DNA of 35,757 nucleotides from Bacillota bacterium (GTDB lineage: Bacteria; Bacillota; Limnochordia; DUMW01), in contig DUMW01000072.1 in assembly GCA_012839765.1 (NCBI GenBank), positions 1-35,757 on the forward strand, read 5' to 3'. Shown piece after piece: positions 1-35,757 of this stretch. The notes under the pieces are model-generated. The model ran no database searches. It worked only from the letters and a program-made list of their open reading frames with translations, and was not told where the DNA came from. Made by a program: the position numbers and the translations under genes. The first letter of the stretch is position 1; each line of letters opens with the position of its first letter.

Positions 1-750
1 TCCTATCAATTGCACACAACCCCAACCACCACTATTCTTGCTGCCGAATCCTGCGTCCAAGCCCATCTGCAGCAACTCTCTAGGCCCCGTCGCACGAAAA
101 GTCCCCCACCATCCCTTGGTGGGCATCGTGGATTCCTTACTATACAGTGCAATCTGCCGCCTAGGAGTATCAATTGGTTCTAATCGCACCTGACTCTCCG
201 GTAAGGGACGATCTGGCCAACAAATACGGTATTTTTTCCGCAGATTATCATCAATCTGGCGCTGAAACTCCGCTTCTTCCGGCTCATGGAAGACGGTATA
301 TGGGCTGCCATCCTGCTTGTACAAAGTAGTATAACAGGTAATCGGGGAGAGTGTCTTAACAACCACGTTCTCACTGCTTACCTGCTGATCTATTACTTCT
401 ACTTCCTGACAACATAAAAAGTTGTTACCCAGACGATAGGTATCCGACGTCAGGGCACCCGTAACAGCGTCTTGAACGATATACAATAGAGGCGACGAAA
501 GAGATAGGGTTAAAGGCGGAAAAAGAAGGATGTGCTCATCTACTCTTCGGACCGGTCCGCTTCCCGACAGCCACGAAAAAGTGAACAGTTTGAATACACG
601 ATTCCCGTAGCGAAAACCCTCATTATGAAGAAAATCTGCGAGTCTCTCCGAAAAAAGATGGTAGACGAACGCTTGCAGTATGTGAAGGTTGGCTCGAGGC
701 AAGCGCACTGGGCCCTCATGCACATTCTGCAATGTCAGCTTGATTTGCAT
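1..750 (-). CDS. cas6: CRISPR-associated endoribonuclease Cas6 (3' end beyond the window)
   Basis: Cas6 cuts the CRISPR precursor transcript within its repeats to make crRNA. The minus frame is open from an ATG at 750 to base 1, giving 250 residues without a stop. Seen in the translation: an N-terminal RAMP strand (MQIKLTLQNV), Tyr30 and His42 (in FLHNEGF), placed like the Tyr/His catalytic pair known from archaeal Cas6, then a FKLFTFSWL strand, a TLSPITCY segment around 133-140, and the C-terminal glycine-rich RAMP loop GFGSKNSGGWGCV at 234-246. That loop normally lies a few residues from the C terminus, so only the last few codons should be missing. ATG 750 is preferred over ATG 759 because a GAGG lies 9 nt upstream. 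It follows the efflux permease after a 132-bp gap. Other cas genes and an array are expected to the left but are not visible. The system type (I-B or III) cannot be decided from Cas6 alone. Confidence 0.9.
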   Translation of the reverse strand, partial: MQIKLTLQNVHEGPVRLPRANLHILQAFVYHLFSERLADFLHNEGFRYGNRVFKLFTFSWLSGSGPVRRVDEHILLFPPLTLSLSSPLLYIVQDAVTGALTSDTYRLGNNFLCCQEVEVIDQQVSSENVVVKTLSPITCYTTLYKQDGSPYTVFHEPEEAEFQRQIDDNLRKKYRICWPDRPLPESQVRLEPIDTPRRQIALYSKESTMPTKGWWGTFRATGPRELLQMGLDAGFGSKNSGGWGCVQLIG

Positions 751-882
751 AAGCAACATCCTCAGTCACAGTAGTTGGTTATGGTTCCTATATATTCTCC
801 TCCGGAACGCAAAGCCCCTGTTGTTCCAACTCAGCAACTATCACGATCGGCATGGCCCTATTTGGCATATCCGTCTTTGATG

Positions 883-2178
883 TTAAACATATTCCTTTAA
901 CGCTTCCACCGGAGCCAGTCTTGCTGCCTGCACCGCAGGGTACAAACCAAATATGACACCGGCTAGTAGCATTATACCCACCGAAACCACTGCCGCTAAA
1001 GAATGCATTCCGCCAGTGAAAAACAGACCACCGTAGAGCACACCACCGATCAGATCTCCCACCACATAGTTGCTGGATAGTGCGGCAGCTAGCAACCCCA
1101 ACAGACTACCCAATAGGGTCAGCAGGCATGACTCAGTGAGGATCCACAGGGCGATGGACCCCTTGGTAGCACCTAGGCAACGGCGCAAACCGATCTCTTT
1201 GGTCCTTTCCACCACACTAACCAACATGATACTCAGAATCCCGATGGCACTGACCACCACCGCCACAAAGGCAAAAGCCCCAAAAAACATGGTCAACGTA
1301 CGGATTGTATAACCGAGGGACTCGGTGCGGTTACTGAAATAGTCCGCTTCAATCTCCACATTATCCCCGTACTTCTGTTTCATAAGGACCCGGGCCTCCT
1401 CCACCGCGGCATGGATATTGTCACTGCGAATCACGACCTGGTAAAACCTCTCCTCGATAGGGTAGGACGTAAAGTTTTGGGTCCCTAAGGGAACAATCGC
1501 GTGGGGTTCATTGTAAAGGATCATGGTCTGCACGTTCGTGAAAGGTTCAAAGACCCCGATAATGTCATACTCAAAGACCTCATCACTATAGCTATTTCTC
1601 ATCCGCAGTTTTTCCCCGACAGGAGAACGATCCCCAAAGAGACTTTTGGCCATAGTTTCGGAGATAACCATTACCCGATTCTGCGCCTTAACATCCTCTT
1701 CCAGGAAAAACTGTCCTTGGATAATACGTAGGTTCACAGCTTCCGCATAATCCTCAGTAGTACCCATCACCGTGTTGACGTAATACTCCTGCTGGCCAAA
1801 CTGCACCACCCCTTGCCAGTTTGAGGACTCCGTATAGACAGAATCAATGTGGAGGCTGTTTTCCCGAAGCAAAGCCAAATCTTCCATGCGGAACATGTAA
1901 TCGAAGGCTTCCAAGGAAGAATCGTAGGCGATAGCCTCCGAAATCACCATCATCCCACTTCCTTGGTCCCGATACTGCTCCGGAGAGGTCAGATAGATGG
2001 ACGCCAAGTGATTCCCGTAGAGTCTGCGGGTTTGCAGGAGTTGGTCCCTCCCTTGAAAATCCATCGTAAGGACAATGATGAGAATCCAGGTCCCCAAAGC
2101 AATCTCCAGGATGGTAAGCAAGGTCCGGAGGGGCCGGCGTTTCATCAGCTTGCCAGTGAATCTGATCGCTGCAAACAT
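883..2178 (-). CDS. ABC transporter permease, MacB/FtsX type (second permease of the efflux operon)
   Basis: This is a 431-residue membrane protein of the MacB/FtsX permease class. It has one N-terminal membrane helix (around 20-40, LRTLLTILEIALGTWILI), a large extracytoplasmic domain of about 260 residues with MacB-PCD-like features, and three C-terminal helices, the first with the family signature VVERTKEIGLRRCLGA. The protein ends PVEALKEYV, the usual end of the family. A longer reading from 2325 exists, but ATG 2178 has a strong GGAGG about 7 nt upstream and follows the previous stop by 13 bp, so it is chosen. It is probably a heteromeric partner of the permease at 2192-3493, and both should be driven by the ATPase at 5843-6559. 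The substrate cannot be read from the sequence. Confidence 0.88.
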   Translation of the reverse strand: MFAAIRFTGKLMKRRPLRTLLTILEIALGTWILIIVLTMDFQGRDQLLQTRRLYGNHLASIYLTSPEQYRDQGSGMMVISEAIAYDSSLEAFDYMFRMEDLALLRENSLHIDSVYTESSNWQGVVQFGQQEYYVNTVMGTTEDYAEAVNLRIIQGQFFLEEDVKAQNRVMVISETMAKSLFGDRSPVGEKLRMRNSYSDEVFEYDIIGVFEPFTNVQTMILYNEPHAIVPLGTQNFTSYPIEERFYQVVIRSDNIHAAVEEARVLMKQKYGDNVEIEADYFSNRTESLGYTIRTLTMFFGAFAFVAVVVSAIGILSIMLVSVVERTKEIGLRRCLGATKGSIALWILTESCLLTLLGSLLGLLAAALSSNYVVGDLIGGVLYGGLFFTGGMHSLAAVVSVGIMLLAGVIFGLYPAVQAARLAPVEALKEYV

Positions 2179-2191
2179 TTCCCATCCTCCT

Positions 2192-3493
2192 CTATTCCGT
2201 CCGTAGTGCCTCAACGGGATCGATCTTCGCCGCCTGATAAGCCGGATACACCCCGAACAGGAGACTGGTGGCCAGGGCAATGCCAATCCCAATACCCACC
2301 GCACTATTCTCCACCACCAATTCACTACCGGTGAGTCCCTGCAAAGGTTTGACCATGAGGAAAGACAGACCGATCCCTACCACAGCACCAGCCACTCCGA
2401 GCAGGAAGGCTTCCCAAAGAAACTGTGCAAAAACCGACGCGGCGCTAGCTCCTAAGGCCTTGGAGATGCCAATCTGGGGTGTGCGACGCAACACCCGGGC
2501 CAAGAACAGGTTAAGGATGTTGAGTACGGCGATCAACAGACCGATGGAGGCAAACAAACCGATGATCTTGGCAAAAAAGCCCGTCTGCTTCTGATACTCC
2601 AACCAGTTCAAGTAAGATCCGTAGATCTGCATTTCTTCTTCAAAATACAGTTCGGCAGCCCGTTTGATATGGTGATAGGCTTGCCCCACATCGATACCGG
2701 GCAAAACTCCCACTGTGAACCAACCGTAGCTCACTTCCACATTGGCCGGTTCCGTAGCATTGAGGGGGATCAACAGCCACTGCCCCGGGTCCTCCCAATA
2801 CTTCCAAGAATCCTCTCCGTAATCTTCGGCAAAGCCCTGCACCACCCCAATGACGGTAAACAGCATTTCCTCGCCAAGGTAATTCATCAGGGGTACTGTC
2901 CGCCCGATGGGGTTTTGGTCACCAAAGATCCGGGCCGCCAGCTTGTCACCAATCACCGCTACCCTGTTGCGGTACATGACATCGTCCTCCACAAACCATT
3001 GGCCATCCTGCAGTTTGTAATCATGGAAGACCACCGCATCAGGGGTAAGACTCAGGATCTCCACATAATTCTCCCAGCCCGGATAGCCAGACTCTGGAGA
3101 TCCCGTGGGGGCGGCTTCCAGCAAGGGACAGACCATCGATAGTCTCGATTCCATGAAAACCAAGTAACCTTCCGGTAGCAATTGCTTGAACTCCCGTAGA
3201 TCCTCCAGTTTGATCTGTACCCGCTGGGCCTGGTCCACCGGCACCACCGGAGATAGGGGCGAAGTGAAATCGCGCATATCCACGGGAGGTTCCGAGATCT
3301 CAAAAGCACGGTAATAATCAGTATCCCACAGAACCCTCTCCTGTTCCTCGATAAGAACAAACATCGACAAAACGGCAATAATCACACTGACCCCAAGACC
3401 GATAGCCAGAACAATCAAGAAGGACTCAAAGAGTCTCCGCCGAGTCTGCCGCCAAGCCAGCCACAATTGATTCCTGAACCGCAAGACTGTCAC
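2192..3493 (-). CDS. ABC transporter permease, MacB/FtsX type (first permease of the efflux operon)
   Basis: A 433-residue permease with the same architecture as its downstream neighbour: an N-terminal helix (around 21-47, LIVLAIGLGVSVIIAVLSMF), a long extracytoplasmic domain containing the NRVAVIGDKLAARIFG block typical of MacB periplasmic core domains, and three C-terminal helices with RTPQIGISKALGASAAS before the second. It ends KIDPVEALRTE. The GTG start overlaps the end of the TolC-like gene by 4 bp (GTGA), indicating translational coupling. The two permeases are clearly different in sequence, so this is not a recent duplication. Two separate permease genes plus a separate ATPase differ from E. 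coli MacB, where ATPase and permease are fused. The arrangement resembles LolCDE or the peptide/lipid exporters of Gram-positive bacteria. Confidence 0.88.
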   Translation of the reverse strand: MTVLRFRNQLWLAWRQTRRRLFESFLIVLAIGLGVSVIIAVLSMFVLIEEQERVLWDTDYYRAFEISEPPVDMRDFTSPLSPVVPVDQAQRVQIKLEDLREFKQLLPEGYLVFMESRLSMVCPLLEAAPTGSPESGYPGWENYVEILSLTPDAVVFHDYKLQDGQWFVEDDVMYRNRVAVIGDKLAARIFGDQNPIGRTVPLMNYLGEEMLFTVIGVVQGFAEDYGEDSWKYWEDPGQWLLIPLNATEPANVEVSYGWFTVGVLPGIDVGQAYHHIKRAAELYFEEEMQIYGSYLNWLEYQKQTGFFAKIIGLFASIGLLIAVLNILNLFLARVLRRTPQIGISKALGASAASVFAQFLWEAFLLGVAGAVVGIGLSFLMVKPLQGLTGSELVVENSAVGIGIGIALATSLLFGVYPAYQAAKIDPVEALRTE

Positions 3494-4788
3494 CGTCCTC
3501 TAACCAGTTCTTCCAGGGCAAAACCACACCTTCGGAGCAACTCCAACTGCAGCAGAAGATAGTCATATCGCGTGGACTGGATCTGGATGGCCAGTTCCTC
3601 GAGATTCAACTCCACGGCCTGGAGGGTGAGTTCGGTGATCATCCCCGCGGCGTATTGCCGCTGGAGCTTTTCCAGCTCCTCCCCGGTCTCAGACCTGCGC
3701 ACAGCCAATCGCTCCATCGTCTCCTCTAAAAGGGTCAATTGGCGAAAGAGGCCGCTTATCTCCTGTTCCACCGCAAAGGTGGTAAGCTCCAGTTGAAGCT
3801 CTGCCTGCTCCCGTTGTAGTTGGGCCGCTTCCAACTCCAGGGCCTTGCTTCGGGACAAGCTGGTGCTGGCAGTGAAAGACAGACCGTAATCGGTCCCTTC
3901 TGGAGACCAGGCACCGCCCAGGGACAGATTGAGGTCCCAACCACCAAAGCGCTGTAAGTGCTCCAACTTCATTCTCGCAGCCTCCAGTGCCTCACGGGCC
4001 GCAACACAGCTGGAACTATATTGAAGCGCCCGCTCCATCATCGTTTCTTGGTCCAAGATAATCGTAAGGGGTTCTGGCTCCAGATAGGCCGGATAGACGT
4101 CTGGCCGGTCCAATAGTTGTCCGAAATCCTCCCGGGCCTGTTCCCTTTGCAGTTCCAGCCTGCCAATGGCCGCAGTGGTTTCTTCAATCTGTTGGAGGAC
4201 GGTAAAAAGCCGGTTCGAATCCCCGTTCGTAAGCAGGATACCGGTGCGCTCCGCTTCATAATGCTCCAGCCGACGCCTTTGGAAAGCCAGCTCCTGTTCA
4301 GCCTTAATGTATGCGATCATCGTCTCATAGACTTTGACGATGAGATCGTTGCGCGCCTGGGTCAATGCATCTTCCTCAGGAACAGCCTCGCCCTCTAACG
4401 ACCTAAAGAGGGGGTAATTCACTTGAATCTGGGCCGAAGGCTGGTAGCTGAAACCTTCGTCCATCTGGAAGGTAACCTGCCCTTGGGCAGCACCCCATTG
4501 ACCCAGGGGCACTTTCAACACCACCTGGCCAGTGGGCCTGGTCATTCCCTGCTCCGTCACCGCCAGGGGCGTAGTGTGGACCTGCAGCTCCGGCAACGTC
4601 TTTGCCCCTTCCTGCCTTTGGGCCAGATCCCATTGGCGATAGAACAACTGCAGTTCCCGATTGCGCTCCAAGGCCAAAGCGATGGCCTCTTCCAAAGGCA
4701 CAGGTTCCGCCACTTCCCCAAGGAAACATACCAGAGGGAAAATAAGGCTAATCAGAAAGAGTACTGTCCAACGCATCCTGTCCTTCAC
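3490..4788 (-). CDS. TolC-family outer membrane efflux-like protein with beta segments
   Basis: TolC-family proteins form trimeric outer-membrane exit ducts for tripartite pumps. This 432-residue protein has a signal peptide (hydrophobic stretch around 8-23), an amphipathic start (LEEAIALALERNREL) typical of the family, and two helix-rich repeats. Each repeat carries an amphipathic strand region in the expected place: around 85-130 (ending IQVNYPLFR) and around 280-310 (NLSLGGAW, then GLSFTASTSLS). Those are the stretches that build the beta-barrel in known TolC proteins. Start choice is uncertain: GTG 4788 overlaps the upstream gene by 41 bp, and ATG 4776 (MRWTVLF) has AAGGA close upstream. 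The 3' end overlaps the permease by 4 bp. An outer membrane in the host is implied but not proved. Confidence 0.8.
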   Translation of the reverse strand: MKDRMRWTVLFLISLIFPLVCFLGEVAEPVPLEEAIALALERNRELQLFYRQWDLAQRQEGAKTLPELQVHTTPLAVTEQGMTRPTGQVVLKVPLGQWGAAQGQVTFQMDEGFSYQPSAQIQVNYPLFRSLEGEAVPEEDALTQARNDLIVKVYETMIAYIKAEQELAFQRRRLEHYEAERTGILLTNGDSNRLFTVLQQIEETTAAIGRLELQREQAREDFGQLLDRPDVYPAYLEPEPLTIILDQETMMERALQYSSSCVAAREALEAARMKLEHLQRFGGWDLNLSLGGAWSPEGTDYGLSFTASTSLSRSKALELEAAQLQREQAELQLELTTFAVEQEISGLFRQLTLLEETMERLAVRRSETGEELEKLQRQYAAGMITELTLQAVELNLEELAIQIQSTRYDYLLLQLELLRRCGFALEELVRGR

Positions 4789-5824
4789 TCCAAACCGGCT
4801 TAGCCAGTCCGATCATCTCCAGAAAGTCTAAGCTCCTTTGGCGGTGGGCCCATTTGGCCTCCTTCAAAGCCCGCTCCGCCTCATTGTACTTTTGTTCCTC
4901 ACCGGCCAGTTCTTCTTCACTGATGAGGCCGGCCTGGTACTTAACCCGGGCCGATTGCAGCTCCTTTTCCGCCAGGACTAGCTCCCGCTCTTTGGCCTCG
5001 ATTTCCTGTTCCCCGTTCTTCAATGTCCAGTAGGCGGACCGCACCTGGAAGTACAGGGTCTGGGTCACCTTTTCCAATTGAACCTTGGCCTTCTCCAGTT
5101 GAACCTTGGCTTTCTCCAACTCCACCCGGGGAGTATACTCGTTGTCCAATTGGGACACTTGACGGCTGGCCAGGTCCACCGCCTCCTGGGCGGCTTGCAA
5201 CTCCTTGCTTACCAACTGGGCCCCGGCATAGGCCTCCTGGAAGGAAACGTCGATGGGCTCATACTCCGGTTCAATCAGTTCCACCAAAAGGATGTCCTGG
5301 TCCAAAGCCAGGCCTAACAGTTGCTTAAACTCTAGATAGGCTGTCTCCAGATTGTGCTGGGCATTTATGTAGGAGCTTTCGGCAAGGGTAATCTGATTCT
5401 CCGCCCGCAACAAGGTGATCTGCGGAATCAGACCCGCCTGAAAGCGCACTTGCTCCTGTTCATAATTGAGCCTGGCCTGCTTAACCTGATCATAGGCTTT
5501 GGCCACCGACAGCTCCGTTTGAAGCAATTCATAGTAGCTGGTAACCACCTGTCGGCTGAGAGACTTTTGCTGCTGCTGATACTGTTCCGCCACCTGGTTG
5601 AAGTTCTCCACTGCGGTCTTGTACATCTGCTCGTCTCCAACGAACTTTGCCCGTTCCACTTCACTTAACGCCCACTCATAATCTAGTCGGAGTAGTCTAA
5701 GATCGAGATTTTGCTCCAGCGCCAGATTAATGGCATCAGCCACCCTAAGCTCAATGGGATCAGCATTGACCACCGCCGGCAAAAGCAGGCAAATCAATAG
5801 CACTATCAACATCGGTTTTCGCAC
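4748..5824 (-). CDS. TolC-family-like coiled-coil protein apparently lacking beta-barrel segments
   Basis: A 358-residue exported protein with a clean signal peptide (MRKPMLIVLLICLLLPAVVNA, cleavage after VNA) followed by the TolC-like opening LRVADAINLALEQNLDL. It then has the two long helical hairpins of the family, each with an RFQAGLI/KYQAGLI motif (around 148 and 307). Where beta-strands are expected, after the first helix (around 55-70) and in the middle (around 225-250), the sequence stays charged and helical. The middle carries a tandem heptad repeat, AKVQLEKAKVQLEK. The protein is also shorter than typical TolC proteins. It starts with GTG at 5824, with AAGGGGGG 7 nt upstream. It lies between the ATPase and the second TolC-like gene. 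It could form a soluble alpha-barrel extension or pair with its neighbour; a degenerate copy is the alternative. Confidence 0.75.
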   Translation of the reverse strand: MRKPMLIVLLICLLLPAVVNADPIELRVADAINLALEQNLDLRLLRLDYEWALSEVERAKFVGDEQMYKTAVENFNQVAEQYQQQQKSLSRQVVTSYYELLQTELSVAKAYDQVKQARLNYEQEQVRFQAGLIPQITLLRAENQITLAESSYINAQHNLETAYLEFKQLLGLALDQDILLVELIEPEYEPIDVSFQEAYAGAQLVSKELQAAQEAVDLASRQVSQLDNEYTPRVELEKAKVQLEKAKVQLEKVTQTLYFQVRSAYWTLKNGEQEIEAKERELVLAEKELQSARVKYQAGLISEEELAGEEQKYNEAERALKEAKWAHRQRSLDFLEMIGLAKPVWSEGQDALDSTLSD

Positions 5825-5842
5825 AGGACAACCCCCCTTAGT

Positions 5843-6559
5843 CTAAGCAAGATCCTGCAGGATCTCTTCGGAAGTAAACCGGTTGGCAATCTCCCTATCC
5901 TGGATAATTCGACCGTCCCGCAGCCGGATCAGACGTTTGCCGAAGGAGGCCGCCCAGGGGTCATGGGTCACCAGGACGATGGTGGTGCCTTGGTCATTGA
6001 GCTCTTGTAGCAGCCGGAGGATTTCTTCCCCTTGGTCACTGGCCAGATTCCCCGTAGGCTCGTCGGCCAGAAGCAAAGTAGGCTCGTTGGCCAGGGCGCG
6101 GGCAATAGCCACCCGTTGCTGCTCACCTCCGGAAAGCTGGTTCGGGTAATGATGCAGCCGCTGGGACAGGCCCATCCGCTCCAACAGCTCCTTTGCCCGG
6201 GGCAACCACTCCCGCTTACCCTTCCCCCCATACATCATGGGGACAGCTACATTCTCCAGGGCAGTCAATTCCGGCAGCAGGTTGTATGCCTGAAAAATGA
6301 AACCAAAATGGCGGTTTCGAATCCGGGACAGTTCCTTGTCACTAAGTTCGGTGATATCCACTTCCTCCAAGAGGTAAGCGCCACTGGTGGCCTGATCTAA
6401 ACCGCCAAGGATGTGGAGCAAAGTAGACTTTCCCGAGCCTGACGGTCCCATTACTGAGATAAACTCACCCCGCTGGATGGTCAGGTTGACATCGGCCAGG
6501 GCCCAGACTTCCTCACCACCACGATCATAGCACTTACTGATGGACTCCAATCTGATCAT
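5843..6559 (-). CDS. ABC transporter ATP-binding protein, MacB/LolD type
   Basis: A 238-residue ATPase with all motifs: Walker [10 protein letters not shown] (around 39-47), Q-loop in [17 protein letters not shown], signature LSGGEQQR, Walker [12 protein letters not shown], and the H-loop VTHD. The Q-loop region and the [13 protein letters not shown] block are typical of the MacB/LolD/FtsE class that works with FtsX-fold permeases. The ATG overlaps the adaptor gene by 4 bp (6556-6559). It should energise the two permeases at 883-3493. It is one gene of a single leftward operon. Confidence 0.93.
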
Positions 6560-7851
6560 TGCATCCGTCCTCCCTGGGGATTGACTCGGATCTCCTCTTT
6601 GTGTCTATATTCATCATAGGAACTGGTAATGACCAATTCACCGGCCTCCAATCCCTCCAAGATCTGTACAAAATTGCCCTCCATGATGCCAAGACGCACG
6701 TCCCTGCGCACAGCCTTGTCCCCTTGCAGAACATAAACGAACATCCGCTGGCCGCTTACCAGGAAGGCTCCCCGGGGCAAATACAGACTGTCCCTGTGGT
6801 CCCGGAGATGGATATCCACAGCTGCGCTGCTGCCCGGGCGCAATCCTTCCGCCGAACCGTCAATCTCCACTCGGACCACCACCGTGGGATTATCCCCCTG
6901 GGTATCCGCGGAGGGGGCAATATAGGTAATGTGACCAGGCAGGACCGTGGAGCCCACCGTGATCCGACAGGTTTGTCCCAAGGTCAAGTAGTCGGCTTGA
7001 CTGCTGGTGACCCGCACCTCCACCACTTGATCCGAGACATCCGCAATTTGTCCGATCATCTTGTTTGCCGCCAGTTCCTGGTGCAGACTCACATTCAAGC
7101 TCAGGATCCGCCCGTCAATGGGAGCCGTAACCACCAAACTATCCATGAGCCGTTGAATCTGCTCCAGTTCCTCTTTGGCCAGCTCCAGATTTACCTGGGC
7201 GTTTTCCACAGTGGCTGCCGCCCGGCGTCTTTTGATCTCCAATTGTCTTTCTGCCTGCTCCACATGGAGCTTTGCCTCCGCTAGCAGCTTTTGGGCATCC
7301 TGCAGTTCCTTCTCCGCCACGGTGCCATACTGCTTCAAAAGCTCCAACAGGGCCAACTGTTCTTCGGCCTCCGCCAGCTTCTCCTGGCTTTCCCGCAGGG
7401 TCTGCTCCCCTAGGAGCAGATCTGCTTCCGCATCATACTGGGCGCTGGACAGTTCAAACTCCTGCTGATTAACCTTCCGTAGGGCCTCATCCCGCCGTTT
7501 GACCAGTTCCGCCGACTCCATCACCAACAGGATCTCCCCCTGAACCACATCCTGCCCTTCCGCCACTAAAATCTGGGTAATAACCCCTTCGGCCAAGGTA
7601 TGGATCTCCTTCACCTGCCGGGGACGGAGGCTTCCCACCACACTGAGGGTCTCGGCAAAATCTCGGGTACCCACCTGGGCGTAGGTGTAATAATCCAACA
7701 GAAATTCTTCGTCCTTAGGTTTGAAAAAAAGGTAGGCCCCGGCGGCAATGATGACGAGGAAGGCCAACACAAAGACAAGTAAGCTCAATTGCGGGTTTCG
7801 ACGACGCTTTTTGGGACGGGAGACGATGATCCTCTCTTCCACCCTTCCCAC
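6556..7851 (-). CDS. MacA/HlyD-type periplasmic adaptor protein
   Basis: This 431-residue membrane-fusion protein has a basic N terminus (RPKKRRR), one membrane helix (around 24-43, LLVFVLAFLVIIAAGAYLF), a biotinyl-lipoyl half-motif (EGVITQILVAEGQDVVQGEILL, split by the hairpin), and a long coiled-coil of about 120 residues (around 120-235). The second lipoyl half (APIDGRILSLNV) and beta-barrel and membrane-proximal domains complete the RND/MacA adaptor plan. The coiled coil is where such proteins dock onto TolC tips. GTG 7851 and GTG 7842 are both possible starts in a purine-rich stretch. With the ATPase, permeases and TolC-like proteins it completes a MacAB-TolC-like pump. Confidence 0.9.
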   Translation of the reverse strand: MGRVEERIIVSRPKKRRRNPQLSLLVFVLAFLVIIAAGAYLFFKPKDEEFLLDYYTYAQVGTRDFAETLSVVGSLRPRQVKEIHTLAEGVITQILVAEGQDVVQGEILLVMESAELVKRRDEALRKVNQQEFELSSAQYDAEADLLLGEQTLRESQEKLAEAEEQLALLELLKQYGTVAEKELQDAQKLLAEAKLHVEQAERQLEIKRRRAAATVENAQVNLELAKEELEQIQRLMDSLVVTAPIDGRILSLNVSLHQELAANKMIGQIADVSDQVVEVRVTSSQADYLTLGQTCRITVGSTVLPGHITYIAPSADTQGDNPTVVVRVEIDGSAEGLRPGSSAAVDIHLRDHRDSLYLPRGAFLVSGQRMFVYVLQGDKAVRRDVRLGIMEGNFVQILEGLEAGELVITSSYDEYRHKEEIRVNPQGGRMQ

Positions 7852-7909
7852 CCCTTTCTACAGACTGCGGACGAGAGGCTAATTACCGGAACGCGGGGGA
7901 AGAACCTCG

Positions 7910-8188
7910 CTATTCTTCATCCTTAGCCAGTTCTTCGAGAATTTCCTCCAGGGAGACTCCCCCGCCGGCGAAATCCACTTCCTCTACTAATCCGCTGATA
8001 GTCTCCAGATCATCGATCAACTCTAGAAAGTCTTCGAAATTGAGCACGATGGCCTGGGGCCTGTCCAAATCATCGACAACAGTGACACAAACCCCCCGCT
8101 CGGCCACCCGCTCCATCACTTCATTAATCCGTTCTTTGAATTCTTCGTATTCGATCTTGCCAATTTCCTCAAAACGCTCTGTCCACAT
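7910..8188 (-). CDS. Phd/YefM-like antitoxin-type small protein
   Basis: A 92-residue acidic protein. The N-terminal half is helical (EIGKIEYEEFKERINEV). The centre, CVTVVDDLDRPQAIVLNFEDF, matches the pattern of Phd/YefM antitoxins (beta strand, turn, strand, then Phe/Tyr and an acidic helix). The last 35 residues are acidic and helical, where an antitoxin would bind its toxin. ATG 8188 is preferred because a GGAAGGG lies 9 nt upstream, while ATG 8197 sits directly on it. No toxin gene is adjacent: a small membrane protein lies upstream and the adaptor gene downstream. It may have been recruited as a regulator of the efflux operon, or it may only resemble Phd. Confidence 0.55.
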   Translation of the reverse strand: MWTERFEEIGKIEYEEFKERINEVMERVAERGVCVTVVDDLDRPQAIVLNFEDFLELIDDLETISGLVEEVDFAGGGVSLEEILEELAKDEE

Positions 8189-8261
8189 TACTGGCATCCC
8201 TTCCGTTTCCCTTTATTCTTCGTGGGTGTACATTGTCCTTCCTGCTTTAATTCATCAACTA

Positions 8262-8489
8262 TTACCAAAAACCCTTTCGGCGATGCACTTTGAGCAGGGA
8301 AACCGCCAAGTGAAAGACCCCAAAAAGCAGGACCGAGGTTCCAATGAAACGGATCACCGAAAGCACGCCAGCTACCACGGAAAGCAACACACCAAGGGCA
8401 CCCAGGATTCCCTGGATCAATAGCGAACCGGCCAGAATCGCTGCTCCCACCAATAGGTACGGCAAACCGGCAAAATCGCGCAGATTCAT
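8262..8489 (-). CDS. Small membrane protein of unknown function
   Basis: A 75-residue, very hydrophobic protein with about two membrane spans (LPYLLVGAAILAGSLL and SVIRFIGTSVLLFGVFHLAV) and a basic tail (KVHRRKGFW). A longer reading from 8585 is unlikely because ATG 8489 has a GGGGGAGAAGG stretch directly upstream and the extension is polar and unconvincing. I do not recognise a family. It is the first gene of the leftward cluster that continues into the Phd-like and efflux genes, although a 73-bp gap separates it from the next. Confidence 0.6.
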   Translation of the reverse strand: MNLRDFAGLPYLLVGAAILAGSLLIQGILGALGVLLSVVAGVLSVIRFIGTSVLLFGVFHLAVSLLKVHRRKGFW

Positions 8490-8579
8490 CCTTCTCCCCC
8501 CGTTCCTCTTCTTAACTACATTATTATGCCCTAGGAGGTAGATCTGTGCAGCCGGTGGACCTTTTTTAGTTTTTTCATT

Positions 8580-8608
8580 TGTCAATGGGAAAATCCCGTG
8601 TTAGGATC
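8580..8608 (+). promoter_or_regulatory. Putative SigA promoter for the RseC-like gene
   Basis: TTGTCA at 8580-8585 and TAGGAT at 8603-8608 are separated by exactly 17 nt. This is a reasonable match to the housekeeping consensus and lies about 30 nt before the gene's GTG start. The spacer contains a short inverted repeat (GGGAAAATCCC). Confidence 0.5.
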
Positions 8609-8638
8609 ACCTTAGAACTAGGATAGAGGGGTGTTAAT

Positions 8639-9028
8639 GTGCGCCAAGAAGCCATCGTGGTCCGGGAATGCGCACCGGGAGAAGTACTCATCCGGGTGGA
8701 ACGGATCGAGGCCTGTGCCCACAATTGCCAGGAATGTGGGGGCTGTCCGGCCACCGTGGTGCTGTCCAAGGCCACCGACACCACCGGGGCCAAACCGGGA
8801 GATCGGGTGTTGGTGGAACTGCCGGGTGCAGCCTTTTTGCCCAGACTAGCCTTTGTACTTTTCTTCCCCGTGTTGCTCGGCTTGGGTGGATACTTCCTCG
8901 GCAAGGTATTCTTTCCCCGGGGAAGTACCCTCATTGCCATCGGCATGGTGCTAGTGGGCATCCTCTGTGCATGGCTACGGGAACGCTCAGGGCCTCCTTT
9001 GGAAGTGCGGGTAGTAAGAAAGCTCTAA
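8639..9028 (+). CDS. SoxR-reducing system RseC family protein
   Basis: A 129-residue inner-membrane protein of the RseC/MucC type. The N-terminal soluble part carries the cysteine cluster CAHNCQECGGCP (around 26-37), then two membrane helices (FLPRLAFVLFFPVLLGLGGY and IAIGMVLVGILCAWL) follow, with a short tail. RseC-family proteins often accompany RnfABCDGE and are proposed to take part in electron transfer or SoxR reduction; no rnf gene is visible here. The GTG start at 8639 has AGAGGGG 8 nt upstream. The gene is convergent with the flippase gene, overlapping it tail-to-tail by 4 bp. Confidence 0.85.
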   Translation: MRQEAIVVRECAPGEVLIRVERIEACAHNCQECGGCPATVVLSKATDTTGAKPGDRVLVELPGAAFLPRLAFVLFFPVLLGLGGYFLGKVFFPRGSTLIAIGMVLVGILCAWLRERSGPPLEVRVVRKL

Positions 9029-10602
9029 CGGGTGAAGGGATTGATGGCCAAAAGCCGCCGAAACATGCGCTGGCCCGAAGCGGTGGTGAGGAGTAAAAAG
9101 AAGTAGACGACAAACACCGCAAGGGCCGCCAAAGCCAGGGAACTGGCCAACCCCAATCTCACCTGGGAAAAGACCAGGGAACCAACGATCCCGCCTACCG
9201 CGGCGGCCCCCACCGGGGCCAGGACCGCACCGGACCAATTAAGCCCCAGGGGGCTTATCCGGTGTATGCTAATCAGGTTCGCCACTGCGCCCACGGTGAA
9301 ATTGATCACCGTAGACATAGCCGCTCCCTTGATCCCCAGGGGAGATGCGGCCAGGAAGTATACCGCCAGGGTATCGGCTCCTAGACCAAACATGTAGTTG
9401 CGCAGGGAGACACCGGGTTTACCCAAGCCCTCCAAAATCCCCTGGGTGGTCTGACGCAGGTATGCAAAGGGACCGCCCAAAGCCACGATGGTGGCAATGG
9501 CTGCCGCCTGGGGCTGGCCGTAGACCAACTGGCAGATGGGCTTGGCCAGGCAGGCCAGCAGAGCCACGAAGGGCAGACCCGAAACAATGCTAGTTTCCAG
9601 GGAGGTCTTAATCCGGTAACGGACCATCTCCCGGTCCCCCTGGGCACAGGCGGCGGAGATGCTAGGAACCAGATTCCGGGAAAGGGAAAAACTAATGATA
9701 TTGGGCAAGAACACCAGGGGGATGGCCACACCCATCAACAACCCAAACTGCTCGGTGGCCTGGGATACGGTGAGGCCCGAAACCTGTAGTCGTGCGGGGA
9801 TCAACAGTAGGTTGAAGGTAAGACTTGCGGAACTGATGAGTTTGCCCACCGCAACGGGCCAGGCCAACTTAAGAACCCACCCCATGGGCACCGGAGTCGC
9901 CGTATTCCCTTTCTCTGTGGTGTTCCTTTTGTCCATCCAGTACAGGGTGCCAAGGATGAGCACCAGGACTAACAACCCAGCACCTGTCCCCAGGGCAATG
10001 GCCTGGGCAGCAAACACGGTGTTTTTTCCGCCGACAAAATAGACCAATCCCAAGGTGACCGTGGTAAAGGTCAGCTGCTCTATCACCTGGGCGAAACCCA
10101 GGCTAACCATCAGCTTGCGACCTTCAAAGTATCCTTCCAAGAGAGATGCCACCGGACCAATAAGGAGGCAAGGTGCGAGGGTCCAGGCGATCTTGCGGGC
10201 CCGGGGATCACTGAAGGCCCGGTGGGAAAAGGGGCCCAGGATTAGTGACAACGCCAGCAAAGATATACAGCTGGTAAGCAGAATAAGCCGGAGGCACTTG
10301 GTAAAAACCCGATGGGCTCTGGTGGGGTGGTTGGTGGCGAATTCCTCTGCAACGCGCACCGCCAGGGCATAGGGGATTCCCGCAGTAGCCACCGTGAGCA
10401 AAGTGACATAAACCGGTGCAGCCATGCGATACAGGCCCATGGCCTCGCCCCCCGCCCAGCGGATGATATAGGCCGAATAAAGAAAGCCGATAGCACGATT
10501 GATAAAGCCGCTAAACATGAGCACCATGGAGCCACCGAGAAAACTCTGGCCGGAGGGTGGATTGTTGCCTGGAGAGAGTCTCGCAAGGAGCTTGCGTAAC
10601 AC
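9025..10602 (-). CDS. SpoVB/MurJ-like polysaccharide flippase (MOP superfamily)
   Basis: A protein of about 525 residues with roughly 14 membrane helices, belonging to the MOP exporter superfamily. Features include the first-helix block GSMVLMFSGFINRAIGFLY, then GLYRMAAPVYVTLLTVATAGIPYAL, which is characteristic of SpoVB/YtgP-type proteins, and LEGYFEGRK in the middle. SpoVB is needed for spore cortex synthesis in Bacillus, where it is thought to move lipid-linked precursors; other members (MurJ, YtgP) flip lipid II. Which role applies here cannot be decided. GTG 10602 is preferred (AAAGG about 9 nt upstream) over GTG 10611, which abuts that site. The rnpB terminator lies just upstream, so it has its own promoter or depends on read-through. 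Confidence 0.87.
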   Translation of the reverse strand: MLRKLLARLSPGNNPPSGQSFLGGSMVLMFSGFINRAIGFLYSAYIIRWAGGEAMGLYRMAAPVYVTLLTVATAGIPYALAVRVAEEFATNHPTRAHRVFTKCLRLILLTSCISLLALSLILGPFSHRAFSDPRARKIAWTLAPCLLIGPVASLLEGYFEGRKLMVSLGFAQVIEQLTFTTVTLGLVYFVGGKNTVFAAQAIALGTGAGLLVLVLILGTLYWMDKRNTTEKGNTATPVPMGWVLKLAWPVAVGKLISSASLTFNLLLIPARLQVSGLTVSQATEQFGLLMGVAIPLVFLPNIISFSLSRNLVPSISAACAQGDREMVRYRIKTSLETSIVSGLPFVALLACLAKPICQLVYGQPQAAAIATIVALGGPFAYLRQTTQGILEGLGKPGVSLRNYMFGLGADTLAVYFLAASPLGIKGAAMSTVINFTVGAVANLISIHRISPLGLNWSGAVLAPVGAAAVGGIVGSLVFSQVRLGLASSLALAALAVFVVYFFLLLTTASGQRMFRRLLAINPFTR

Positions 10603-10688
10603 GAAAATCACCCTTTGGAAGAAATCCCTTACCTAATTCTACTCAGGTGCAGAGGGAAACAGAACAGGCAGGACCCTTCGGGGTGAAA

Positions 10689-10712
10689 TAAAAAACCCCG
10701 GAAATTCCGGGG
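10689..10712 (-). terminator. Intrinsic terminator of rnpB
   Basis: A hairpin with arms CCCCGGAA and TTCCGGGG, followed on the minus strand by six T. It begins 9 nt after the folded RNase P RNA ends. Confidence 0.9.
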
Positions 10713-10720
10713 TAATCCTT

Positions 10721-11056
10721 CCTGAGTAAACCGATAAGCCGGGTTCTGTCGAGGGTGATCATCCATCTGGGAAACTAGTTGCCTAGCTTCTCTAGCGACC
10801 TAACCCGAGGGAACCGGCGGGCCACCGTTAACTCCCTCCTATTTGGTCTTGCTCCTAGTGGGGTTTACCAAGCCGGTTAGTCGCCTAACCGCTGGTGCGC
10901 TCTTACCGCACCTTTTCACCCTTACCCCCGAAAGGGGGCGGTTTGTTTTCTGTGGCACTTTCCTTGAGGTCGCCCTCACTGGGTGTTACCCAGCACTATG
11001 CCCTGTGGAGCCCGGACTTTCCTCGCATACTAGCGCGATCACCTAGTTTACTCAGG
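10721..11056 (-). ncRNA. rnpB: RNase P RNA, A type
   Basis: The catalytic RNA of RNase P, which removes 5' leaders from tRNA precursors. On the minus strand the conserved block GAGGAAAGTCCGGGCTCCA is near 11022-11004, AGTGCCACAGAAAACA lies further down, and ACAGAACCCGGCTTAT is near the 3' end. The ends CCTGAGTAAAC and GTTTACTCAGG pair perfectly as helix P1, which fixes the boundaries and gives about 336 nt. A perfect SigA promoter and an intrinsic terminator flank it. Confidence 0.97.
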
Positions 11057-11087
11057 AGTTTGGCTGTCTTAACTAAGTGGCAACTGC

Positions 11088-11116
11088 ATTGTAACACAGC
11101 GGAAACCTGCTGTCAA
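11088..11116 (-). promoter_or_regulatory. SigA promoter of rnpB
   Basis: On the minus strand, TTGACA (11116-11111), a 17-nt spacer, then TACAAT (11093-11088). The start point should fall near 11081, leaving a leader of about 25 nt before helix P1. Confidence 0.9.
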
Positions 11117-11135
11117 AACGCCGGCAAAAGGTTTC

Positions 11136-12233
11136 TCAGCTGTCTGTTAATGGTTGTAATATGCTAGCTTCCTTCGGCACATATCCTTCCACAGGACAGC
11201 CTTCCGCAGCCAAATACGCCGCGACCCGCTTTACAAAGGGCAACTCCGTCGCCCGATGTCCCGCGTCAATCAGGGCCAAACCCCGGGCCTGGGCTTCCAT
11301 GGCCTCATGATACTTCACATCCCCGGTGATCAATACGTCAGCTCCCTGGCTGGCAGCAGTGTTCACCAAACCTCCCCCACTGCCGGGGCACAGGGCCACC
11401 TTTTCCACAATTTGCTCCAGGGGACCACCGACCAAGACCGTGGTCTTCAGCACTTCCTCGGTGTGCCGGGCCAATTGACGTAAGGTCATCGGTTCCGGCA
11501 ACCGCCCGAGGCGACCGATCCCCACCGGAGCCTTATTCTCCAGCTTGTACACATCGTAGGCCACCTCTTCGTAGGGGTGGGCCACAAGCATCCGGGAGAT
11601 GGCTCGATGCAAATGCTGCTGAGGGACAATCGTCTCTAGGCGTACTTCTTCCACCCGCTCCAGGGTACCTACGGTACCAATGTAGGGATTAGTCCCTTCC
11701 AAGGGAAGAAAGGTACCGGTACCGGGGGCCTGGAAGGTACAATGGCTGTAGTTGCCAATCTGTCCTGCTCCCCCTGCGGCCAGGGCGTCCCGCACCGCAT
11801 CTTCACTGCCCTTCGGCACATAAACCACAATCTTGTACAGCTGTACCCCAGTGTTACTCAAGACCTTCACGTCCTGAAGGTTGAACAATTCCGCCACCCA
11901 CTGGCCCAGACCCTGTTCCGCCGCGTCCATATTGGTGTGGGCTACGTAGACGGCAATATTGTGCTTAATTAGCGTGGAAATTAGTCTTCCCAGCTCGGTG
12001 CTTTGGTTAATCCTGGACAGGGGCTTAAAGATCAAGGGATGATGGGCAACGATAAGGGAACATCCCTGTGCGATAGCATACTCCACCGCTTCCCGATCCA
12101 CGTCCAAGGTCACCAGCACCTTCTGGACACTTTGGCCTGCTTCCCCCAGAAGCAGGCCCACATTATCCCAGCTTTCCGCGTAACTGAGGGGAGCAATCTG
12201 CTCCACCTTTGCTGCCACATCGCTAACCTTCAT
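11136..12233 (-). CDS. Nif3-like dinuclear metal centre hexameric protein (YqfO type)
   Basis: A 365-residue member of the Nif3/DUF34 family, which forms hexameric rings with two metal ions per subunit; its reaction remains uncertain. Metal-site motifs are visible: VAHHPLIFKP (around 63-72), HTNMDAAEQGLG (around 98-109) and, near the C terminus, DAGHRATELP (around 331-340). The middle third (about 130-230) is the inserted CutA/PII-like domain that distinguishes the long Bacillus YqfO form from short bacterial YbgI. AAGGAG lies 7 nt before the ATG. It follows the PqaA-like gene by 11 bp, so the two are probably co-transcribed. Confidence 0.93.
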   Translation of the reverse strand: MKVSDVAAKVEQIAPLSYAESWDNVGLLLGEAGQSVQKVLVTLDVDREAVEYAIAQGCSLIVAHHPLIFKPLSRINQSTELGRLISTLIKHNIAVYVAHTNMDAAEQGLGQWVAELFNLQDVKVLSNTGVQLYKIVVYVPKGSEDAVRDALAAGGAGQIGNYSHCTFQAPGTGTFLPLEGTNPYIGTVGTLERVEEVRLETIVPQQHLHRAISRMLVAHPYEEVAYDVYKLENKAPVGIGRLGRLPEPMTLRQLARHTEEVLKTTVLVGGPLEQIVEKVALCPGSGGGLVNTAASQGADVLITGDVKYHEAMEAQARGLALIDAGHRATELPFVKRVAAYLAAEGCPVEGYVPKEASILQPLTDS

Positions 12234-12244
12234 CGCCCGACTCC

Positions 12245-13522
12245 TTACTCAAACACATATACCGGTGTGCAAAGGGAATAGCTTCCCAAGGGAGTTTCAA
12301 AGACCAACTCACCGTAAACAGCCAAGGGGTCCTTAAACTTCAGGAACTTATGTTGCACCTGATTGTAGTTTATTTCCCTCGCGTCCACACTGGTCCAGGT
12401 GGCTGTACGGAAGTCCTTGAAGGGACTCAGCGCCAGCCAAAACCGGGCCGCCTTCACCGGCTGATCCGCTTGTACCTGGAAATAGATCTCGTTCCCGTCC
12501 TCGGTCACTTCCCAGGTCAACTGCGGTAAGGGCAAGTCACCCTGAAACACGTTGCGGCAGAAGGCCACCAGGGTGGGAATAATCACCCGTGGATCTCCGC
12601 CCAAATCATGGCCGCCGTTGGCCACGTAATAGAGGTAGGTGTCGCCCACAAGGTCGTACAGGTAGTGATGCACCGCATCCACGGCCCAGTAGGGGTCATT
12701 GCTCCCCATGAACAACAGCTTCGGCATGGTGATCTTTTCTCGATAGGCGTAGGGATCAACAATGTCCACCAAGGCCTGCCCCATCGGCGTCCCAAGTACT
12801 TCATGAAGCCCCAACGAGGTGTAGTCCCCGATTTTGTAGCTAAAATCGCCCCACACAGCCACCTGATGAGCCATCTGGGCCGGGATATTCAGGTTGTCGT
12901 AAACCATGGGAGCAATACCAATCACCCGTTCGTCCACCGCGGCCACAAGCCAGGTGGTCCAGCCCCGTTTCGACGCACCGCAGACCATATAGCCGTTGGG
13001 TTGGCGTCCCAGGCGTTCCAAGATAAATTCGTCCACCGCATCCATGGCCCGGGCTGCGGCATTGGTCATGGGAAGATGACAGATCCACGTTGGATCCCCT
13101 GTATTCAGAAACTGCAGCCAGGTAAAGGCCAACAATTCATCTTCCCGCATGCCCCCAAACAACGGCTGGTTAGGCACATCATGCAGGATCGCGGCAATTT
13201 GCCCGGTCAACACTGCCGCCTCGGAAAACCAGGCAAGCTCCTCTGTCCCAGAACCACTGCCGGTGATAAACAGAATCACACCCGTGGGCTGTCCCGGCGG
13301 AACGAGAACCCGCAGACGATGGTTCCACTGGATGCCCTGCCAAGTACCGGAATATAAGTCGAGAAAATAGGCGTCCACCCCATTGGGCAGTTTGGTCTGG
13401 GACGTCAGCTTCCAGCTGTAGTCGTTACTGCCGGTAACTACATACTCCTCTAGCGGTCCGGCGTACACATAGGCGCTAAGCACTAGGACGATCAGATACG
13501 ATAGGAGAACAATTCTTTTCAT
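12245..13522 (-). CDS. Secreted PhoPQ-activated pathogenicity-related (PqaA-type) alpha/beta hydrolase
   Basis: A 425-residue exported protein with a signal peptide (MKRIVLLSYLIVLVLSAYVYA). It matches the PqaA family: CGASKRGWTTWL carries the nucleophile elbow (GxSxxG), followed by AAVDERVIGIAPMVYD. A probable catalytic Asp lies in LLFMGSNDPYW and His in ANGGHDLGG. The N-terminal segment has the paired WNHRLRVLVPPG and ILFITGSGSG strands. The name comes from Salmonella and says nothing about virulence here; substrates of the family are not established. ATG 13522 is chosen because it has GGGGGA upstream, whereas ATG 13543 has no ribosome site. The C-terminal 90 residues look like a beta-sandwich accessory domain. 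Confidence 0.87.
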   Translation of the reverse strand: MKRIVLLSYLIVLVLSAYVYAGPLEEYVVTGSNDYSWKLTSQTKLPNGVDAYFLDLYSGTWQGIQWNHRLRVLVPPGQPTGVILFITGSGSGTEELAWFSEAAVLTGQIAAILHDVPNQPLFGGMREDELLAFTWLQFLNTGDPTWICHLPMTNAAARAMDAVDEFILERLGRQPNGYMVCGASKRGWTTWLVAAVDERVIGIAPMVYDNLNIPAQMAHQVAVWGDFSYKIGDYTSLGLHEVLGTPMGQALVDIVDPYAYREKITMPKLLFMGSNDPYWAVDAVHHYLYDLVGDTYLYYVANGGHDLGGDPRVIIPTLVAFCRNVFQGDLPLPQLTWEVTEDGNEIYFQVQADQPVKAARFWLALSPFKDFRTATWTSVDAREINYNQVQHKFLKFKDPLAVYGELVFETPLGSYSLCTPVYVFE

Positions 13523-13658
13523 GTCGATCCCCCAACCATTCATATTTTATACTATTTTATTTCTCTAAAACTAAGGACAATCCTGCCAAAGTACCCAGGG
13601 ACCGGGATATAGTGAGGTGAATTGCAGGGTAAGGGGGAAGGGAACTCTAGTGGAGATG

Positions 13659-13705
13659 AAAAAAGCTAGCTGATCCAATCAAGGGAGAAAAAGGGACCAG
13701 CTAAC
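13659..13705 (-). terminator. Intrinsic terminator after the 52-residue gene
   Basis: On the minus strand, arms GTTAGCTGGTCC (13705-13694) and GGATCAGCTAGC (13676-13665) pair over 12 positions with two G-T wobbles, followed by six T. It closes the riboswitch-controlled unit before the PqaA-like gene. Confidence 0.75.
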
Positions 13706-13776
13706 TTGTAAGCAGGCAAAGCAGGAAATCAACGGGGTCAGTACTCCTTTCCACCTGAGCAACAAGAACCCTACGT

Positions 13777-13935
13777 CTAGTCTTCGCGGATCCCCACGAT
13801 ACGCAGGTATTGATTGAACAATCGCTCGTACTCCTGTACGGCCGATTTCATCGTCTTCTCTTCGGACTGACGCCGCGCGTTTTCCAGTTGTCCCCTTGCC
13901 TTCTCCAGTTCCGTTAGAATCTTCTCGACCTTCAT
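13777..13935 (-). CDS. 52-residue coiled-coil protein under a c-di-AMP riboswitch
   Basis: This is a short charged protein: MKVEKILTELEKARGQL, a second helix with ARRQSEEKTMKSAVQ, then an aromatic end (YERLFNQYLRIVGIRED). It has no signal peptide or membrane helix and is predicted by eye to be a helical hairpin or coiled coil. ATG 13935 has GGAAGGG upstream. The longer reading to 14019 runs through the riboswitch terminator and is rejected. It is the only gene between the riboswitch and the next terminator, so it should be its sole target. I do not recognise a family. Its control suggests a role in potassium, osmotic or cell-wall homeostasis, which is an inference. Confidence 0.7.
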   Translation of the reverse strand: MKVEKILTELEKARGQLENARRQSEEKTMKSAVQEYERLFNQYLRIVGIRED

Positions 13936-13973
13936 CGCGACCCTTCCTTTCATACTTAGATTACGGTCACCGA

Positions 13974-14003
13974 AACAAAAAAACCACGTAAAGGCTACGT
14001 GGT
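13974..14003 (-). terminator. Terminator in the riboswitch expression platform
   Basis: On the minus strand, ACCACGTA and TACGTGGT form a stem around a 5-nt loop, followed by seven T. It begins 13 nt after the aptamer ends and about 40 nt before the coding region, the usual place for an OFF-switch terminator. Confidence 0.88.
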
Positions 14004-14015
14004 CATATGAAGGTA

Positions 14016-14148
14016 CCACACGCCTCCTTTCTACAGCCTACGAGGTTAGCTGTCGGGTTAGGGCAGAAAGGGTAGCCCCGCTTGAAAGATAAGCTTCACC
14101 CCAAAAGATTGGGTCCCCCGCTGTCATAAAGACACTCGGCATGCGTGG
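14016..14148 (-). promoter_or_regulatory. c-di-AMP riboswitch (ydaO-yuaA class)
   Basis: On the minus strand, the conserved blocks of the ydaO aptamer appear in order: GCGGGGGACCCAAT, GGGGTGAA, a GGGCTACCC region, CCCGACAGCTAACCTCGTAGGC and AGAAAGGAGGCGTG. The outer ends CCACGC and GTGTGG pair as P1 with one G-T. These blocks match the Bacillus ydaO aptamer as I remember it. Members of this class bind cyclic di-AMP and normally turn expression off. A promoter lies 20 nt upstream and a terminator 13 nt downstream. Confidence 0.93.
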
Positions 14149-14169
14149 ATCTATTCACTTGGTAAGGCA

Positions 14170-14198
14170 AGTATACCATATCATCCCTGGGATGGCAA
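14170..14198 (-). promoter_or_regulatory. SigA promoter of the riboswitch transcript
   Basis: On the minus strand, TTGCCA (14198-14193), a 17-nt spacer, then TATACT (14175-14170). The start point should be near 14163, about 15 nt before the aptamer. Confidence 0.8.
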
Positions 14199-14414
14199 GA
14201 GCGAATTTTTCCCGTAGAGACTAGCCGCCGCTGATAAACACCCCTCCAAACCGGCACCAACTCTTCCTTTTCGGCATACCTTGTCATTGTGGCTCCTATC
14301 TTCGTCTAAAGCCCTAAAGGAATGCCAATTAGGCAATAAGTACTAGTCCAAAAGGGCAGGAGAACAGACCTTAGATGTGCAATGTCTACCTAACGAGAAC
14401 AGGCGAGGTGCTCT

Positions 14415-15638
14415 ATGCTTAAGACATTAGGCTACAGAGACTACGATGCCCTACCGGCCCGACTGAAAGGCTTCCTTGACGAACAGCATTACAAGGCCTA
14501 TAAGCTGATCGACCATCTGCGGTACGCGCCCACAGGTATGTATCGTGATGCCTATGTCTTCGAGGGGCAGGAGGACATTCCCTGTTCCGTGGCCGCCAAC
14601 GGTGTGGGGTTGATCGGGTTAGCCATCGCCCATCACGCTGGTTGGGACTCCGCTGCACCGGCCAAGGCCCTGACCACACTGCGCACCATGGCCCACCGGC
14701 ACGCCCAGTGCCGTCCTGAACGGGATAAAGCCACCGGTTTTTTTCGCCACTGGTTTGATGTGGCGACAGGACGCCAGCGGATGAATGCGGAGTTTTCCAC
14801 CGTGGATACGGCCATCTTCATCTGTGGAGCCATCTTCGCCTCCAACTACTTCCAGGACCCCGAAATGGTCCACCTCACCAGACAGCTACTTCACTCCATC
14901 GATTGGTCCGCGGCCATTGCGGACGAAGTTTCGGGTATTCTTTATATGAGCGTGGAAGAGGGTAAAGGCGCCGAACCCATTTGCCCCTTCAATGAGTATG
15001 CCCTCCTGGCCTACATAATTGCCCAGGTACACCCCGAAAGGGCGCAGTTATGGCACAATGCTTTTCAGGATACCAAATTGTATAAGCATCCAACCTATCT
15101 GCGTTACGGGAAAACCATCCCGGGCATGCCCCACGGGATCCCTTCTTCCTTTGTCTACCAGTTTCCCTTTTATTTAGTCTATGACTACACCGTCAGTGGC
15201 TACTATCGGGAAATCATGTATAATGTGGCCCTGGCAGACAAGGCCAGCTGGAGGGAACGAGGATGGCCCTCTTTCGTATGGGGCCATGGGGCCGGCGAGA
15301 ATCATCAAGGATACTACCATGCCGATGCCATTGACAACAACCCCACCGGAACCGTCTCCCCCTACATCGCCGCCGGGTTCCTACCGGTATATCCCGAGGC
15401 CGCCTTTGATCTGATAAAAATGTACACCTACATCCAAGCCCACGGTGAAAGCCAATCTCCCCGCTTCCGCCATGCCTACCGTTTTGGCCTTTCCCGGTTC
15501 TGTCCAGGACACCGTTGGTATCCGCGCCATCTAGCCGCGATCGATTGGAGCAGTATGCTCTATGGTCTTACCGCCTTCAGATGGGGTACTCATTTCTTTT
15601 CTCGCCACAATCAGATCACCGGTGCCTTCCTAGATTAG
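14415..15638 (+). CDS. Glycoamylase-like (PF10091 / GH144-like) protein
   Basis: A 407-residue protein without a signal peptide. The segments GFFRHWFDVATGRQR (around 108-122) and FSTVDTAIFICGAIFAS (around 127-143) are the hallmark of the glycoamylase-like family, an (alpha/alpha)6 toroid that includes beta-1,2-glucan hydrolases. A glycine/histidine stretch (WGHGAGENHQGYYH, around 296-309) and PYIAAGFLPVYPEAA follow as in the family. The exact substrate cannot be inferred. The ATG has GAGGTG closely upstream. It is transcribed away from the riboswitch unit, with a 217-bp divergent region between the two promoter sides. The MscS gene follows 81 bp downstream. The lack of a signal peptide suggests an intracellular role unless export is non-classical. 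Confidence 0.65.
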   Translation: MLKTLGYRDYDALPARLKGFLDEQHYKAYKLIDHLRYAPTGMYRDAYVFEGQEDIPCSVAANGVGLIGLAIAHHAGWDSAAPAKALTTLRTMAHRHAQCRPERDKATGFFRHWFDVATGRQRMNAEFSTVDTAIFICGAIFASNYFQDPEMVHLTRQLLHSIDWSAAIADEVSGILYMSVEEGKGAEPICPFNEYALLAYIIAQVHPERAQLWHNAFQDTKLYKHPTYLRYGKTIPGMPHGIPSSFVYQFPFYLVYDYTVSGYYREIMYNVALADKASWRERGWPSFVWGHGAGENHQGYYHADAIDNNPTGTVSPYIAAGFLPVYPEAAFDLIKMYTYIQAHGESQSPRFRHAYRFGLSRFCPGHRWYPRHLAAIDWSSMLYGLTAFRWGTHFFSRHNQITGAFLD

Positions 15639-15719
15639 GAAAGGAGTAGGTCCGCGGGAGGATTCTTTCCCTAAGCAAAGAAGAGATAGTATGTGCAATA
15701 GCTTGAAAGGAGTCGAAAC

Positions 15720-16262
15720 ATGCAGGAATTATGGCAAGCCGTTACACCGTACTTGAGTAGAATACCGGCCGCAGTAATCACTTTGGCTGTCTTGTACCTG
15801 GTCACCCGGCTCATCCGTAGAGTGGTCAACCAGGCCTTTTCCCTTAGCCGTGTGGATCCAACTTTGAAAACCTTGGTTTTATCCATGATCAGCACCATCA
15901 GTTGGATCATCATCTTCGCGGCGGTATTCAACGTGATGGGTCTTACTGAGATCTCCCTGGCCTTAGGAGGGTCCATTGCCCTTGTGGCTATGGCCTTGGC
16001 CACTGGCTTCTCCAATGTCACCCAAGACCTGTTGGCGGGAATTTTCCTCATCTCCGACAAGGATTTCCGGGTCGGTTACCGGGTAAAAACCGGAGCCATC
16101 GAAGGGATCATCAAAGAGATCTCGATCCGGAAAACCAAAGTGATGGACGAAGCAGGACAATTGCACGCCATTCCAAACCGTACCATCGACTCAGCGGTAT
16201 ATGTAATCATACGCCGTGAAGGAGTAGATGAAGGGACACAGGAGGTAGCCACCTCCAAATAG
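15720..16262 (+). CDS. Small MscS-type mechanosensitive ion channel
   Basis: A 180-residue channel of the MscS family, shorter than E. coli MscS (286). It has about three membrane helices (around 15-35, 53-75 and 80-110). The pore-lining helix is visible as ALGGSIALVAMALATGFSNV, followed by the DLLAGIFLISDKDFRVGYRV segment and the beta domain with IKEISIRKTKVMDEAGQLHAIPNRTID. It stops soon after this domain and lacks the large C-terminal alpha/beta cage. GGAG is about 8 nt before the ATG. It probably relieves osmotic stress. The nearby c-di-AMP riboswitch also belongs to osmotic physiology, though the two units are on different strands. Confidence 0.88.
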   Translation: MQELWQAVTPYLSRIPAAVITLAVLYLVTRLIRRVVNQAFSLSRVDPTLKTLVLSMISTISWIIIFAAVFNVMGLTEISLALGGSIALVAMALATGFSNVTQDLLAGIFLISDKDFRVGYRVKTGAIEGIIKEISIRKTKVMDEAGQLHAIPNRTIDSAVYVIIRREGVDEGTQEVATSK

Positions 16263-16284
16263 TTGACATACCACGACGCAAACA

Positions 16285-16324
16285 ACGGGAAGGGCACGTC
16301 CCCAAAAGGACTGATCCTTCCCGT
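16285..16324 (+). terminator. Possible terminator after the MscS gene
   Basis: Arms ACGGGAAGG and CCTTCCCGT enclose a smaller nested stem (GTCC/GGAC). Only three T follow, so it is weak as an intrinsic terminator. It lies 23 bp after the stop codon. Confidence 0.4.
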
Positions 16325-16691
16325 CAGTTTACACGCTTCCCGGCTTCATCTATTCCCTCAGGAATCCCATACCATGACTTGTCCCCTCAGCCAACCTCAG
16401 AAAGGGCAAACGGCTCTCCCACCCTAGTTCAAAGGCAGGCCCTTTCCCTACACAACAGCACGCCAACGGTTGAAGTCCTTTGCCCTTGGCCTTTGCCATT
16501 GTCTCACCCTGAGGGCAAAAGGATATTGTCCACGCTGACCAGCACAAAGAAGAAAGAACAAGGACTCCATTTTTATCTGTTGAAGAACACGATGAATTGT
16601 CTGCAAACCGGTTGAAAAGGGTACTTGGCAACATCCCGAGGGACATATGAAAAGAAGTCTAAACATGGAAAATGGAAGGAAAGAAGAAGTC
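16325..16691. other. Intergenic stretch with no recognisable gene
   Basis: About 370 bp between the MscS hairpin and the tRNA pair. Open frames of 66-98 codons exist on both strands, but they have no convincing ribosome site, no family signal and unlikely composition. It should contain the tRNA transcript's 3' end, but I see no clean terminator. Confidence 0.5.
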
Positions 16692-16766
16692 TGGTGGGCC
16701 CTGCTGGGTTCGAACCAGCGACCAATGGATTATGAGTCCACTGCTCTGCCGCTGAGCTAAGGGCCC
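16692..16766 (-). tRNA. tRNA-Ile2 (anticodon CAT, lysidine type)
   Basis: A 75-nt cloverleaf with CCA encoded. The acceptor stem is GGGCCCT/AGGGCCC and the anticodon loop is CTCATAA. The body closely resembles E. coli ileX (TTAGCTCAG, GACTCATAATC, TTGGTCGCTGGTTC), so the CAT anticodon is probably converted to lysidine to read AUA. An elongator tRNA-Met is the alternative; it usually shows CTCATAC in this loop. Confidence 0.82.
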
Positions 16767-16767
16767 A

Positions 16768-16842
16768 TGGCTCCCCGGGCTGGACTCGAACCAGCAACCA
16801 CCCGGTTAACAGCCGGGTGCTCTACCATTGAGCTACCGAGGA
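16768..16842 (-). tRNA. tRNA-Asn (GTT)
   Basis: A 75-nt cloverleaf with CCA encoded. The acceptor arms TCCTCGG and CCGGGGA pair, and the anticodon loop is CTGTTAA. It is separated by one base from the next tRNA and shares a promoter with it. Confidence 0.95.
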
Positions 16843-16856
16843 ACGACTCGACTCTA

Positions 16857-16885
16857 ATTATACAAGAAAAGAGCTGGTAGGTCAA
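16857..16885 (-). promoter_or_regulatory. SigA promoter of the tRNA pair
   Basis: On the minus strand, TTGACC (16885-16880), a 17-nt spacer, then TATAAT (16862-16857). It lies 15 nt before tRNA-Asn and just after the rpoD stop. Confidence 0.88.
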
Positions 16886-16902
16886 TCCTCAAAGGATCAA
16901 CC

Positions 16903-17991
16903 CTACTCCAGGAAATCCTTCAACTTCTTACTTCGACTTGGATGGCGCAACTTACGAAGGGCCTTCGCCTCGATTTGACGAATTCGCTCCCTCGTTACAC
17001 CGAACTGCTTCCCTACTTCTTCTAAGGTCCGTGTGCGGCCATCATCTAGGCCAAATCGGAGTCGGAGGACTTTTTGCTCTCTTTCAGTCAAACCTTCTAA
17101 GACTTCTTCTAGCTGTTCCCGCAGCATCTGGAAAGACGCAGCCTCTGCCGGCGCCAAGGCGTCCTGATCCTCGATAAAATCACCCAGGTGACTGTCTTCC
17201 TCTTCGCCGATCGGTGTCTCCAACGATACTGGTTCCTGGGCAATTTTCATAATCTCCCGCACCCGATCACCGGATAGACCCATGGCCTCACCGATCTCCT
17301 CCGGCGTTGGTTCCCGGCCGAGTTCCTGCAGCAACTCCCGCTGTACCCGGTTAAGCTTATTGATGGTCTCCACCATATGCACCGGGATCCGAATAGTACG
17401 GGCCTGATCCGCAATCGCTCTGGTGATCGCCTGGCGAATCCACCAAGTGGCGTAGGTGCTGAACTTAAAGCCCTTACGGTACTCGAACTTTTCTACGGCC
17501 TTCATCAAGCCCATGTTCCCCTCTTGGATCAGGTCCAAAAACAGCATTCCGCGACCCACATATCGCTTGGCGATACTCACGACCAGACGCAAATTCGCCT
17601 CGGCCAACTCCCTTTTGGCTTCCTCATCCCCTTGCTCAATGCGTTTTGCCAATTCCACTTCCTTCTCAGCATCCAACAGGGGAATCCGGCCGATCTCCTT
17701 CAGATACATCCGCACGGGATCATCAAGATCAACAGTATCCGGTACCGACAGATCCAGATCTTCCTCTACGGAGTCTTTACCGTTTTGCGACGCGTCCACC
17801 ACCTCACCATCGGTGGTGATGATATTGATCCCTTCCTTTTCCATCAGCTGATAGATCTCATCAATCTGATCCGGATCCAGATCCACATCCTGCAGCGTAT
17901 CCATGATCTGCTTATAACTCAACTCACCAGCCGATTTACCTTCTACTAGTAAGGACTTCAAGCCGTTAATCTCTGTCAAATCCTTCTTCAT
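16903..17991 (-). CDS. rpoD: RNA polymerase primary sigma factor
   Basis: The housekeeping sigma-70 factor (SigA), 362 residues, the usual size in Firmicutes. A region 1.1 domain occupies about 1-60. Region 1.2 begins [11 protein letters not shown]; region 2 holds [32 protein letters not shown] and the -10-reading helix [15 protein letters not shown]; region 3 contains [12 protein letters not shown]-like sequence; region 4 ends with [20 protein letters not shown]. It follows dnaG by 28 bp in the classic dnaG-rpoD operon. The 17-nt-spaced TTGACA/TATAAT promoters in this window fit its specificity. Confidence 0.97.
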
Positions 17992-18019
17992 TAGTGCCTC
18001 CCTCCTTTCTGGCTAAAAT

Positions 18020-19846
18020 TCACTGGCCCACATATGATTCTTTCCATTGCATCAGTAATTCCTTGCATTCCCTATACCTTATTAACAAATCCACCAACCT
18101 GTCAAAGTAATCGGCGGCGTTGGTGTTCAAGTTCCGCAATTCCTTCTCCAGGCTGTCGAAACAGCGCTGAAGGTATTGCTCACGCATCCGCTTGACACAG
18201 TCCCTCCAGTCCGGCAAGTTGTCTGGAGTGTCACTGACCAACATTCCTAGAGTCTTTCGAATCTCTTCGTCCTCCACAAGGTCAAAGAGTTGATCGATGC
18301 GCGTGGTGCTACCATAATTGTTTTCGAGAAGCACCGAATATATCCTGCGAAAAATCGGGTGTGCAAAAAATTCTTCGTTGATCGCCTGACGGATCTCCTC
18401 CAAGTACTCCGGATGGGCCAAGGCCCCCTGCAACAGTCTTCTTTCCGCCAAGTACTTGTTGCTTATCCTCCGCTGCCCATAATCTTTACTATTATATCCC
18501 GCTTTTCCAGTTATATGCCGCAGCGGCAACCTTCCTCCTTGCTTCCGTTGATGCCTGGCCACCTCCGCCCGCAATACCTCTACGGGGAGTTCTAGCCAAT
18601 CACTAGCCTTGCCAAGGTAGGTTTCCAGCACCACAGGACTTTCAATACCCAGTAGAATAGGCAAGATCGCCTTCGTTCCATGGATCTGCCAATTGCTGTT
18701 GGCCTTATCCACACCCCGCAAAGCCGCCCGAAGCTTGAAGTCCAACAAAGACAGGGCACTTTCCTCTAGTTGCCGCCAAGCTGGTGCACCATACTTACGA
18801 ATGAAGCTGTCGGGATCCTCCCCCTGAGGCAGATCAATAACCAAAACCTGCAGTCCCTGCCCCGCCAGGATATCCAAGCTGCGCAAGGTAGCTGCCACTC
18901 CCGCCGTATCGGCGTCGAAGGCGACCAACACTGTGTCGCACTCCCTGGCCAACAATCGCGCATGTTCCCTGGTGAAGGCGGTTCCTAACGGGGCCACTAC
19001 GTTGGTGATCCCAAACTGATACAGGCCAATGCAGTCCAAGTACCCTTCTACAATCACCACACGCCTTTGTTGGCGAATGCTAGGCCGAGCCAAGTGCAAC
19101 CCGTATAGGTTGTCCTTCTTGCTGAACACTGGAGATTCAGGCGAGTTAAGGTATTTGGGGCCATCGCCGGCGAGGATCCGACCGCCGAAACCAATGATCC
19201 TTCCCTGAGGATTCCAGATCGGAAACATGATCCGGTGTCGAAAACGATCATAGGTCCGCTGGGTCTTGCTGGACACAGCGAGTAAACCCGCCTCAACGGC
19301 CACTGGTTCATCTATGCCACTGCGCTTCAAGGCACCCTTCAACACCTCGAAGCCGGAAGGAGCATATCCCAATTGGAATTCTTTAATCACCTGGGGACTG
19401 AGCCCACGTTTTGCCAGGTATTCCCGGGCAGGGGCAGCTCGCTTCGTCTCCAGCAGGCAGCGGGCATAAAACTCACCAGCCACTGCATTGGCTGCATAAA
19501 TGGCTTCCAGCCTTCTTTGCTGTTGCTGCTGCTCCGGGGTAAGCTGTTCCGGAATCGTCACACCACACCGTGCAGCCAGAAATCTCACAGCATCGACAAA
19601 CTCTAGGTTTTCAATGTCCATGATAAAGTTAAAAACATTTCCACCGGCACCGCAGCCGAAACAGTAATATAGCTGCTTTTCCGCCGAAACGGTGAAGGAC
19701 GGTGTCCTTTCGGAATGAAAGGGACAAAGCCCTAGGTGATTCTTGCCCCTTTGCCGTAGTTCCACATAATTGGAAATCACATCGATGATATCACTGCGGA
19801 CGCGGACCTCCTCGATCAACTTTTTGGTGAGGAGGGGAACCACCAA
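18020..19846 (-). CDS. dnaG: DNA primase
   Basis: Synthesises RNA primers at the replication fork; 608 residues, normal for the family. The CHC2 zinc ribbon is at about 41-66 (CPFHSERTPSF, then YYCFGCGAGG). The TOPRIM core has VIVEGYLDCIGLYQFG (around 263-278) and the metal-binding DADTAG (around 313-318). The remaining C-terminal part should be the helicase-binding domain and is less conserved. The start is TTG 19846 or GTG 19843; AAGGAAGG lies 7-10 nt upstream. rpoD follows, as in most Firmicutes. Confidence 0.97.
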   Translation of the reverse strand: MVVPLLTKKLIEEVRVRSDIIDVISNYVELRQRGKNHLGLCPFHSERTPSFTVSAEKQLYYCFGCGAGGNVFNFIMDIENLEFVDAVRFLAARCGVTIPEQLTPEQQQQQRRLEAIYAANAVAGEFYARCLLETKRAAPAREYLAKRGLSPQVIKEFQLGYAPSGFEVLKGALKRSGIDEPVAVEAGLLAVSSKTQRTYDRFRHRIMFPIWNPQGRIIGFGGRILAGDGPKYLNSPESPVFSKKDNLYGLHLARPSIRQQRRVVIVEGYLDCIGLYQFGITNVVAPLGTAFTREHARLLARECDTVLVAFDADTAGVAATLRSLDILAGQGLQVLVIDLPQGEDPDSFIRKYGAPAWRQLEESALSLLDFKLRAALRGVDKANSNWQIHGTKAILPILLGIESPVVLETYLGKASDWLELPVEVLRAEVARHQRKQGGRLPLRHITGKAGYNSKDYGQRRISNKYLAERRLLQGALAHPEYLEEIRQAINEEFFAHPIFRRIYSVLLENNYGSTTRIDQLFDLVEDEEIRKTLGMLVSDTPDNLPDWRDCVKRMREQYLQRCFDSLEKELRNLNTNAADYFDRLVDLLIRYRECKELLMQWKESYVGQ

Positions 19847-19879
19847 GCAACACCTTCCTTCCTTACATAATACTTAACT

Positions 19880-19908
19880 TAACAGTATTTCTACATTCGC
19901 CATGTTGC
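19880..19908 (-). promoter_or_regulatory. Possible SigA promoter of dnaG-rpoD
   Basis: On the minus strand, TTGCAA (19908-19903), a 17-nt spacer, then TACTGT (19885-19880), about 34 nt before the primase start. The -10 is imperfect. Confidence 0.45.
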
Positions 19909-19994
19909 AACTATATCCTGCTTACCGAACAAAGGTTTTTCTCACCCTTCTCCCCATGGTCTTCGTTGTGCCGCCAGCCCTGAATCTTACAGCC

Positions 19995-20987
19995 TCATCT
20001 GGGCCCTCGGCTGGGAAGAAACAATCTTTGGTACTCATAAAGGGCGTAACGGTCTGTCATCCCCGCGATGTAATCCTTTGCCAATACGGCCGGATCCTCC
20101 TCGGAAATCTCCAGATGCTCGTGGGGAATCTCTGGATGCAAGACATAGTAGTCATACAGACGTCCCAAAAGTCCCGCCACCTTCTCCTCTTCCTCCAAGG
20201 CCCTCGGGGCCATGTACACCCGCCGAAACAGGAACTGTCGCAACTGTTCAGTGGCCTGGGCCAGCTTTCGACTAAAGCCTAGCTGTCCTTTGCCGCAACT
20301 GTTTTCAACCAAGTCCTGGACCATCAGATTAATCCGTTGTCCTCGCAAGGGGGACCAACCTGCGGGAAGATCCCTTTCCTTGATGAGCCCCGCCCGGACC
20401 GCATCCTCCAGATCATGGTTCACATAGGCGATACGGTCACAGATCCGCACTACCTGCCCCTCTAAGGTGGCCGGTTCCCGCTCTCCGGTATGACAGAGAA
20501 TCCCATCCCGTACTTCCCAGGTGAGATTCAAGCCAAATCCACCTAGACTGGTCTCCAGGACGTCCACTACCCGCAGGCTTTGCTCATTATGCCGAAACCC
20601 CGGCCCAAAAAGCTGATCTAAAGCCCGCTCCCCCCCATGTCCAAAGGGAGTATGGCCAAGGTCATGGCCTAAGGCGATGGCTTCGGTCAAGTCCTCGTTC
20701 AGGCGCAAGGCCCGGGCCACGGTCCGGCTAATCTGAGCCACCTCCAAGGTATGGGTAAGTCGGGTCCGGTAATGATCTCCCTCCGGTGCAATGAAAACCT
20801 GGGTCTTATGCTTCAACCGTCGGAAGGCATTACAATGGATAATCCGGTCCCGATCCCGCTGGAAGGCCGTTCTCAGTTCACATTCCCTCTCAGGTACAGC
20901 CCTCCCTGCGGAACGATGGCTCTTACATGCTAACGGAGATAAGTATTTCTCCTCAAATTCCTCTTGATGCCGCCTGGTATTAATCAT
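19995..20987 (-). CDS. Deoxyguanosinetriphosphate triphosphohydrolase-like protein (HD domain)
   Basis: A protein of 330 residues from the preferred ATG at 20987 (MINTRRHQEE). dGTPase-family HD enzymes cut dNTPs into nucleoside and triphosphate. Motifs seen: RDRDRIIHCNAFRRLKHKTQVF, RLTHTLEVAQ and the metal-binding HD pair ALGHDLGHTPFGHGGE, then DGILCHTGE and CDRIAYVNHDLEDA. This is the shorter, bacterial 'dGTPase-like' type common in Firmicutes, upstream of dnaG-rpoD. A longer reading to 21053 would run into the ppdK terminator and is rejected. Confidence 0.92.
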   Translation of the reverse strand: MINTRRHQEEFEEKYLSPLACKSHRSAGRAVPERECELRTAFQRDRDRIIHCNAFRRLKHKTQVFIAPEGDHYRTRLTHTLEVAQISRTVARALRLNEDLTEAIALGHDLGHTPFGHGGERALDQLFGPGFRHNEQSLRVVDVLETSLGGFGLNLTWEVRDGILCHTGEREPATLEGQVVRICDRIAYVNHDLEDAVRAGLIKERDLPAGWSPLRGQRINLMVQDLVENSCGKGQLGFSRKLAQATEQLRQFLFRRVYMAPRALEEEEKVAGLLGRLYDYYVLHPEIPHEHLEISEEDPAVLAKDYIAGMTDRYALYEYQRLFLPSRGPR

Positions 20988-21040
20988 TACATCCCACCAC
21001 CCTGGAATCGAGGTTGGCCGGACCATTAAACTCGAGGACT

Positions 21041-21067
21041 GAAAAGCCCGCACCAGAGGGTGCGGGC
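21041..21067 (-). terminator. Intrinsic terminator of ppdK
   Basis: On the minus strand, GCCCGCACC and GGTGCGGGC pair across a CTCT loop and are followed by four T. It is 28 bp past the ppdK stop. Confidence 0.88.
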
Positions 21068-21095
21068 CAATTACTCACAGTCTAAACCCCATACC

Positions 21096-23723
21096 CTACC
21101 GAGCTTGCTCCTTGATCTTGGCTTGAGCAGCGGCCAGCCTGGCAATGGGCACACGATAGGGCGAGCAGCTTACATAGTCAAGACCCACACCATGGCAGAA
21201 CTCAACGGATGCTGGGTCGCCACCGTGCTCACCGCAGATACCCAGTTTCAGCTCTGCTTTCACCGAGCGGCCCTTTTGCGCAGCCATCTGCACCAGCTGT
21301 CCCACCCCGACTACATCAAGGGTCTGGAAGGGATCCTTCTCCAAGATGCCCTTTTCCTTGTAGTCGTCGAGGAACTTGGCATCGTCCCGGCTGAACCCGA
21401 AGGTCATCTGGGTCAGGTCGTTGGTACCGAAGGAGAAGAAGTCAGCCTCAGTTGCAATCTGGTCAGCGGTTAGCGCCGCCCTAGGCACTTCGACCATGGT
21501 ACCAATATGATACTCCAACTCCACGCCAAACTCCTGCATTACAGCCTTGGCAACCTCTTCGCACTCTTTGCGGAGGTACTTAAGCTCTTCCACCTTACCC
21601 ACCAAGGGGATCATGACCTCGGGGATGATGGTGTAGCCTTCCTTCGTTAGCTCGCAGGCCGCTTCGAAGATAGCCCGAACCTGCATCCGGTAGATCTCCG
21701 GATAGGTGACGCCCAACCGGCAGCCCCGATGACCCAACATGGGGTTGAACTCCTTGAGGGCTTCCACCTTCGCCGCCAACACTTCCTCGCTCACACCCAA
21801 CTCTGCGGCCACCTTCTTCCGGATCGCACCATCATGGGGCAAGAACTCGTGCAACGGCGGATCCAGCAACCGGATGGTCACCGGCAGATCTTTCATTACC
21901 TTGAAAATACCCAGGAAGTCTTCCTTCTGATAGGGCAGGATCTTGGCTAAGGCCTTCTTCCGGGCTTCGGTGTCTTCGGCTAAGATCATCTCCCGCACCG
22001 CCATAATCCGGTCTTCACCAAAGAACATGTGCTCAGTGCGGCAAAGTCCGATACCCTCAGCGCCAAAGTTGCGGGCTGCCTGTGCGTCAGCCGGTGTGTC
22101 GGCGTTGGCCCGTACCTTTAGTCTCCGTACTTCATCGGCCCAACCGAGCAGGGTACCCAGATCGCCACCCAATTCCGCCTGGACCAATTCCACCTGACCC
22201 AGGATCACTTCCCCGGTGCTGCCGTTGAGGGTAATCCAATCGCCTTTCTTCACTACGTGTCCAGCAATGGTGCACTGCCCAGCGGCTTCGTTCACCACTA
22301 CGTCGGCACAACCGGCCACACAGCACTTGCCCATACCCCGTGCCACAACAGCCGCGTGGGAGGTCATGCCACCACGGGCAGTGAGAATACCTTCAGCCAC
22401 GTGCATACCGCCAATATCCTCTGGAGAGGTCTCGGTACGGACCAGGATCACCTTTTCTCCAGCCGCAGCAAGCTCTTCGGCCTCGTCGGGATCGAAGACC
22501 ACACGTCCCACCGCTGCACCTGGGGATGCGGGTAATCCCTTGGCGGCCACTTCATACTTGGCAGTGGGGCTAATCTGGGGATGCAACAGCTGATCCAGCT
22601 GGGCCGGCTCAACACGAAGCAGGGCAGTCTCCTTGTCGATAAGCCCCTCCTTAACCATATCCACGGCGATCTTCACCGCGGCTTTGGCGGTACGCTTCCC
22701 GGCACGGGTCTGGAGCATATACAGTTTACCCTCTTGGATGGTAAACTCAATGTCCTGCATATCCTTGTAGTGGTTCTCCAGGCGCTGATAGATTTCCACC
22801 AGCTCCTGGTAGATCTCCGGCATTTCCTCGGCCAGGTCACTAATGGGATGCGGTGTCCTGATTCCGGCCACCACGTCCTCACCCTGCGCATTCATCAGGT
22901 ACTCACCGTAGAACTCTTTCTCTCCGGTGGAGGGGTTCCGGGTAAAAGCTACACCGGTTCCGGAATTGTCGCCCATGTTACCAAAGACCATGGTCTGAAT
23001 GTTCACCGCGGTACCCCAGTGGCCAGGAATGTTGTTGATCTCCCGATACTTGATTGCCCGCGGATTGTTCCAGGAGTTGAACACCGCGTTGATCGCCCCG
23101 TAAAGCTGCTCCACAGGATCCGCAGGGAAACTGCGGCCGATTTCTTTCTCCACAAGGGCCTTGTACTCTGCCACCACTTCCTTCAGGTCAGCGGCAGTGA
23201 GATCGGTGTCCAGGGCCGCGCCCTTGGCCTGCTTCTTCGCCTCCAAGATCGCTTCGAACTTGGCATGCTCAATCCCTAGAACTACGTCGCCATACATCTG
23301 GATAAAGCGTCGATAGCTATCATAGGCGAAACGCTCGTTGTTAGACTGCTTGACCAAGCCCTGGACCGTCTCGTCGTTCAGACCCAGGTTCAACACCGTA
23401 TCCATCATACCGGGCATGGAAACCCGGGCACCGGAACGGACGGAAAAGAGCAACGGGTTCTCCGGAGAACCGAAGGTGGCATTCATCAGTTCTTCCACCT
23501 TCTTCAAATTCTCTTTGACCTGTTCTTCCAAGCCCGCAGGCCACTGTTTGTTGTTCTCGTAGTATTCCACACAGGCCTCGGTGGTGATGGTGAAACCCGG
23601 TGGTACAGGAATGCCCAGCTTAGCCATTTCCGCCAAGTTGGCACCCTTACCTCCTAGCAAGTTCCGCATGGTGGCGTCCCCTTCGGAATTGGGGCCACCG
23701 AAAAAGTAAACCCACTTTTTCAT
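21096..23723 (-). CDS. ppdK: Pyruvate, phosphate dikinase
   Basis: Interconverts pyruvate + ATP + Pi and phosphoenolpyruvate + AMP + PPi, in glycolysis or gluconeogenesis of many anaerobes. The length of 875 residues is standard. The nucleotide-binding domain opens with [22 protein letters not shown], and the phosphate-carrying His is in [16 protein letters not shown] (around 450-465). The PEP/pyruvate barrel shows [35 protein letters not shown] and, near the end, the catalytic Cys region [29 protein letters not shown] lies about 6 nt before the ATG. It lies between glyS and the dGTPase-like gene. Confidence 0.98.
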
Positions 23724-23958
23724 CAGAATCTTTCCTCCTTGTCAGCACACACAGCCCTGATGCTAACGGACGCAACTGGCAGCTCCGTCGCGCGCAATCC
23801 CAAGGACGTGGTTACTGGTTTTTCGTGATTGCACAACAGCTGCACCGCAGGGTGCGACTCTATATGGAAGGGACAAGCCCGGCTTAGAGTAAACACCTCC
23901 AGGTATATTCGGTAAAAGACACCAATCTCCTTCTTGTCAAGTGTAATTGTTGACAACT
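23724..23958 (-). promoter_or_regulatory. Leader region of ppdK with possible promoter
   Basis: A 235-bp gap. On the minus strand a TTGACA (23940-23935) has only a poor -10 (TTTTAC) 17 nt downstream, so the promoter call is weak. A small hairpin (GCACC/GGTGC) lies in the leader. I see no known riboswitch. Confidence 0.3.
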
Positions 23959-26028
23959 TTAGCTGGCCCGAATGGCCTTCAAGTTCCCCAGGGTGGACAA
24001 CACCGCCGACAAAGCCGCCAACAAGCCCAAGCGGTTCTGCCGGACAGCCTCATCCTCTGCCATGACCAAAACCTCGTCGAAGAAACGGTCCACAGGCCGG
24101 GTCAACTGCAGCAGACTCTGCACCACTTTCTGGTATGCACCGTTGGCCAGATGTTCCTCTACCTCCACCGCGACCCGGGAGAAGACTTCATACAGCTCCT
24201 TCTCCGCCGCTTCGACAAATAGGCTGGGATCCACCTTCGAACCGGTGGCCTTAGCCGCTAAGTTGGTTACGCGTTCGTGGGCTTTCAGCAAAGGAGCCAG
24301 TTCTCCCCCTTGCAAAGCCTCGTGGAGTACAACTCCCCGGGCCAACACATCGCGCACCGGACCAACCCCCTGTGCCAGGACGGCATCCACCACATCGTAA
24401 GGAAGCCCGTAGACCTCCTCTAAAATCCGCTGGAAGCGCGCCTGGAAAAACTCGGCTACTTCCCCGGGCACTTCCGCCGCAAAGGTCTGGGTCTCCGCAT
24501 ACAAGGCATAGGAGCGCTGGATCAACTCCAGCAGATCCACGGGCAGGTCGTGCTCCAGGATGATCGTTAGGATGGCCGCGGCCTGCCGGCGCAGGGCGTA
24601 GGGATCCTGGGACCCTGTGGGCCGCAGGCCCACACCGAAACAACCTACAATGGTGTCCATGCGGTCAGCAATACCTACGATGGCACCGGGCAGGGTCTGG
24701 GGCAGATGGTCATCGGCAAAACGTGGCAGGTAATGTTCGTAGATCGCCACCGCCACCGCTTTGGGTTCCCCATCCTGCAGAGCATATTCACGACCCATGA
24801 CCCCTTGGAGTTCCGGGAATTCCCCCACCATATTGGTGACTAGATCCGCCTTGGCTAGATAGGCGGCTTCCAAGGCGCTGGCTTTGGATTCTTCGTCCAG
24901 GCCCACTTTCCCGGCTAAGTAATCAACAAGGGCGCGGGTCCGTTCCATCTTCTCATAGATGGTACCTAGTTTCTCTTGGAAAACCACCTTCTTCAATTCC
25001 TCGACCCTGGAACGTAGGGAACGTTTCCGGTCTTCATCGTAGAAAAACCGCGCATCGTCCAACCGGGCTTTGAGCACCCGCTCATTACCCCGGGTAATCA
25101 CATCCAGGTGCGCTTCGGAACCATTGTGGACCGCAATAAACTTGGGAAGCAACTTGCCCTGTTGATCCCTCAGGGCAAAATACCGCTGGTGTTCCTGCAT
25201 CGGTGTGATCAACACCTCTTCAGGCAAGGCTAAGTAAGCGGGATCGAAACTGCCACACAAGGCGGTGGGAAACTCCACCAAGTGAACAATCTCCTCCAGC
25301 AGCCCATCGGCAGCCACCACCGTACCTCCCACCTGTTTTCCCAGTTGGTCAATCTGCGTCTTGATCAGCTCTTTGCGTTCTTCTTGGTCCACAACTACCC
25401 ATGCCCCTTTGAGGGCCTTCCGGTAGGCTTTGGGTTCCGGTATCTCCACCGGGCCCGGGTGCAAAAAGCGATGCCCATAGCTATTATTACCACTCTGTAC
25501 TCCAGCATACTGGATCTGGAGAACCCGATCTCCATACAGGGCCAGAAGCCAGCGGATCGGACGGGCGAACCGCTCTTTGGTCGCCCAGCGCATGGATTTG
25601 GGAAAGCCCAATTGGGCGATGATCTGTTCCAGGATGCTAGGCAACAGTTCTTCGGTGGCCGCCCCGGTCTGTCTAAGCACCGCGTAAACGTAATCTCCAC
25701 CGGGTGTGCTCTTCACCACCAGCTCCTCGGGGGCTAGTCCCTGGTTCTTGGCAAAACCGAGGGCTGCTTTGGTGGGGGCACCGTCGGCATCGAAGGCCAC
25801 CCGGGCCGGTGGTCCCTTTATCTCTTCTTCCAGGTCCGCCTGTTTTTCCGCGACATCCTCCACCACAAGGGCCAACCGGCGGGGAGTACCGTAGGAACTG
25901 ACAGTACCAAAGGTAATGCGGGATTCGGTAAGCAGTTCCCGGGCCCGCTCTTTCAGTTGCTCCAGCACACCGGGGATAAACCGCGCCGGCAGCTCTTCAC
26001 AACCAATTTCCAGTAAAAGATCACGCAT
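23959..26028 (-). CDS. glyS: Glycyl-tRNA synthetase beta subunit
   Basis: The beta subunit of the heterotetrameric (alpha2beta2) bacterial glycyl-tRNA synthetase, 689 residues. It opens with [17 protein letters not shown], and has [16 protein letters not shown] and [12 protein letters not shown] in the N-terminal half. [23 protein letters not shown] lies in the centre, then a degenerate HD-like part ([19 protein letters not shown]). The C-terminal end is the helical anticodon-binding (DALR-like) domain. ATG 26028 has GGGAGGTGG 6-7 nt upstream and overlaps the glyQ end by 8 bp. A longer reading to 26073 is not supported. Confidence 0.97.
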
Positions 26029-26911
26029 CCTGGACCACCTCCCTTTCTTTGAGCAGAGGAAAGCCCAGTTCATTCCGTTGTTTTAGGTAGACCTGGGCTG
26101 CCACCCGGGCCAAATCCCTTACCCGGGCAATATACCCGGTTCGTTCGGTGACACTGACAGCGCCTCGGGCATCCAACAGGTTGAAAATATGAGAGCATTT
26201 GAGGATATAATCATACGCGGGGAGGACAAGGTCCTGGTGCAAAAGTCTTTCCGCCTCCGCCTCATAGCTGCTGAATAGCTGGAACAACAGTGTCACATCG
26301 GCCACGTCGAAGTTATAGCGGGAGAACTGGACCTCGTTTTCTTTGAAAAGCTCTCCGTAGGTGATCCTGTCGGCCCATTCCAGGGCGAACAGGTCATCTT
26401 CTCCCTGGATGTACATGGCCAACCGCTCCAGGCCATAGGTAATCTCCACAGAGATGGGATCCAGATCCTGTCCTCCCACCTGCTGAAAATAAGTATACTG
26501 GGTGATCTCCATGCCATCGAGCCACACTTCCCAGCCCAGTCCCCACGCGCCCAAGGTGGGCGACTCCCAGTCATCCTCCACGAAGCGAATGTCGTGTTCT
26601 AAGGGATTAATGTCCAGGGCCTTAAGACTTTCCAGGTAGATCTCCTGAATATTCTCCGGCACGGGCTTCATGATCACCTGGTATTGGTAATAGTGTTGCA
26701 GCCGATTGGGGTTTTCACCGTAACGTCCGTCCGCAGGCCTCCTGCAGGGTTGAACGTACGCCACGTTCCACGGCTCGGGACCAAGCACGCGCAAAAAGGT
26801 AGCCGGTGCCATCGTCCCAGCCCCTACTTCCATATCGTAGGGCTGCGCGATTACACATCCTTGTCCAGCCCAGAACTTCTGCAGCCGGAAAACCATTTCT
26901 TGCAGATTCAT
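26021..26911 (-). CDS. glyQ: Glycyl-tRNA synthetase alpha subunit
   Basis: The catalytic class II subunit that activates glycine; 296 residues, as in Bacillus. Motifs seen: the opening [24 protein letters not shown], the [25 protein letters not shown] block with the ATP-binding arginines, and [26 protein letters not shown] 26911 has an AAGG about 8 nt upstream; the extra six codons to 26929 would lie over the leader hairpin side. It is coupled to glyS by an 8-bp overlap. A promoter and an attenuator-like hairpin precede it. Confidence 0.97.
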
Positions 26912-26930
26912 TACTGTCCCTTCTTTCAAT

Positions 26931-26971
26931 AGAAAAACCTTTCGTCTCTTTATCCTAAGGAAACGAAAGGT
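26931..26971 (-). terminator. Terminator-like hairpin in the glyQ leader
   Basis: On the minus strand, arms ACCTTTCGT (26971-26963) and ACGAAAGGT (26945-26937) pair perfectly around a 17-nt loop and run into TTTTTC. It ends about 20 nt before the glyQ start, between promoter and gene, so it could act as an attenuator. Confidence 0.75.
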
Positions 26972-27025
26972 CGTCTCTGGGGCCGAACCAATCCTCTAAC
27001 CCCATCTCTACGCATCCGTAGAACG

Positions 27026-27054
27026 AATATAACAAACTTGAGAAAACATGTCAA
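27026..27054 (-). promoter_or_regulatory. SigA promoter of glyQS
   Basis: On the minus strand, TTGACA (27054-27049), a 17-nt spacer, then TATATT (27031-27026). A leader of about 110 nt follows. It carries a CTACG/CGTAG hairpin, a GGGG/CCCC pairing and the terminator, but I see no T-box AGGGTGG-type block. Confidence 0.9.
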
Positions 27055-27071
27055 CTTCCAAGGACAGGGGG

Positions 27072-27497
27072 TTACTCCTCCTCCCTGCCCTCATGTACAG
27101 TGATGGTTTCGCCATCCCGCTGCCTGATCTCGATGGTACACCGGGAAAGAAGACAGGCCGCTCCGGTAAGAAAAGTGGCAATTGGCGCCAGCACAACACC
27201 CACGGCTCCCACCGTGATGGGGATATCCATGATCACTTCGTCGCCCTTTCTTACCCGGATCCGTTCGCTGTTCCCCCGGCGAATCAGTTCCTTGATTTTC
27301 TCCAGGATCTCCCGGCCCCTTTCCTCCAGATGGTCGGAACTGAGCCCCCTGTTCTTTTGCATAGCCTCTAAGTTGATCAAAGCCGCCACAATATCACCAT
27401 CGGCCGCGTCCAACAAATCCTTGGCCGCTGCATAACCAATATTGCCCCGCTCCCGGAGGATGTCGATCTTCTCCAGTTCAGTCATCTCGACACCCAT
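27072..27497 (-). CDS. DUF4342 protein with N-terminal UBA-like domain
   Basis: A 141-residue protein. The N-terminal 45 residues (IDILRERGNIGYAAAKDLL, then AALINLEAM) resemble a UBA-like helical bundle. The middle is charged, and the C-terminal part has RIRVRKGDEVIMDIPITVGAVG followed by a membrane-like stretch and CTIEIRQRDGE, matching DUF4342. GGAGGTG lies about 8 nt before ATG 27497. It sits between recO and glyQ, a frequent place for this family in Firmicutes. Function is unknown; the hydrophobic stretch suggests membrane association. Confidence 0.85.
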   Translation of the reverse strand: MGVEMTELEKIDILRERGNIGYAAAKDLLDAADGDIVAALINLEAMQKNRGLSSDHLEERGREILEKIKELIRRGNSERIRVRKGDEVIMDIPITVGAVGVVLAPIATFLTGAACLLSRCTIEIRQRDGETITVHEGREEE

Positions 27498-27508
27498 GGG
27501 GTCACCTC

Positions 27509-28243
27509 CTAATCAATCACTGAGAGTAAGAAGTCCAATGATTTCAGTTCACCACTGATATGCTGTGCAAGATGGGACCTGAGGGCCAAACGCAACTGTA
27601 ATTCCACCTGGGGTCCAAGCCGCAGGTTCAAGACGCCCTGTCCCGACATGCCGGCCAGACTTCGCAGGGAAGCCAAAGCCCCTTGCGACAAAGTGTATTC
27701 CGTCCCCGGAGAACAGTGATAGTGGGCCACACCACCTTCCCCAGGCAGAAACACACCTTCGCTGATAGTATGCCCGCACCGGACACAACTATCCAGATGG
27801 GGGGCATAGCCCAGCAAAGTCATCAGGCGTAGTTCTCCCCACCGGGCCACCACTTCCGGCTGCACGTGTGCACAGAGCATGGTAAATACCTCCACCAGGA
27901 GGTGAAAAAGCTCCGGGGCCCGAGCCCGCTCCAGGGTGAACTTATCCACCAGCTCAGCAAAATAGCTGGCGTATGCCATTCTGGTTAAATCTTCTCGCAG
28001 CGGCGCAAAGGCTTCGATCGATTCCCCTTGGCTGATGGTATCGAGGCTCTTGCTGGAAAAAAGCAAGTACTCCGCCAAGACAAAGTTCTGGGTCACACCC
28101 CGCAGGCGACACCGGGGCCTGCGGGCCCCTTTGGCCACCGCGGGCACCTTTCCCGCTTCTTCCGTATAAATGATCACAATCCGGTCCGCTTCCCCGTAAT
28201 CCCGGGTACGCAAGACCACGCCCTTAGTCTTGTAGAGTCCCAA
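27509..28243 (-). CDS. recO: DNA repair protein RecO
   Basis: RecO helps load RecA onto SSB-coated single strands in the RecFOR pathway. It has 244 residues with an N-terminal OB fold (YKTKGVVLRTRDYGEADRI, then VAKGARRPRCRLRG) and a helical C-terminal domain. The zinc site is partly changed: the first CxxC is present (SCVRCGH) but the second pair appears as HYHC rather than CxxC. The start is TTG 28243, with AAAGGA upstream inside the end of the DUF2905 gene. RecO between the DUF2905/ruvB genes and glyQS fits Firmicute gene order. Confidence 0.95.
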   Translation of the reverse strand: MGLYKTKGVVLRTRDYGEADRIVIIYTEEAGKVPAVAKGARRPRCRLRGVTQNFVLAEYLLFSSKSLDTISQGESIEAFAPLREDLTRMAYASYFAELVDKFTLERARAPELFHLLVEVFTMLCAHVQPEVVARWGELRLMTLLGYAPHLDSCVRCGHTISEGVFLPGEGGVAHYHCSPGTEYTLSQGALASLRSLAGMSGQGVLNLRLGPQVELQLRLALRSHLAQHISGELKSLDFLLSVID

Positions 28244-28258
28244 TTGACAGGTATCCTT

Positions 28259-28480
28259 TCATCTTACTCTCTGCAACAGGTAGAGGATCAACGACAAAAT
28301 CGCGCTCAGTAGCAGGGAAGTTCCCAAGGGAAAGTAGACGGTAACATTCCCCCGTCGCCAGGTAATGTCTCCGGGTAGCCGACCAAGGGAAGGAATACGG
28401 CCGCCCAAAGTGAATAGACCGCCGATTAGGATCAAGAAGATCCCCATGTAGATTAAGGTTTTGCCCAGGTTTAGATTCAC
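28259..28480 (-). CDS. DUF2905 small membrane protein
   Basis: A 73-residue protein with two membrane helices (TLIYMGIFLILIGGLFTL and LLLSAILSLILYLL) joined by the family signature RIPSLGRLPGDITWRRGNVTVYFPLG. The start is a GTG. DUF2905 genes typically follow ruvB in Clostridia, as here (16 bp). Function is unknown. Confidence 0.9.
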   Translation of the reverse strand: MNLNLGKTLIYMGIFLILIGGLFTLGGRIPSLGRLPGDITWRRGNVTVYFPLGTSLLLSAILSLILYLLQRVR

Positions 28481-28495
28481 TGCTCAACACCACAC

Positions 28496-29530
28496 CTAAC
28501 CGAGAAGCTCCGTCTGTTCAAAATCGCGGCCGCCGGTGAGGTTGAAGTACCGAAAGGCTTGACCGGTGGCCATCCGTCCCCGGGGAGTCCTCTTCAGCAT
28601 ACCCAGCTGCATCAGGAAGGGCTCATAGACATCCTCGATGGTCTCCGTCTCTTCGCCGATGGCTGCAGCCAAAGTCTCCACGCCCACGGGGCCGCCATCG
28701 AACTTCTCTATGATCGTTAATAGGATGAGCCGATCCACCCGATCCAATCCCAAGGGATCTATTTCCAGCATATCCAAAGCCTCCGCGGCCACCTCCTGGG
28801 TGATTTCCCCATCGGCCCGCACCTGGGCAAAGTCCCGGACCCGTCTCAACAAGCGGTTAGCCACGCGAGGTGTTCCCCGGGAGCGCTTGGCAATCTCCCG
28901 CACCGCCGCGGGGGAAATGGGCACATTCAGGATGGAAGCGGCTCTGCTTACGATCCCATACAGTTCTTCCTCAGTGTAATACTCCAGACGGCACAACACC
29001 CCAAAACGATCCCGCAGGGGCGAGGTCAACATGCCCGCCCTGGTGGTGGCCCCCACCAAGGTGAAGGGGGCAAGATCCAGCCGCACCGTGCGGGCCGCTG
29101 GTCCCTTCCCGATCACAATATCCACAGACCGATCCTCCATGGCCGGATACAACACTTCCTCTACGGTCTTACTCAGCCGATGGATCTCGTCAATAAACAA
29201 CACATCACCGGGCTCCAGATTGGTTAAGACCGCCACGAGATCCCCCTGGCGTTCGATGGCTGGTCCGGCGGTAATCCGGATATTTACACCCAGTTCATTG
29301 GCAATAATATGGGCAAGGGAGGTCTTACCCAACCCGGGAGGACCATACAAAAGAACATGGTCCAGGGCCTCCCTCCTCTGTCGGGCCGCCTCGATAAAGA
29401 TGCCCAGATTCTCCTTAACTCGATCTTGACCCACAAACTGAGCCAAACGACTGGGGCGCAGACTAATCTCTGCTTCATCCTCATGTCTATGGACACCGGA
29501 AACCAACCGGTCCTCTTCCCGCCGCTCCAT
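28496..29530 (-). CDS. ruvB: Holliday junction branch migration ATPase RuvB
   Basis: A hexameric AAA+ motor that moves Holliday junctions with RuvA; 344 residues. Walker A is GPPGLGKTS (around 64-72), Walker [10 protein letters not shown], sensor 1 [18 protein letters not shown], and the arginine-finger region [16 protein letters not shown]. The C-terminal winged helix includes [16 protein letters not shown] and ends with [15 protein letters not shown] lies 8 nt before the ATG, 12 bp after ruvA. Confidence 0.98.
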
Positions 29531-29542
29531 GACTTCAACTCC

Positions 29543-30133
29543 TTAGGACACATATCTTAACGCTCGGCGGATCACTTCATCCAGTTTAGCCTTTTCGCCT
29601 AGTTCCGCACAAGCCCGGGCCACTGCTCCTTCCGCCTGCCTGCGGGTGTAACCAAGGGCCGCTAGGGCCTCCAAGGCGTCAGCCTCCACAGGCCGCGGCT
29701 GGACCATGCCCGGCATACTGACGGTCACCTTTTCTGCGGTGCTCCGCAACTCTAAAATGATCCGTTCAGCAGTCTTTTTGCCAATGCCGGGCACACTGGT
29801 CAGGGTGGCCACATCCCCTTGGGCAATGGCCTGAAAGGCTTGTCCCGGACTGAGCACCGACAAGGCGGCCAAGCCGAGCCTCGGCCCCACACCACTGACC
29901 TCGATCAAGGCCAGGAACACCTGCCGTTCCGCATCGGTGATGAAACCATACAGATTCAAGGCGTCTTCCCGCACCTGCAGATAAGTAAGCAATTCTACAG
30001 GCTCTCCGGGAGCCGGCAGGGCATCCATGGTGGACTGGGGAACCAACACCCGATACCCCATCCCTCCCACATCCACCACCACGTAATCCCCACCTTTGTG
30101 AGCCAGCTTCCCCCTGATATGTTCAATCACCAT
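29543..30133 (-). CDS. ruvA: Holliday junction DNA helicase RuvA
   Basis: Tetrameric junction-binding protein, 196 residues. Domain I opens MVIEHIRGKLAHKG; the helix-hairpin-helix pair is seen in LIEVSGVGPRLGLAAL and LTSVPGIGKKTAERIILEL; the C-terminal UBA-like domain (ALEALAALGYTRRQAEGAV) binds RuvB. ATG 30133 is chosen because GGGAGGTG lies directly upstream; the earlier GTG (30139) falls inside that site. It overlaps ruvC by 7 bp. Confidence 0.97.
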   Translation of the reverse strand: MVIEHIRGKLAHKGGDYVVVDVGGMGYRVLVPQSTMDALPAPGEPVELLTYLQVREDALNLYGFITDAERQVFLALIEVSGVGPRLGLAALSVLSPGQAFQAIAQGDVATLTSVPGIGKKTAERIILELRSTAEKVTVSMPGMVQPRPVEADALEALAALGYTRRQAEGAVARACAELGEKAKLDEVIRRALRYVS

Positions 30134-30633
30134 TGGCACCTCCCGTTAATCCGGGCCAGCACGGGGTTGAAATGGGCATGACAGATGGCAATGGCCAAAG
30201 CATCGGTGACATCATCGGGTCTGGGCATCTGTTGGAGTCCCAAGAGCAATTTCACCATGAAGGCCACCTGCTCCTTTTGCGCCCGGCCCTCGCCCGTTAC
30301 GGTTTGCTTCACTTGTAGGGGGGTATATTCCACGATCTCTAGCCCCCCGTGGGCCGCGGCCAAGATGGCCACACCCCGGGCTTGGCCCACCGTGAGGGCC
30401 GTACTCACATTCTTGTTGAAAAACAGCTGTTCAATAGCCATAGTCTGCGGCTGGTATTCGGCGATAATGGCGGAAATACCCTGGTAGATCTGCTGAAGAC
30501 GCCGGGGCATGCTGTCCTGGGGCGAAGTAAGGATCGCACCGTAGTGCACCGGTTGCAATCGGTTGCCCTCAGCGCGGATGATACCAAAGCCGGTGATGGC
30601 CGTCCCCGGATCAATGCCTAGAATGGTAGTCAA
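30127..30633 (-). CDS. ruvC: Crossover junction endodeoxyribonuclease RuvC
   Basis: Resolves Holliday junctions; 168 residues. The four acidic residues of the RNase H-like active site are placed as expected: Asp in LGIDPGTAITGFGII, Glu in AIEQLFFNKN, then the VKQTVTGEGRAQKEQVAFM loop, and DDVTDALAIAICH. Start choice: TTG 30633 has GGAGGG 6 nt upstream. ATG 30648 has no site and would consume that GGAGG as codons, so the TTG is preferred. Confidence 0.96.
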   Translation of the reverse strand: MTTILGIDPGTAITGFGIIRAEGNRLQPVHYGAILTSPQDSMPRRLQQIYQGISAIIAEYQPQTMAIEQLFFNKNVSTALTVGQARGVAILAAAHGGLEIVEYTPLQVKQTVTGEGRAQKEQVAFMVKLLLGLQQMPRPDDVTDALAIAICHAHFNPVLARINGRCQW

Positions 30634-30668
30634 AGAATTGCCCTCCATAGTCTGGGGAATGATAGATC

Positions 30669-31190
30669 TTAACGAACCCGTCGGTATTCCTGCAGGCTTT
30701 CCAACAGCTGCAACTTCTGCTCCGTCGAATCAAAGGGAATCCCCCGCGCCAAGTTTGCCACCTCATAGTCGGGCAGATCCTGGATATGCACTGAGGTGAA
30801 CTCCAATGGGATCTGACGCACGTTGGGAATTCCCGCAAAGATCGTCACAGTATCTCCCCAGATCCCGATAAAGCGCTGCTGGGCATAGGAACCCAGTACC
30901 GCATCAAGATCCACCTCCACGGTGATGGAATCTGCACCTAGGGTCTTAACCTGCCAATAGGGACACAGTTCCTTCAGCCGGCTAGGCGCGATCCCCACCA
31001 GCAGACTGGGCACCGTAGATGTGACCTGTTGGAGCCTTCCTTCACTTAGGTAATATACCTTGATGGACCAGTGAGGACCAATCACCCCCTCGGTGACCCC
31101 GTCCTCCTGGGCAGTCCGCGGAATCACCAACTGACAAAACACCACAAGCAGGAATACCGTCGGAATCAATAGGATAAGCCCGCGTCGCAT
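30669..31190 (-). CDS. BofC C-terminal domain-like exported protein
   Basis: A 173-residue protein with an N-terminal membrane anchor or signal (LILLIPTVFLLVVFCQLVI). The C-terminal 70 residues (WGDTVTIFAGIPNVRQIPLEF, split across two strands, then DLPDYEVANLARGIPFDSTEQKLQLLE) fit the BofC C-terminal domain. BofC in Bacillus inhibits the SpoIVB protease during sporulation signalling; this protein lacks a clear BofC N-terminal domain, so the role is uncertain. Position between yebC and ruvC is typical for Clostridia. A hairpin overlaps its ribosome site. Confidence 0.75.
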   Translation of the reverse strand: MRRGLILLIPTVFLLVVFCQLVIPRTAQEDGVTEGVIGPHWSIKVYYLSEGRLQQVTSTVPSLLVGIAPSRLKELCPYWQVKTLGADSITVEVDLDAVLGSYAQQRFIGIWGDTVTIFAGIPNVRQIPLEFTSVHIQDLPDYEVANLARGIPFDSTEQKLQLLESLQEYRRVR

Positions 31191-31197
31191 AGTCGCA

Positions 31198-31242
31198 CCC
31201 CCTCATACTATGGATTAAACCTAGTATGAGTAGGAGGGGGTG
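31198..31242 (-). promoter_or_regulatory. Hairpin overlapping the ribosome site of the BofC-like gene
   Basis: On the minus strand, CTCATACTA (31230-31222) and TAGTATGAG (31210-31202) pair perfectly. The second arm merges with the GAGGGGG ribosome site, and a CCCCCT run upstream (31242-31237) could pair with the G run. No T tract follows, so it is not a standard terminator. Confidence 0.5.
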
Positions 31243-31251
31243 GTCCTATGC

Positions 31252-32001
31252 CTAGAACGCTATCTCCGCCATAATCTCCTCTGGAATGTCGAAATTAGCG
31301 TAGACCGCCTGCACATCATCGTGCTCTTCCAGAACGTCCATTAGCTTTAGGACCCGTTCTGCCTCTTCTTTGTTTAGCTCCACATAATTGCTAGGAATCA
31401 TGGTCACTTCCGCCCGGGACACCACGTATCCGGCCTCGGCGAGGGCCTCTTTCACCTTCTGCAGATCGCCCGGCGCCGTATAGACCAGGAATTCCTCGTC
31501 ATCGGTCTCCACGTCTTCGGCACCAGCCTCCACCGCAGCCAGCATCAGCTCGTCTTCGTCCACGCCCTCTTTGGCCACCGCCAATTCACCCTTCTGGGAG
31601 AACATCCAGGACACACAGCCGCTCTCCCCAAGGTTTCCGCCATGTTTGTCCAGAATGTGCCGGATCTCCCCCGCCGTCCGATTACGGTTGTCGGTGGCAA
31701 TGTTCATCAGGATGGCAACACCGGCAGGACCATAGCCCTCGTAGGTGAACTCCTCATAGTTCGCCCCGTCCAGTTCTCCGGTACCGCGTTTGATGGCCCG
31801 TTCAATGTTGTCCATGGGCATGTTAGCCGCCCTGGCTCGCTCCACCGCCGTCCGGAGACGGAAGTTGGCATTGATATCCCCACCGCCTTCCTTCGCCGCG
31901 ACAATAATCTCCCGGGTCAGCTTGCCGAACAACTTCCCCCGCAGTTTATCTTCCTTTTGTTTCTTATGTTTGATATTTGCCCACTTGGAATGGCCAGCCA
32001 T
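31252..32001 (-). CDS. yebC: YebC/PmpR family transcriptional/translation regulator (TACO1 family)
   Basis: A 249-residue protein starting [18 protein letters not shown], the family hallmark. Later blocks are [62 protein letters not shown] and the C-terminal [16 protein letters not shown]. Members have been described as DNA-binding regulators and as translation factors that help ribosomes at proline stretches. Its own promoter lies 55-85 bp upstream. Confidence 0.97.
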
Positions 32002-32055
32002 AAATCGCTCCTCCTACTCCACGGTAGGCTTAGAAAGCCTAAAATCCTAGGTTAA

Positions 32056-32084
32056 TTATACTATTGCGGATCCCCCATTGCAAG
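32056..32084 (-). promoter_or_regulatory. SigA promoter of yebC
   Basis: On the minus strand, TTGCAA (32084-32079), a 17-nt spacer, then TATAAT (32061-32056). A perfect 7-bp hairpin (TAGGCTT/AAGCCTA, 32042-32026) lies in the leader. Confidence 0.88.
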
Positions 32085-32120
32085 TTGACCCCGCGGGAAA
32101 CCAGAACACCAGTGCGGCTA

Positions 32121-32783
32121 CTACTTATCATCACCGGCCAAATCCACCGCACGCTGCACTTTACTGCCGAGTAGCAGGAACAGGATGGCAATGCCCACAA
32201 CGGCTCCCCCGGTGCCGATGAAGCCACTGAGGAGGAGAAAATCATAAAGGCCGTGGAGAAGTACGGCGAAGAACCAACCTTGGACCGTAGGTGTACGACC
32301 CGTAAACCGGCCGAGACCCCAGTAATAGCCCAAGACCCCGGAGAAGGAGGCATGGGCTAAGGACGCGATAATCGCCCGGGCAGGAGCAATGGCCAGACCG
32401 TAGGCCCGGGCATAGTAGTAGTTTTCCACCGCGGCAAAACCCAAAGCGGCAGTCACCAGGTACACCACACCATCGATCACCTGGTCAAATTCCTGACGAT
32501 GACGCACCGCTAAGGCCGCGGCGGCAAATTTGAGACTCTCCTCCACCACACCGACGATGAAGAAAGTGAAGATGAAGAGGGAAAATAGATCTGAAGGGCC
32601 GGAAAAAAGACCTTGAAAGGGGGCTTCCAACAGGCCCGCGGGGAACACGCCCAGCATGCCGAAAAAGAATGCTCTTAGGACTAGCTTTATCGGTTCCCGG
32701 GCAGGATCTTGGCGGTAGAAATAATAGACCCAAAGCAGGCCTGGGACCAGGGACAAGACAAGGACCCAAAGGGGATGCATCAT
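32121..32783 (-). CDS. PrsW-family intramembrane metalloprotease
   Basis: A 220-residue, multi-spanning protein. Family motifs: VVEESLKF (EExxK, around 78-85), FDQVIDGVVYLVTAALGFAAVEN (shown here split across one helix), HASFSG and a late HGLYDF. PrsW cleaves the anti-sigma factor RsiW within the membrane in Bacillus; relatives fall in the CPBP/glutamic-protease-like clan. About seven membrane helices are seen. GAGGTGA lies just before the ATG. The target here is unknown; no anti-sigma gene is adjacent. Confidence 0.88.
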   Translation of the reverse strand: MMHPLWVLVLSLVPGLLWVYYFYRQDPAREPIKLVLRAFFFGMLGVFPAGLLEAPFQGLFSGPSDLFSLFIFTFFIVGVVEESLKFAAAALAVRHRQEFDQVIDGVVYLVTAALGFAAVENYYYARAYGLAIAPARAIIASLAHASFSGVLGYYWGLGRFTGRTPTVQGWFFAVLLHGLYDFLLLSGFIGTGGAVVGIAILFLLLGSKVQRAVDLAGDDK

Positions 32784-32855
32784 TAATCACCTCTGGATCA
32801 GCCTTCCCCGTCCCCTACCTATTTAGCATGCCACAGCTTAGTTACTCGACCACTC

Positions 32856-33380
32856 CTAGCCAATCTCCTCGGTACTGCCGGTGAGGGCGACGAAGAGGTA
32901 ATAAAGCCCAGCAGCCAAGGAGATGCTCACCCCCATCGCCATTAACACCGGTCCCCAGGACAATTCGAGGATCGTCAAGAAGGTACCCGCGTACAACACC
33001 ACTGCAGCTACTTTCCCCCAGACATGGGCTGAGATGACCCGTCGCTTGACACAAATCAGCCAGGCTGCCCCTAGGACCAAAACCGCTTCCTTGACCAAAA
33101 GTACGATGGCCAGCCAGATATTTACCAAGCCCCGCTTCACCAAAGCAAACAGGGCCGTGAGGACAATCAGTTTGTCCGCCAAGGGATCCACCACTTTACC
33201 GAACACAGAGACTTCATCCCGTCTTCTAGCCAGATGTCCATCGAGGCAATCCGACAACCCCGCGATAAGGAACAGCGCCGCTGCCCAGTACTTCGCTACT
33301 TCTGCTTCGGAAAACAGAAAGGCAACAAGGAGGGGCACCAAAAAAAGTCTAAATAGCGTAATGGTATTGGCTAACGTCAT
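32856..33380 (-). CDS. pgsA: CDP-diacylglycerol-glycerol-3-phosphate 3-phosphatidyltransferase
   Basis: Makes phosphatidylglycerol phosphate, the first step to phosphatidylglycerol. It has 174 residues and about five membrane helices. The CDP-alcohol phosphotransferase motif is complete: SDCLDGHLARRRDEVSVFGK followed by VVDPLADK (Asp, Gly, Ala-Arg, Gly, Asp, Asp in place). The start MTLANTITLFRLFLVP is typical. ATG 33380 has AGGGGG 7 nt upstream, better than the ATG at 33386, which abuts the G run. Confidence 0.93.
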   Translation of the reverse strand: MTLANTITLFRLFLVPLLVAFLFSEAEVAKYWAAALFLIAGLSDCLDGHLARRRDEVSVFGKVVDPLADKLIVLTALFALVKRGLVNIWLAIVLLVKEAVLVLGAAWLICVKRRVISAHVWGKVAAVVLYAGTFLTILELSWGPVLMAMGVSISLAAGLYYLFVALTGSTEEIG

Positions 33381-33425
33381 AATCATGCCCCCTACACACC
33401 ACAAAGTCTTGAATTAATCACCAAC

Positions 33426-34508
33426 TCAATAAGTTCCTAACTCCAAACCCCGTTGGATGAAATACCGGTAGTCCTCATAGGGGACGTTGGAGGGGATGGA
33501 ATGGTCGCTGTGCAACACATAACCGAAATTGCCTTTTACGATGGGGATCTTAGCCTCCAGCTCCCGATCGATGGCTGTCCGGTCTTTAGAGTACAGCACC
33601 CGCACGTCAATGCCTCCCATGAAGGACAACCGATCACCATAGTCCCGATAAAGCTTCACCAAGTCAAGTCCTGACTTCACCTCAATGGCCTGCAAACAAT
33701 CAATTCCCGCCTCAATCATCCCTGGCAACAATGGCTCAATCATGCCGCAGGAATGCATAATTACCGGCAAACCGCGACTTTTGGCATAGGCGATGGTCTT
33801 GGCATGGCCGGGGAAGATCAGTTCCTTGTAAAAGGCGGGAGACATAAAGGGCCTTCCTTTAAACCCCATATCTTCATAATACCAGATCCCGTCCGGTGGG
33901 CCCTCTTCGGAGAACAAGATCTCCTGGAGGTCAATAACCAACTGGGCATAGGTCTCCACCATATCCCGCACCCAATCGGGATCAAGGGCCATCCCCACTA
34001 GAAGATGCTCATGTCCGCATACGGGATGCATCATCTCAAAGACATTGGTTCCACACCAGGCAAAAAAGCGCCCCCGCTCCCGCGCCCGCTGCCGGATCGT
34101 CCGGTAAACCTCGAAGTTGATCCTCCGCCGGTCTGGCTTGAGGAACGGTTTGATGTGTTCCTCCCATCCCCGTCGATCCTTTACTAGGAAGTCCACGTGT
34201 TCAGGGGTCGCATCGTGCTTCTTGTGGCGCCTAAGCAGAGCTCCGTTGCCATCCCGCGCAAGGATTGTATCCTCTGTTTCTTCCACCACTTCTACGCCGT
34301 AGTCCAAGTCCGCTACGAGATTAAAGGGCCAAGCCAATTCCAGGTCAAAACCAAAGTGCTCCGCAGGAATCTCATCCCTTTTCACGTATCCCTGTTCGGC
34401 CCAGGTGCACCAGGTATTATTCCAGAAATGCTCATACAATCCTATCCGGTCCACGGGTTTACGCTGGAGGATCCTTGCAATACGTTCCACCCCGGCCAAT
34501 TCCTGCAC
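33426..34508 (-). CDS. Uroporphyrinogen decarboxylase (URO-D) family protein, methyltransferase-like
   Basis: A 360-residue TIM-barrel protein of the URO-D superfamily. The opening RIARILQRKPVDRIGLYEH and the centre (GIWYYEDMGFKGRPFMSPAFY, PVIMHSCGMIEPLLPGMIEAG, LSFMGGIDVRVL) place it with the MtaA/CmuA-like cobalamin-linked methyltransferases rather than with HemE. A His-x-Cys (HSC) in the usual metal-ligand region supports this. No corrinoid protein or partner methyltransferase is adjacent, so the substrate is unknown. GTG 34508 has an AAGGAGGT 8 nt upstream. The 183-bp leader shows a CGTCGG/CCGACG hairpin and no known riboswitch. Confidence 0.85.
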   Translation of the reverse strand: MQELAGVERIARILQRKPVDRIGLYEHFWNNTWCTWAEQGYVKRDEIPAEHFGFDLELAWPFNLVADLDYGVEVVEETEDTILARDGNGALLRRHKKHDATPEHVDFLVKDRRGWEEHIKPFLKPDRRRINFEVYRTIRQRARERGRFFAWCGTNVFEMMHPVCGHEHLLVGMALDPDWVRDMVETYAQLVIDLQEILFSEEGPPDGIWYYEDMGFKGRPFMSPAFYKELIFPGHAKTIAYAKSRGLPVIMHSCGMIEPLLPGMIEAGIDCLQAIEVKSGLDLVKLYRDYGDRLSFMGGIDVRVLYSKDRTAIDRELEAKIPIVKGNFGYVLHSDHSIPSNVPYEDYRYFIQRGLELGTY

Positions 34509-34690
34509 TGACAGCTACCTCCTTCGTGTGGTATACACTCTAGTTCGCTGTAGCCCGTGCAATTCCTCCCGAGGCCTACGCACCGTCGGGGCCCATCTCC
34601 GACGAAACCACATCACTCCATTGTATTCCCCCTAGCCTCTCCTTTGCCCTCTGCATCCTCTTTCAGACCCCGTGATCTTTCCCACTGGTG

Positions 34691-35404
34691 TTACTCTCCC
34701 TTTTGGAAACCCAGTCTTGCAAGAAGTTCATCTACCGCGGGCCTCAGGGCTATGACTTCTTCCTGAACCCTTTCCCGCACTTCCCGGAGCCAACTGCCAG
34801 CACTTTCCTCACCGGTAGTCTCTTCCTCACCCCGGGGAACAACCCCCTCCCTCTGGGCAATCTCGCCAACACCTTCGATCAAGGGCACTACCGTATCGTT
34901 CCAAATCCGTTGGAGAACAATCTTCGCCTGCTGGGCCATCTCCCCCGCATCGATTCCCAGTTCCCTCAAGATCGCACCCAAGCGTGTCACATACTCCGCG
35001 GTGGCTTCCCGGGCAAGGTGTCCCAGCCGTCTAATCTCCGCCCATCTTGCTTCCTCGGTGGCCGACCGGGCCGCCATGGCCACCTTAATCACAGCCCCTG
35101 CCACCTGTTCTGTTTCGACCCCTGCATCAAGGCCCAACTCGATCACACCCAAGGTGGCCTCCAAGGGGAACAACAGGACAACCTCTTCTTCCTCCTGCAA
35201 CGCGGCATACTTCTCTATCAACAGCTCACCCAACCGCGCCACCTCGGTGGCCGGTGCGTGGACCCTTTCTGGCAAGAGAGCCAACAGTACATCCAGTTCC
35301 ACGAACTCTTCCTCTGCGGCTTCTTCCGCCTGTGCCCATGTCACTAAACCAGTCAAGACCACAAAGATGGTCATATATACTAAAGTCCGTTTCCAGGCAT
35401 TCAT
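34691..35404 (-). CDS. Exported helical protein of unknown function
   Basis: A 237-residue protein with a signal peptide (LVYMTIFVVLTGLVTWAQA, cleavage after AQA). The mature part is acidic and mostly helical, with repeated Ala/Glu/Val helices (LGVIELGLDAGVETEQVAG, VAMAARSATEEARWAEI) and a Glu/Thr-rich linker near residue 195 (GEEETTGEESAGS). No family recognised. Start is ATG 35404 or GTG 35407; the GGAGG is rather far (12-15 nt). It lies between the rRNA terminator and the URO-D-like gene. Low-complexity helices of this kind may be an envelope protein, but this is a guess. Confidence 0.65.
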   Translation of the reverse strand: MNAWKRTLVYMTIFVVLTGLVTWAQAEEAAEEEFVELDVLLALLPERVHAPATEVARLGELLIEKYAALQEEEEVVLLFPLEATLGVIELGLDAGVETEQVAGAVIKVAMAARSATEEARWAEIRRLGHLAREATAEYVTRLGAILRELGIDAGEMAQQAKIVLQRIWNDTVVPLIEGVGEIAQREGVVPRGEEETTGEESAGSWLREVRERVQEEVIALRPAVDELLARLGFQKGE

Positions 35405-35595
35405 CACTATCCATCATCTCCTCCCCAGTACTTCCCAATGTTCTTATCACAGTTTTCACACTATTTTCGATCTACGGTCACCTCAGTCTTCGAAAAAAGC
35501 ATACTCTCGCTTCAATGTTAGCTTAACACATCACTGCCTAGCAAACAAGGTGCGGTCACCAAGCCACTTTCCCCACCGAAGTAAACTTAAACCAA

Positions 35596-35621
35596 AACAA
35601 AAAGAGCAGCCCTTCGGCTGC
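35596..35621 (-). terminator. Terminator of the rRNA operon
   Basis: On the minus strand, GCAGCC (35621-35616) and GGCTGC (35611-35606) form a short stem around a 4-nt loop, followed by TCTTTTTGTTTTGG. It is about 20 nt after the 5S 3' end. Confidence 0.85.
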
Positions 35622-35639
35622 ATGCAAGTGAAAAAAGGT

Positions 35640-35756
35640 CCCGGCGACGACCTACTCTCCCACTGCGTCTCCACAGCAGTACCATCGGCGCTGGAGGGCT
35701 TAACTTCTGTGTTCGGGATGGGAACAGGTGTGGCCCCTCCGCTCTTATCACCGGGA
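35640..35756 (-). rRNA. rrf: 5S ribosomal RNA
   Basis: About 117 nt. On the minus strand the conserved blocks CACACCTGTTCCCATCCCGA, ACACAGAAGTTAAGC, CGCCGATGGTACTG and GGGAGAGTAGGTCG are present, and the 5' TCCCGG pairs with the 3' CCGGGA. It is the last gene of an rRNA operon continuing beyond the right edge. Confidence 0.97.
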
Positions 35757-35757
35757 A

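Follow-up and report, generated by a model that had tools for sequence, protein, structure and literature searches.

Results

Organization of the riboswitch locus

The window analyzed here is a 35,757-nucleotide stretch of DNA (contig DUMW01000072.1, assembly GCA_012839765.1) from a bacterium of the phylum Bacillota, class Limnochordia. It carries a predicted c-di-AMP riboswitch unit on the minus strand, placed between a glycoamylase-like gene and a PqaA-like gene. In the direction in which the unit would be transcribed, the features are:

14415-15638, plus strand: divergent glycoamylase-like gene (PF10091), by family match
14170-14198, minus strand: candidate sigma-70-like promoter, TTGCCA-17-TATACT with a TG extension, 10/12 matches
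14020-14151, minus strand: c-di-AMP (ydaO/yuaA) riboswitch aptamer, RF00379, 97.3 bits
13975-14004, minus strand: intrinsic terminator of the expression platform, 9-10 bp stem (14004-13982) and U tract, by folding
13941-13950, minus strand: Shine-Dalgarno sequence AAAGGAAGGG, read from the sequence
13777-13935, minus strand: putative small protein gene, 52 codons and 52 aa, net charge +1, by codon bias and AlphaFold2
13659-13705, minus strand: closing intrinsic terminator, 12-pair stem and U6, -19.5 kcal/mol, z -4.2
12245-13543, minus strand: PqaA-like gene (PF10142, 2.8e-95), start at 13543 or 13522

The covariance match to RF00379 is full-length (model positions 1-134 of 134; E 4.8e-22) and scores 97.3 bits against a gathering threshold of 38. 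The conserved core and pairing are intact in the alignment, with only a few non-standard pairs, which bears out the ydaO-class aptamer named in an initial annotation made from the sequence alone. The expression platform adjoins the 3' end of the aptamer: the first terminator (14004-13982 plus U tract; -11.8 kcal/mol, z -3.9) starts approximately 16 nt past it, and the closing terminator lies about 70 nt beyond the stop codon of the 52-codon ORF. Measured from the aptamer, the terminator is at +36, the ORF at +84 and the closing terminator at +355. The initial annotation had described a self-contained unit; the aptamer and the terminators on both sides of one ORF were recovered by computation, and the promoter at 14198-14170 is backed mainly by its position, since sites this good arise at chance frequency in the region. 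Transcription of the riboswitch unit would start near 14163.

Thirteen other genomes of the class carry the glycoamylase-like neighbor (43-51% identity). In the fetched loci of ten of these 13 it sits away from the other genes of the riboswitch region, so there is no orthologous locus to compare, and a GTDB scan using this neighbor returned nothing useful. Elsewhere in the window, an RNase P RNA (class A, 327.7 bits; 10719-11054, minus strand) lies between NIF3-like and polysaccharide-flippase-like genes.

Coding potential of the short ORF

Does the 52-codon frame encode a protein? A codon log-odds model built from long ORFs in the window and in two further contigs of the same genome gives an average of +0.48 per codon across 13777-13935. 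Real coding windows score 0.34 +/- 0.18, open non-coding frames -0.26 +/- 0.26. This score tops 81% of real 52-codon coding windows and is equalled in 1 of 271 non-coding windows (0.4%). The codon statistics thus support the ORF as coding. AlphaFold2, run on the single sequence, models the protein as a two-helix hairpin (helices 2-22 and 26-47) with a mean pLDDT of 93.3. Coiled-coil-like sequences commonly yield a confident helical hairpin from one sequence, so we regard the model as modest support for a gene. A fold search with it gave nothing significant, the best match (E 0.98) being a generic helical hairpin.

Searches for homologs of the 52-aa protein in 73 genomes of the class, GTDB r220, plasmids and phages found none, and comparison with Pfam, NCBIfam, PHROGs and the PDB gave no match above cut-off; the best Pfam score, 17.9 bits against a cut-off of 25.4, came from a coiled-coil-type match. 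Weak matches within the class (E 0.04 and above) were rejected: most are fragments of longer open frames, and the top one lies on a contig without a listed aptamer. Among the genomes searched, the bacterial family to which the window belongs is represented by one genome only, so missing conservation is no evidence against the ORF. The initial annotation had named the lack of a conserved frame in related genomes as a refutation; no such frame appeared, but with a single genome of the family this refutes nothing, and codon usage favors coding.

Targets of c-di-AMP aptamers across the class

To place the locus among its relatives, we surveyed the DNA downstream of 148 aptamers from 73 genomes of the class. 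Beyond the small proteins described below, the genes behind the aptamers comprise a cation/proton antiporter family (approximately 20 loci), SulP-type transporters (17) and SBP_bac_5 solute-binding proteins (13), with Opu-type glycine-betaine systems (10), octopine-dehydrogenase-like enzymes (7) and AtuA-like proteins (about 5) as further targets. Veg (PF06257) follows aptamers at approximately 20 loci in all, at some of them after other small genes. All these targets fit the c-di-AMP themes of K+, osmolytes and envelope (PMC7266159). One of four small-protein families of 30-67 aa supplies the first gene at 47 of the 148 loci (32%); a small-protein target, which had been called uncommon in the initial annotation, is a recurrent arrangement in this class.

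Two further arrangements were observed. Aptamers upstream of veg, which encodes a biofilm stimulator, occur at L022, L090, L104, L108, L117, L149 and other loci of the class, and sometimes a gene for a protein of 103-112 aa (YHFIL...PGNY.L.GLKLPDPKPGN), unmatched in Pfam and NCBIfam, lies between aptamer and veg. On contig C10 of genome G008 (6139-7805), two c-di-AMP aptamers approximately 1.3 kb apart on the same strand precede a GATase-type gene and an AtuA-like gene.

Four small-protein families

The four families, A1 to A4, differ in character. A1, with the motif 'ExHPRQK', comprises proteins of 47-59 aa from 17 genomes, all of one bacterial family; E-x-H-P-R and a K are invariant, and it has no Pfam or NCBIfam match. 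A2 (47-67 aa, 14 genomes) is a CxxC...CxxC zinc ribbon with a basic tail, A3 is a membrane peptide of 30-32 aa found at 8 loci, and A4 (51-53 aa, 8 genomes) is a zinc ribbon, 'CVDCGERIAxWEDYCPKCG', again with a basic tail. In coding sequence the third codon position is expected to vary most, and it does so in each of the four families.

Because the families had been picked for following an aptamer, A1, A2 and A4 were searched for genome-wide with profiles blind to the aptamer. Each of the 17 A1 members has an aptamer 24-86 nt upstream. The 15 full-length A2 members likewise all follow an aptamer, in one case an aptamer cut by the contig end, as do all nine A4 members, one of them behind an aptamer absent from the first listing. 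Weaker, partial A2 matches are generic zinc ribbons, and the three that were checked, on two contigs, have no aptamer nearby. A1 is absent from 399 genomes sampled across the phylum; the sample contained none of the A1-carrying genomes, so it says only that A1 is not widespread beyond its own family.

The A1 loci have a regular layout. A first terminator is present at +26 to +38 in 15 of 17, and with one exception the ORF, typically some 53 codons long, lies at +70 to +86. A closing terminator is found in 16 of the loci, at +236 to +293, and in most of them at +266 to +293. As far as predicted features go, the window shares this layout as a singleton: aptamer, terminator, short ORF, terminator. 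At A4 loci there is no first terminator and the start codon lies 14-16 nt past the aptamer, suggesting translational control. Not every small gene stands alone, as four A2 loci run on into the gene of the 103-aa type and Veg.

How do these families relate to the 52-aa protein? They resemble it in their place after a c-di-AMP aptamer, their size and their Shine-Dalgarno sequences, and A1 also in its flanking terminators; they differ in that no sequence similarity is detectable, and A4 in lacking the first terminator. Profile comparison with A1 gave a probability of 0.1%, BLAST clustering of all downstream ORFs showed no similarity to A3, and the A1, A2 and A4 profiles have no match in the window's genome.

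c-di-AMP signaling in the source genome and outside the class

The source genome encodes the diadenylate cyclase DisA and contains three c-di-AMP aptamers, the second of which lies upstream of a SulP-family transporter gene. The presence of DisA and of an aptamer before a SulP-family gene in the same genome indicates that c-di-AMP signaling is in use. The third aptamer (L080:5001-5136, minus strand, contig C116, 97.4 bits) is followed by a terminator at +28. The first convincing gene after it, of IclR type, lies approximately 465 nt downstream, and a 21-codon ORF in the interval lacks a clear Shine-Dalgarno sequence.

We also examined 47 aptamer loci from outside the class but within the phylum, which are among the best-scoring matches and not a random draw. 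Nearly all their first genes are long, among them 2,3-aminomutase-like and opine-dehydrogenase-like enzymes and transporters (mostly named by eye); only two loci (L209 and L228), in one family, show an ORF of 55-56 aa, with the motif 'IKDYLxIAP'. The recurrent small-protein targets therefore look like a trait of this class. The IKDYLxIAP motif faintly resembles the aminomutase N-terminal R-I-x-D-Y-L found behind other aptamers. At L241:236-1516, from another class of the phylum, a glutamate 2,3-aminomutase gene (TIGR04368, 721 bits) follows a c-di-AMP aptamer, and this gene, with several similar-looking ones behind aptamers, ties the switch to beta-amino-acid osmolytes.

Discussion

A candidate OFF switch for a small protein

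We think it probable that the window contains a monocistronic OFF switch, responsive to c-di-AMP, that governs a small regulatory protein. At high c-di-AMP, the aptamer would fold and transcription would stop at 13982, as the behavior of the riboswitch class suggests. At low c-di-AMP, for instance in cells short of potassium or under hyperosmotic stress, a segment of the aptamer would pair with downstream sequence and with the 5' part of the terminator, allowing the polymerase to read through and the 52-aa helical-hairpin protein to be made. In folding calculations with the 3' arm of the terminator blocked, the aptamer segment GGCUACCCUUUCU pairs with the downstream AGAAAGG and the terminator GUAGCC. 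This antiterminator fold (-52.6 kcal/mol, compared with -61.7 kcal/mol for the terminated form) is a thermodynamic alternative only; its pairing is incompatible with the folded aptamer. The folding supports an OFF switch. The closing terminator would separate the message from the PqaA-like gene. The protein would most plausibly bind another protein, perhaps as a four-helix bundle formed by a dimer; this step, suggested by its fold and size, is the weakest of the scheme.

The unit agrees with RF00379 riboswitches in aptamer sequence and structure, in its terminator-type expression platform and in the presence of a diadenylate cyclase (DisA). Reviewed targets of c-di-AMP riboswitches are K+ and amino-acid transporters and cell-wall or osmotic-stress proteins (PMC7266159), whereas the target in the window is a single 52-aa protein with no family match. 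At the Na+/c-di-AMP tandem riboswitch of Dehalobacter ablA, c-di-AMP favors termination directly upstream of the gene in vitro (PMC9337991), and by analogy it would do so here; unlike that system, the window has a single aptamer, no Na+ aptamer was found in it, and its target is no osmolyte enzyme. The open literature searched yielded no paper joining c-di-AMP riboswitches with small-protein targets, although such targets may stand as hypothetical genes in the published lists (Nelson 2013, Block 2010).

Could the true target be the PqaA-like gene, reached by read-through, with the short ORF as a leader or spacer? That gene lies on the same strand as the riboswitch, and no strong sigma-70-like site was found upstream of it. 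Between the two stands a 12-pair terminator with U6, the short ORF uses codons as genes do, and by sequence comparison with representatives the PqaA-like gene lies behind none of the 147 other aptamers of the class (1 of 148, counting the window's own). We therefore find this reading quite unlikely, and the terminator after the ORF and the survey uphold the earlier proposal that a small helical protein is the only likely target. It is also conceivable that the ORF is untranslated, the unit yielding a short regulatory RNA or preserving the decayed remnant of a former target gene. That would suit an ORF for which no homolog was found, and the contig C116 aptamer of the same genome is likewise followed by a terminator and then by no convincing gene. 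Such a fate is unlikely for a frame whose codon log-odds of +0.48 is matched by 0.4% of non-coding open windows, which has a good Shine-Dalgarno sequence at the correct spacing, and whose product gives a confident two-helix model from a single sequence.

A further alternative would place the 52-aa protein, as a divergent member, among the Spo0E-like aspartyl-phosphate phosphatases, where it would connect c-di-AMP with a response regulator, for example Spo0A. Spo0E-like phosphatases (PF09388) share with it a length of approximately 50 residues and a helical-hairpin shape, and by eye its 'LEKxRxxL...QEYERLxxxY' loosely recalls their 'IExxRxxL...SQELDxLIxxY'. The likeness did not survive closer comparison: the PF09388 profile finds nothing in the genome even at E 10, VQEYE stands where the SQELD motif would be, a pairwise alignment scores E 12, and the Spo0E-like structures 2c0s and 2bzb are absent among the 50 fold matches listed. 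On these profile, motif and fold tests we rejected the identity, which we judge very improbable.

Implications

Many bacteria rely on the second messenger c-di-AMP to balance potassium, osmotic state and the cell wall, and its riboswitches have reliably pointed to the genes under its control. The monocistronic OFF switch proposed for the window would be one case of a class layout in which riboswitches are dedicated to orphan proteins of 30-67 residues, the families differing by lineage. We give roughly even chances to the broader proposal that the class has a 'small-protein regulon' under c-di-AMP. Roughly one in three of its c-di-AMP riboswitches would then serve lineage-varying orphan proteins of this size, with the 52-aa hairpin as a further, unrelated member. 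As post-translational effectors, the proteins would tune transporters, ribosomes or factors of sporulation and biofilm formation. Most of these small genes are likely to escape automated annotation; the ExHPRQK family, for example, has no Pfam or NCBIfam model. That many riboswitches of the class have a tiny protein first, and that three families were found only behind the riboswitch, points to unknown c-di-AMP effectors. The genes are short, mostly monocistronic-looking at A1 loci and equipped with a built-in condition for their expression, and they therefore lend themselves to direct testing.
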